A stretch of 40,450 nt of DNA from positions 1 to 40,450 of the IMG/VR virus record IMGVR_UViG_3300036944_000417; one strand, written 5' to 3'. This document shows, in pieces, positions 1-40,450 of this stretch. The stretch is from a virus. The position numbers were made by a program, and so were the translations under genes. Positions within the stretch are counted from its first letter, which is position 1. Every line of letters starts with the position of its first letter. Below the pieces are notes generated by a model. It was not told the origin of the DNA and did no database searches. It saw only the letters and a program-made list of their open reading frames with translations.

Positions 1-1
1 T

Positions 2-733
2 GACGTAGGCGGGTACAAGATCAACTGCGACCTGTCTAAGCTGGGTACGGTCCTACGCTATACGAATCCAGCGCTTCTCGCAGTCGTTGATTCTTCGCGT
101 CCGAAGCTTGAGTATCTGGGGCTGGTTTCTGGAGCGAGTCAGCGAGAGCGGCGACCAACATCAGCAGAAGCCGAGTCGATTCTTGAATGGCTAACAGAAC
201 ACGAGGGTCGGTTATCCCGTGACTTTGTTGAATTCGCTGGACTGACCGCAATGCGTCGAGGGGAAATTGCAGGACTTCGCTGGGCGGACTTGGACGAAGC
301 GTCTCGTATTGTGCTAGTACGTGACCGGAAAGACCCGAAGCAGAAAATTGGGAACGACCAATTTGTTCCATTGTTGGCTGGCTCATTTGAGATTGTCCTT
401 CGGCAAAAGAGGGAAGGTGATTTGATATTCCCCATCAGGGGGAAGCAGATCACCAAGGTTTTCCACGATGCTTGTGTCGCGCTGAAGATAGAAGACCTCC
501 ACTTTCACGACCTTCGCCATCATGGGATCAGTCTGATGTTTGAGCATGGCTACGACATCCATCAGGTGAGCATCGTGAGCGGTCACAAAAACTGGTCCCA
601 TTTAAAAAGATATACCCAGATCAAGCCAGCTACCCTACACGCTCTAGACACCCGTCAAGGTACTCAGCGACCTCCTGATAACGCGCAAAGCGCTTCCCGC
701 CCTCCACATACGTTGGAATTGGAAACGTCTTAG
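2..733 (+). CDS. tyrosine recombinase, C-terminal part (5' end outside window)
   Basis: This frame is open from the first bases of the window, so the gene starts upstream. The catalytic half of a phage-type tyrosine integrase is visible: the first arginine in LTAMRRGE (ATG-like codon at 251 is internal, not a start), FHDLRHHG for the histidine-arginine box, SGHKNW for the second histidine, and the nucleophile in KRYTQI. These would be enough for strand cleavage if the missing N-terminus is intact. The last 30 or so residues after the tyrosine read antisense through the neighbouring AlpA-like gene (104-bp overlap), so the true C-terminus may have been replaced at a junction. It is a different family member from the integrase at 39205-40197. 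It belongs either to host or other-prophage DNA or to a variant of this phage. Confidence 0.8.
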   Translation, partial: DVGGYKINCDLSKLGTVLRYTNPALLAVVDSSRPKLEYLGLVSGASQRERRPTSAEAESILEWLTEHEGRLSRDFVEFAGLTAMRRGEIAGLRWADLDEASRIVLVRDRKDPKQKIGNDQFVPLLAGSFEIVLRQKREGDLIFPIRGKQITKVFHDACVALKIEDLHFHDLRHHGISLMFEHGYDIHQVSIVSGHKNWSHLKRYTQIKPATLHALDTRQGTQRPPDNAQSASRPPHTLELETS

Positions 734-848
734 CTGCGACTTGGTTGTAGATGGTGGACTTGGCAAGCTGCAATGCCTCTGCCAGTTGGTCAACCGTCAA
801 TCTCAAGCCGTACTTCTCAGCCACTATTGCTTGTGTCATCAAGCTCAT
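630..848 (-). CDS. AlpA/MerR-like helix-turn-helix regulator (excisionase-like)
   Basis: A 72-aa protein with a single winged or AlpA-type DNA-binding domain: LTVDQLAEALQLAKSTIYNQV forms the helix-turn-helix, followed by the wing segment FPIPTYVEGGKRFARYQEVAEYL typical of AlpA/HTH_17 excisionase-like proteins. Such proteins in prophages activate or steer excision. The start overlaps the stop of the gene at 845-1039 (ATGA), with a GGGAG ribosome site about 7 bases upstream, so it is the last gene of that leftward string. It converges on and overlaps the integrase fragment at 2-733 by 104 bases, which is unusually long for two intact genes. A second start (the M at residue 4) is possible. Confidence 0.7.
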   Translation of the reverse strand: MSLMTQAIVAEKYGLRLTVDQLAEALQLAKSTIYNQVAAKTFPIPTYVEGGKRFARYQEVAEYLDGCLERVG

Positions 849-1039
849 TCAGTTCTCCCAAGTTCTTTTTCCAGCATCCGATTGATATGGGGTCGCCACA
901 TCAGGAATGCAGACAGGTCGCTGCCTTGATGCGACATGACAAACCATGTTTTCTTGCTGACATCCCACTTGGCTCCAAGAGCCTTGGCTTTGTCCTTGTC
1001 AGCAAATGGAACTTCTAGGTTGATGCGTTTGCCTGTCAT
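845..1039 (-). CDS. DUF5710-like small protein
   Basis: A 64-aa protein whose N-terminal segment INLEVPFADKDKAKALGAKWD followed by a KKTWFV stretch matches the DUF5710 pattern, a short domain found in phage and plasmid proteins often attached to primases or nucleases; its function is unknown. The ATG overlaps the stop of the coiled-coil gene at 1036-1515 (ATGA). The first codons therefore lie in the 55-bp repeat that also begins the excisionase-like gene at 40194-40400. In effect two different genes compete for the same position downstream of the coiled-coil gene. Confidence 0.6.
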   Translation of the reverse strand: MTGKRINLEVPFADKDKAKALGAKWDVSKKTWFVMSHQGSDLSAFLMWRPHINRMLEKELGRTE

Positions 1040-1089
1040 ACACCCCCCAGCCGTGCGCGAAGTTTGTTCACAGCAGAATCTTCTGTTTT
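1035..1089. repeat. 55-bp direct repeat, left copy
   Basis: Every base from 1035 to 1089 recurs at 40396-40450, the last base of the window. The repeat encodes the final 17 residues and the stop of the gene at 1036-1515, plus the ATG of the next leftward gene. Left of it the two copies diverge at once (DUF5710-like gene here, DUF4224 gene there). Because identity runs to the window edge, its real length on the right is unknown. 55 is a k-mer size used by common assemblers, so an assembly-graph node is the simplest explanation. Confidence 0.95.
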
Positions 1090-1515
1090 CTGTTTATCTT
1101 CGGACAGTGCTTGAACGCTGGCATACATACTCATTGAGTAACGCTTTGTCAGCGCATCCAACGCCTCCCGCATCAACGCCTTATCTTGGTCGCGTTCTTT
1201 GGCGGCAAACTCCATTGCATCGCTTGCGTCATCCATGTCTTGCGCGGACTGCTTGTAGATGCGGCTCAGTTCTGCACGCAAATCATCACGTTCTGCAATC
1301 AATCCCTGCACAGTAAGCTGCTCTTTGCGTAGCTGCTGGTTTGCATCATCACGCTCTGCAATCAGTTCCAGCACCACATCAGGACTGGCTGCGGCTATGT
1401 AGGCGGCATCTTGCTTATCCATTTTCCAATCTGTCACCAGATGCTTTGCAAGATACCAGTCACCACCATCAAACCGCTTTGCTTCATTGGCAAGTTGTTT
1501 CAGTTGTTCAGTCAT
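1036..1515 (-). CDS. coiled-coil hypothetical early protein
   Basis: A 159-aa hydrophilic protein. The middle (about residues 45-120) is heptad-rich, with repeats of ELIAERDDANQQL and LIAERDDLRAEL, and predicts a long coiled coil. Charged residues dominate, there is no membrane segment and no catalytic motif I recognise. Phages often carry such proteins near the excision genes. The start is fixed by a 4-base overlap with the stop of the gene at 1512-1733. Its last codons form the 55-bp repeat. At the right edge the same C-terminus reappears in front of the excisionase-like gene, so in a circular genome this gene would be directly followed by excisionase and integrase. Confidence 0.7.
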   Translation of the reverse strand: MTEQLKQLANEAKRFDGGDWYLAKHLVTDWKMDKQDAAYIAAASPDVVLELIAERDDANQQLRKEQLTVQGLIAERDDLRAELSRIYKQSAQDMDDASDAMEFAAKERDQDKALMREALDALTKRYSMSMYASVQALSEDKQKTEDSAVNKLRARLGGV

Positions 1516-1733
1516 TCTGGTTTCTCCTGCTTTGGTGCGTAGAGCAAACTCCTGATATATCCCGCAATCGCGGTTAGCAGCTTGTCCTGATCCCAGTTCA
1601 ATATCTCATCGTCAACGACCTTCGCACAAGCCTCAACCGTGGCAGCTTGGAAGGCAAGCATCTGGGCTTCGGTGAATACGTTGCCGTGTATGCGGATGTA
1701 GTCGGCGGGCTCGGGTAGTGGTGGGAGTGTCAT
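1512..1733 (-). CDS. hypothetical early protein, 73 aa
   Basis: The start at 1733 is chosen because its ATG overlaps the stop of the upstream zinc-ribbon gene (ATGA), although the frame stays open further upstream. The protein begins MTLPPLPEPADYIRIHG and carries a helical middle (FTEAQMLAFQAATVEACAKVV). This resembles small phage proteins that open with a Pro-rich LPPLPEP segment followed by a helix containing conserved Cys/Ala residues. No function is known. It is one link in a chain of genes coupled by ATGA overlaps from 2587 down to 1036. Confidence 0.6.
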   Translation of the reverse strand: MTLPPLPEPADYIRIHGNVFTEAQMLAFQAATVEACAKVVDDEILNWDQDKLLTAIAGYIRSLLYAPKQEKPE

Positions 1734-1903
1734 TTCGGAGCCTCCAGCGTTGGCAGATGCGTGTTCAACAAGTCTTTCACACACTCGGGGCAGAGCGGTT
1801 TGCTGCCGTAAACAAGCAAGTTGTAGTAGATGTTTCCATGAACAGGGCACCAGTATTGCGGTGGTGGAATCATGCTCATGCCTTTGTGGTTCGGTACGGT
1901 CAT
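1730..1903 (-). CDS. zinc-ribbon microprotein, 57 aa
   Basis: The frame reads leftward from an ATG at 1903 that overlaps the stop of the membrane microprotein at 1900-2019. Two cysteine pairs or knuckles are visible: YWCPVHG near residue 19 and LCPECVKD near residue 38, spaced like a treble-clef or rubredoxin-like zinc ribbon with one histidine ligand. Such tiny zinc ribbons are common in phage early operons and usually mediate protein or nucleic-acid contacts. The longer open frame reaching 2134 is rejected as start because it would overlap two coupled genes. The particular role is unknown. Confidence 0.6.
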   Translation of the reverse strand: MTVPNHKGMSMIPPPQYWCPVHGNIYYNLLVYGSKPLCPECVKDLLNTHLPTLEAPK

Positions 1904-2019
1904 TTTGTAATCCACCTGTAAATTGTTGTCAGCGCAATCAGCGCGTGATGTACCACCCAGAGCATTGCGAAAAGCAGCAAGATGGGCGGGCCGAATATGA
2001 GCATGGCGAGGATGTTCAT
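1900..2019 (-). CDS. membrane microprotein, 39 aa
   Basis: A short gene found by reading between the coupled neighbours. ATG at 2019 overlaps the preceding stop (ATGA) and its TGA overlaps the next ATG. It encodes MNILAMLIFGPPILLLFAML followed by WVVHHALIALTTIYRWITK, which is almost one continuous hydrophobic helix with a basic C-terminal end, so a single-pass inner-membrane peptide is likely. Overlap at both ends is the main evidence that it is translated. Function unknown; small early membrane peptides in temperate phages can act in superinfection exclusion or host takeover, but nothing here shows that. Confidence 0.5.
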   Translation of the reverse strand: MNILAMLIFGPPILLLFAMLWVVHHALIALTTIYRWITK

Positions 2020-2177
2020 TTGCCACCCCTCGCCAACAACCACACCGCCAGCCAGTGCAGGCTCTCAGGGCTATTGCTAGGCCACGGGCAGGCTTCTGCC
2101 GGGGTGAGGCCCTGCACTGCGGCGCTGCTTGCATCGGCCTCTATGGCCCGCTTTTGGGCCTTGGTGAGGTGATTCAT
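2016..2177 (-). CDS. hypothetical early microprotein, 53 aa
   Basis: ATG at 2177 overlaps the stop of the gene at 2174-2419, and an AAGGAG ribosome site lies 8 bases upstream. It starts MNHLTKAQKRAIEADASSAA and ends in a Trp-rich segment (HWLAVWLLARGGK). The segment QGLTPAEACPWPSNSPESLHW resembles phage proteins with a conserved TPAEACPWP.S...HW pattern of the ribosome-modulation-factor-like class: Rmf-type proteins have a small helix pair followed by a Cys-Pro segment. I treat that as a weak resemblance only. Stop overlaps the next ATG. Confidence 0.55.
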   Translation of the reverse strand: MNHLTKAQKRAIEADASSAAVQGLTPAEACPWPSNSPESLHWLAVWLLARGGK

Positions 2178-2419
2178 TTTTTACTCCTTTCTTCAATCAG
2201 CGCACGCTGGTACTTGGTTGCGTGGTCGCGGTACTCACCGGCCTTGGCCTTCCACTGGTCGCGCTGCACGGATGCCTTGGTGTACGCTGAACGCATGGCG
2301 CTGAGTTCCCTGCGGAGTTCTTTCACCACCGCTGAGTGCACCCCGTCCTTGACGCTTGCCATCACCTTGCTGGTGACAACCGACTGCACGGTTGCGATTA
2401 GTTGCTCTTCGCGTGTCAC
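2174..2419 (-). CDS. hypothetical helical early protein, 81 aa
   Basis: The start is a GTG at 2419 immediately after the stop of the gene at 2420-2587, with no spare bases, which suggests translational coupling. The protein is almost entirely charged helix (KVMASVKDGVHSAVVKELRR, then QRDQWKAKAGEYRDHATKYQR) and would form a coiled coil. It has no cysteine, no membrane segment and no motif I can name. Its ATGA overlap with the next gene keeps it in the operon. Confidence 0.55.
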   Translation of the reverse strand: MTREEQLIATVQSVVTSKVMASVKDGVHSAVVKELRRELSAMRSAYTKASVQRDQWKAKAGEYRDHATKYQRALIEERSKK

Positions 2420-2587
2420 TTAAATTGCCGCCTTTCGCATCTTCTGGGCCTTCTCTGCTGGCACAAAGGTGCAAAGCGGGGCCTCCTGGTTCTTGCGGTT
2501 GGCGTCCTTCACCATCTGCTTGACGGTCTTCTGCGGGATGCTTTTCAGCACCGTTGATGGACCCGATGTATTGAATGCGTTACTCAT
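2420..2587 (-). CDS. hypothetical early protein, 55 aa
   Basis: Short gene whose ATG (2587) overlaps the stop of the exonuclease gene as ATGA. It encodes MSNAFNTSGPSTVLKSIPQK, then a basic helical stretch with VKQMVKDANRKNQEAPLCTF and a lysine-rich C-terminus (AEKAQKMRKAAI). The high lysine/arginine content would suit nucleic-acid or partner binding. Position directly after the exonuclease suggests a job in the recombination module, which is inference only. Confidence 0.55.
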   Translation of the reverse strand: MSNAFNTSGPSTVLKSIPQKTVKQMVKDANRKNQEAPLCTFVPAEKAQKMRKAAI

Positions 2588-3693
2588 GGGGCCTCCACCA
2601 AACTGCCGCTGACAAATCTCCCGCCAAACTCTGTGCGAAAAACAGCCAGGTCGGGGGCTGACATCAGTGACGGTGTGAAACCCGTGTGCCCCATGTGGAA
2701 CAGTTCGTTGCTGCTGAACGTGTCGTCACCTGCAACGGGGCCATTTACAACGGTAGACCCATCCGTGTTTTTGTAGGCCATTCCATGCTGCACTTCGCCG
2801 GTAAATGTGAGCGGCATCAGGCCAGTGATGTACTCATGCTGGTCACAGCCATTGCGCTGCTCTGGCAAGCTCAGCAGGTGAGCCTTCTTGCGGCAAAGCC
2901 ACCTGGCCCATTGACCCTCAAGCACCGGGGCGCTGAACCGACAATTACGGCAGTTTGGTGCTGGCAGTTCCTTCTTAAAGTAAATGGGTGCGCTGTCCGC
3001 ATTGAGCTTCATCTTCGACTCAAAATGGTCTGGCGACTTCCATGTGCCATCCGGTGGCTGGTCTGACTCAAGCAGGCGTTGCGCCCTGGCCTGAAGCGCA
3101 TCCCATGCCATCGGCTCATAGTTCAACCGCTCTGTGTAGATACTGCTGTCGTCCTTGTTGATGACGGTGAACAGCGCCCGGTCCATGCCAATGCTACCCA
3201 TGTAGCACTGCGCTTGGCTCCAATACTCCGGCGCCCATGCCTTGATGCCGGTCTTCTTTAGCTCCGCAAAGCGCTTGGTATTGGCAGTCTTGCATTCCCA
3301 CACATGCCAAGCCTTTGGAGCCTCTGGAATGCCTTTAATCACGCCATCAAGGCTGCCGCCAAAGTGGCCGCCAAACAGGCTGAAATTGATCTGCTTGCCT
3401 GTCTTTTGGTCTTCGGTGTGCAGCTCAACGCCTGGCACCATACGCAGCCAATCAACCATGGCCATCTCCAGCATGTGGCCAACTTTGAACACCCGCAAGA
3501 TGCGCGGGCTTGGGTTGTCTGGCAGGCTCCATCGGAATTTGAGCCATAGCAACCGGTCACATGGCCCGCCAATAGCGCTCATCCCAAGATGGCCACGCAT
3601 GCTAGACATCGACTGCGCTTTTGCCATGGCATCGTCTATGGCACGCTCTGTTGCTGGTTCTATCAGCGGGGCATCTAAATCAATCGTTTGCAT
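2584..3693 (-). CDS. Cas4/YqaJ-like PD-(D/E)XK exonuclease
   Basis: A 369-aa nuclease likely to process DNA ends for phage recombination. Visible core: FGGSLDGVI supplies the aspartate near residue 118 and WECKTAN the ExK pair near 135-137. Cysteines at about 47 (GGPCDRLLW), 250 and 253 (NCRNCRF) and 269 (WLCRKK) have the one-plus-three spacing of the iron-sulphur cluster of Cas4 and AddB nucleases, with another Cys near 285. ATG at 3693 is preferred over an upstream TTG because a GAGGT site precedes it. It overlaps the helicase gene end by 14 bases. Numbers use the TTG start. It sits with helicase, DUF669 and Sak4-like genes as a recombination block. Confidence 0.8.
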   Translation of the reverse strand: MQTIDLDAPLIEPATERAIDDAMAKAQSMSSMRGHLGMSAIGGPCDRLLWLKFRWSLPDNPSPRILRVFKVGHMLEMAMVDWLRMVPGVELHTEDQKTGKQINFSLFGGHFGGSLDGVIKGIPEAPKAWHVWECKTANTKRFAELKKTGIKAWAPEYWSQAQCYMGSIGMDRALFTVINKDDSSIYTERLNYEPMAWDALQARAQRLLESDQPPDGTWKSPDHFESKMKLNADSAPIYFKKELPAPNCRNCRFSAPVLEGQWARWLCRKKAHLLSLPEQRNGCDQHEYITGLMPLTFTGEVQHGMAYKNTDGSTVVNGPVAGDDTFSSNELFHMGHTGFTPSLMSAPDLAVFRTEFGGRFVSGSLVEAP

Positions 3694-5326
3694 ATTCAAC
3701 CTCTGTTATGTCTTTCCATTTCGATGCCAAGTCCACGGTGATGTGCGTCACCGTGACTGGGGAAAATGCGTCAACCATTTCGTTGGGAGTGCACTGGCTC
3801 ATGTCGGCGTAAACGCCTTCAACGCTGTCGCCTGTGAGTTGCGCCCACTCTCGCGCTGCCTTCTCGCCTGCATAGCCGGGGTACTTCAGCATCACGTTTT
3901 TGTAAAAAGTCTGGAACAGGCCGCAGTTGAATGCCACGCGCACGTAGTCCTTGCCACTGGCGCGGCTGGTCATCACAGCAGCCTGCACACTCTCCACAGC
4001 AAAGCGTTGCAGCTTGCGGCCCTGTCCATCAGTGCCGTAGGCTTTGACGGCGTGGTCAATGAAAGGCTTGTGGCACACGGCGCACTCTTTGGCGGCTGTG
4101 TGGTTTTCATGGCCACAGCCGTTTGCCCATGCGCCTGACTCTTGGCCAGTACCCTCTACCCATTTACCGCAGCGCTTGAGGCCGAAGCCTGCACCTTCGT
4201 TTTTCTTTTTCTTGGTTGGCTCTGGCTCCGTCGCATCCTCTGGCTTTCCCAGGCGCTGCACGTTGCCGCCAAAGTCCATGATCAGGCAGTCAGCCTTGCC
4301 GTCAAAGGTACGCAGCCCGCGTCCGGCCATCTGCACATACAGGCTGGCGCTCTGTGTGGGGCGCAGGAGCACCACGCAGTCGCAGCGCGGGCAGTCCCAG
4401 CCTTCGGTGAGCACGCCAACGTTCACGATGGCAGGAAACTCTCCCGAGCCAAAGCTGGCCAGGGCGGCGGCCCGCTCAGACATAGGGGTCATGCCGGTGA
4501 CTACGGGGCACAGGATGCCGCGGCGCAGTAGCTCCTCGGACACCATTTCTGCGTGCAGTATGGACACACAAAAGAACACGCTGCTTTTGCGGTCAGAGCC
4601 GTGCTCTTGCCAGTTGTCTATGGCAGCCTTGACCATGCCGTCAGCGGTGGCGCGTTCGGCCAGTTCTCCTTCGTCAAAGTCACCGCCAATGGTGGCTATG
4701 CCGTCCGTGTTGATAACTGCAGACTCGGCCACCACCGGGAAGCGGTAGTCAACCAGGTGCCCAGCATCGATGAGCGTGCGTAGGCCTATCTGGTAGGCCA
4801 TGTCGCCGAACAGTTTGCCGGGGCCATAAATCTTGCCCTGGCCAAGGCGGTACGGCGTGGCAGTGAAACCAATCACAACCAGGTCCGCATATTTGGACTT
4901 TAGCGTGTTGATGATGGTGCGGTAGCGACCCTCATCCTTGACGCTGACGCGGTGCGCTTCGTCAATAATCAGAAAGGTGATGTGGCCAAGGTCGTCAATC
5001 TTGCTGGCCACCGTGTCGCGGCTGGCCACAGTGATTTGAGCCGTCTCTCGCCGCCCCAAGGAGGCCGCATACACGCCCACTGGCGCCTCTGGCCACAAAG
5101 TGGTGAGCTTGTCTACGGTCTGCTCAATTAACTCTTTGCGGTGCGCCAATACCAAGATGGACACGCCAGGGTAATCAGCCAACAAGCGACGGCATAGTTC
5201 GGCAAATATCACCGTCTTCCCTGCGCCGGTTGGGGCGCAGATAAGCATGGGGTCACCCTGCCTACCTGCTTCCCACCAGCCGCTAATTGCGGCCAGCGCG
5301 CCTTCTTGATACGGGCGAAGTTCCAC
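3680..5326 (-). CDS. superfamily 2 DEAD/DEAH-box helicase
   Basis: A 548-aa SF2 helicase of the SSL2/UvrB-like class that would unwind DNA in replication or recombination. Motifs in order: Q-like RPYQEGA near residue 4, Walker A APTGAGKT at 31-38, Walker B DEAH at 122-125, motif III GFTATPYR near 153-160, and motif VI QMAGRGLR near 333-340. The C-terminal part holds a cysteine-histidine cluster (WANGCGHENHTAAKECAVCHKPF read in two pieces, Cys and His spaced as a zinc finger). It starts with GTG at 5326, preceded by a GGGAGAAG site overlapping the end of the DUF669 gene. Helicases of this type beside DUF669 and Sak4 genes are frequent in temperate phages. Confidence 0.88.
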   Translation of the reverse strand: MELRPYQEGALAAISGWWEAGRQGDPMLICAPTGAGKTVIFAELCRRLLADYPGVSILVLAHRKELIEQTVDKLTTLWPEAPVGVYAASLGRRETAQITVASRDTVASKIDDLGHITFLIIDEAHRVSVKDEGRYRTIINTLKSKYADLVVIGFTATPYRLGQGKIYGPGKLFGDMAYQIGLRTLIDAGHLVDYRFPVVAESAVINTDGIATIGGDFDEGELAERATADGMVKAAIDNWQEHGSDRKSSVFFCVSILHAEMVSEELLRRGILCPVVTGMTPMSERAAALASFGSGEFPAIVNVGVLTEGWDCPRCDCVVLLRPTQSASLYVQMAGRGLRTFDGKADCLIMDFGGNVQRLGKPEDATEPEPTKKKKNEGAGFGLKRCGKWVEGTGQESGAWANGCGHENHTAAKECAVCHKPFIDHAVKAYGTDGQGRKLQRFAVESVQAAVMTSRASGKDYVRVAFNCGLFQTFYKNVMLKYPGYAGEKAAREWAQLTGDSVEGVYADMSQCTPNEMVDAFSPVTVTHITVDLASKWKDITEVEYAND

Positions 5327-5329
5327 GGC

Positions 5330-5830
5330 TTACTTCTCCCAGGGGTTCTTTGCTGCCTGTGCCGCAGCCGCGGGGGCGCGGTACTTAGCAGACGTTGCAG
5401 GGGTGGGGTTACCGTCTGCCGCTGGAGTCGAGCCAACGTGGAAGCGCTTAATCACGTTCTTAGGCTCGTATTGCCCCGACTTGTCCTGCTCGATTCCCAC
5501 GTTGGCAAACACTTCCTTGCCTTGCAGGCTTTGCAGCAAGCCCATCGTCAACTGCTCGTCACCACGAAGGCCACAAGCCTGCACCCACTGCTTGATAGAA
5601 CGCAGTGCAATCTCCACCGCGGTCTGGTTGCGGTTTTGGATGTTGAAGTTGGTGAAGATGCGGGCGCCCTTGCGGTCACCAGACAACACCTCAAACTGCG
5701 TCACGACATACTTACCGCTCAGGTCTTTGGTGTTTTTCAACTCCACGCCAACGCACTGGACGGCGTAGTCGCCAGCGGGGAGGCAGGAGTTGGAAGCAAC
5801 ATTGCCGAGGTCAATAGAAAAATCCATCAT
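5330..5830 (-). CDS. DUF669-family phage protein, probable ssDNA-binding
   Basis: The protein (about 166 aa) opens MMDFSIDLGNVASNSCLPAG and continues with beta-rich stretches YAVQCVGVELKNT, YVVTQFEVLSG and ARIFTNFNIQN, the pattern of the DUF669 family. Members occur beside helicase and Sak4 genes and are thought to bind single-stranded DNA in recombination. The C-terminus is Ala/Pro-rich and ends NPWEK, an acidic or aromatic tip reminiscent of SSB tails. I choose ATG 5830 because family members begin at that point; GTG at 5842 and ATG at 5827 are alternatives. Confidence 0.75.
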   Translation of the reverse strand: MMDFSIDLGNVASNSCLPAGDYAVQCVGVELKNTKDLSGKYVVTQFEVLSGDRKGARIFTNFNIQNRNQTAVEIALRSIKQWVQACGLRGDEQLTMGLLQSLQGKEVFANVGIEQDKSGQYEPKNVIKRFHVGSTPAADGNPTPATSAKYRAPAAAAQAAKNPWEK

Positions 5831-5851
5831 GGTGATACTCACTTTTCAAAG

Positions 5852-6652
5852 TTATGCAGTGGCTGTTTCTTGCACTGCGGGTTGGGGAACTTGTGCGGAC
5901 GCTGTAGCGCCCTTCTTGGCAGGTTTGCCAGCCACTGCAGCGGCAAATGCAGCCCAATCAAGGGGCATGCGCTCTGGCAGGCTGTAGCGGTTTTTGGCAA
6001 GGAATGCCGGTGTCTCGGTGGTGTTGATCACCCTGTCGCCGTTGGTGAAGGCTTTGGCCACCTGTTTGTTGAAGCCAACCTCTTCCTTCTTGACGATGGT
6101 CTTGTAGTTGGCAAACAGAACGCAGTCAGCCCACTCCTGCACCAGTGCGCTGGCGCGCGCTTGCAGCTTTGGCTGGTAGCGGTCATAACTGTCCACCTCG
6201 GGACTGTCGAAGCGCTTGATCTCGCAGTGGCCAATGATGATCACGGCCATGTTCTTCTTGTAGTTCAGGGCTGACAGACCGTCCAGCACGCTGCGCCACT
6301 TGTCTGCCAAGATCAACGCGCCTTTGCCGTAGGCGAGGTCTTTGGCCTCGTACTGCGCCTCAATCTCCTTCTGGAAGATGTTCTCGGCCCAATCGGCGCT
6401 GTCCAGAACCACGGTCTTGAAGTCGTGGTCTTCCTGGTACAGCGTGCTGATAGCAGACATCACCTCGGCGCTGCTGGTGGCCAGGGGGAAGCTGGCGGTG
6501 TCGATGCTGCCAAGGCCGTCTTCGGTTTTGATGAAGATGGGGTTTGGAGCTTGGCTGGCAAACGTGCTCTTTCCGATGCCGTGGGTTGCATACAGGAAGG
6601 TGCGGGGTGCGCGCTGGCTCTTGCCGCGCTGGATTAGGTCTAGGGTGCTCAT
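5852..6652 (-). CDS. Sak4-like RecA-fold ATPase (AAA_24)
   Basis: A 266-aa ATP-binding protein with Walker A ATHGIGKST near residues 22-30 and Walker B KTVVLDSADW near 99-108, followed by a RecA-like ALNYKKNMAVIIIGHCEIKRF sensor region. The family (AAA_24, often called Sak4-like) is associated with single-strand annealing recombination in phages. The C-terminal tail is Ala/Pro/Gln-rich. A GGAG site lies 9 bases upstream of ATG 6652, and the start overlaps the end of the small gene at 6649-6774. It forms a recombination set with DUF669, helicase and Cas4-like exonuclease downstream. Confidence 0.8.
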   Translation of the reverse strand: MSTLDLIQRGKSQRAPRTFLYATHGIGKSTFASQAPNPIFIKTEDGLGSIDTASFPLATSSAEVMSAISTLYQEDHDFKTVVLDSADWAENIFQKEIEAQYEAKDLAYGKGALILADKWRSVLDGLSALNYKKNMAVIIIGHCEIKRFDSPEVDSYDRYQPKLQARASALVQEWADCVLFANYKTIVKKEEVGFNKQVAKAFTNGDRVINTTETPAFLAKNRYSLPERMPLDWAAFAAAVAGKPAKKGATASAQVPQPAVQETATA

Positions 6653-6774
6653 AGGTTGATGCTCCGGTTGAGGTTGGAAAGTGCCGACTTCACGGCGTTA
6701 GAAAAAGTGAGGCCGCTGGCCAGGTGGTAGCGCGTCAGGCGGTAAGCCACGATGGGGTGGAGTAGGGCTTTCAT
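6649..6774 (-). CDS. hypothetical microprotein, 41 aa
   Basis: The start is set by GGAG 8 bases before ATG 6774; that site overlaps the stop codon of the membrane microprotein at 6779-6898. The peptide MKALLHPIVAYRLTRYHLAS is amphipathic and basic, then GLTFSNAVKSALSNLNRSINL. Its TGA overlaps the ATG of the Sak4-like gene, so it is coupled on both sides. No known domain. Confidence 0.5.
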   Translation of the reverse strand: MKALLHPIVAYRLTRYHLASGLTFSNAVKSALSNLNRSINL

Positions 6775-6778
6775 GGGG

Positions 6779-6898
6779 TTAGCTCCAAAGCAGAATGAAA
6801 AGCCACACGGCAAATACGAACAGGCACCCGGCAAATACAGCCCGGTCCTGCCAATCGAATGGGCGTGTGTTGAGGTCTAGGTAGTGCAGGCGTTTCAT
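6779..6898 (-). CDS. single-pass membrane microprotein, 39 aa
   Basis: A gene found by reading the 120 bases between two operon members. ATG at 6898 follows the stop of the gene at 6902-7120 by three bases. It encodes a soluble start (MKRLHYLDLNTRPFDWQDRA) and a single hydrophobic helix (VFAGCLFVFAVWLFILLWS) ending at TAA. The stop codon overlaps the ribosome site of the next gene, which argues for real translation. Its own ribosome site is weak, so it may be translated by coupling. Confidence 0.5.
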   Translation of the reverse strand: MKRLHYLDLNTRPFDWQDRAVFAGCLFVFAVWLFILLWS

Positions 6899-6901
6899 GG
6901 C

Positions 6902-7120
6902 TCAGTGACCCATGTGTTTGTCGATGTCTGCCTCAATGGAGCGCAGGGCGTCGGTGAGGGCGTTGGAGACAACGCCATCGGCTGGGAACTGGGGAATCAG
7001 GAAGTTCAGGACTTCCAGGACGGCGGTGGTGTCAACGCGATACCGGGCGGCGTGGATGGCCTGGTTGCGGATGACGGCAGCCTGCTGCTGCATGAACTCG
7101 GCGTGGGACATATCAAACAT
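6902..7120 (-). CDS. first gene of leftward early operon, hypothetical 72 aa
   Basis: Transcription from the promoter at 7170-7198 would reach this gene first. I choose ATG 7120 (MFDMSHAEFMQQQAAVIRNQ) because AAGGAG lies 8 bases before it. A GTG nine bases earlier abuts the AAGGAG and is unlikely. The protein is helical, with methionine and glutamine clusters and no recognised domain. First genes of such operons in lambdoid phages often encode antiterminators or regulators, but this one lacks an arginine-rich N-type motif. Confidence 0.6.
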   Translation of the reverse strand: MFDMSHAEFMQQQAAVIRNQAIHAARYRVDTTAVLEVLNFLIPQFPADGVVSNALTDALRSIEADIDKHMGH

Positions 7121-7169
7121 TTGGTTCACTCCTTGTGGGGCCGCTAACGGTGGGTGGCGGCTTGGGAGT

Positions 7170-7198
7170 AATGTAAGCGCACTTATCGCTTACGTCAA
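7170..7198 (-). promoter_or_regulatory. leftward early promoter (pL-like)
   Basis: Read leftward: TTGACG, 17 bases, TACATT, a good sigma-70 match. Operator-like sequences lie on the -35 element and across the spacer and -10 element. It points at the early operon beginning at 7120. About 40 bases separate the expected start of transcription from the first ribosome site. Confidence 0.65.
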
Positions 7199-7257
7199 GC
7201 ACTCTTACGTAAGAATGCTAATCTATTTATGACCGGTTGGTCAGTAAGCGTGTTTCA
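7173..7257. promoter_or_regulatory. operator cluster near pL (four 14-bp sites plus half-sites)
   Basis: Related sites: GTAAGCGCACTTAT at 7173-7186; GTAAGAGTGCTTGA on the minus strand at 7195-7208; GTAAGAATGCTAAT at 7209-7222, adjoining it head to head to form the palindrome TCTTACGTAAGA; GTAAGCGTGTTTCA at 7244-7257. GTAAGCG at 7173-7179 and CGCTTAC at 7187-7193 are also exact inverted halves. Two more copies of the same element lie at 9259-9295, so the same regulator probably binds both clusters, as in lambdoid immunity regions. Confidence 0.6.
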
Positions 7258-7262
7258 GGCGT

Positions 7263-7288
7263 AAAAAAACCACCGCGGAGGGTGGTTT
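7263..7288 (-). terminator. intrinsic terminator of the repressor operon
   Basis: On the minus strand an 8-bp stem AAACCACC/GGTGGTTT with a 6-base loop is followed by a T run. It lies 20 bases after the stop of the gene at 7308-8213 and ends the repressor, nucleotidyltransferase and partner transcript before it reaches the operators. Confidence 0.75.
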
Positions 7289-7307
7289 GTGTGGGGCAGG
7301 GCGGGCG

Positions 7308-8213
7308 CTAGTGCAGCACTGAAATCAGGGTGTGTTTGAAGATGTCTTTCTTCAACACTGAGTCGTAGTACCGGGCAGTTCTGACGCGCAGGCCAGCCTC
7401 TTTGCTTAGTGTGAGGCGCTGGACTTCGGCCATCAGTTTCAACGGGAAGCGTACTTTCTGGTGCTCGTTGTCCACACGTAGCCGGATCGCTCCAGTTTCA
7501 GCCATTGCACTCACAAATCCGCGCAAATTCTGCTCAATTATTTCCTGCTCTTTAGTGCTTTCAATCAAGTCAATTACGCGGTGTATTTCTGCGGGCGTGC
7601 CCTTCCATGTCTTCGGGTCATTTTGCCGCCACCAGGAAAATTCAGCAGCCATGCCGCTTTTCTCTGTGCTTTGCAGCGCTTCACCGATGTTCCTTGCCGC
7701 AATGCCTCCAACGGCATCTACGGCATCGTAAAAGTCATCTGCATCGGCGTTTAATAAACGGAAAGTCTGGGTTAAGGTGGCGCCAAGCAGGCTGATCCCA
7801 GTGAGGTCTTCCCTGCCATCGCCGGTCACAAAAATGCGGGTAGAACCGCCACCAGTCCCCGCCATTTTTAGGGCTATGGTGTCTTTCACATCCTGCCCGA
7901 CTCTTGCAGCCTCTTTTCCATTGCGAAGCCTGTGCGCCGCCTGGTTCAGGCCAAGGTTCAACGGCGTGATGATCTTCAAGAACTGACCCAATGGGATAGT
8001 TCCATGGTCTGCATAAGGGCCGATAAATCGAAGGTCTAGCAACTCTCCGGCGTCTTTTGCATGGCTCAGTGCTTCTTCATCCTGGCTGTCTTTTGCATAG
8101 CCTTCGTAAGCCTTCGCAAAGAAACTGGCGCCCCTGCTTCTTGGGTTGGCCAATGCCTTTTCTCTCCATGCTTCTGCTTGCTCAGAAAGATGTTTTGTGT
8201 GTTCGGGTGTCAT
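7308..8213 (-). CDS. 301-aa partner protein in repressor operon, function unknown
   Basis: The start at 8213 overlaps the stop of the nucleotidyltransferase gene (ATGA), so the two are translated together. The N-terminal 60 residues are charged helix; the middle has IPLGQFLKIITPLNLGLNQA followed by VKDTIALKMAGTGGGSTRIF, an alpha/beta pattern with a Gly-Gly-Ser turn seen in several uncharacterised bacterial proteins. The rest alternates helices (DADDFYDAVDAVGGIAARNI; RVIDLIESTKEQEIIEQNL) with short strands. No membrane segment and no catalytic motif that I can name. It is transcribed with the phage repressor and ends at a terminator, so it should be made in the lysogen: a position typical of lysogenic conversion or anti-phage genes. 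Confidence 0.65.
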   Translation of the reverse strand: MTPEHTKHLSEQAEAWREKALANPRSRGASFFAKAYEGYAKDSQDEEALSHAKDAGELLDLRFIGPYADHGTIPLGQFLKIITPLNLGLNQAAHRLRNGKEAARVGQDVKDTIALKMAGTGGGSTRIFVTGDGREDLTGISLLGATLTQTFRLLNADADDFYDAVDAVGGIAARNIGEALQSTEKSGMAAEFSWWRQNDPKTWKGTPAEIHRVIDLIESTKEQEIIEQNLRGFVSAMAETGAIRLRVDNEHQKVRFPLKLMAEVQRLTLSKEAGLRVRTARYYDSVLKKDIFKHTLISVLH

Positions 8214-8674
8214 AGGTAGAGCTTTGCGAACCCCTTGGTGCCGCTGGCGTCTTTGGTCATAGAAAACAACGCCTCCCAATAGATTAAATTGTTTTGTGCC
8301 TCTGGTGGAATCAAATACAGGTCCACCTGATACTTGCGCGAAATGGCTTGTTTGTCACCAAGCTGTTGGAGTTCATGGTACTGCTGATCGGTGCAGTTGT
8401 CTACGTGAGACTGCGGGAGCCACAGTGCACAGTCCACATCTCTGGGAGCTGGCTTTTCAGTCAAGAATGAGCCGTCAACCCACAATTCAAGGCCAGACAA
8501 TCCGGCGTCAATCATGCGGTTGTACAGGGCTGCGAACCCTTCCCACAGCTTTGTCCTGCGCTCGGATGGTGCGGCGCTTACGCACATCCGGTGCAATTCA
8601 GCGACAGTTTTTAGCTGCGGCCCAGGTTGTTGTATCAGTGGGGTATTTTCAGGTGACAGACTTCTTTGCGCCAT
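8210..8674 (-). CDS. nucleotidyltransferase-fold protein (DUF6932/MNT-like)
   Basis: A 154-aa protein with the minimal nucleotidyltransferase signature: LWVDGSFLTEKPAPRDVDCALWLP near residues 65-88 read as GSF, about ten residues, then D-x-D. A further aspartate on a strand occurs in YQVDLYLIPP near 117. This matches the GS..D.D core of small MNT-type proteins such as the DUF6932 group. Members of this fold act as antitoxins or as AMP-adding enzymes on partner proteins. Its start lies 26 bases inside the repressor gene, and its stop overlaps the partner gene at 7308-8213. A two-gene module expressed from the prophage is likely. Substrate unknown. Confidence 0.65.
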   Translation of the reverse strand: MAQRSLSPENTPLIQQPGPQLKTVAELHRMCVSAAPSERRTKLWEGFAALYNRMIDAGLSGLELWVDGSFLTEKPAPRDVDCALWLPQSHVDNCTDQQYHELQQLGDKQAISRKYQVDLYLIPPEAQNNLIYWEALFSMTKDASGTKGFAKLYL

Positions 8675-9233
8675 GTTGTGACAGGTTGAATTGTTCTCCC
8701 GCGTGAGCGGCCTCCGTCAGGCGCCTAGCCCGATCTTTTTCTTCTGGTGTTAACTGAGGGTCTTGCAATGCCGGTTCGGTCTTGTTGAATAGCAACGCCT
8801 GCAGCGCTGTGCTTATTCTTTGGTGGTTTTCTGGATTTCTGGCAAGGCTTGAAAGCAACGCGGCACAAGTTTCTCTTGTGGACGGGTCTGCGTTGGTGAA
8901 ATTCATGGCCAGGCTCTCAACGGCCTTCTCCAGAGCTGGCCCCGCGCTGCCACTGGCCTGCATGGTGTCGCCAGCCTCAGTGACGTTCAGGGTGCCGGTG
9001 ACTGCGTACTTAGGGCCTTTGCCTTTCGCTACCCACAGGGCGCATAGGCCGGTGTGCTTCTCAATTCTCTCGGCTGCCTCCTGGCTGCCAATACTTTGCA
9101 CGGGCCGCCCGTTGCCTTTCCCTATCCATTGAGAAACAGCAGAAGACGAGACTCCCGCAACCTTTGCAAGACTGCCAACTTCCAGGTTGAAGTCCCTGAA
9201 TATCTCTTCAACCCGGTCTTTCAAAGGAATCAT
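8649..9233 (-). CDS. CI-like phage repressor without peptidase domain
   Basis: A 194-aa protein. Residues 1-40 form a lambda-type helix-turn-helix (VGSLAKVAGVSSSAVSQWIGKG), followed by a conserved phage-repressor segment (IEKHTGLCALWVAKGKGPKY). Downstream I see no S24 serine-lysine autoproteolysis domain: the C-terminal half is helical (PALEKAVESLAMNF; TCAALLSSLARNPENHQRIS) and probably oligomerises. It should therefore not respond to RecA in the LexA way. It faces the Cro-like gene across the operators at 9259-9295 and leads a three-gene lysogenic operon. No strong ribosome site is visible. Confidence 0.8.
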   Translation of the reverse strand: MIPLKDRVEEIFRDFNLEVGSLAKVAGVSSSAVSQWIGKGNGRPVQSIGSQEAAERIEKHTGLCALWVAKGKGPKYAVTGTLNVTEAGDTMQASGSAGPALEKAVESLAMNFTNADPSTRETCAALLSSLARNPENHQRISTALQALLFNKTEPALQDPQLTPEEKDRARRLTEAAHAGEQFNLSQHGAKKSVT

Positions 9234-9258
9234 GTTAGACAGCTTAATTTAATTTTAA

Positions 9259-9295
9259 GTAAGAGCACTTGAGCGTTTAAAGTAAGCGTGCTAAC
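9259..9295. promoter_or_regulatory. operator pair between repressor and Cro genes
   Basis: Two copies of the 14-bp element also found near 7173-7257: GTAAGAGCACTTGA at 9259-9272 and GTAAGCGTGCTAAC at 9282-9295. The first covers the -35 box of the rightward promoter and the second fills its spacer and -10 box. Binding of repressor or Cro here would block rightward transcription. Confidence 0.65.
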
Positions 9296-9297
9296 AT
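9269..9297 (+). promoter_or_regulatory. rightward early promoter (pR-like)
   Basis: TTGAGC (9269-9274), 17-base spacer, TAACAT (9292-9297). The expected transcription start falls on or one base before the ATG at 9305, so the Cro-like message would be leaderless. Operators overlap both boxes. Confidence 0.7.
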
Positions 9298-9304
9298 TGG
9301 CCGC

Positions 9305-9508
9305 ATGAACAAAACTCAAGCCCTTGAATTGCTCGGCGGGACCGTCACCGCAGCCTCCGAAGCAATCGGCATCTCCCCAGCAGCGGTATCCCAATGGCCA
9401 GAAGAGCTTTCGGACTCTATTCGTGACCGCGTGCAGGCCGCTCTGTGGCGAAAGGCCGCAGAAACACAGGCGCGCACCGCTACTGAAACCATAGCAAAAG
9501 CGGCCTGA
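9305..9508 (+). CDS. Cro-like regulator
   Basis: A 67-aa protein with a compact helix-turn-helix, LELLGGTVTAASEAIGISPAAVSQWPEELSDSIRDRV, very close to phage Cro proteins of the YdaS/Cro group. It is divergent from the repressor across the operator pair and is the first gene of the rightward operon. There is no ribosome site upstream, consistent with leaderless translation from the pR-like promoter. It should compete with the repressor for the 14-bp operators and favour lytic growth. Confidence 0.8.
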   Translation: MNKTQALELLGGTVTAASEAIGISPAAVSQWPEELSDSIRDRVQAALWRKAAETQARTATETIAKAA

Positions 9509-9511
9509 CCC

Positions 9512-9721
9512 ATGGCCGACACCAAAGAACTGCGTGCAGATGCGTCTGCCGACCTGGTGCGCGCCCTGGACGCACTGGCTCTCAGCCACGACAAGAACCG
9601 CACCACCTACATGGTGGAGATTCTTGAGAAGCATGTGAAGGCTGAGTTGCATAGGGTGAATATCGTCACTTCCATGCTGCGAGGCAATCCACTGCTATCG
9701 GATACAGAGCGGAGCCAGTAA
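9512..9721 (+). CDS. ribbon-helix-helix (Arc/MetJ-like) regulator
   Basis: A 69-aa protein with a beta strand (KELRADASADLVRALDAL) followed by two helices (SHDKNRTTYMVEILEKHVKAE), the layout of Arc/MetJ DNA-binding proteins; the strand would enter the major groove as a dimer. It begins three bases after the Cro-like stop. A role as a second early regulator or as a control of the replication gene downstream is likely but not shown. Confidence 0.65.
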   Translation: MADTKELRADASADLVRALDALALSHDKNRTTYMVEILEKHVKAELHRVNIVTSMLRGNPLLSDTERSQ

Positions 9722-9753
9722 TGTGCGCCGCCGTACAGACCTCATAAAACACC

Positions 9754-11739
9754 ATGCCCATGCCACAACCAAAACCAATGATGGAGGTCGCGCAGGATTT
9801 GGCAGAGCGCGGCTTTCATGTCATCCCACTGAACGGGAAAAAGAGCCTCATCAAGTGGGAAGAGTTTCAGCGCAGGGCGCCATCCGAGGATGAGGTCGCT
9901 CAATGGTGGGCGCAGTGGCCAAACGCGAACGTCGGCATCATCACTGGCATCACCCATGTGGTTCTGGATGCCGACACGCCGCAGGCTGAAGAGTTCCTGG
10001 CCAGTGGCGCCGTCACGCGCACCCCATGGCGTGTCAAAACGCCCCGTGGCAAGCATTTCTACTACCGGGTGAACCCAAGCCTCCAGATGACCAATTCTGC
10101 GGGCAATGGGCTTGATTCCCGCGGCCTTGGTGGATATGTGGTGGCCGCTGGATCAGCGGGCTATTTCTGGGAAGTGGACATGGCCTACGGCGCCACCGAT
10201 GTGGGCGACCTGCCGGTGCTCACCGGCAAGGACATTTCAGCGGTCAACGCCTTCCGTGCGAACAAGGCCCAGCCCACCGACGCCACCGGAGAGCTTCAGG
10301 GTGAGGTTCTTGCCCACCTTGGCGCGGTACACACGCCGCACGACGGCGCCCCTGTTCAGGTAGGTGGCCGCAACAACGCTCTGGCCAGCTTGGTTGGCCA
10401 GTGGGTTAGCCAGGGCATGGTGCTCTCTGACATCCTGGCCCATGCCCGCATCTGGAACCAGACCAACACCCCGCCTATGGCTGACGCGGAGGTGATTCAG
10501 ACGGTCACCAGCATCGTGATTGGCCACCAGAAGCGCCACGGCGAGGTGGTTCCGCTGTCTCCGGCAGGCTCACCGGATGAGCTTTTGGCGCCGGACCAGC
10601 ACCCGCTGGCGCAATTTATTGAGATTGACGCACAGGTGTGCGCCCCTCGCTGGATTATTCCGGGCTTTATCTGCCACGGCGTGACGGTGATCAGCGGCTC
10701 ACAAGGGGTTGGCAAGACCACCGCGCTGCTCCCCCTGGCCATGGTGGCTGCAGGGCTGACCAACAACGAACTGGCACCCAAGCGTTGGCGCCATGTGGTT
10801 TACGTGACTGAAGACGTTGACCAGGCGCAGCGCATTCTTGCGGGCGTGGTGAATTACTCCAACCTGGGGGCCAAGCTGGACGGTGTTCGTGAGCGTATTC
10901 ATTTGGTGGCCGCAAAGCGCCTGTCGCCTACCTTTGTAGCGCAAGTGGGGAAGCTGTACCGGGACCGGTTTACCCGCGAGGTGGACAGCGTGCAGGTTCA
11001 GCCGCTGGTTGTCCTGGACACAAAGAGCGCGGTCCTGGATGTGGAGTCAGAGAACGACAACTCTGAGGCCAGCCGAATGATGGCGGCGCTCAAGCAGGGT
11101 TTTGAAGGTCTGCCGGTGTGGCTGATTGGCCATGTGGCCAAGGCGTCTATGGACAGGGCGGACGTTCTCTCCAGCCGCGGCGCCAGTGCCATTGAGGGGG
11201 ACGCGCATCAGACGATGTACCTGGTAAAGGAGGGTGATACCCGCTTCCTGATTAACGGGAAGACGCGGTTTGAGCCCCACTGGCGCGAACTTGAGATTCA
11301 CAGCAACACGGCAGAGACTCAGGTGCGCGATGAGTTTGGGGACATGGAGCACGTTGTTCTGCGCTGGGGCGTGGCCGGTGTGCCAACAAAGACACGGCAG
11401 GAGGCCGCAGAACAGGCCAAGGTGGAGAAACAGGACATGGCCGAGGCTGGTACAAAGCAGGAAATCATTGATGTGGTGCACAAGGCTTGGGAGGCTGGGG
11501 TGCCATTGAGTAAGCGCAGTGTCGCAAGTGCTACCAAGAAGAAGACGCAGGTTGTCTATGACCTGATCGCTGGGCTTATTGAGGAGGGCTACTTGGCAGA
11601 GATTGAAGTGCCCTCTCAAATTCGGATAAACAACAGCAGACCTGCATTTTTAGTGGCCTTGGATGCCCAAGAGCGCGAGGCCGGGAAGCCTTCCAAAGAG
11701 AAGCGAACCATCCCACCAAGCTGGGGGAAGGTTGTATGA
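9754..11739 (+). CDS. bifunctional primase-polymerase/RepA-like helicase
   Basis: A 661-aa replication protein. Residues about 12-165 form a prim-pol domain: HVIPLNGKKSLIKWEEF, then VVLDADTPQ giving the metal-binding aspartates near 72 and 74, and PRGKHFYY with the histidine near 101. Residues about 290-540 form a RepA-type (AAA_25) ATPase with Walker A SGSQGVGKTT near 314-323 and Walker B LVVLDTKSAV. The C-terminus has a winged-helix (TKKKTQVVYDLIAGLIEEGY). It primes and unwinds the phage origin, for which 11747-11966 immediately downstream is the candidate. ATG 9778 (MMEVAQDL) is an alternative start; neither has a clear ribosome site. Confidence 0.88.
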   Translation: MPMPQPKPMMEVAQDLAERGFHVIPLNGKKSLIKWEEFQRRAPSEDEVAQWWAQWPNANVGIITGITHVVLDADTPQAEEFLASGAVTRTPWRVKTPRGKHFYYRVNPSLQMTNSAGNGLDSRGLGGYVVAAGSAGYFWEVDMAYGATDVGDLPVLTGKDISAVNAFRANKAQPTDATGELQGEVLAHLGAVHTPHDGAPVQVGGRNNALASLVGQWVSQGMVLSDILAHARIWNQTNTPPMADAEVIQTVTSIVIGHQKRHGEVVPLSPAGSPDELLAPDQHPLAQFIEIDAQVCAPRWIIPGFICHGVTVISGSQGVGKTTALLPLAMVAAGLTNNELAPKRWRHVVYVTEDVDQAQRILAGVVNYSNLGAKLDGVRERIHLVAAKRLSPTFVAQVGKLYRDRFTREVDSVQVQPLVVLDTKSAVLDVESENDNSEASRMMAALKQGFEGLPVWLIGHVAKASMDRADVLSSRGASAIEGDAHQTMYLVKEGDTRFLINGKTRFEPHWRELEIHSNTAETQVRDEFGDMEHVVLRWGVAGVPTKTRQEAAEQAKVEKQDMAEAGTKQEIIDVVHKAWEAGVPLSKRSVASATKKKTQVVYDLIAGLIEEGYLAEIEVPSQIRINNSRPAFLVALDAQEREAGKPSKEKRTIPPSWGKVV

Positions 11740-11987
11740 AAAAACAGCAATTCCGGTGTTTCCAAAAAGTGGCGATTGCTACTAAAAACGTAGCGGAAAA
11801 ACCTGCCTATTTTTTAAGCAATTCCGGTGTTTCCAATCCGGTGTTTCCCTATAGGCAAAAAAATTTGGAAACAGCGGAATCGGCTTGGATGCCGAATTCC
11901 GCATATTTCGGTGTTTCGATTTGTAAGAAACACCGAGGAAACACCGGAAACACCGGAAACATCGAAATATCCAAAGGGGGCATGTGA
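11736..11987 (+). CDS. doubtful ORF over the origin repeats, 83 aa
   Basis: The frame starts with ATGA overlapping the primase-helicase stop and stays open for 250 bases. The peptide is odd: the iterons translate to Ser-Gly-Val-Ser and Gly-Asn-Thr-Gly-Asn-Thr repeats, and no domain is visible. Coding may be incidental to the repeat array, or the phage may use the region both ways. Coupling to the upstream stop is the only argument for it. Confidence 0.3.
   Translation: MKKQQFRCFQKVAIATKNVAEKPAYFLSNSGVSNPVFPYRQKNLETAESAWMPNSAYFGVSICKKHRGNTGNTGNIEISKGGM
11747..11966. repeat. iteron cluster with hairpin, candidate replication origin
   Basis: Core CCGGTGTTTCC occurs three times forward (about 11753-11763, 11824-11834, 11838-11848) with a variant TTCGGTGTTTCG at 11907-11918. 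In inverse orientation are GAAACACCGAGG (11928) and a tight 9-bp-period run of GGAAACACC starting at 11937, 11946 and 11955, plus a variant at 11867-11880. A near-perfect 11-bp inverted repeat with a 6-base loop lies at 11874-11902. Short A/T runs sit between. Iterons plus hairpin directly after a primase-helicase gene are the usual form of a phage origin. Confidence 0.7.
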
Positions 11988-12322
11988 TGAGCGCATTCCA
12001 ACGCAGAAAAGGGCGCACAGGCCAGCTTGAAGCACGCCACCTGTTGACCGGGCGCGATTGGTCTGTGGCTGAACTCAACAGCGGCACCTGTGCCGAGGAT
12101 TTCATTGCCGTAGACCCCACAGGCCGCAGCTTCAGCGTGGAGGTGAAGAACACGGTGGCCATCACCACCGCGCACCGGGCGCAGGCCATGGCTCAGGCGA
12201 AGCTGCGAAAGCTGCCTTGGATGTTGGTGAGCAAGATTGGTGGTACCTCATGCTGGCTGATTCAGCGCCAGGGTGAGAAGCCTGTGGTGTGGGCCGGGAG
12301 TGATGCGGCAGATGTCGCATGA
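11987..12322 (+). CDS. PD-(D/E)XK nuclease-like protein (possible junction resolvase)
   Basis: A 111-aa protein; ATG 11987 has AAAGGGGG about 6 bases upstream, while GTG 11984 is an alternative. The layout fits the small PD-(D/E)XK fold: helix with Glu (GQLEARHLLTGRDW), strand with Asp (CAEDFIAVDPTGR), then the SVEVKNTVAI strand with the ExK pair, then a helix and a terminal beta region (LPWMLVSKIGGTSCWLIQRQ). Phage Holliday-junction or flap nucleases of this size sit beside replication genes. It overlaps the next gene as ATGA. Family membership is inferred from the motif alone. Confidence 0.6.
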   Translation: MSAFQRRKGRTGQLEARHLLTGRDWSVAELNSGTCAEDFIAVDPTGRSFSVEVKNTVAITTAHRAQAMAQAKLRKLPWMLVSKIGGTSCWLIQRQGEKPVVWAGSDAADVA

Positions 12323-12513
12323 CGCACCAGATCAGTTCTGACGGGGCCGCGGCAGTTGACCAGAACTACTACTGGCAGCCCATCGAAACCTGCCCCCTGG
12401 GCGTCAAGGTGCAACTCCTTGGCAGGTCAGGGGTTGCGATTTACAGCACCTACTCCAGAAAAGACAAGTTCTTCACCCACTGGGCACCACTTCCAAAGCT
12501 ACGGAGAAACTGA
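12319..12513 (+). CDS. DUF551-like small protein
   Basis: A 64-aa protein with YYWQPIETCPLGVKVQLLG and FFTHWAPLPKL at the end. The WQPI..CP start and HW.PLP finish are the hallmark of the DUF551 family, small phage proteins of unknown function. ATG overlaps the preceding stop. It follows the nuclease-like gene in the rightward operon. Confidence 0.65.
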   Translation: MTHQISSDGAAAVDQNYYWQPIETCPLGVKVQLLGRSGVAIYSTYSRKDKFFTHWAPLPKLRRN

Positions 12514-12515
12514 AG

Positions 12516-12797
12516 ATGCTGAAAAAAGGCCAGCCCGTCAAATTTACCCGGCCAATGTCAACCATGCGGGTTGTCCTGATGGCCGTTGAGCAAGGCTCTC
12601 AGTACCGACACGAGATCGTCGTTGAGACAAAGCTGAAGGTGGGGCAGGTCAGCAGCGCCCTGTACAACCTGACGTTCATCGGTGCCATTGTCCGGCAGAC
12701 GGACGCAGAAGGCCGATCGGTGTACCTCATCCCTGGCAGGCACTACGGGGTGGCCCCATGCCTGCTGGGTGTGCGGTCCATCTTCGATGTGCGTTGA
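12516..12797 (+). CDS. winged-helix-like small regulator
   Basis: A 93-aa protein: STMRVVLMAVEQGSQYRHEIVVETKL then VGQVSSALYNLTFIGAIVRQ and a strand pair (TDAEGRSVYLIPG) make a plausible winged helix-turn-helix. It is the last gene before the late region, where activators or antiterminators of late expression often sit (position of lambda Q). That makes it a candidate factor for the CCTTTACCA-type element that begins two bases after its stop, but this is inference from position only. Confidence 0.5.
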   Translation: MLKKGQPVKFTRPMSTMRVVLMAVEQGSQYRHEIVVETKLKVGQVSSALYNLTFIGAIVRQTDAEGRSVYLIPGRHYGVAPCLLGVRSIFDVR

Positions 12798-12798
12798 G

Positions 12799-12818
12799 CC
12801 TTTACCAATCAGGACAAT
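12799..12818 (+). promoter_or_regulatory. late-region 20-bp element, copy 1
   Basis: CCTTTACCAATCAGGACAAT lies two bases after the stop of the last early gene and 103 bases before the terminase small subunit start. Fixed parts CCTTTACCA and GACAAT match all other copies. An intrinsic terminator follows 45 bases downstream, before the terminase gene, so a short RNA could be made from here. Confidence 0.6.
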
Positions 12819-12862
12819 GCCCCTGTCTCCCCTGGAAGTAAGGCGCAGTTGCCTCTTCTTTT

Positions 12863-12893
12863 TGCCCCTGCCCTCAAAAGCGGGGCATTTTTT
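12863..12893 (+). terminator. probable intrinsic terminator between early and late regions
   Basis: TGCCCC and GGGGCA pair across a 13-base loop and are followed by six T. It would end the rightward early transcript, or cut short transcripts begun at the element at 12799. The large loop and 6-bp stem make it moderate in strength. Confidence 0.5.
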
Positions 12894-12920
12894 AAGCGAA
12901 CAATCGAAAGAACTCGCGCA

Positions 12921-13220
12921 ATGACTGAAAAAATATCAACAGGAACCAAGGGCGGTGCCAGACCAGGCTCTGGCCGTAAGAAGGGGTCACCAAACAAGAA
13001 GACCGCAGAGGTACAGGCTGCGGTTGCTGCCTCCGGCCTCACTCCCCTGGAGTACCTGCTGTCCGTTATGCGCGACTCCAACACGGACCAGAAGGAGCGC
13101 GTTGCCGCTGCTCAGTCTGCCGCCCCGTACATCCACCCCAAGCTGTCCAGCATAGAACTGGGAGGTCCGAACGGTGGCGCAATCCCAACGAAGACCGAAC
13201 ACGTTGTCAAATTCGTTTGA
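12921..13220 (+). CDS. terminase small subunit
   Basis: A 99-aa protein beginning with the basic segment KGGARPGSGRKKGSPNKKTA, common to DNA-recognising small terminase subunits, then a helical region (PLEYLLSVMRDSNTDQKERV) for oligomerisation. It selects phage DNA and hands it to the large subunit, whose gene starts 47 bases before its end in another frame. Short compared with typical 140-180 aa, but similar short versions accompany terminase_3-type large subunits. Confidence 0.75.
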   Translation: MTEKISTGTKGGARPGSGRKKGSPNKKTAEVQAAVAASGLTPLEYLLSVMRDSNTDQKERVAAAQSAAPYIHPKLSSIELGGPNGGAIPTKTEHVVKFV

Positions 13221-14472
13221 GCATCCGTTCCCGTCCGCGCTCCAGTTCCTGTTCAAACCGGCCAGGTACAAGGTGGCCCGCGGTGGCCGGGGTTCCGGCA
13301 AATCCTGGGGCTTTGCCCGGGCGCTGATTCTGCGATGCACCCAGGCGCAGACCCGGGTGCTTTGCACACGCGAGGTGCAGAAGTCAATCCAGCAGTCGGT
13401 CCACCAGCTGCTGTGCGACCAGATTGAGGCCATGAATATGTCGGATGCGTTCACCGTACTGAACACCGAGATTCGTGGCCCCCACGGGTCTCAAATCTTC
13501 TTCAGTGGCCTGTCTGATGTGACGGCAACCGCACTGAAGTCGTTTGAGGGCGTTGACATCTGCTGGTGCGAGGAGGCCCAGGCCATCAGCGCCAAAAGCT
13601 GGAAGACACTGATCCCGACAATCCGCAAGCAGGGTTCCGAGATATGGGTGACCTACAACCCGGAACTGGAGACGGACCCGACGCACCAGATGTTCGTCAT
13701 CAGCCCGCCGGAGGACTGCGTGTCGGTGCTGATGAACTGGAGCGATAACCCGTTCTTCCCTGATGTCCTGAGGGCAGAGCGTGAACACGCAGAGAAGACC
13801 ATGAAAGCGGAGGAGTACCGCAACACCTGGGAGGGCGAGTGCCTGCCTGCGGTCACAGGGGCCATCTACTTCGATGAGGTGGCAACAGCAGAGCGTGAGG
13901 GCCGCATCAGGGACGTTCCAAACGATGTGATGCTCAAGACCCATGTAATTTGGGACCTCGGCTGGAATGATTCGATGTCGCTAATTATGGTGCAGCGGTC
14001 CGCTTCCGAACTGAGAATTGTGGACTACATTGAGGACAGCCACCGCACCCTGGCCGACTATGTGATGCAACTCAAGCAGATGCCACTGAACTGGGGCATC
14101 CACTACCTGCCGCATGACGGTTTCCACAAGGACTACAAGACAGGCAAGAGTGCCCAGGAGATTCTGGAGGCTTTGGGCTGTGCTGTGGAGCAGACGCCGA
14201 ACATGGGCATTGAGGAGGGCATCAAGGCTGCAAGGATGACCTTCAGCCGGGTCTACTTCGACAAGACCAAGGCCAAGCGCCTGGTGGAGTGCCTGAAGCG
14301 TTACCGCCGGCACATCAACAAGCAGACCAATGAAGCGGGTTCTGCGCTGCACGATGAGTTCAGCCACGGAGCCGACGCATTCCGCTATGCCTGCATAGTC
14401 GCTGATGCGCTGGGCAATAGTTCTGGCAGCGTCAAGCCCATCGCCTACCGCAAGGGAAGGTTCTTAGCATGA
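13174..14472 (+). CDS. terminase large subunit
   Basis: A 432-aa packaging motor with ATPase and nuclease domains. Walker A GGRGSGKS near residues 37-44, Walker B VDICWCEEAQ near 127-136, coupling motif TYNPELETDP near 165-175, and in the nuclease half IWDLGWNDSMSL with its catalytic aspartate. The C-terminus has DEFSHGADAFRYA, typical of the terminase_3 group. Start is GTG 13174, supported by GGAGGT 7 bases upstream; it lies inside the small-subunit gene. It overlaps the next short gene as ATGA. Confidence 0.92.
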   Translation: MAQSQRRPNTLSNSFEHPFPSALQFLFKPARYKVARGGRGSGKSWGFARALILRCTQAQTRVLCTREVQKSIQQSVHQLLCDQIEAMNMSDAFTVLNTEIRGPHGSQIFFSGLSDVTATALKSFEGVDICWCEEAQAISAKSWKTLIPTIRKQGSEIWVTYNPELETDPTHQMFVISPPEDCVSVLMNWSDNPFFPDVLRAEREHAEKTMKAEEYRNTWEGECLPAVTGAIYFDEVATAEREGRIRDVPNDVMLKTHVIWDLGWNDSMSLIMVQRSASELRIVDYIEDSHRTLADYVMQLKQMPLNWGIHYLPHDGFHKDYKTGKSAQEILEALGCAVEQTPNMGIEEGIKAARMTFSRVYFDKTKAKRLVECLKRYRRHINKQTNEAGSALHDEFSHGADAFRYACIVADALGNSSGSVKPIAYRKGRFLA

Positions 14473-14639
14473 ATGAATGTCATGGCTGGGTCAGCGAGTC
14501 CACAGACGTGCGTGACGGGATGCTGGTTGCCGCTGTTTGCTTGGACGGTGATTTCACATCCAGCGACCTTGAGGTAATCATTGCAGACCTGAAGAAGCGT
14601 GAGCAGGAGTACGTGCCAAGGCCAGCAACGCCTTGGTAG
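14469..14639 (+). CDS. hypothetical protein, 56 aa
   Basis: ATG overlaps the terminase stop. The peptide MNECHGWVSESTDVRDGMLV leads into AAVCLDGDFTSSDLEVIIADLKKREQEYV, an acidic alpha/beta fragment. The stop is directly followed by the late element at 14640. No family recognised; small ORFs between terminase and portal occur in many phages. Confidence 0.55.
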   Translation: MNECHGWVSESTDVRDGMLVAAVCLDGDFTSSDLEVIIADLKKREQEYVPRPATPW

Positions 14640-14659
14640 CCTTTACCAATTCGGACAAT
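14640..14659 (+). promoter_or_regulatory. late-region 20-bp element, copy 2
   Basis: CCTTTACCAATTCGGACAAT begins right after the preceding stop codon and ends 29 bases before the portal ATG at 14689, filling most of the gap. Confidence 0.65.
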
Positions 14660-14688
14660 CACCCGCAACTGAACAGTTTGAGGTGAGC

Positions 14689-16959
14689 ATGGCTGAAAAG
14701 ATGGACGATGAGGACTTGCTGGAAATCCTGCAACGCAAGGAAGATGCGGCATCTCACTACGTCCACGGCCAGCTAGGCTCAGAGCGCGAGGCGTCCCTGC
14801 GCCAGTACCACCGGATGCCTTATGGCAATGAGGTGGACGGTGAGAGCCAGATTGTCGCCAGCGACATCCAGGACACCATTGAGTGGCTCCTGGCGGCCCT
14901 CCTGAAGACGTTCTCCTCCACCGACAAGGCTGTGTCCTTTGAGCCTTCCACCGCTGCAGATGTGAAGGGCGCGGAGCAGGCCACGGACACCTGCAATTAC
15001 GTCTTCTACAAGCAAAATAATGGCTTCCTGGTGCTGTACACGGCCATCAAGGACATGCTTACCGTCAAAAATTGCGCGGTCATGTGGCGCAAGGAAGACA
15101 TCGAAACAGTGTCCAGCGTCCCGTTCAAGGGTGCCAGCGAGGAGATGCTGGCGATGATGATGCAGGAGGAGGACGCAGAGATTGAGATGGCGACCCCTGC
15201 GCCTATCCTTGACGAACAAGGCCAGCCCCAGCTGGACATGATGGGCCAGCCCATGATGGGCTACAACGGACGCCTGAAGAAGACCGAGAAGAAGTCCATC
15301 GTGAAGGTCGAGGCGTTCAGCCCGGACTCGCTGCTTGTGCAGCGTGACTGGACCAGCCCTCTGCTGCAAGATTGCCCGTACGTCAGCCGCATGATGCGCG
15401 TCACCCTGTCAGACCTGAAGATGATGGGCCTGGAGGCGACCGCCGATGACCTGCGCTCAAGCGACAACCTTGACTACTCCAGCAACGAGAAGAGCAGACT
15501 CAGCACCATCGGCCAGGAGGACGGCACCAACGAATTTGGCGACGGCGACAGCGACGATGATTCGATGGCTGAAGGCTGGCTGCGTATTGAGTTCATCCTG
15601 GCAGACCGTGACGGCGACGGCATCGCAGAGCGCCTGTGCGTCTACCGCCTGCGCGACAAGATTCTCAAGTGCGAGGTCACAAGCCACGTTCCAATCGCCA
15701 CATCCTCGCCAATCCTGAACGCCCACCGCTGGGACGGGATGAGTTACGCAGACGCAGTGGGCGACCTGCAGGAACTGCACACTGAGTTGCTGCGCCAGAC
15801 GCTCAACAACTTGTATTTGACCAACAACCCGCGCACGAAGGTGCTGACGGACGCAAACTGGTCGCCACTTGCCAACATCGATGACCTGCTGGACTCCCGC
15901 GCCGGCGGCGTTATCCGTCAGCGTGATATCAACGCCATCACAGAGCAGGTTATCCCGTTCTCTGCCGGGGCCAGTATGCCTATGTTGGAGTACGTCAAGG
16001 GTATGCGCGAGGACCGCACAGGCGTATCCCGCACATCGCAGGGTTTGAACCCTGACTCGATGAACAACACGGCCACTGGCCGCAGCCTGGACATGACTGC
16101 GTCATTGCAGCGCATTGAGTTGGTCGCTCGGATCATCGCCGAGACCCTGGTCAAGCCCGTCTTCCAGGGCATCCTGAAGGTGCTGACCGATGGCGGCATG
16201 GAGAAACTGGCTTTCCGTCTGCGTGATGAGTTCGTGGAGTACGACCCGAATGAGTGGAGGGACTCCTACGACATGACCATCAATGTGGGCCTTGGAACTG
16301 GTGACACACAGGCCAAAGCACAGCAACTGATGATGATTGCAGCCCTGCAAGAGAAGGGCATGGCGGTAGGACTCGCTACACCCACACACCTGTACCACAC
16401 AGGCTCCAAGATCATCGAAAACGCAGGCTTCAAGGATGTGCAGAACTTCCTGCAAGACCCTGCTAAACAGCCTCCACAGCCCCCGCAACCGCCGTTGCCG
16501 CTCCAGATTGAGCAGATGAAGATTCAGGCCGATGGACAGCGCCATCAAGCTGAAATGCAGGCCGATATACAGAAGTTCCAAGCTGAGACACAGATGACCC
16601 GCGAGACAGAGCAGATCAAGGCTGATGCCAAGCTGCAAGAGATTCGCGCAAATCTGGAACTGCAAGCTGCCAACGATGCCCGTGATGCGGAGCGTGAGCA
16701 ATTGAAGGCCCAACTTGACGCACAGCTTGAGGCTCAGAAGATTGAGTTTGAGAAGTGGAAGGCAGAACTTGCCGCACAGACTCAGATTTACATCGAACAG
16801 TTGAAGCTGGGCAGCACACAGACACCGCAGCAGGAAAACCCTGATTTGAACAACGCTTTAGCCGCTTCTATTGACGGTTTCCGCGCTGCACTGGATCAAA
16901 TGAACCGTCCCAAAACCATCATTCGTGGCCCTGACGGACGGGCCGCTGGTATCGCTTAA
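14689..16959 (+). CDS. portal protein
   Basis: A 756-aa podovirus-type portal through which DNA enters and leaves the head. I choose ATG 14689 (MAEKMDDEDLLEIL), which follows a GAGGTGAG ribosome site, rather than the longer frame reaching back through the 20-bp element. Visible features: the N-terminal clip and stem (DIQDTIEWLLAALLKTF), a Met/Gln-rich insertion (EMLAMMMQEEDAEIEMATPAP), and the TGVSRTSQGLNPD segment typical of this portal family. From about residue 590 the C-terminus is a long Gln/Glu/Ala coiled coil (QADGQRHQAEMQADIQKFQ and onward), likely the barrel. Confidence 0.88.
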   Translation: MAEKMDDEDLLEILQRKEDAASHYVHGQLGSEREASLRQYHRMPYGNEVDGESQIVASDIQDTIEWLLAALLKTFSSTDKAVSFEPSTAADVKGAEQATDTCNYVFYKQNNGFLVLYTAIKDMLTVKNCAVMWRKEDIETVSSVPFKGASEEMLAMMMQEEDAEIEMATPAPILDEQGQPQLDMMGQPMMGYNGRLKKTEKKSIVKVEAFSPDSLLVQRDWTSPLLQDCPYVSRMMRVTLSDLKMMGLEATADDLRSSDNLDYSSNEKSRLSTIGQEDGTNEFGDGDSDDDSMAEGWLRIEFILADRDGDGIAERLCVYRLRDKILKCEVTSHVPIATSSPILNAHRWDGMSYADAVGDLQELHTELLRQTLNNLYLTNNPRTKVLTDANWSPLANIDDLLDSRAGGVIRQRDINAITEQVIPFSAGASMPMLEYVKGMREDRTGVSRTSQGLNPDSMNNTATGRSLDMTASLQRIELVARIIAETLVKPVFQGILKVLTDGGMEKLAFRLRDEFVEYDPNEWRDSYDMTINVGLGTGDTQAKAQQLMMIAALQEKGMAVGLATPTHLYHTGSKIIENAGFKDVQNFLQDPAKQPPQPPQPPLPLQIEQMKIQADGQRHQAEMQADIQKFQAETQMTRETEQIKADAKLQEIRANLELQAANDARDAEREQLKAQLDAQLEAQKIEFEKWKAELAAQTQIYIEQLKLGSTQTPQQENPDLNNALAASIDGFRAALDQMNRPKTIIRGPDGRAAGIA

Positions 16960-16970
16960 GGAGTAACACC

Positions 16971-17375
16971 ATGTCAATGTCAGACACCACAGAAACCGCC
17001 GCCCTCAACGCATTCCTGCGCGGCACAGACCCCTCTTACCGTGCGGGTGCTACCCAGTACCTGGCGCTGTTCACTGCCGACCCTGGCGAAGCTGCATCGC
17101 TGGCAGCAGAAGCCAATTACACCGGCTATGCGCGGGTGGCGCTCACCAAGGCAACGGCATGGACAGGATCATCCTCTCCGTTCACCAACGCTGCTTTGGT
17201 GCAGTTCGGCGCTTGTACCGCAGGAACGAACGCAATCACCCATTTCGCTGTGGTAGATACCGCATCGGGCGCAGTGGCAATGATGATTTCCGGCTCCCTG
17301 TCCAGCACGTTGAACGTGTCCAGCGGCATTCAGCCACAGTTTGCAATTGGCGCTCTGTCTATCTCTGCTGACTAA
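16971..17375 (+). CDS. phage structural protein, probably head-associated, 134 aa
   Basis: AAGGAG lies 8 bases before the ATG. The segment TQYLALFTADPGEAASLAAE followed by YTGYARVALTKATAW resembles a family of small phage structural proteins with the pattern LALFT.DPG....EV.Y.GYAR, found near tail-fibre or decoration genes. All beta, with no signal. Sitting between portal and scaffold it could be a decoration or head-fibre protein; exact role unknown. Confidence 0.55.
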   Translation: MSMSDTTETAALNAFLRGTDPSYRAGATQYLALFTADPGEAASLAAEANYTGYARVALTKATAWTGSSSPFTNAALVQFGACTAGTNAITHFAVVDTASGAVAMMISGSLSSTLNVSSGIQPQFAIGALSISAD

Positions 17376-18277
17376 TGGCTGGCTTCAACAACGTAGCGGA
17401 ATGGGCCAACGCTGTTGATGCGGGGAAAACGCACGTAACTACGTTTCGCAAGACAGTCGCCAGTGCTGCTACGGTAGCCAACGACTTCATCGATTACACC
17501 TACTTCGCTGGCAACCCCCCCGCGAACTTCTACGCATCTGCCCCGCTAGAGGCTGCGTTTGTCGAGAGCATTCGGGGCATCTATGTGCCGACGATGACAG
17601 GGACGGACAAGCAGTTTATTAAGTCGGTCAGTGCAATGTCTCTGGCGAACAGTGCGACCAGCACCACGAACCAGAACCAGCGGCATCTGCTCTGCGATTA
17701 CCTGATGTACTACCCGTTCATCGACACCGACGCCGTGGGTGAGTTGCAGGAAATGGTGCAGACGGTAAGCCTTCCGCGCTACACCAGCGGCAAGGTGATG
17801 GCTGTGGCGCAGTCAGCATCTTCCGCTGTTGGCACGTTCACCATGACGTACACCAATCAGGACGGTGTAGCAGGGCGGGTATGTCAGAACACATTCACCA
17901 AGATCGTTGCCGGCGGTGGTGCATTGGTATCCAGCACAACCAACGTAGTGGGCGGCAGTCAGCCGTTCATCCAACTGATGGCTGGCGACTCCGGGGTGCA
18001 GAGCATTCAGGATGTGACGTTTACGGTGGCTGGCGGTGGACTGCTTGCGCTGGTCATTGTCAACCCGCTGATGCACTTCCTGACCACACAGGAAAGTCGC
18101 AGGACTACGACAGGTTCATTGGACAGCTATGGCGCTGCCTCTTACGTTGAGGCGGTGCTGATGCGCCAGCCTGTTGAGATTAAGAACGGGGCCGTACTCG
18201 GCTCGGTGGCGCTGGGCAATGCGGGAAGCCTCGCAAGTTCGGTGCTTGTTGGAACTTTACAAACAATCTGGAGTTAG
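17375..18277 (+). CDS. beta-rich structural protein, paralogue A (300 aa)
   Basis: Starts on the last base of the previous stop codon. The protein is rich in Ser, Thr, Ala and Gly with alternating strands and no cysteine pattern. It shares with the next gene the segments MTYTNQDGVAGRV / VTYTNQAGAAGKV and QLMAGDSGVQSIQDVTFTV / PLAAGDTGVQDIQTLTW, plus a long-range similarity in order and length. The two appear to be tandem paralogues. Repeated, strand-rich proteins of this kind fit a capsid decoration or receptor-contact role. I do not recognise a named family. Confidence 0.6.
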   Translation: MAGFNNVAEWANAVDAGKTHVTTFRKTVASAATVANDFIDYTYFAGNPPANFYASAPLEAAFVESIRGIYVPTMTGTDKQFIKSVSAMSLANSATSTTNQNQRHLLCDYLMYYPFIDTDAVGELQEMVQTVSLPRYTSGKVMAVAQSASSAVGTFTMTYTNQDGVAGRVCQNTFTKIVAGGGALVSSTTNVVGGSQPFIQLMAGDSGVQSIQDVTFTVAGGGLLALVIVNPLMHFLTTQESRRTTTGSLDSYGAASYVEAVLMRQPVEIKNGAVLGSVALGNAGSLASSVLVGTLQTIWS

Positions 18278-18279
18278 CT

Positions 18280-19185
18280 ATGGGCTGGACATCACACGAC
18301 GATATGATTTTGCAAATGACTACCAACGGCAAAGCTGATTCGCACATCTTGCAGAAAACACTGGTGGCGGCTGGCGTTGCTGGTCATTGGCAACACTTGC
18401 TCACCAGCGCAGGGAACATTCCCGCAGCTACGTTTGGCGGTGCTGAGTTGACCTATGTGGAAACCACAAACGCATGGTCAGAAGGCGCGATCCCAATCGC
18501 TGACCAGACCCTGCCAGCCACCAAGCACCTGACCTCGATGGGTGCGTCAATGATTGCCGCTGCCGGTGCGCCTTGGTTTGTGCAACTTATTGACCTGCAC
18601 GGGTATGCCAAGCTGACCACTACCAACGTCAGCGTGGTGGGTGCAAAGACCATCACAATGACCCCGATTGCTGCGACTGCATCGACCTATGACCGCTACC
18701 CCAACGGCGAAGGCTTGCGTATTTGCGTTGCTGCGATTGCCGCGATGGGCGCGAATGCCCCAACCATGCAAGTGACATACACCAACCAAGCAGGCGCTGC
18801 TGGCAAGGTAACGCTTGCGGGTTGTGTCTCCACAGCATCGGCGACCAACGGCACGATTCTCAACAGTGGCAACGCTGCCAACAAATACGGCCCGTTCCTT
18901 CCCTTGGCGGCTGGTGATACGGGTGTGCAGGACATTCAGACGCTGACATGGGGCGGCACTGCTCACGCATCAGGCTCGGTGGCTGTGCTCTTGTGCAAGC
19001 CCTTGGGTCAGCCTATCCCTGTGCCTCAGACTGGCCTTTACAACGTGTTCGATTACGTCAACACACTGCCAAGCCTGCCACGATTGAAGAACGGCGCAAA
19101 CCTGACAGCGTTGGTTTACAACACCGCAGCGACCACATCAGGCGGCACATTCTTCGCATCGCTCGACTACGGGTATGGTGGCTAA
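18280..19185 (+). CDS. beta-rich structural protein, paralogue B (301 aa)
   Basis: ATG preceded by GGAG. The first part differs from its neighbour (MGWTSHDDMILQMTTNGKAD), while residues from about 155 onward align by eye with the gene at 17375: VTYTNQAGAAGKVT, then AAGDTGVQDIQ and a final VLLCKPLGQ matching VIVNPL. Both have an interior LTSMGASM/ VSAMSLAN helix. It was probably created by duplication and has diverged. Likely a virion surface component; no named family. Confidence 0.6.
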   Translation: MGWTSHDDMILQMTTNGKADSHILQKTLVAAGVAGHWQHLLTSAGNIPAATFGGAELTYVETTNAWSEGAIPIADQTLPATKHLTSMGASMIAAAGAPWFVQLIDLHGYAKLTTTNVSVVGAKTITMTPIAATASTYDRYPNGEGLRICVAAIAAMGANAPTMQVTYTNQAGAAGKVTLAGCVSTASATNGTILNSGNAANKYGPFLPLAAGDTGVQDIQTLTWGGTAHASGSVAVLLCKPLGQPIPVPQTGLYNVFDYVNTLPSLPRLKNGANLTALVYNTAATTSGGTFFASLDYGYGG

Positions 19186-19836
19186 ATGGCCCTGCTAGGC
19201 AACGGCCTGCGCGAAACGCTGACCGGACGAATGTTCGGCAGCACGAATGTGAACGGCGGCAACCCCCACTCGCAGGAGTATCGGGGGCATATGGCTGCGC
19301 GTATGCGTAACCAGTTCATTGGCGAGGGCATCACAGACCAGAAGGCATCCGTCCCCTCGGGTGTGCGCCCTCCAGTGGCGTGGGTGATGGCCCCCAAGAA
19401 TGGCGCAATGTCCAGCCGCAGCCTTGCCACCCTGTCATTCACACCTACGGGCGCGGGTGCGATGGGTGTGCCAATCATCGGCACAACATCATTCAGCTTC
19501 GCGTTTGACCCTGCTGCGGGCCAGCTTATCAGCAGCGGCATCGGCTCTGCATCCATGACCTTCACGGTGGCAAACCTGCTGCTGACCGCATCGCTTAACG
19601 GCGTTGGATCGTCTGCCTTCACCATCACCAGCAACACCCCGCTGCTTGGTGCAAAGGCCAGCGGCATCGGCAATGCGGTGCTGAGTTTCACGGCATCGCT
19701 GACACCCTACGCCATCGGCAATATGTCGGGCAGCACGGTGGACACATCGACCATCGTGAACGCCAACATTGTTTCTGTGAACGGTTACAGCGTGACAGGC
19801 AACGGACAGACAGGGACGGAGTGGGGGCCGCAGTGA
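19186..19836 (+). CDS. structural protein with Gly-Ser-Phe repeats (216 aa)
   Basis: Begins directly after the preceding stop. Residues 1-60 are basic and mixed (RMFGSTNVNGGNPHSQEYRG). From about residue 75 the protein has three or four loose repeats of the type G-x-G-S/N-A-x-(M/L/F)-(T/S)-F-T (SGIGSASMTFTVAN, NGVGSSAFTITSN, SGIGNAVLSFTAS), a regular beta pattern like that in fibrous virion proteins. Similar repeats continue at the start of the next gene. Function unknown. Confidence 0.55.
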   Translation: MALLGNGLRETLTGRMFGSTNVNGGNPHSQEYRGHMAARMRNQFIGEGITDQKASVPSGVRPPVAWVMAPKNGAMSSRSLATLSFTPTGAGAMGVPIIGTTSFSFAFDPAAGQLISSGIGSASMTFTVANLLLTASLNGVGSSAFTITSNTPLLGAKASGIGNAVLSFTASLTPYAIGNMSGSTVDTSTIVNANIVSVNGYSVTGNGQTGTEWGPQ

Positions 19837-20399
19837 CCTCCTTCCGTGGCTGGGGCAATAGTTGGTTAGATAGTTGGGGGCCGGTAACGGTTGATCCCAA
19901 CGCGATGGTCGGAAGTGCGTCTTTCAGCTTCGCAGCCTCACTCCAAGTTGGCTCAGGGGAGATGCAGGGAAGCGCAAGTTTCCGCATAGATGCAATTCTC
20001 GGGGTCGGTGAGCCAAGGTACAGCCAAGAGGTCGAACTTTCGCCACGCAAGAAGTGGTACGTAAAGCGCAAGAAGCAGATTCTTGTGTTCGACAGCGCCC
20101 AGGACGCAGACGATTACATCGAAGCTGAAGAGGTCGCTGAGAAGGCTGTCCAGAAGGCTCAGAAAACATCACGACTAGCCCGCAAACGTGTACGGCAGAA
20201 GGTGTTCCAGCCTTTACCAGTGCAGACAATCGATACAGATTGGCTGGCTCAACTGGTGAGCCTGTACAGCATCCCTGTTGACTTGCCAAGCCTTATCGCG
20301 CAGCAGGACTACGAGAGGATTGTGCAGATCACGCTAGAGGCGATGCGTCTGCAAGAGGAAGAGGAAGAGGAAGATTTAGAGATGCTTCTACTGGCTTAG
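19833..20399 (+). CDS. structural protein with repeat start and charged tail (188 aa)
   Basis: The start is GTG 19833, overlapping the preceding stop as GTGA; GTG 19821 is possible. The first 60 residues contain two more repeats of the previous protein (GSASFSFAAS, GSASFRIDAI). The rest is basic then acidic helix (SPRKKWYVKRKKQILVF; EAEEVAEKAVQKAQKTSRLA) ending in RLQEEEEEEDLEML. This combines a fibre-like module with a coiled coil, perhaps anchoring it in the virion. Codons near position 20211 include the 20-bp late element inside the frame. Confidence 0.55.
   Translation: MTSFRGWGNSWLDSWGPVTVDPNAMVGSASFSFAASLQVGSGEMQGSASFRIDAILGVGEPRYSQEVELSPRKKWYVKRKKQILVFDSAQDADDYIEAEEVAEKAVQKAQKTSRLARKRVRQKVFQPLPVQTIDTDWLAQLVSLYSIPVDLPSLIAQQDYERIVQITLEAMRLQEEEEEEDLEMLLLA
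20211..20230 (+). promoter_or_regulatory. late-region 20-bp element, copy 3 (inside a gene)
   Basis: CCTTTACCAGTGCAGACAAT keeps both fixed parts but has A in place of the usual G before GACAAT. It lies inside the gene at 19833-20399, about 373 bases before the next rightward gene at 20604. The only copy not in an intergenic gap. Confidence 0.4.
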
Positions 20400-20594
20400 A
20401 CAGACGAACATGAAGGCGGCAAATGCCATCGCAGTTGCCCTCCATGCGAACTGTCCAAGGCTCCACTCATTGCGGTGGGCGAAGTAGGCGAGATAGGTCG
20501 GGATGAAGAAGGCAATCATCAGCTGGACACTGAAGAACCCAGCCAGGATGAGGCCAGGTGCGAATGTGAGCCAGTAGCGTTGTGTTATCGACAT
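20388..20594 (-). CDS. antisense two-helix membrane protein, 68 aa
   Basis: A leftward gene in an otherwise rightward late region. It encodes MSITQRYWLTFAPGLILAGF then FSVQLMIAFFIPTYLAYFA, a short HRNEWSLGQ loop, and WRATAMAFAAFMFVCLSQ: two membrane helices, so an inner-membrane protein. It fills the 204-base gap between two head genes almost exactly, which supports it despite a weak ribosome site. Such an opposite-strand gene resembles a moron, expressed independently of late genes. Confidence 0.5.
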   Translation of the reverse strand: MSITQRYWLTFAPGLILAGFFSVQLMIAFFIPTYLAYFAHRNEWSLGQFAWRATAMAFAAFMFVCLSQ

Positions 20595-20603
20595 GGAGTA
20601 ATT

Positions 20604-20873
20604 ATGGCAACAAAGAACGAATATTTCAACCCGATCATCGAAGCGATGAAGGCCGCTGCCCAAAATGCAGGCAACTTCGCTATGCACCCCACAAATCAGT
20701 CCCAACGGGCTGCACAGGTGGCGCAGGAGATGTTCATGGGCCAAGCCAACGCCATGCGCCCAACAAGCCCGATGCAGCCCTATATGCGACCCGGCGTACC
20801 CCAGGAGGCGCTGACACCAGAGCAAATCGAACTGCTGAAGCGCCAACAGATGGGTGGATTGCTGGGTAACTAA
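20604..20873 (+). CDS. hypothetical head-region protein, 89 aa
   Basis: ATG 20604 follows GGAG by about 5 bases; an upstream in-frame extension is rejected for lack of a ribosome site. The protein starts MATKNEYFNPIIEAMKAAAQ and contains Pro/Met-rich GQANAMRPTSPMQPYMRPG, ending QIELLKRQQMGGLLGN. The helix-plus-GGLLG tail resembles small podoviral head or ejection proteins. Coupled closely (10 bases) to the larger gene that follows. Confidence 0.55.
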   Translation: MATKNEYFNPIIEAMKAAAQNAGNFAMHPTNQSQRAAQVAQEMFMGQANAMRPTSPMQPYMRPGVPQEALTPEQIELLKRQQMGGLLGN

Positions 20874-20883
20874 GGAGCTAAAA

Positions 20884-22128
20884 ATGTCGGCACTTGAAGA
20901 CTTCATGCAGAGCCTGTCTAACAGTGCGGCGTCCAATATCTCCGCGCCAGTTGACGGCATGAACTGGCTGATGCGTAAGGGCGGCCTTCCGGTGTCAGAT
21001 ATGCCATTTGGCGGCAGTGATTGGATGAACAAGGTTGGCCTGACCCGCCCGGTGCAGCAAAATACAGCCAGCATCATGGGCGAGACGGCAGGCGTGGTCG
21101 GACCAATGCTGGTGGCCGCGAAGGCACCGCAAATTGCCAGGGCTGTGCTGCAAGCTGGTGAGAACTTTGCTGCTCCTACGGCGCTAAATAAGCAGGCTGG
21201 TGCACTACTGTTTGACCCGCGCTTTGACTCAAGGGTGAAGGAGCAGGAGCGACTCGCCAATCTCACCACCAAGGTGGCAGAGCGCCAGATGCAGCCAGCC
21301 CCAAGCATCTATCTCCCAGACTATGAGGGCAGACCGTTCATCACCTCGATGGCAGACCGCACTAGAGCCGGTGGTCTGTTGGAGGAAATCAACGGCAAGA
21401 AGCTGAACCGTCCGGTTGACCTCCGTGGGGGCCAGGACTTCATGTTCGACAACAATCCTGGCATGGTGTGGGCTTCAGCGAATGGGCCGGTTAAGCAGTT
21501 GCTTGAACACGCGCAGACCGCCAAGTCTGTAACAGGACAAAACCCACTCTACATCCCTTGGAGAATGGCCCCATCTGGCGGCGACTTCGCCAACATGACC
21601 GGGGAGGCCATGCTGTCATACGCTGACGCATCAATGAAGAAGGGTGTGAAGGGCAAGATGGATAAGAACATCAAGCAGTTCATACCAGATTGGGTTGGAG
21701 TCTCTGATCCTGCAAGCGTTGAGCAATTCAGGGGCGCAACCGACAAGACCCGCAAGGCAATCAAGAATATGCTGGACACTGAGTACCGCAACAGCGGTGG
21801 CTTGGGTATTGGAGAGGCTCGGCTTGCAGTTGCAGACCCCAAGCAGCTAACCGGCGCAGATGGCGGGATTATGAATATCGGAGAGATATTCGCTGACAGC
21901 CCAATGGTCAAAGTATCGGGCCATCCAGCCTACCCTAGAGGCGTGCCAGGACAAGGGCTTGGAGTGGTTGACAGGCCCCACAACATCACGGAATTGTTGA
22001 CGCGATTCAGCCAGGACAGGGGCATACCAAATCCTGCATCGCCAAGACAGACGGACCTACGGGCGCTCCAGATGAAGCCTTACGCTGGCCTGCTTGACGA
22101 TAGGCTTCTCAAGTCGCTTGGCTATTGA
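20884..22128 (+). CDS. 414-aa virion-region protein, possible polyvalent-like protein
   Basis: GGAG then ATG 7 bases on. The N-terminus has a helical, Met-rich start (LEDFMQSLSNSAASNISAP) and the middle reads PVDLRGGQDFMFDNNPGMVWAS and PLYIPWRMAPSGGDFANMTGEAML, a pattern I associate with large polyvalent protein-associated domains carried by phages and injected with DNA. I see no enzyme motif that I can name. Placed between head genes and ahead of scaffold, it may be packaged in the head. Domain assignment is tentative. Confidence 0.5.
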   Translation: MSALEDFMQSLSNSAASNISAPVDGMNWLMRKGGLPVSDMPFGGSDWMNKVGLTRPVQQNTASIMGETAGVVGPMLVAAKAPQIARAVLQAGENFAAPTALNKQAGALLFDPRFDSRVKEQERLANLTTKVAERQMQPAPSIYLPDYEGRPFITSMADRTRAGGLLEEINGKKLNRPVDLRGGQDFMFDNNPGMVWASANGPVKQLLEHAQTAKSVTGQNPLYIPWRMAPSGGDFANMTGEAMLSYADASMKKGVKGKMDKNIKQFIPDWVGVSDPASVEQFRGATDKTRKAIKNMLDTEYRNSGGLGIGEARLAVADPKQLTGADGGIMNIGEIFADSPMVKVSGHPAYPRGVPGQGLGVVDRPHNITELLTRFSQDRGIPNPASPRQTDLRALQMKPYAGLLDDRLLKSLGY

Positions 22129-22315
22129 GCAAGAACTCAGGCTTAAAACCTGCTGCGAAGGCGGCGCCGTGCTTCTCAGTGAGGTGCTGAACGACAGACT
22201 CTGCCGTCACGGTGTCAATCTTTGAGACTACACAAAACGTCTCATGCAGTGCGAGTGCATCAAACATCTTTTTTGGCATCTTTGTGTCGGTGTTAACGAT
22301 GGGAGATAGCTTCAT
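22109..22315 (-). CDS. antisense small protein, 68 aa
   Basis: Leftward gene in the gap before the element at 22351, overlapping the end of the previous gene by 20 bases. A ribosome site AAGGGG lies about 7 bases before its ATG. The protein MKLSPIVNTDTKMPKKMFDAL has a helical second half (ESVVQHLTEKHGAAFAAGF) and one cysteine; it is soluble. No family recognised. Like the antisense genes at 20388 and 32712 it lies beside a late element, on the other strand. Confidence 0.5.
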   Translation of the reverse strand: MKLSPIVNTDTKMPKKMFDALALHETFCVVSKIDTVTAESVVQHLTEKHGAAFAAGFKPEFLLNSQAT

Positions 22316-22350
22316 CTCATTCCCCTTGTTTTAGGCCCCAATTTTACGCC

Positions 22351-22370
22351 CCTTTACCAATATTGACAAT
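22351..22370 (+). promoter_or_regulatory. late-region 20-bp element, copy 4
   Basis: CCTTTACCAATATTGACAAT ends only six bases before the ATG at 22377, leaving no room for a ribosome site. If the element is a promoter, that message would be leaderless or translated from an internal start. Confidence 0.6.
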
Positions 22371-22376
22371 GTACGC

Positions 22377-22676
22377 ATGACAGAACAGATCACCGTTTTG
22401 CGCGGCAAAGAGGCAGCGATGCTTCTGGAGAACTCAATACTGCAGGAGATATGGGCAGGCATTGAAAAAGAGGCCACGGAGGCCCTGGTTTCTTGCAGCA
22501 TGAAGCCTGACGCGAAGGACGAGCGGGATGCCCTGATTTGGCACCTCAAGATGGTGCGAAAGCAGAAGGGAATGTTCTACGGGATGGTTGAGCAGGGCAA
22601 GTTTGCTCAGCACAAGATCGACAGAGAGCGTGAAGAACCGAAAGCGAAATCCTTCATGCGTAGGGTGGTTGGATGA
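22377..22676 (+). CDS. hypothetical protein, 99 aa
   Basis: Helical, charged protein (KEAAMLLENSILQEIWAGIEK; KDERDALIWHLKMVRKQKGMF) with two cysteines near the middle. No named family, though small helical proteins with an ALIWHLKMVR-like segment accompany podoviral head genes. It overlaps the next gene by four bases (ATGA). The ATG at 22377 lies six bases after the 20-bp element and lacks a ribosome site. Confidence 0.6.
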   Translation: MTEQITVLRGKEAAMLLENSILQEIWAGIEKEATEALVSCSMKPDAKDERDALIWHLKMVRKQKGMFYGMVEQGKFAQHKIDREREEPKAKSFMRRVVG

Positions 22677-22858
22677 GACAGCCATATACACCGCGCTCAC
22701 TTGTTCCTGAGTTGCAGGGCGATGTGGACAGGTTCTATCAAAGGGTTGAAACAGAGGTGGCTCTTGAGGACAAGGGCTACATCTTGAAGATGTACGTTGA
22801 TGGCAAGCACGTTGGGGGTTTACCGCAACTTGCAGATGCCATGAAGGTTAACGGCTAG
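22673..22858 (+). CDS. hypothetical protein, 61 aa
   Basis: Starts with ATGA overlap. It reads MRQPYTPRSLVPELQGDVDR then FYQRVETEVALEDKGYILKM and ends YVDGKHVGGLPQLADAMKVNG. Mixed alpha/beta with a glycine turn at the end. No recognised family. It is the second gene of a two-gene block closed by the terminator at 22897-22924. Confidence 0.55.
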   Translation: MRQPYTPRSLVPELQGDVDRFYQRVETEVALEDKGYILKMYVDGKHVGGLPQLADAMKVNG

Positions 22859-22896
22859 GCACTTAGCTTTACGCGAACGCAGAGATGCGCCGCAGT

Positions 22897-22924
22897 CCCT
22901 CCTAGTGCCAAAGGGAGGGGTTTT
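22897..22924 (+). terminator. intrinsic terminator before the scaffold gene
   Basis: CCCTCC pairs with GGAGGG across an 11-base loop and is followed by GTTTT. It closes the small block begun by the element at 22351; some read-through would be needed for the scaffold and capsid genes unless they have their own promoter. Confidence 0.5.
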
Positions 22925-22938
22925 GATTAGGACACAAC

Positions 22939-23901
22939 ATGAGCGAACAAGCTTCGGCACTCGACTCCAGTGGTGGATTGGCAGACCTTGCAAGTTTTCT
23001 GGACACTCCTGAACAGGAATCCAATGAAGAAAACGAGCAGCTAACAGCAGACGATGCCATCGGTGAATCCGACACGGCAGAGGAAGCAAACGACGAACAG
23101 GACATTGACCCTGACGCACCCGATGCGGAAGAGGACGAGCCTGCACCCGTTGACAAGATCACCTTCACGGTGAAAGGCGAAGACGGTAAGGAGGAGGTGG
23201 TTGAAGCGACCACTGAAGACCTTGCGAAGTCTTATATGCGCCAGCAGGATTACACCAAGAAGACTCAGGCGTTAGCTGCGCGTGAGAACGAAGCGGTGCA
23301 GTTCCTAACTCAGAAACACGAAGAGATTCGCAGCCAATACCTCTCACAGGCCGAACTGTCGCGGGCGGCAATTGTGCAGATGGCTGGGATCAGGTCGGAG
23401 AGCGAAATGGCAGAACTTGCCAATAGCGACCCGGCAGCGTGGGTGGCAGAAAACCAGCGACAGCGCCAGATCAATAACTACTTGAACTCTCTGAATCAAC
23501 AGATTGAGGGTGAAAAGCAGCAGTCCCTGGCGATGCAAGAGCAGCGATTGGCGCAACAGCGTCAGCAGCAGTTCGCAACGACTTGGGACGTTCTCTCCAA
23601 AGAGGGAATTGACAAGCCAAAGCTGGCGAAGATTTACGGCGATGTGTCCAACAAGTACGGGTTAACCAATGAAGAACTCGCACAAGTTTATGACCATCGT
23701 TATGTGCAGATCATGCGAGATGCCGTGGCATATCAGGCCCTGAAAGCACAGAAGCCAATGGTTGCCAAGAAAGCGCAGGAAGCACCCCGTATGCCATCCA
23801 AACAGACAGCACCCGCACAAGAGCGCCGTGACCGTGAACTTGAGAACAAGTTCAAAGCGGGCAGGGCAAAACTTAATGATCTCGCCGCATACGTGCGGTA
23901 A
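22939..23901 (+). CDS. head scaffolding protein
   Basis: A 320-aa protein whose first 70 residues are strongly acidic (EQESNEENEQLTADDAIGE; DIDPDAPDAEEDEPAPVDK), followed by a beta segment (ITFTVKGEDGKEEVVEA) and a long Gln/Glu helical coil (LTQKHEEIRSQYLSQAELSR; QEQRLAQQRQQQFATTW) and a basic C-terminal end. This is the usual make-up of podoviral scaffolds. It lies directly before the capsid gene, 16 bases away. It would guide capsid assembly and be lost or cleaved on packaging. Ribosome site AGGA is modest. Confidence 0.75.
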   Translation: MSEQASALDSSGGLADLASFLDTPEQESNEENEQLTADDAIGESDTAEEANDEQDIDPDAPDAEEDEPAPVDKITFTVKGEDGKEEVVEATTEDLAKSYMRQQDYTKKTQALAARENEAVQFLTQKHEEIRSQYLSQAELSRAAIVQMAGIRSESEMAELANSDPAAWVAENQRQRQINNYLNSLNQQIEGEKQQSLAMQEQRLAQQRQQQFATTWDVLSKEGIDKPKLAKIYGDVSNKYGLTNEELAQVYDHRYVQIMRDAVAYQALKAQKPMVAKKAQEAPRMPSKQTAPAQERRDRELENKFKAGRAKLNDLAAYVR

Positions 23902-23917
23902 CTAGGAGCTTTATCAC

Positions 23918-24883
23918 ATGACAGTCCCAACCAACCTCTATCAAAAAGATTCCCTCAAAGGCAATCGTGAAGACCTGATTGACAAAATCTTCCAAACCAG
24001 CCCCACAGAGACCCCCATCGTTTCTGCCGCTGGCAAAGTAACCGCAACCTCTACATTCCACGAGTGGCAGCGTGATAGCTTGTCTGCTGCAAACGCTGAC
24101 AACGCCATGATCGACGGTGATGACACCGCCCTGCAAGCCCAAGTCGCTACCGAGCGCGTTGGTAACCACTGCCAGATTTTCAGCAAGGTCGTCGGTACTT
24201 CCCGCCGTGCCAACATCATCAAGAAGGCTGGTCGTGGCTCTGAGCAGGCCCTGCTCCGCGCTAAAGCCATGCTGGAACTGAAGCGTGACGTTGAGAAGAT
24301 GGTCGTTTCCAACAACCCAGCAGTCGCATCCACCACTTCCGTGGCTGGTAAGTCTGCTGGTTTGGGCGTTCAGTTGTACAAGAACTTGTCTTCTGCTGTT
24401 GGCGGCTCGACTCCTTCTTGGACTACCGGCGCACCTACCGTTGCTCCTACAACCGGCACTCCCCGCGCCATGATCGTGGGCTACCTGAACACCGTTCAGC
24501 AGTCCATCTTCACGAACAGCGGTGTGCAGCCTGACATGATCGTGATGGGACCAGCCCACAAGGCCGTGTTCTCCACCTTCACCGGTATCGCCCAGAACCG
24601 TCTGGACACCGGCAAGAAGCAGGGCGCTGTGGTGACCGGTGCTGACATCTTCATCGGTGACTTCGGTACGCTGCAGGTCGTTCCTCACTACCTGATGTCT
24701 GGCGCTACCGATGCATATCTGTTGAACATGGATTACATCGACATCGCCAACCTGGACGGCGTGAAGACCTCCCCACTGGCGAAGACCGGCGACAGCGAGA
24801 AAGAGTTGATTACTCTGGACTGCTGCTTGGCCGTTCGTTCTTCGGACGCCCAGGGCAAGATCGCTGGCCTGTCCGGCGGCTAA
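23918..24883 (+). CDS. major capsid protein
   Basis: A 321-aa shell protein of the DUF5309/SU10-like capsid group. It opens TVPTNLYQKDSLKGNREDLI with ETPIVSAAGKVTATSTFHEW, passes through QIFSKVVGTSRRANIIKKAG and LKRDVEKMVVSNNPA and ends with IVMGPAHKAVFSTFTG and a beta region. The strong TAGGAG ribosome site and codon choice close to that of highly expressed genes fit a major structural protein. Its transcript ends at the intrinsic terminator 16 bases on. HK97-fold assignment follows from the family. Confidence 0.88.
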   Translation: MTVPTNLYQKDSLKGNREDLIDKIFQTSPTETPIVSAAGKVTATSTFHEWQRDSLSAANADNAMIDGDDTALQAQVATERVGNHCQIFSKVVGTSRRANIIKKAGRGSEQALLRAKAMLELKRDVEKMVVSNNPAVASTTSVAGKSAGLGVQLYKNLSSAVGGSTPSWTTGAPTVAPTTGTPRAMIVGYLNTVQQSIFTNSGVQPDMIVMGPAHKAVFSTFTGIAQNRLDTGKKQGAVVTGADIFIGDFGTLQVVPHYLMSGATDAYLLNMDYIDIANLDGVKTSPLAKTGDSEKELITLDCCLAVRSSDAQGKIAGLSGG

Positions 24884-24898
24884 GAGTACCCACTCTGA

Positions 24899-24924
24899 AA
24901 AGGCTCCTTCGGGGGCCTTTTTTT
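24899..24924 (+). terminator. intrinsic terminator after capsid gene
   Basis: A 9-bp stem (AAAGGCTCC with GGGGCCTTT, one G-T pair) closed by a TTCG loop and followed by seven T. Strong; it ends the capsid message. The late element at 24928 lies immediately after, so transcription appears to restart there. Confidence 0.85.
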
Positions 24925-24927
24925 ATG

Positions 24928-24947
24928 CCTTTACCACTTTGGACAAT
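24928..24947 (+). promoter_or_regulatory. late-region 20-bp element, copy 5
   Basis: CCTTTACCACTTTGGACAAT follows the capsid terminator by three bases and precedes the next ATG by 29 bases. A terminator followed at once by this element strongly suggests that it starts transcription of the adaptor and tail block. Identical to copy 6 over all 20 bases. Confidence 0.7.
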
Positions 24948-24976
24948 GGGCGCATTCACAACGCAGGAGCGCCTGA

Positions 24977-25297
24977 ATGTCAAGCATTGGATCGTTCACT
25001 GTAGACGATGGCTACCACGCCTACGGTGTCCACAAACAGGTCACTTTTGAGGGTGACCAGGCCGTCACAAAACTCACCTATGACGCACAGCCGTTTCTTG
25101 AACGCGCCCACGCGCAGCGGGCTGCTACGGACGGTGACCGCTGGGGTGAGGGCATGGGCACGAAGGTTGGAGAAATGCCAATGGCGGTCTACGCAGAACT
25201 GCTCAAGCTAAAGAGCGCGGAGGAGCGCCAAAAGTTCGCAATTACTTGGCTCAAGTCCAACCCTGCGTTTGTGACGTTTAACAAATTCCTGAAATGA
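24977..25297 (+). CDS. hypothetical head-completion protein, 106 aa
   Basis: CAGGAG lies 8 bases before ATG. The protein reads MSSIGSFTVDDGYHAYGVHK, a basic-acidic mix (TYDAQPFLERAHAQRAATD) and a helical end (EERQKFAITWLKSNPAFVTF). It starts the block after the capsid terminator and overlaps the next gene by four bases. Possibly a head-tail connector; no family recognised. Confidence 0.55.
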   Translation: MSSIGSFTVDDGYHAYGVHKQVTFEGDQAVTKLTYDAQPFLERAHAQRAATDGDRWGEGMGTKVGEMPMAVYAELLKLKSAEERQKFAITWLKSNPAFVTFNKFLK

Positions 25298-25890
25298 ACT
25301 ACACACAGCTGCAAACTCAGGTGGCAAGTTATCTGCACCGCACCGACCTGGCCTCGCAGATACCAACCTTCATTGAGTTGGCAGAGGCGTACCTGTTCCG
25401 TGAGTTGCACATCAAAGAAATGCAGGTATCTGTCGATGGGACTACCACAAGCGGCTACGCAGATTTGCCTACTGACTTCGGTTCTGTGTCTCGCGTGTCT
25501 GTCACTTACGGCGGTGCTGCTAGGTCGCTTGATTACGTTTCCTTGGCAGATGCTCCAACATCGACCACATCGGCCCCAGCGTTCTACTCGCTAGAGAACA
25601 ACAAACTCCGCATTTGGGGCGCGTCAGACGGGCAGGCATACACCCTGTACTACATTCCAGCGATTCAGAACCTGTCAGGCTCAGTCTCGACAAACTGGCT
25701 GCTCGAGAACGCACCAGAACTCTACCTTGACGCATCTTGTTTACAAGGCGCGAAGTACACCCGCAACGATGCAGAGGTGGCAAAGCTGACGCAGAACGTC
25801 ACCATGTCAATCGACTCTGTAAAGCGGTTCTCTGAGCGCCGTGGACACCCAGCAACTGGCTCCATGCAGATAAAGGTGCGCCGTGGATAA
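25294..25890 (+). CDS. head-tail adaptor protein
   Basis: A 198-aa protein with an N-terminal helix bundle (QLQTQVASYLHRTDLASQIP; FIELAEAYLFRELHIKEMQ) then beta strands (SRVSVTYGGAARSLDYVS) and a helical end. This is the pattern of the podoviral adaptor (DUF6682-like, analogous to the gatekeeper or tail-tubular A-type proteins), which seals the portal after packaging. ATGA overlap with the preceding gene and an 8-base overlap with the next. Confidence 0.75.
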   Translation: MNYTQLQTQVASYLHRTDLASQIPTFIELAEAYLFRELHIKEMQVSVDGTTTSGYADLPTDFGSVSRVSVTYGGAARSLDYVSLADAPTSTTSAPAFYSLENNKLRIWGASDGQAYTLYYIPAIQNLSGSVSTNWLLENAPELYLDASCLQGAKYTRNDAEVAKLTQNVTMSIDSVKRFSERRGHPATGSMQIKVRRG

Positions 25891-27328
25891 GCTGATAGGT
25901 TTTGCCCCCGATGCAGACCCCAGCACTCCCGGAGTCCTAACGTCCGTCACCAACATGATCCCCTGGGAGCAGGGGATGCGTGGCGCTCCTACCGGCTCCA
26001 CCCCTTCAGGTGTTCCTGCGTTAGCTGCTGAGTGCCGTGGCGCTGCTGTGGTTACTAAACTTGACGACACCCGCCGCGTATTTGCTGGCACACAGACCAA
26101 CCTTTACGAACTCTCTGGTGGTGCTTGGACTGACGTAGGGCTGACCTACACAGGCACATCCGACACCCGCTGGTCTATTGCTCAGTTCGGCAACTCTACC
26201 CTCGCATCGAACCTGTCAGAAGCAATTCAGCGCAGTTCTGGTGCTGGTTTCACAGCCATCGCTGGTGCTATCAAGGCGAAGATCATCTTCTCCGTGGGTA
26301 CGCAGATCATGGCCCTGAACACCAATGACGGTACTTCCAAGCCTGACGGTTGGCACTGCTGCGCGACCTACGACGAAACAAGCTGGACACCCAACATTGC
26401 TACCCTGTGTGCCTCTGGTCGTATCGTCTCTGAGCCGGGGCAGTTCACTGCCGGTGGGCGCTTGGGTGAGTACGCCATTGCCTACAAGGAAAAGTCCATC
26501 TTCATCGGGCAATTCGTAGGCGCTCCCTCCGTTTGGGATTGGGCGCAGGTTCCCGGTGGTGACGCTGGCTGTATCGGTCAAGATGCGTGGTGCAACATCG
26601 GTGGCGCTCACTTCATCGTTGGTCAGGACAACTTCTGGCTGTTTGACGGTTCACGCCCTGTCCCTGTGGGTGATGAACTCCTGCGTCAGTGGTTCTACAA
26701 CAACTCCAGCCCTAACTACCGCTACAAAACTCAGTGCGTTTGTGACCGGCAGAACAACGTGGTGTGGATTTTCTACTGCTCTGCGACCTCCAGCGTTCCA
26801 GACCGTGCGTTGGTCTACCACATGAAGTCCAAGCTGTGGGGCGCTGTGAACATCACCGTAGAGGCTACCCTGAACTACGTTTCTGGCGGGTTCACCATTG
26901 ATGACCTCCCAACGCTGTCAGCGACGATTGACGGGCTTTCTTCGTTCTCCTTCGACTCGCAGTTCTGGCTGGTCGGTGGGCGCTCTCTTGCTGCGTTCAA
27001 CAGTTCGCACCAGCTTCAGTCGATCACCGGCCCAAGCACCACATCATCGATGACCACCGGAGATACCGGCGACGATGACACCGTTTCGCTCCTGTCAGCC
27101 ATCCGTCTGCGGTTCGCTCCTGGCTACAAGCCAGCATCTGCCAACGTCCAGACGTTTACCAAGATGGAGATGGGCGACTCACCGACACCCGCATCAACAT
27201 CGTCCATGAATGACGGACGGTTTGACGTACTTGACTCCTCTCGGTGGCATCGTGCGACCTTCGATTTCACTGGCGACTTCAGAATTCTTGCCATTGGCTA
27301 CACGCTAAAGCCGGAAGGCACGGTATGA
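25883..27328 (+). CDS. large tail/adaptor protein (tail-tube-B-like)
   Basis: A 481-aa beta-rich protein starting with GTG 25883, which overlaps the adaptor gene by 8 bases. Repeats of short strands (TNLYELSGGAWTDVGLTY; ERKNFWLFDGSRPVPVGDE read as VGQDNFWLFDGSRPVPVGD) suggest a beta-propeller, as in the short-tail proteins of P22-type and T7-type phages. It probably forms part of the tail tube or its cap. It follows the adaptor as expected for a short tail. Confidence 0.7.
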   Translation: MDKLIGFAPDADPSTPGVLTSVTNMIPWEQGMRGAPTGSTPSGVPALAAECRGAAVVTKLDDTRRVFAGTQTNLYELSGGAWTDVGLTYTGTSDTRWSIAQFGNSTLASNLSEAIQRSSGAGFTAIAGAIKAKIIFSVGTQIMALNTNDGTSKPDGWHCCATYDETSWTPNIATLCASGRIVSEPGQFTAGGRLGEYAIAYKEKSIFIGQFVGAPSVWDWAQVPGGDAGCIGQDAWCNIGGAHFIVGQDNFWLFDGSRPVPVGDELLRQWFYNNSSPNYRYKTQCVCDRQNNVVWIFYCSATSSVPDRALVYHMKSKLWGAVNITVEATLNYVSGGFTIDDLPTLSATIDGLSSFSFDSQFWLVGGRSLAAFNSSHQLQSITGPSTTSSMTTGDTGDDDTVSLLSAIRLRFAPGYKPASANVQTFTKMEMGDSPTPASTSSMNDGRFDVLDSSRWHRATFDFTGDFRILAIGYTLKPEGTV

Positions 27329-27615
27329 AGCTCAACAAGACCCCTAGAAAGCCCGTAGACGCTGATACGGACGCTTGGTATAGGCAAGTAGCCCAACAGG
27401 TAAACACGCTCTCTGAGGGGCTTGTTTCTGCCACCTACAACGCACAAACGTCCGTCCCAACTTCAGGCACCTGGACGCAGGGTGACTTTGTGAAGAACAA
27501 AACCCCCGTAGAGGCTGGCACTGCTTTGAGCAAATATGTGATTTCAGGCTGGATTTGCGTGGCAAGCGGTACGCCTGGGACATGGGTGCAGGCACGTTAC
27601 CTGACGGGCAACTGA
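27325..27615 (+). CDS. hypothetical tail protein, 96 aa
   Basis: ATGA overlap with the preceding stop. It reads MKLNKTPRKPVDADTDAWYR then a beta C-terminus (VPTSGTWTQGDFVKNKTPVE; KYVISGWICVASGTPGTWV) resembling carbohydrate-binding-like or fibre-head modules (GTW..GD.V). Small tail or plug protein; no function shown. Confidence 0.55.
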   Translation: MKLNKTPRKPVDADTDAWYRQVAQQVNTLSEGLVSATYNAQTSVPTSGTWTQGDFVKNKTPVEAGTALSKYVISGWICVASGTPGTWVQARYLTGN

Positions 27616-28022
27616 TGCAACTCATCCCCGTCCCCGCAACGCACATCGACATTGCATGGGCCAAAGGTGCGAGTTGCCTGCATGAAGCCTGCGACACCAG
27701 CGGCGGCGAGATCACAGGCGACCAGCTGAAGATGATCCTCTCCCGTGGAGAGCGTTCTTTACTAGAAATGACAATTGAGGGTAAGACGGTTGGGTGGGGT
27801 GTGGTTCGTGTGGATCAACTGCCAAACGTCAGAGTCTTATTCATTACGGATTTGGTCGCACATAACGGTCAATTTGAAATGTTCTTTGAAGCTATCAAAC
27901 AACTCGCAAGGGACTTGGGCTGCTCAAAGGTTCGCTGCGCCGCTAAAGAAGCACAGGCGCGGCTGTATCGCATGAAGGCGGGATTCAAGCCCGTTTACGA
28001 AATACTGGAGGTGGAATCATGA
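27615..28022 (+). CDS. GNAT-fold protein in tail block, 135 aa
   Basis: Starts on the last base of the previous stop. The order strand-helix-strand pairs (LLEMTIEGKTVGWGVVRVDQ; VRVLFITDLVAHNGQFEMFF; EAIKQLARDLGCSKVRCAAK; QARLYRMKAGFKPVYEILE) is that of a GNAT acetyltransferase, including the final helix-strand R..GF. The usual acetyl-CoA pyrophosphate loop is not clear, so it may be non-catalytic. Similar proteins occur in tail blocks of short-tailed phages. Function unknown. Confidence 0.65.
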   Translation: MQLIPVPATHIDIAWAKGASCLHEACDTSGGEITGDQLKMILSRGERSLLEMTIEGKTVGWGVVRVDQLPNVRVLFITDLVAHNGQFEMFFEAIKQLARDLGCSKVRCAAKEAQARLYRMKAGFKPVYEILEVES

Positions 28023-28711
28023 GCGGTGGCGGTTCTGGTGGTGGCGGTTCGTCAACCACAACAAACACGATAGATGCACGGTTTAGCCCGTTAATCAGTT
28101 ACGCGACTGACACCGCTGCAAAGGTCAACAGCGCAGGGTTCACGCCCTACTCTGGACAGCGTTACGCTGACATGAACGGGACTCAGCAGGCCGGTATAGG
28201 CATGATTCAGGACAGGGCCATCAACGGTGACCCGACGATGAACCAGGCTAACCAGACCTTGCAGCAGACACTCCAAGGCGGTAACACAAACCCCTACCTT
28301 GATTCGATGGTCAACAAGGCGCAGACGGGTGTCATGGCGAACATGGGCGCACTACAAGCCCGTTCTGGCTCATTCGGCAACTCTGGCATTGCTCAGACAG
28401 GCGCACAGCAGATGGGCGACATTGCCACTCAGATGTATGGAAATGCGTACAACACTGACCGCGCAAACCAGATGTCTGCTCTCCAGTTGGCTCCAACCTA
28501 CGGCAACCAGTCCTACAACGATGCCGCTCAGTTGATGAAGGCCGGTGGTCAGATGCAAGACCAAGCACAGCAGAACAAAGACTTCCAGTACAACCAGTAC
28601 CAAGAGCAACAGAACCTGCCATACAAGCAGATGGCTGCTTACTCTGGACTGCTCGGTTCGTCTGGTGCTAACGCATCTTCTACCACTCAACAAAGTGGTG
28701 GCGGCAAATGA
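28019..28711 (+). CDS. Gly/Gln-rich internal virion protein, 230 aa
   Basis: ATGA overlap with the GNAT gene. N-terminus Gly/Ser-rich (SGGGSGGGGSSTTTNTIDAR), then helices with many Gln, Asn and Met (QANQTLQQTLQGGNTNPYLD; QQNKDFQYNQYQEQQNLPYK). No cysteine or catalytic motif. The composition fits ejection or internal virion proteins of podoviruses. Function is inferred only from position. Confidence 0.6.
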   Translation: MSGGGSGGGGSSTTTNTIDARFSPLISYATDTAAKVNSAGFTPYSGQRYADMNGTQQAGIGMIQDRAINGDPTMNQANQTLQQTLQGGNTNPYLDSMVNKAQTGVMANMGALQARSGSFGNSGIAQTGAQQMGDIATQMYGNAYNTDRANQMSALQLAPTYGNQSYNDAAQLMKAGGQMQDQAQQNKDFQYNQYQEQQNLPYKQMAAYSGLLGSSGANASSTTQQSGGGK

Positions 28712-29139
28712 GTTTCTTCAATTGGCTTGAAAAAAACCCGTTTGAGGCCCTGCTGGCTGGTGGCGCAATTGCTGCTACCGGTGGCGCTGCGGCTCCAGTT
28801 CTTGGCGCTGAAGCTGCTACACCCATCGTAGGCGGTTACTTTGCAGGCGCAACTCCTGCCGAACTACTCGCGGCTAACGGTGGCGCATCTTCTGGCCTCT
28901 TGGGTTCACTGCCAAGCATGAAAGAAGCTGCTGGGTATATCAAGCCAATCGGTGACGCTGCCGGTGCTGCAAATGCAGTCGGTGGGCTGCTTGGTGGACA
29001 ACAGCAGCCCGTCCAATCACACGCACCGCAGGGTGCTAATCCTGCTGGGTCACAAACACTCGCATCGCTATACCAAAGCGGTATGCAGATGTCGCCAGAG
29101 GATCAGGCGCGGATGCAACGTAAAACACAGTGGGGCTAA
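28708..29139 (+). CDS. Ala/Gly-rich virion protein, 143 aa
   Basis: ATGA overlap. Begins MSFFNWLEKNPFEALLAGGA, then Ala/Gly-rich helical or membrane-active stretches (AIAATGGAAAPVLGAEAATP), then a Gln-rich end. Such Ala/Gly-rich proteins can insert in membranes during DNA ejection. Function unknown. Confidence 0.6.
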   Translation: MSFFNWLEKNPFEALLAGGAIAATGGAAAPVLGAEAATPIVGGYFAGATPAELLAANGGASSGLLGSLPSMKEAAGYIKPIGDAAGAANAVGGLLGGQQQPVQSHAPQGANPAGSQTLASLYQSGMQMSPEDQARMQRKTQWG

Positions 29140-29141
29140 AC

Positions 29142-30017
29142 ATGGCTGGACTACTCGACGGATTCGGTGATTTCATCAAGACACCTGAAGGGCAGGGACT
29201 GCTCTCTGCTGTGATGGGCGGCATGGCTGGCGCTCGCCAGGGCACGCCCTGGAACAACATGGGCCGCGCTGGTATGGCCGGCGTGATGGGCTACGGCGGT
29301 GCGCTGGATCGTCAGGCGCAGGCATCTGAAGCGGAACAGATGAAGAAGTACCGCGATATGCAGCAGCAGCAGATGCAGATGCAGATTAACGATGCCAAAA
29401 AGAAGGCGGCAGACGCAGAGGCACTCCGCGCACTTCAGAAGCAGTTCACCATCCCCGCGAAACCAGAAAACGCTGGCGGCTTGCCATCGTCGTTCAACAG
29501 TGCGCTTCCTGCTGAGTTCCAGACAGGCGTAAATGTTTCCCCAATGGCTGCACAGCCAGCGACATTCAACCGCGAAGGCTTTGGCAAGGCGTGGGAGACC
29601 ATCGACCCGATTGCAGGGTTCAACTACCAGCAGTCTCTGGTTAAGGACGATGCACCGCAGGTTGTCGCCCCTGGCGGCGCGTTGATAAGTGGACGGGCAT
29701 CTGGTTACAAGCCTCTGTATGTCAACCCAAAAGAAGACAGTACAGACCCCAAGGTCAAGCAGTTTGAGTATGCAAAGGCAGGCGGCTACAAGGGTTCATT
29801 TGAGCAGTTTGTGACCCTTGGACCAACCATCATGGCTGGTGCGGCAGCGCCCCTGCGAAATGCACAGATTGGCAACATTGAGGCTGAGAACGCCTACAAC
29901 CTGCCACCTCCCCGCCCAGCGGCCAAACCAAACGCCCCCATGCGTGGGCAAGTGGTAGACGGGTACAAGTTCAGAGGCGGCAATCCCGCAGATCAACGCA
30001 ACTGGGAGAAACAATAA
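29142..30017 (+). CDS. internal virion protein, 291 aa
   Basis: ATG 29142 (MAGLLDGFGDFIKTPEGQGL); an upstream GTG at 29130 is rejected because GGGG stands 6 bases before ATG. Features: Met/Gln-rich coil (QQQQMQMQINDAKKKAADAE), then a proline-rich, partly disordered C-terminal half (NLPPPRPAAKPNAPMRGQVV). Opening residues resemble those of several podoviral internal proteins. No function visible. Confidence 0.6.
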   Translation: MAGLLDGFGDFIKTPEGQGLLSAVMGGMAGARQGTPWNNMGRAGMAGVMGYGGALDRQAQASEAEQMKKYRDMQQQQMQMQINDAKKKAADAEALRALQKQFTIPAKPENAGGLPSSFNSALPAEFQTGVNVSPMAAQPATFNREGFGKAWETIDPIAGFNYQQSLVKDDAPQVVAPGGALISGRASGYKPLYVNPKEDSTDPKVKQFEYAKAGGYKGSFEQFVTLGPTIMAGAAAPLRNAQIGNIEAENAYNLPPPRPAAKPNAPMRGQVVDGYKFRGGNPADQRNWEKQ

Positions 30018-30637
30018 TGGCCGGGCCTTGGGAACAATACGCGCAACCAGCAGCACCACAACAAACCGGCCCCGCATGGGCAACGGACCTGAGCCGGAAA
30101 GATATGGGCGAAGTCCAGATGCGGATGTACCAGGAGGGGCGCAAGCGCCTTGCTGACTTGCAGGCGCAGATTGCAGACGGCGGCTCCACAATGTCCGCAC
30201 TGGAGGACTTCGGCGCGCTTAACCGCAAGTCATCGACAGGCTCTTTGTGGCAACAATTTACCCCTGATATTCAGGCTTTCAGGTCGCCTGAATCGATGCA
30301 GATGGCGGCAATTCAGAACCGCCTTGCACCAAAGCAGCGGGAGACAGGATCAGGCTCATCCACTGACACCGACGTGCGGATGTTCCTGCGTGGACTGCCA
30401 AGCACTGATAACGAGGGTCCAACGAACCAGGGCATCCGCAAGGACTTCCAGTCTCAGTATGACCGCGCAGTTGCCAAGGCAAACGCCATGAAGGCGCACC
30501 TGGACCAGTACGGCAACCTGATGGACTTCGACAGTCAGTGGGCGCAGCGCAATGCACCGCCAGCGGCCCAAGCAGCACCACAAATAGATTCTTTGGTTGA
30601 CAAGTACCGGAGCAAAAATAATGGCATCCCTCGCTGA
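30017..30637 (+). CDS. internal virion protein, 206 aa
   Basis: Starts one base into the preceding stop. Pro/Ala-rich start (PWEQYAQPAAPQQTGPAWAT), a helical middle (QMRMYQEGRKRLADLQAQIA), and a second charged helix (KDFQSQYDRAVAKANAMKAH). It overlaps the large gene that follows by 17 bases. Its composition fits internal virion proteins; no family recognised. Confidence 0.55.
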   Translation: MAGPWEQYAQPAAPQQTGPAWATDLSRKDMGEVQMRMYQEGRKRLADLQAQIADGGSTMSALEDFGALNRKSSTGSLWQQFTPDIQAFRSPESMQMAAIQNRLAPKQRETGSGSSTDTDVRMFLRGLPSTDNEGPTNQGIRKDFQSQYDRAVAKANAMKAHLDQYGNLMDFDSQWAQRNAPPAAQAAPQIDSLVDKYRSKNNGIPR

Positions 30638-32726
30638 ACTTCAGGACGCCCTGGTAAACGCTGACAGGGCCGGTGACGTTGCCGCCGCAAGGCAGCTTGC
30701 AGACGCAATTCACGCCATGCAGACCGTGCAGGACGCGAAGCCTGCGTCCGTCAAAGCCGGAAGCACTATCAACCAGTTCGGCAGGCAGCTTGGCCTAACG
30801 GCACGGTACGGCATGGAGGGGTTGGGAGACACGGCAGAGATGTTTGTTTCACCTTTCCGTTTGTTGACTGACGCCGCCACATCCACAAAGACAATGCCGC
30901 TTGGCAAGCTGGCCGGCAGAACCGCAGATTGGATGGGGCTTCCATCTCCGCAGGGCGCGAATGAGCGCGTTGTCGCAGAAGCCACCAAGTTGATGGCGGG
31001 GTCTGGCGGGCTGATAAAAGGGGCGCAACTTTTAACCAAGGCTGGCATACCGATGGTTGCTAAAGTTGGCGAGTTTCTAGCAGCCAACCCACTGCAGCAG
31101 GTTACGTCTGCCGCCGGCGCAGGACTCGCTGGCGGTGCTTCAAAAGAGGCAGGCGGTACTCAGCTGGAGCAAGGGCTTGCGTCATTCGGCGGCGGTGTAG
31201 CTGGCGGCCTTGTCCCGTCCGTAGTTGGCGGCTCCGTGAACCTTGCAAAGACCCTGTTCAACAAGGGCATCACGGCGCAAGAGTTTGACATCAAGATCGG
31301 CAACATCCTGAAGCAGTCAGGCGTTGACTACAACGAAGTTCCAGAGCGCACACGGCAGGCACTGCGCCAGGAGTTGGCCGGCGCTTTGCAGGCGAACAAG
31401 GAACTGGACCCGGCTGCGGTGTCCCGCCTGCTTGCGTTCAAAGAGGCCGGACTCACCCCAACCCGGGGCATGGTTTCGCAGAACCCTGTGCAGATCACCC
31501 GCGAGCAGAACCTCGCAAAGATGGGCGCGAACTCCAGCGACAGCAGCTTGAGTGGACTTGCGTTGGTTCAGAACCAGAACAACAACAAGCTGATTGGCAA
31601 CCTGAACGACCTGGGTGCGAACCGCGGCGATGTTCTTCGTGCAGGAGAGGCCGTCACAGGCTCCATCCTCGGCAGGCAGGCCGGCCTGCGCGGTGCAGAG
31701 CAGTCCGCGTGGGACGCTGCGAAGGCATCCCCCGGGTACAGGCAACCCATTTCCGCTGGTGTGCTGAGTGACATCAATGCTGCTTTGGACAGCGAGGGCC
31801 TGATGCCCTTTATGAACCCCACAATCAGCAAGTACATGGAGGCGTTCCAGACAGGTGCACCGTTCACCCCGCAGGCGTACAGGAACCTGCAGTCCATGCT
31901 CTCCAAGGAGACCATGAAGGGCGGCAACGAAGGTTATGCAGCCGGCGTTGCTGCGCGTATCTTGCGCGAGGCAGACCTCCTGCCCGCTGGCGTTGTGAAC
32001 AACGGCGCTCCCGTCCCTATGGGCGTGGCAGCAGGTATGCGAGGAGCAGACAACGCAGCCACGGACGCTATAGAGGCCGTAAACAGGGCCAGGAACGCCA
32101 CCGGGGTGGCTTATGACTACGAGGGGTCATCTCCCCTGGTGCGCTCTGTTCTGGCAGACGGCAGAACCAGCGACCCGATGCGTATCGCGCAAAGCTACAT
32201 CATCGGCGGCACTGCAAGAGAGGCAGAGGACTTGGTGCGCCAGGTCGGTCCACAGGGCATGGCACCAATCAAAGAGGCCATTCTGAGCCACCTGAAAGAC
32301 AAGGCACTGAGCGGCGCGTCAGATGAAACCGGCAAGTTCAGTCAGGCCGCGTTCATCAAGGCTTTGAACGCCCTGGGTGACCGCAAGCTGGCTCTGATTT
32401 TCTCGCCAGAGGAACTCCGCGCACTCAGGAACAACGCCAGGGTGGCGTCTTTGATGATGAGCCAGCCTGTTGGGTCTGCCGTCAACAACAGCAACAGCAC
32501 CGCGATGCTGATGGGCCGTGGCTACGATGCATTCAAGGCCCTGGCAGGCAAGTTGCCTTTTGGTCAGCAGTTTGTCCTTGACCCGCTGCAGAACATATCG
32601 CTCTCTGTGGGTACGTCAAAGGCTCAGAACGTGCTGCCTGGTCTACTGGCAGAGCAACCAAAGCAGAGCCTGGTGCAGCCCTACTTGCTGCCTGGGCTGG
32701 CAGCCGGTGGTTTACTTGCGCCGTAG
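30621..32726 (+). CDS. large ejection or internal virion protein, 701 aa
   Basis: ATG 30621 (MASLAELQDALVNADRAGDV) follows GGAG, inside the end of the preceding gene. The first 110 residues form charged helices; then a Gly/Ala-rich region (AAGAGLAGGASKEAGGTQLE; GGGVAGGLVPSVVGGSVNLA) that may cross membranes; then helical domains to the end (YRNLQSMLSKETMKGGNEGY). Length, position and composition match the largest internal protein of short-tailed phages, which helps DNA cross the cell envelope. No lysozyme motif is visible. Confidence 0.65.
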   Translation: MASLAELQDALVNADRAGDVAAARQLADAIHAMQTVQDAKPASVKAGSTINQFGRQLGLTARYGMEGLGDTAEMFVSPFRLLTDAATSTKTMPLGKLAGRTADWMGLPSPQGANERVVAEATKLMAGSGGLIKGAQLLTKAGIPMVAKVGEFLAANPLQQVTSAAGAGLAGGASKEAGGTQLEQGLASFGGGVAGGLVPSVVGGSVNLAKTLFNKGITAQEFDIKIGNILKQSGVDYNEVPERTRQALRQELAGALQANKELDPAAVSRLLAFKEAGLTPTRGMVSQNPVQITREQNLAKMGANSSDSSLSGLALVQNQNNNKLIGNLNDLGANRGDVLRAGEAVTGSILGRQAGLRGAEQSAWDAAKASPGYRQPISAGVLSDINAALDSEGLMPFMNPTISKYMEAFQTGAPFTPQAYRNLQSMLSKETMKGGNEGYAAGVAARILREADLLPAGVVNNGAPVPMGVAAGMRGADNAATDAIEAVNRARNATGVAYDYEGSSPLVRSVLADGRTSDPMRIAQSYIIGGTAREAEDLVRQVGPQGMAPIKEAILSHLKDKALSGASDETGKFSQAAFIKALNALGDRKLALIFSPEELRALRNNARVASLMMSQPVGSAVNNSNSTAMLMGRGYDAFKALAGKLPFGQQFVLDPLQNISLSVGTSKAQNVLPGLLAEQPKQSLVQPYLLPGLAAGGLLAP

Positions 32727-32789
32727 GTAGTCCACAAGCCACAAGAAGGCAAGGGCGCAGAGCCAGCCAATGAGTATCGGTTTGTCCAT
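32712..32789 (-). CDS. antisense 25-aa membrane peptide
   Basis: Leftward frame MDKPILIGWLCALAFLWLVD then YLRRK and TAA: a perfect single membrane helix with a positive C-terminus. It overlaps the end of the preceding rightward gene by 15 bases and starts 17 bases left of the late element at 32807. No clear ribosome site. Reading frame may be coincidental, yet the hydrophobic-then-RRK design is typical of real microproteins. Confidence 0.35.
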   Translation of the reverse strand: MDKPILIGWLCALAFLWLVDYLRRK

Positions 32790-32806
32790 CGGCGCACTAT
32801 AACCCG

Positions 32807-32826
32807 CCTTTACCACTTTGGACAAT
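32807..32826 (+). promoter_or_regulatory. late-region 20-bp element, copy 6
   Basis: CCTTTACCACTTTGGACAAT, identical to copy 5, ends 19 bases before the ATG of the first fibre gene, whose ribosome site TAGGAG sits in that gap. Confidence 0.7.
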
Positions 32827-32845
32827 CACGGTATAGGAGTCCACT

Positions 32846-33442
32846 ATGCCGATACCGGTCTTAATTTCTGAGTTGTCGCAAACAGCGGCATCTAACTATC
32901 CCGCAGGTAGTGATTCTCCTGCCACCCTAGACGACACCCAACGCGCACTGTCCAGCTTCATCGCTCAACTGCGTGACGGTAAAGGGTTCACCAACCCCGT
33001 AGTTCTCGCTTCTGGAACCACCACCGACATTGGTGGGCAGAACAGCCAGTTCGTTGAGATCAGCGGAACCACGACGATCACATCACTCGGCTCCACCTAC
33101 AACGGGCCACGGTTCCTGCGGTTTCAGGGCATCCTCACCCTGACGCACAACGCCACGACTCTGAACATTCCCAGCGGTGCAAACATCACTACCACAGCGG
33201 GATATACCTGCTTGGCAATCCCAAATCAGGCTCTCAACGGCTGGAACATTTACAGCATGGGCAGCGGTGGCGGCGGTGCTACTGGTGGCGGCACTGACAC
33301 GGTGTTCCAGAACAACAAGACAGTGATGACAACAAGCTACACCCTTCCGACTGGCTACAACTCTTCGACTGTTGGGCCACTCACGATTAACAGCGGTGTT
33401 TCTCTAACTGTCCCTAGTGGACAAAGATTGGTGGTTCTATGA
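32846..33442 (+). CDS. tail fibre-like protein, 198 aa
   Basis: ATG with TAGGAG upstream. Short strands repeated through Ser, Thr and Gly residues (TDIGGQNSQFVEISGTTTIT; LSLTHNATTLNIPSGANITT read as LTLTHNATTLNIPSGANITT) are typical of beta-helix or fibre proteins. A glycine stretch (GSGGGGATGGGTDTVFQNN) separates a C-terminal domain ending in SGQRLVVL. It begins the fibre block after the last late element. A head or tail needle role is possible; host-binding is the usual job. Confidence 0.65.
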   Translation: MPIPVLISELSQTAASNYPAGSDSPATLDDTQRALSSFIAQLRDGKGFTNPVVLASGTTTDIGGQNSQFVEISGTTTITSLGSTYNGPRFLRFQGILTLTHNATTLNIPSGANITTTAGYTCLAIPNQALNGWNIYSMGSGGGGATGGGTDTVFQNNKTVMTTSYTLPTGYNSSTVGPLTINSGVSLTVPSGQRLVVL

Positions 33443-34023
33443 GCATGACACTTTCCGGTGACGGATCAATCACGGGTTTAGTCCTTGGAGGGCTTCCTGA
33501 TGCGACTATCCAAACGGCTGACATTGTTGATGCAAATGTGACTCCAGCGAAGTTGTCGCAGCCTTTGACTCTGGCAACGGCACTAGCAACCACTAGCGGC
33601 ACAACAAAAGATTTCACAGTGCCAACGTGGGCGAAGCGAATCACCTTCATTTTTAACCAAGTCGGCACAAACGGCACGAGTGTTTTGGTTTTGCAGGTCG
33701 GAACTGGCGGGGTTATTCAAACTACGAATTACCGCAGCTCTGTAACTTTGAACACGAACCAAGCTGGTTCAACCACCGCATTCGTGCTTGAGTTTACTCA
33801 TGGAGGTGCGGCTGCTGAATATGACGGTTTTGCAACCCTTGTAAAGCACAGCACCGGCATCTGGACTTGCTCTGGCACTTTGGCACGGAGTAACGACAAC
33901 GGAGTAAGCGTTTATTCGGGAGCTAAGTATTCCATTGGTGGGGAGGTTGACATTATTCGACTAACAACCGCAGGCGGTACAGACACTTTCGACAACGGCT
34001 CAGTCGCCATCATGTACGAGTAA
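33439..34023 (+). CDS. tail fibre-like protein, 194 aa
   Basis: ATGA overlap. Starts SMTLSGDGSITGLVLGGLPD, an opening shared by many phage fibre proteins, with a following VDANVTPAKLSQPLT linker. The remaining 140 residues form a beta-rich domain (KRITFIFNQVGTNGTSVLVL) that could bind a receptor. No chaperone motif. Part of a run of four fibre-like genes. Confidence 0.65.
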   Translation: MSMTLSGDGSITGLVLGGLPDATIQTADIVDANVTPAKLSQPLTLATALATTSGTTKDFTVPTWAKRITFIFNQVGTNGTSVLVLQVGTGGVIQTTNYRSSVTLNTNQAGSTTAFVLEFTHGGAAAEYDGFATLVKHSTGIWTCSGTLARSNDNGVSVYSGAKYSIGGEVDIIRLTTAGGTDTFDNGSVAIMYE

Positions 34024-34027
34024 CACC

Positions 34028-34642
34028 ATGCCAACAACAACACTATCAGCCTCAACCACCACCACTGGCGTAAACATAGCCTCTGGTGACGATGGAACTC
34101 TGACACTAAAAACGGGCAGTACAGCAGGAGCGCAAGTTAATGCTCTGTCCTTTGCTGCGGATGGGACTCCTACGTTTCTGAAAGTACCAGCTAACTCTGC
34201 GGTGCAGAGCATGGTGAGGGTGAATACGGCTAACGGATTTGGTTCAACTAACACGGTAATCCGCAAATATACAAACGTCACCAACGGTGTAAATGGATGC
34301 GTTATCCAAGGTTCAGACCTCACGTTTTCAAATGATGCAACAAATGGAGCATCAGTAACCGTCAATACGAGTGGTGTTTACGCTTGCAGTGTTGGAGACA
34401 CAGGTACAACGGCTATTTATCTCGGGCTATCTCTTAACACTACGCAGCCAACGGTGGCTATTCAGTCCATCACAAACGCAGGTGAAGTGCTTGCGATGCT
34501 TAACGTGGGTGCAAATTCTCCGGCTGCGACAAGTTGGACGGGCTACCTCGCTGCTGGCTCAGTTGTTAGACCACACCTCAACGGGGTGGCAGTTGGATCA
34601 AACCCAAGCGCCGTTCAATTCACCATAACAAGGGTTTCCTAA
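34028..34642 (+). CDS. tail fibre-like protein, 204 aa
   Basis: Begins four bases after the preceding stop. N-terminal repeat of Thr/Ser (TTTLSASTTTTGVNIASGDD) followed by a region typical of trimeric-fibre stalks (LTLKTGSTAGAQVNALSFAA), then a C-terminal beta domain resembling C1q- or TNF-like phage heads (GVYACSVGDTGTTAIYLGLS). Likely another host-contact protein. Confidence 0.6.
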   Translation: MPTTTLSASTTTTGVNIASGDDGTLTLKTGSTAGAQVNALSFAADGTPTFLKVPANSAVQSMVRVNTANGFGSTNTVIRKYTNVTNGVNGCVIQGSDLTFSNDATNGASVTVNTSGVYACSVGDTGTTAIYLGLSLNTTQPTVAIQSITNAGEVLAMLNVGANSPAATSWTGYLAAGSVVRPHLNGVAVGSNPSAVQFTITRVS

Positions 34643-35473
34643 ATGGCTGCTGATCTCATTCTCACAAACGATGGCATCGCCTTCGCAAACGGTTCTATAC
34701 AGCCTTCCGCAGCACAGCCTCAGATCATGCCTGTGGGCGCGTCTGTTGCTGGTAACGTCCTCACCGTTTCTCTAAACGCCTGTTCACTCGGGTTTCGCAA
34801 CACCATCGCTGACAGTGGTTCAGTTACTTATGTAACCAGCAGTTCCACTCTTACGTTAAACGTACCCGACACAGCCACACTCGGAACAGTCTCTGCACAA
34901 CAGTCTCGCATCGTCATCCTCGCGCTGAACAACGCAGGGACGATGGAGTTAGCTGTTGTGAATATCGCTGGTGGTAACGACTTGACAGAGACAGGGCTAA
35001 TCAGCACTACCGCAATGAGTACGGGCGCTGACTCCTCCAATGTTGTCTATTCCACAACAGCACGTACCAGCGTTGCATATCGCGTTGTTGGCTACGTTGA
35101 AAGCACACAGGCAACCGCAGGAACTTGGGCCACTACACCAAGCAAGGTTCAGGGCTTTGGTGGGCAGGCTCTGGCTGCTATGTCCTCCTTGGGGTATGGG
35201 CAACAAGTCGATGTAACCGGAATCGTTAAAGCAACCACCTACTACAACACATTCGGCAGGCCGTTTTTACTGAGCCTTCTCGGTAGTGGTGCAGCAGGGC
35301 CAGCTTGTTCACTTAATGGAACCGTGAATGGTGTAGAGATTGCAAGGTCTGGAAGCACATACAACGCTGCATCAAACATCGGCATAGTGTTTCCAGTGCC
35401 CACAGGGGCAAGTTACAGCTTCAACGAAATTGGCGGAGTCGTAACTATCGCAAAAGCATTCAGATTGTTCTAG
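34643..35473 (+). CDS. tail fibre-like protein, 276 aa
   Basis: Starts directly on the base after the preceding stop. Opening ADLILTNDGIAFANGSIQPS resembles the LTLT..G..F..G...QT start seen in phage fibre tips, then a long beta region (GFRNTIADSGSVTYVTSSST) and a C-terminal YSFNEIGGVVTIAKAFRLF domain. Probably the outermost fibre segment. Confidence 0.6.
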   Translation: MAADLILTNDGIAFANGSIQPSAAQPQIMPVGASVAGNVLTVSLNACSLGFRNTIADSGSVTYVTSSSTLTLNVPDTATLGTVSAQQSRIVILALNNAGTMELAVVNIAGGNDLTETGLISTTAMSTGADSSNVVYSTTARTSVAYRVVGYVESTQATAGTWATTPSKVQGFGGQALAAMSSLGYGQQVDVTGIVKATTYYNTFGRPFLLSLLGSGAAGPACSLNGTVNGVEIARSGSTYNAASNIGIVFPVPTGASYSFNEIGGVVTIAKAFRLF

Positions 35474-35481
35474 GAACCACC

Positions 35482-35808
35482 ATGCACTACAAAACCCCCG
35501 ACAACTCTGTCCACTTCCTTGATGACGATTATTTCGTTCATCTTCTCCCCGCTGGCTCTATTGCCATCACAGACGAAGAAGCGGAAGCACTCAAGCCTGT
35601 TCCACCAGAGCCAACCGTGCAGGACAAACTTGCACAACTGGACGCAGACAACACGCTCACCCAGCGCAACCTGCGCGAAACAGTGATGCTTATGGCAGAG
35701 GCATTCAAGACAGTGACAAACGGCGCTGTTGACTTGTCCACCATTCCCGGCGTTGCAAAGGTTTACGCAGTAGAGGCAGAGGCCGCATTGCTGAGAGAGC
35801 AACTGTGA
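35482..35808 (+). CDS. fibre-associated chaperone-like protein, 108 aa
   Basis: Acidic protein MHYKTPDNSVHFLDDDYFVH with PEPTVQDKLAQLDADNTLTQ and a helical end (VMLMAEAFKTVTNGAVDLS). The opening pattern (Y..P.N.VH.L.D) and the IT.EEA.A segment are found in phage tail-fibre assembly chaperones. Its place directly after the fibres fits. It overlaps the next gene as GTGA. Confidence 0.6.
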   Translation: MHYKTPDNSVHFLDDDYFVHLLPAGSIAITDEEAEALKPVPPEPTVQDKLAQLDADNTLTQRNLRETVMLMAEAFKTVTNGAVDLSTIPGVAKVYAVEAEAALLREQL

Positions 35809-36083
35809 TTGGTTTCCTGCTTAAGTGCCTGCCCTTGGTGGCCCCCGCCATCCGGTACTCAGACAACCCAAACCGCAGCTATTGGCACGTGCATCTGCTG
35901 GTGTACGCAATCATCATTTGGCTGCTGGACATGGTGCTGGCTCACCTGTTCTTCTCACCGAAAAAAGGCGAATGGACGATCAGCCACACGCTGGAGCGTA
36001 CTGCCCCGCACAGTCTGAAACATTGGCAACTCGGGGAGGCGATTAACAAGATCAGCAGTGGGCATATTAAAGCGCTGATATGA
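35805..36083 (+). CDS. membrane protein, 92 aa
   Basis: Starts with GTG overlapping the previous stop. It has a basic N-terminus, one clear hydrophobic helix (HVHLLVYAIIIWLLDMVLAH) and a soluble C-terminus (KGEWTISHTLERTAPHSLKH). Lysis-region placement suggests a holin or membrane accessory role, unproven. ATGA overlap with the next gene. Confidence 0.55.
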   Translation: MIGFLLKCLPLVAPAIRYSDNPNRSYWHVHLLVYAIIIWLLDMVLAHLFFSPKKGEWTISHTLERTAPHSLKHWQLGEAINKISSGHIKALI

Positions 36084-36466
36084 ACCACCCGCTCACCTCA
36101 ATTTATTGGGACAGCACAAGGCCACTCAAGCTGCTGACACTGTTTCTCTACCCGCTTGCGGCGTTTGGGATGTACCTGTCCAGCTTTAACGAAAACGGTG
36201 ATACGCACCTTTTAATGCGCCTTGCTCCGTGGTGGGTATGGGCGTTGATGGTGTCTTACGTTTGGTGCGCCAGATTGGTTTGGCTTATCTGGTGGGAGGG
36301 ACTTAAGTGGACACGCCGCACAACCCCGTTTTTCGGAATCTGCTTCTGGTCTTTCCTTTTGGCATCCAACTTGCAGCGCCCTGAAACGCTCGCATTCGGC
36401 ACGATGTATGGGATATGCGCCCTACTTGAAGGCTGGATTTTGTCACGCGCTTGGATGGAGGATTGA
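36080..36466 (+). CDS. multi-pass membrane protein, 128 aa
   Basis: Three or four membrane helices: LKLLTLFLYPLAAFGMYLSS, LAPWWVWALMVSYVWCARLV, FFGICFWSFLLASNLQ, and LAFGTMYGICALLEGWIL. Very Trp-rich. It sits among small lysis-region genes; a membrane-bound role in lysis or exclusion is likely. No family named. Confidence 0.6.
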   Translation: MNHPLTSIYWDSTRPLKLLTLFLYPLAAFGMYLSSFNENGDTHLLMRLAPWWVWALMVSYVWCARLVWLIWWEGLKWTRRTTPFFGICFWSFLLASNLQRPETLAFGTMYGICALLEGWILSRAWMED

Positions 36467-36793
36467 ATGGAACTGGAAATCATCAAACTGCTGACTTCCG
36501 GTACTTTGGGCACAGCCGCAACCTTCATCCTTGGCATCGTCGCTTTGGCGATATTCGGGCCAAAAATAGTGAACGCAGTCAAAGGCGACAGGGTAGAGGG
36601 CAATGTGCTTGACCGGCTCTTGGCCCATGAAAAGCGCATGAACGAGATGGACAGCTTGATACACAAGCAGCAAGTCAAAGTCACGCGCTTGGTTGTTCTG
36701 GTGACTCACTTGAATGGACTGCTGACAACAAACGGCATCCAGATACCGGAGAAAATCGAGAAAGAGATCACCGACTTGACGGAGGATTTATGA
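36467..36793 (+). CDS. one-helix membrane protein with coiled coil (XhlA- or spanin-like), 108 aa
   Basis: An N-terminal helix (GTAATFILGIVALAIFGPKI) is followed by a charged coil (LDRLLAHEKRMNEMDSLIHK; LVVLVTHLNGLLTTNG). This design is that of XhlA-like holin partners or inner-membrane spanins. Overlaps the next gene as ATGA. Which of the two roles is not decidable from sequence. Confidence 0.55.
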   Translation: MELEIIKLLTSGTLGTAATFILGIVALAIFGPKIVNAVKGDRVEGNVLDRLLAHEKRMNEMDSLIHKQQVKVTRLVVLVTHLNGLLTTNGIQIPEKIEKEITDLTEDL

Positions 36794-36984
36794 CACCGCA
36801 AGAGGCCAGCTTCCGACTCTGGTGGGCGCAGCATTACGCCACGCAAGCCCTGTTTAACCACAACGAAGAAGTGGGCCAAGCCATATTCCAAGAGATTTGG
36901 GACATCGCCATCCAAGAGGCCGCAGCGGTAGCTGTTGACGTGAACCCTTTTGTAGCCGAACGAGTGAGGCAACTATGCAACTGA
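36790..36984 (+). CDS. hypothetical lysis-region protein, 64 aa
   Basis: ATGA overlap. It reads MTPQEASFRLWWAQHYATQA then FNHNEEVGQAIFQEIWDIAI and ends with a Cys near the C-terminus. Helical and soluble; no signal peptide or lipobox. It overlaps the endolysin start by ten bases. No family recognised. Confidence 0.55.
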   Translation: MTPQEASFRLWWAQHYATQALFNHNEEVGQAIFQEIWDIAIQEAAAVAVDVNPFVAERVRQLCN

Positions 36985-37406
36985 GTGACCATTTTTCCCT
37001 CTCTGAAGCATTGCATAGTCAAACTGCTTCACGTATGGGGATTGCAAACGACCCGACCATCGACATCCTGGACAACATGAAGGCCGCGGCCAGCATGATG
37101 GAGCAGGTCCGTACGCTGCTGGACAGCAAGCCCATCCTGATCTCCAGCTGGTACCGCTCACCAGCCCTGAACGCTGCGGTCAAAGGCTCCCAAGGCTCTG
37201 CGCACCTGCTGGGCTGGGCCATCGACTTCACCGCCCCAAAGTTCGGTACTGTGAACCAGATCATCGACAGGATTAGGTCATCTGGACTTGCCTACGATCA
37301 GGTGATAAACGAATGGAACGGGGCATGGTGTCATCTGAGCCTAGACCCAAGAGGTCGCCAAATGGCGCTACGCATCGACTCTATGGGAACGAGGGAATAC
37401 GCATGA
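36975..37406 (+). CDS. M15-family endolysin (L-alanyl-D-glutamate or D-Ala-D-Ala peptidase)
   Basis: A 143-aa zinc peptidase that would cut the peptide part of the cell wall. Zinc ligands visible: H77 in GSAHLLGWAIDF with D84, and H120 in NGAWCHLSLD; E113 just before may be the catalytic base. The preceding SSWYRSPALNAAV is the conserved segment of peptidase M15_3. No signal peptide, so it depends on the holin encoded downstream. The ATG lies ten bases inside the preceding gene. Confidence 0.85.
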   Translation: MQLSDHFSLSEALHSQTASRMGIANDPTIDILDNMKAAASMMEQVRTLLDSKPILISSWYRSPALNAAVKGSQGSAHLLGWAIDFTAPKFGTVNQIIDRIRSSGLAYDQVINEWNGAWCHLSLDPRGRQMALRIDSMGTREYA

Positions 37407-37918
37407 ACTGGCAAGACGTTGGTGAATGGATCAAGGGCAATGCAGGCTCCGGCGCTGCACTGGTGGGGTCACTGCTTACCGGCAATATCCCCGGCGCTGT
37501 GGCTGCTGGTGTCGCATTGGTGAGTAGCGCCACGGGCAGCAACGACCCTGCGGCTGCGCTGCAATCGCTTCAAACCGACCCGGCAACAGTCGTGCGGCTG
37601 CGCGAGCTTGCGGTGCAGGACGATGCGAATATCCGCGCCCACATTCAGGCGATGGAAAAGATGCGACTTGATGACCTAGCAGCAGAGCATCACGAAACGC
37701 AAGAGACTATCCGCGCAGGCGATAGGGCAGAAGATCGCTTTATTCGCTGGACGCGGCCCGGCCAAAGCTGGCTTAGTCTGGTGGCGGCTATTGGCTACGG
37801 GGTATCGGCAGACAACCCAAGTCTAGAGCTTGTCGCGTTGCTGCTGGCGCTGCCTTGGGCATACGCTGGACTGCGGCAAATTGGCAAGGGCATCGACAGC
37901 TTGAAGCCTGCTAAGTAG
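37403..37918 (+). CDS. holin, three-helix GTA-type family
   Basis: A 171-aa protein of the GTA_holin_3TM family: an N-terminal helix (GSGAALVGSLLTGNIPGAVAAGVALVSSA), a charged stretch with PAALQSLQTDPATVVRLREL and RAHIQAMEKMRLDDLAAEHH, then the conserved RFIRWTRPGQSWLSL and a C-terminal membrane part (VALLLALPWAYAGLRQIG). It would form membrane holes for the endolysin encoded just before it (ATGA overlap). It is the last rightward gene before the attP region. Confidence 0.8.
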   Translation: MNWQDVGEWIKGNAGSGAALVGSLLTGNIPGAVAAGVALVSSATGSNDPAAALQSLQTDPATVVRLRELAVQDDANIRAHIQAMEKMRLDDLAAEHHETQETIRAGDRAEDRFIRWTRPGQSWLSLVAAIGYGVSADNPSLELVALLLALPWAYAGLRQIGKGIDSLKPAK

Positions 37919-37921
37919 CGC

Positions 37922-38090
37922 AAATGCAGGTGTGCCTGCTGGTGCGATGCAGGTGCGGTTAGTAGTCACTACCGCAAAAATGATGGTGCCCGGGGCCGGA
38001 CTCGAACCGGCACGCCTTGCGGCGGGGGATTTTGAGTCCCGTAGCGGTTTGAATAGGGGCGTGGCCTAGCGCCAGATCACACCTGCATTT
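37922..38090. other. candidate attP with tRNA-Leu(CAA) 3' portion
   Basis: On the minus strand, about 38048 down to 37984 reads as the 3' part of a tRNA-Leu: anticodon loop CTCAAAA (anticodon CAA), long variable arm CGCC-GCAA-GGCG, T arm GCCGGTTCGAGTCCGGC, acceptor 3' strand CCCGGGC, A and CCA. No 5' acceptor strand or D arm exists, so it is not a gene but a copy of the kind used as an integration core. It is flanked by a perfect 13-bp inverted repeat AAATGCAGGTGTG (37922-37934 and 38078-38090) with another related copy at 37946-37957, which look like integrase arm sites. Confidence 0.75.
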
Positions 38091-38279
38091 TCACCTGACT
38101 TTTTCCATAGTAGCAGAAGATGATGCGGGTGTGGTTTCAAGCATTCGTTTGAGCCAGCGACTGCCGCCAATTTCAAGAAACTTCTGGTGCTGCGCCGGGG
38201 TCATCTTCACCGTCACCAGCTTGGTCGCTGGATTGGCAGAAGGTGGTCGACCAGCGCCATCGCGTTTGCCGCCTGTCAT
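38091..38279 (-). CDS. RHH/AbrB-like small protein, 62 aa
   Basis: ATG 38279 overlaps the upstream gene's stop (ATGA). The peptide has GRPPSANPATKLVTVKMTPA then QHQKFLEIGGSRWLKRMLE, a strand followed by helices with the pattern seen in small phage DNA-binding proteins of ribbon-helix-helix type. Next to attP it may help control integration. Regulatory role inferred. Confidence 0.55.
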   Translation of the reverse strand: MTGGKRDGAGRPPSANPATKLVTVKMTPAQHQKFLEIGGSRWLKRMLETTPASSSATMEKVR

Positions 38280-38512
38280 GCTGCTCTGTGCACAGAATAA
38301 TTCCAACTGCCACGTACCTGCTTTATCTCGCCCGTTTTGATGGCGGCATTTACCGCGCTGCCGTGGACAACAAGTTCAACAGTGTGCGAATCGTCGCCAA
38401 TGCTGACCGTATAAGTCCAAGGCGCAGATGGGCGGTTTTTGGAGTTGCCGAACAAGCGGCGGTCTGGTGAGTATTTCAGAACCGCAAGCAGGTCTGCTTT
38501 ACTTCTAATCAT
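38276..38512 (-). CDS. hypothetical protein, 78 aa
   Basis: AGGAGA lies 6 bases before ATG 38512. The protein MIRSKADLLAVLKYSPDRRL continues SKNRPSAPWTYTVSIGDDSH and a beta/helix C-terminus (TVELVVHGSAVNAAIKTGEI). Alpha/beta with no motif recognised. Middle gene of the leftward group by attP. Confidence 0.55.
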   Translation of the reverse strand: MIRSKADLLAVLKYSPDRRLFGNSKNRPSAPWTYTVSIGDDSHTVELVVHGSAVNAAIKTGEIKQVRGSWNYSVHRAA

Positions 38513-38552
38513 CTTGATTCTCCTAAGTTGGGGCCGTAGCCCCGTTGGTTGA

Positions 38553-39110
38553 TTAGTCTTGCAATACGTCCAGAACTTCGACCACATCTGGGGTCTGGTA
38601 TGCCGCATCCATGCTTTCATACCGTTGCGCGACCTTCTGTGCCTCTTCCTTGCTGCTGAAGAACCAGACGGAAACGTGTTCCTTGCTGACATTGACCCAG
38701 TACCCTTCAGGGTGCTCAGTCCAGCACTGAACACTCCAATCTTGGGACTCATCCCGAGGGGCCAGGGGGACTTTGTTTTCGTGGTGCGGGAAGTGCAAGC
38801 ACAGCGCGCAGACGGTACGGTCCTGCTGGATGTTGTCGGTGTGGCTGTACTTCTTGCCACGGAAGACAACGCTGCAGCCAACCTTGTTGGCCTTCAGCAG
38901 CAGGTTGTATTCGGTGACAGTGATCTCCTCAGCTGGGACGATCTCGGCGTCAGCTGGCGCGTACTTGGACAGCTTGCCTGGACGCTTGGATGCGAAGGCC
39001 ACGCAGTTGAGTTTTGATCCGACCTCTGCCCAGGCGTAAGGCCGGCCAGCTTGTGATGCGCGCAGGTGCACGGTGCCGGTGCTGTGGACTGCTTTGAAAT
39101 AAGACTTCAT
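38553..39110 (-). CDS. hypothetical protein, 185 aa
   Basis: AAGGAG lies 9 bases before the ATG, and a sigma-70 type promoter lies 34-61 bases upstream. The protein is beta-rich: KSYFKAVHSTGTVHLRASQA, PYAWAEVGSKLNCVAFASKR, a Cys cluster (RTVCALCLHFPHHEN) that could bind metal, and a final helix (EEAQKVAQRYESMDAAYQTP). First gene of a leftward transcript across the attP side. No family recognised. Confidence 0.6.
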   Translation of the reverse strand: MKSYFKAVHSTGTVHLRASQAGRPYAWAEVGSKLNCVAFASKRPGKLSKYAPADAEIVPAEEITVTEYNLLLKANKVGCSVVFRGKKYSHTDNIQQDRTVCALCLHFPHHENKVPLAPRDESQDWSVQCWTEHPEGYWVNVSKEHVSVWFFSSKEEAQKVAQRYESMDAAYQTPDVVEVLDVLQD

Positions 39111-39143
39111 GGTTTCAATCTCCTTCTGTGTTGCGATGATTGA

Positions 39144-39171
39144 AGTATATACGCAATTCAGGAGATTGCAA
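39144..39171 (-). promoter_or_regulatory. sigma-70-type leftward promoter
   Basis: Read leftward: TTGCAA, 16 bases, TATACT. It drives the genes at 39110 down to 38091. The sequence around it is A/T-rich compared with the rest. Confidence 0.6.
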
Positions 39172-39180
39172 GAACTATTC

Positions 39181-39207
39181 GAAAATATTTTCTAGGGGTA
39201 AACCCTA
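39181..39207. other. inverted repeats at the end of the integrase gene
   Basis: A 12-bp perfect palindrome GAAAATATTTTC (39181-39192) and TAGGG-GTAAA-CCCTA (39193-39207) lie between the promoter and the integrase stop. They could be an operator, or a weak transcript end. Confidence 0.35.
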
Positions 39208-40197
39208 ACGCACCGCTTTCAGCTTGGTGGCCTTGGTTCTGTAATGTTTTTCTGTAAGCGCCGCGCTGCTGTGCTGGAGCAATTTGGATGCGCTTTCCAT
39301 ATCGTCGGCAAGGTCGGCAGCACGTTTGCGGCAGTCGCGCAGGTACATCGCTTTAATCTGGCCGGCAATCTCTGGGTGGGCCTCTGCTGCCAGCATCCTG
39401 GCGGTTTCGTACCTGTCCCGCAGCATGGATGCAGAAACCTCCCTGCCGGTGGGTGTGGTCAGCAGCATGACGCAATCAGCCTGCCCCCGGCGCTTTATCA
39501 GGTCGGTCAGCACCGGAGACTCTGAAACCTCAAAATAACTCCACTTGCCGCGCTTGCTTGATTTGAACCGCAGCTTACCGTCCACCGGCATCCGGCAGGT
39601 TCTCGCGTCAGTCAGGCGCATACCCGTGGTGGTGCTTATGTCCATGCAGTCCTTGAGTACCTGATCGGCCTGCTCATACACCGCATTAAATAGCGCATCG
39701 GTGACTTCAAATTCCCGCGCAGTCTCCACGTTCTTCCAGTTCTTCATGCCAGCGGCGGGCCATCCTATTTCGGTGATGCCTTCCAGCACTGCAAAATTCC
39801 AGACGATTTGCAGGACGGACATTTCCCGATTGCCCTGCGTCTTGGCGGTTCGCGCTTTCAGATACCGGCGAAGCATGGGCACAGTTACCTCACCCCAAGC
39901 CATTTGCCCGCACCACGCTTCAATCGTTTTCAGATTCTTGGTGTAACCGTCCCGCGTGGTTTTGCTCTCATACCCGGGCAGCACTTCCTCGCGCCAGCGG
40001 GTAATCGCCTCCTGAATGCGTCCGACAATCCGCGCCTTCTGGTTGTGCAGTTCGTCCCATTTCTGGATTGCCTTTGTGTAATCGCTACCAAGGGGGATTT
40101 CAGGCCCGTGGGGGCGCTGATCGTAGGCCCACCATGTCCACACCTGTCCGGCCTTTCCCTTCTTGGTGTAGGTGCGTAGGCGTGGGTATTTGTTCAC
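39205..40197 (-). CDS. int: tyrosine integrase
   Basis: A 330-aa phage integrase. An N-terminal arm-binding-like region (TYTKKGKAGQVWTWWAYDQR) and core-binding domain (about 55-150) precede the catalytic part: R194 in TTTGMRLTDARTC, the second arginine R290 in AMYLRDCRKR (where the usual histidine is replaced, giving R-D-C-R), H309 in LLQHSSAAL and Y319 in TEKHYRTK. It overlaps the DUF4224 gene by four bases. It probably recombines the attP at about 37984-38048 with a host tRNA-Leu gene. Distinct from the integrase fragment at 2-733. Confidence 0.9.
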   Translation of the reverse strand: MNKYPRLRTYTKKGKAGQVWTWWAYDQRPHGPEIPLGSDYTKAIQKWDELHNQKARIVGRIQEAITRWREEVLPGYESKTTRDGYTKNLKTIEAWCGQMAWGEVTVPMLRRYLKARTAKTQGNREMSVLQIVWNFAVLEGITEIGWPAAGMKNWKNVETAREFEVTDALFNAVYEQADQVLKDCMDISTTTGMRLTDARTCRMPVDGKLRFKSSKRGKWSYFEVSESPVLTDLIKRRGQADCVMLLTTPTGREVSASMLRDRYETARMLAAEAHPEIAGQIKAMYLRDCRKRAADLADDMESASKLLQHSSAALTEKHYRTKATKLKAVR

Positions 40198-40400
40198 TTC
40201 ACTGCACTCCAGTTCGGGCCTGACGAGCTAACCATACTACGCCCCTCCAGCCAGCTTGTCACATGGCGATGGGCGACGATGACCCTGCTGCCATCAGCGC
40301 GGTGCGGTATGCCGTGTTCCTTGAGCCATGCGAGTTGCTTCAATGGGCGGGCATAGCCGGTGAGGGTGTGCAGGTCTGTGGAGTTGAGGTATTCAGTCAT
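40194..40400 (-). CDS. DUF4224-family excisionase-like protein
   Basis: A 68-aa protein with the DUF4224 pattern: STDLHTLTGYARPLKQLAWLKEHGIPHRADGSRV read in two parts, ending VTSWLEGRS. The family sits directly before integrases in temperate phages and probably bends DNA to favour excision. Its ATG lies in the right 55-bp repeat. Its upstream neighbour there has the same C-terminus as the gene at 1036-1515, so it fits as the next gene of the early operon in a circle. It overlaps integrase as ATGA. Confidence 0.8.
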   Translation of the reverse strand: MTEYLNSTDLHTLTGYARPLKQLAWLKEHGIPHRADGSRVIVAHRHVTSWLEGRSMVSSSGPNWSAVK

Positions 40401-40450
40401 ACACCCCCCAGCCGTGCGCGAAGTTTGTTCACAGCAGAATCTTCTGTTTT
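40396..40450. repeat. 55-bp direct repeat, right copy
   Basis: Identical to 1035-1089 and running to the last base of the window. It encodes the end of a second copy of the coiled-coil gene (1036-1515) and the ATG of the excisionase-like gene. Joining the two copies gives a closed circle of 39,361 bp. Confidence 0.95.

Follow-up and report, generated by a model that had tools for sequence, protein, structure and literature searches.

A candidate superinfection-exclusion cassette of the PDC-M63 type in the repressor operon of a temperate phage: a predicted DUF6932 nucleotidyltransferase and its partner

Phage lambda carries the two genes rexAB behind its repressor, where they are cotranscribed with cI and flanked by the operator clusters OR and OL. 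RexA has been described as RdgC-like (PMC11077077). Another two-gene system, the validated abortive toxin-antitoxin PD-T4-10 of E. coli, consists of two overlapping open reading frames, of which the second, DUF6575-bearing gene encodes the toxin and the first its antitoxin (PMC9519451). The candidate PDC-M63 has been catalogued by PADLOC and is uncharacterised, and neither a mechanism nor a positive activity was found for it in the literature searched. Its copy in E. coli NILS69 lies in a prophage, and in the only published test deletion of PDC-M63AB left infection by 10 virulent phages unchanged, the authors themselves flagging their phage set as narrow and virulent (PMC12409345).

The window analysed here is the whole stretch of 40,450 nucleotides of the virus record IMGVR_UViG_3300036944_000417, a temperate phage in which terminase, portal, endolysin, a Sak4-like annealing protein, helicase and integrase were found. 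A leftward operon of three genes (9233-7308) encodes, in this order, a CI-like repressor, the predicted nucleotidyltransferase M63A and the partner protein M63B. The features referred to below are the following:

7173..7221: OL-like operator cluster just past the terminator (7173, 7196 and 7209)
7267..7288, minus strand: intrinsic-terminator-like hairpin with an 8-bp stem, T run at 7263-7266
7308..8213, minus strand: M63B, 301-aa partner (PDC-M63B, phrog_6603), ATG within ATGA, stop at 7308
7314..7544, minus strand: residues 224-300 of M63B, predicted as a C-terminal OB-fold-like domain (Foldseek against the PDB)
8210..8213, minus strand: ATGA stop/start overlap joining M63A and M63B
8210..8674, minus strand: M63A, predicted DUF6932 minimal nucleotidyltransferase, 154 aa (Pfam, PADLOC, AlphaFold2)
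8321..8323, minus strand: third catalytic-type carboxylate D118 of M63A, 0.96 conserved, the remainder Glu
8426..8485, minus strand: catalytic core LWVDGSFLTEKPAPRDVDCA, residues 64-83 of M63A (P0002), with W65, G68, S69, P77, D79 and D81
8649..8674, minus strand: overlap of 26 nt between the repressor 3' end and the start of the nucleotidyltransferase gene
8649..9233, minus strand: CI-like repressor of 194 aa, whose gene leads the operon
9234..9294: OR-like operator cluster of 13-bp sites (9234, 9259 and 9282) with a spacing of 25 and 23 bp
9305..9508, plus strand: Cro-like small gene, 67 aa, an HTH-like ORF that begins just beyond the operator region, divergent from the repressor operon

Both M63A and M63B were matched by the PDC-M63 profiles, are adjacent and stand in the same two-gene order, with no anatomical difference to PDC-M63; as judged from these profile matches, the pair is a member of this candidate.

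The operon had been outlined in a preliminary description of this DNA as a three-gene repressor transcript with its own terminator and ATGA coupling, and its coordinates, the nucleotidyltransferase motif and the coupling were all recovered as described. The repressor is called CI-like from weak profile matches (phrog_2328 at 4e-4, Phage_CI_repr below the cut-off), from its position and from the operator-like sites, and the Cro-like naming of the divergent ORF follows from its HTH-like sequence, its position and the analogy to the lambda switch. The overlap between repressor and nucleotidyltransferase gene likely leads to translational coupling; the same kind of overlap, of 23 nt, exists in the closest relative (L067). 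The terminator could likewise be located, as a hairpin followed by a T run. Its folding energy is by itself unremarkable (z = -0.98), and the assignment was therefore made because of stem, T-tract and position.

For the operators, a 13-bp motif was built solely from the three sites between repressor and Cro-like gene and scanned over the whole 40 kb. The three sites past the terminator turned out to be the strongest others, and no site as strong exists in the 40 kb outside the two clusters. The operon therefore sits between an OR-like and an OL-like cluster, their identity as operators being suggested by position, spacing and exclusivity. A fourth, weaker operator-like site was observed at 7244-7256, near the terminator. 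From the gene overlaps and the terminator, the pair would be cotranscribed with CI, and together with the operator-like flanks these features bear out the earlier proposal of a position suited for expression with the repressor.

This arrangement resembles lambda rexAB in that two genes accompany a CI repressor, between the repressor and the left operator, with one partner predicted to bind nucleic acid. RexB, however, is a membrane protein, whereas M63A is predicted to have a soluble nucleotidyltransferase fold. No relation to RexA or RexB was detected in sequence and fold searches, and RexA is absent among the matches listed by Foldseek for M63B. The RexAB-type system of P. putida was considered as the same system and rejected, being a distinct, RexA-like one.

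M63A matches Pfam DUF6932 (PF22014) at 4.4e-26 and the PADLOC profile PDC-M63A (PDLC04744) at 6.4e-28. DUF6932 is annotated in Pfam as a family of unknown function, and no literature on it was found. The GS..D.D...D core of nucleotidyltransferases is intact in M63A: among 38 sequences R40, W65, G68, P77, D81, W133, K147 and G148 are invariant, and S69, D79 and D118 are conserved at 0.96. AlphaFold2 models of M63A and M63B were built from alignments of the loci. The best fold matches of the M63A model (pLDDT 91.9, pTM 0.86) in the PDB are the MNT antitoxin chains 7ae2 and 7ae9, a Sulfolobus nucleotidyltransferase and the DNA polymerases lambda and beta, all of them weak (best E 0.016, all E >0.01) and interspersed with ribosomal proteins; no credible sequence relative of M63A or M63B was found in the PDB. 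Taken together, the modelled fold and the conserved motif support the prediction that M63A is a minimal nucleotidyltransferase. The small nucleotidyltransferase core that had been recognised earlier thus found its counterpart in the PF22014 match and the conserved GS..D.D residues, and the structure prediction proposed at that time yielded a nucleotidyltransferase-like fold, with the weak PDB matches given above.

M63B was matched by PDC-M63B (PDLC04749) at 1.9e-44 and belongs in PHROGs to phrog_6603, annotated as of unknown function. No Pfam or NCBIfam family matched, so that its initial characterisation as a protein of no named family holds for these two databases but not for PADLOC and PHROGs. 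Its model (pLDDT 86.6, pTM 0.80) starts with a helical hairpin, continues with an alpha/beta region and ends in an OB-like barrel. For the latter, Foldseek returned IF1, the RuvA N-domain, SSB/Rim1 and the OB domain of LysRS from the PDB with a probability of ~1.0 but E values of 0.009-0.07 over ~80 aa, and the OB assignment spans just the C-terminal quarter of the protein. M63B is thus predicted, from its model, to be a nucleic-acid binder. Only G65, G123 and S124 are invariant among 40 sequences. As invariant polar residues are found in M63A and not in M63B, the chemistry is placed in M63A, and the alignments indicate that catalysis most likely resides there rather than in M63B. The best viral fold matches of M63B include a DUF6575 protein. 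A HEPN fold was considered as well; none was among the PDB matches listed, the model consisting of hairpin, alpha/beta region and OB barrel. A homology of its N-terminal hairpin with the hairpin of the HTH partners of DUF6932 (see below) was also considered and was not significant against block-shuffled controls.

These predictions bear on the MNT-like two-gene architecture that had been ascribed to the pair. A small GS..D.D nucleotidyltransferase beside a conserved partner, with 7ae2 and 7ae9 as best PDB folds, is indeed shared with HEPN-MNT (type VII toxin-antitoxin) systems. The predicted fold of the partner, however, ends in an OB domain and is not HEPN, and for this reason the assignment as MNT antitoxin and HEPN toxin is unsupported. 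With MenAT and AbiE the pair has in common a presumed nucleotidyltransferase effector in a toxin-antitoxin-like two-gene operon, but the nucleotidyltransferase gene comes first here and the partner is not of the AbiEi/MenA type. Neither MenT/AbiEii nor AbiEi/MenA appeared among the Pfam, NCBIfam and PADLOC matches, the PDB sequence matches or the fold matches listed.

Scanning viral contigs with a single sequence gave no relative; relatives were recovered through alignments. The conserved co-occurrence for which the preliminary description had advised to search was found, also outside intact phages: A is followed by B in each of the 55 loci, taken from viral and genome contigs, where both genes are readable, and the 4-nt overlap is present in 43 of these 55 relatives. 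Many of the 55 loci are near-identical, the alignment containing 39 distinct B sequences besides that of the window. The pair is present in the E. coli phages mEpX1 and PhiR30_1, an Erwinia phage and a Klebsiella prophage. A Streptococcus satellite carries the order repressor-A-B (B match about 1e-18), and a Gordonia phage has the pair behind its immunity repressor, with a weak B match of 1e-5. Among complete genomes of E. coli, one of two variants occurs in 18 and 97 of 5426 (~2%).

A sample of 398 Pseudomonadota genomes yielded 18 DUF6932 loci; M63B adjoins 13 of them, a protein with HTH and M78 peptidase 4, and neither of the two 1. Conversely, the M63B profile matched 14 genomes of this sample, all with DUF6932 adjoining M63B, 13 of which are the intact pairs while the 14th has a broken DUF6932 next to B. 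Damage to single partners was seen in a few loci. In L108 (685-1769, minus strand) DUF6932 is broken, with just the C-terminal part in frame, and the adjoining M63B is intact. In the prophage of E. coli KL53 (L116, 779-3248) an ISVsa5-type element removed the first ~54 codons of DUF6932, M63B again being intact. L057 has an intact A, and B is not detectable. As a pointer to the toxin these losses are mixed, since the first two retain B with a damaged A and the last retains A without B.

Of 20 loci selected for this test, 19 have a repressor of the HTH and/or S24 type encoded by the gene upstream of A. Over 19 loci, whose pairs are not independent, so that the p-value of rho carries little weight, the similarities of A and B are correlated with a rho of 0.92, those of A and the repressor with a rho of 0.09, and in L016 and L018 A and B are each ~99% identical while the repressors show no detectable similarity. 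From this co-variation and the independence from the repressor it follows that the pair is a swappable cargo cassette, which, as far as these sequence comparisons reach, moves as one unit between unrelated immunity regions. In L005 (Aeromonas) and L008/L009 (Vibrio) it has transposase genes as neighbours or lacks a phage repressor that could be recognised. RexA also affects the lambda switch, and the placement of our pair with CI between operator-like clusters, together with its presumed cotranscription, would agree with a role in the phage's own lysis-lysogeny control instead of defence. Such a role is however very improbable, as the pair is exchanged among phages with unrelated repressors (the low rho and the L016/L018 case) and occurs at the Aeromonas and Vibrio loci just mentioned.

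M63B is not the only partner of DUF6932. Most DUF6932 genes of a second sample, drawn at class level, have the gene of an HTH or HTH-M78 protein behind them, these partners being of antitoxin-like build, and A keeps its complete active site even when paired with an unrelated HTH protein. DUF6932 and the HTH-type partner constitute a second two-gene system around the same nucleotidyltransferase, apparently a chromosomal one. In L046 (1450-3374), L051, L052, L058 and L096-L100, DUF6932 was observed to be followed by a protein with coiled-coil and HTH_3, in some cases also with an M78 (ImmA/IrrE-like) peptidase domain. In L042 (51-2045, minus strand) no DUF6932 accompanies M63B, whose gene immediately precedes those of a 156-aa protein and an MqsA-family antitoxin, spaced as in an operon.

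M63B-like domains are furthermore fused to DUF6575 (hhalign 98%), which is known from a validated defence screen; the PD-T4-10_B profile matches the DUF6575 region. The pair shares with PD-T4-10 two overlapping ORFs and, through M63B-like domains elsewhere, the link to DUF6575; unlike PD-T4-10, the window pair lacks DUF6575, and the C-terminal region of PD-T4-10B, considered as a homologue of M63B, gave no significant match (hhalign 1.7%). The exchange of the partner for HTH or HTH-peptidase proteins, the MqsA context in L042 and the DUF6575 fusions all point to toxin-antitoxin-like defence operons as the setting of these proteins.

It could be argued from these relations that the roles are distributed in the manner of HEPN-MNT, M63B being toxic or antiviral and M63A the antitoxin disabling it by nucleotide attachment. 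Such a distribution would agree with the MNT antitoxins as best folds of A, and with PD-T4-10, where the second gene, bearing the domain to which M63B-like domains are fused, is the toxin (PMC9519451). On the other hand, M63B is not of HEPN fold and lacks conserved catalytic residues, the active site of A is also complete beside the unrelated HTH partner, B persists next to a damaged A in L108 and KL53, and the C-terminus of PD-T4-10B shows no detectable homology to M63B. We consider this reversal unlikely.

The reading that we favour, tentatively and with somewhat less than even confidence, is that the pair constitutes a superinfection-exclusion cassette of the PDC-M63 type, toxin-antitoxin-like and carried by the phage in a rex-like slot, in which A would be the catalytic effector and B its controller. 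Support is given by the catalogued and conserved pair, the nucleotidyltransferase active site, the predicted folds, the position between the operator-like clusters and the independence from the repressor. In detail, the pair would be transcribed alongside the CI repressor in the lysogen, and M63A would move a nucleotide onto an RNA or protein target, of which tRNA is the likeliest guess following the precedent of MenT (PMC10435456, PMC11541572). M63B would bind M63A and keep it quiet until its OB-fold domain meets the nucleic acid of an incoming phage, whereupon M63A might be released or directed and the infected cell stopped before the invading phage matures. The bacterium would thus probably be protected against rival phages. 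Counting against this reading are the null result in NILS69, the weak PDB E values for A, the limited extent of the OB assignment in B, the mixed pattern of partner losses and the fact that the link to PD-T4-10B consists of DUF6575 only.

The nearly obligatory pairing of A and B in the phage form, the OB-fold partner, which would suit a nucleic-acid-recognising subunit, and the lack of resemblance of either gene to a classical autoregulating antitoxin would also fit a direct, non-suicidal antiviral complex that recognises phage nucleic acid and nucleotidylates or tails it, with no toxin-antitoxin relation at all. The chromosomal two-gene operons formed by DUF6932 and HTH proteins are however of toxin-antitoxin-like build, and we regard such a complex as likewise unlikely. 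Alternatively, the pair may be cargo of a neutral or selfish kind, which would stabilise the prophage against loss as a toxin-antitoxin module and have no anti-phage role. In line with this are its toxin-antitoxin-like build, its presence in ~2% of complete E. coli genomes and the outcome of the sole published test, which was without defence (PMC12409345), but in many unrelated phages the pair keeps its spot right behind the repressor, which is more like the rex slot than like a random cargo site and makes a purely selfish module very unlikely. As for the exclusion cassette that we favour, the null result could also reflect the virulent-only panel, and the pair may target competing temperate phages.

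What is new in this analysis is that the pair lies between the operator-like clusters and is independent of the repressor, that M63B is predicted to have an OB fold, and that DUF6932 has a second partner, of the HTH type. If our proposal is true, an orphan defence candidate gains a mechanism, and the slot of lambda rexAB would be filled in unrelated phages by a repressor-independent nucleotidyltransferase cassette. On a broader scale, DUF6932 might be the catalytic core of a new nucleotidyltransferase-based abortive class with exchangeable controllers, namely the phage OB-fold protein M63B sensing phage nucleic acid and the chromosomal HTH or HTH-M78 peptidase proteins, the phage cassette being carried behind unrelated CI repressors in several phyla; this generalisation is a possibility that we hold with considerable reserve.

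The M63B-like domain behind DUF6575 was found in proteobacterial, cyanobacterial and actinobacterial sequences (L044, 859-2022; L093, 2953-4167; L094, 2950-4170), and in two of these, L044 and L093, the fusion is immediately preceded by a small gene of about 130 aa. In addition, a lone gene that lacks DUF6575 and is homologous to the C-terminal part of PD-T4-10B was observed next to ogrK at a P2-type cargo site of a P2-like Salmonella prophage (L092, 2998-3639).
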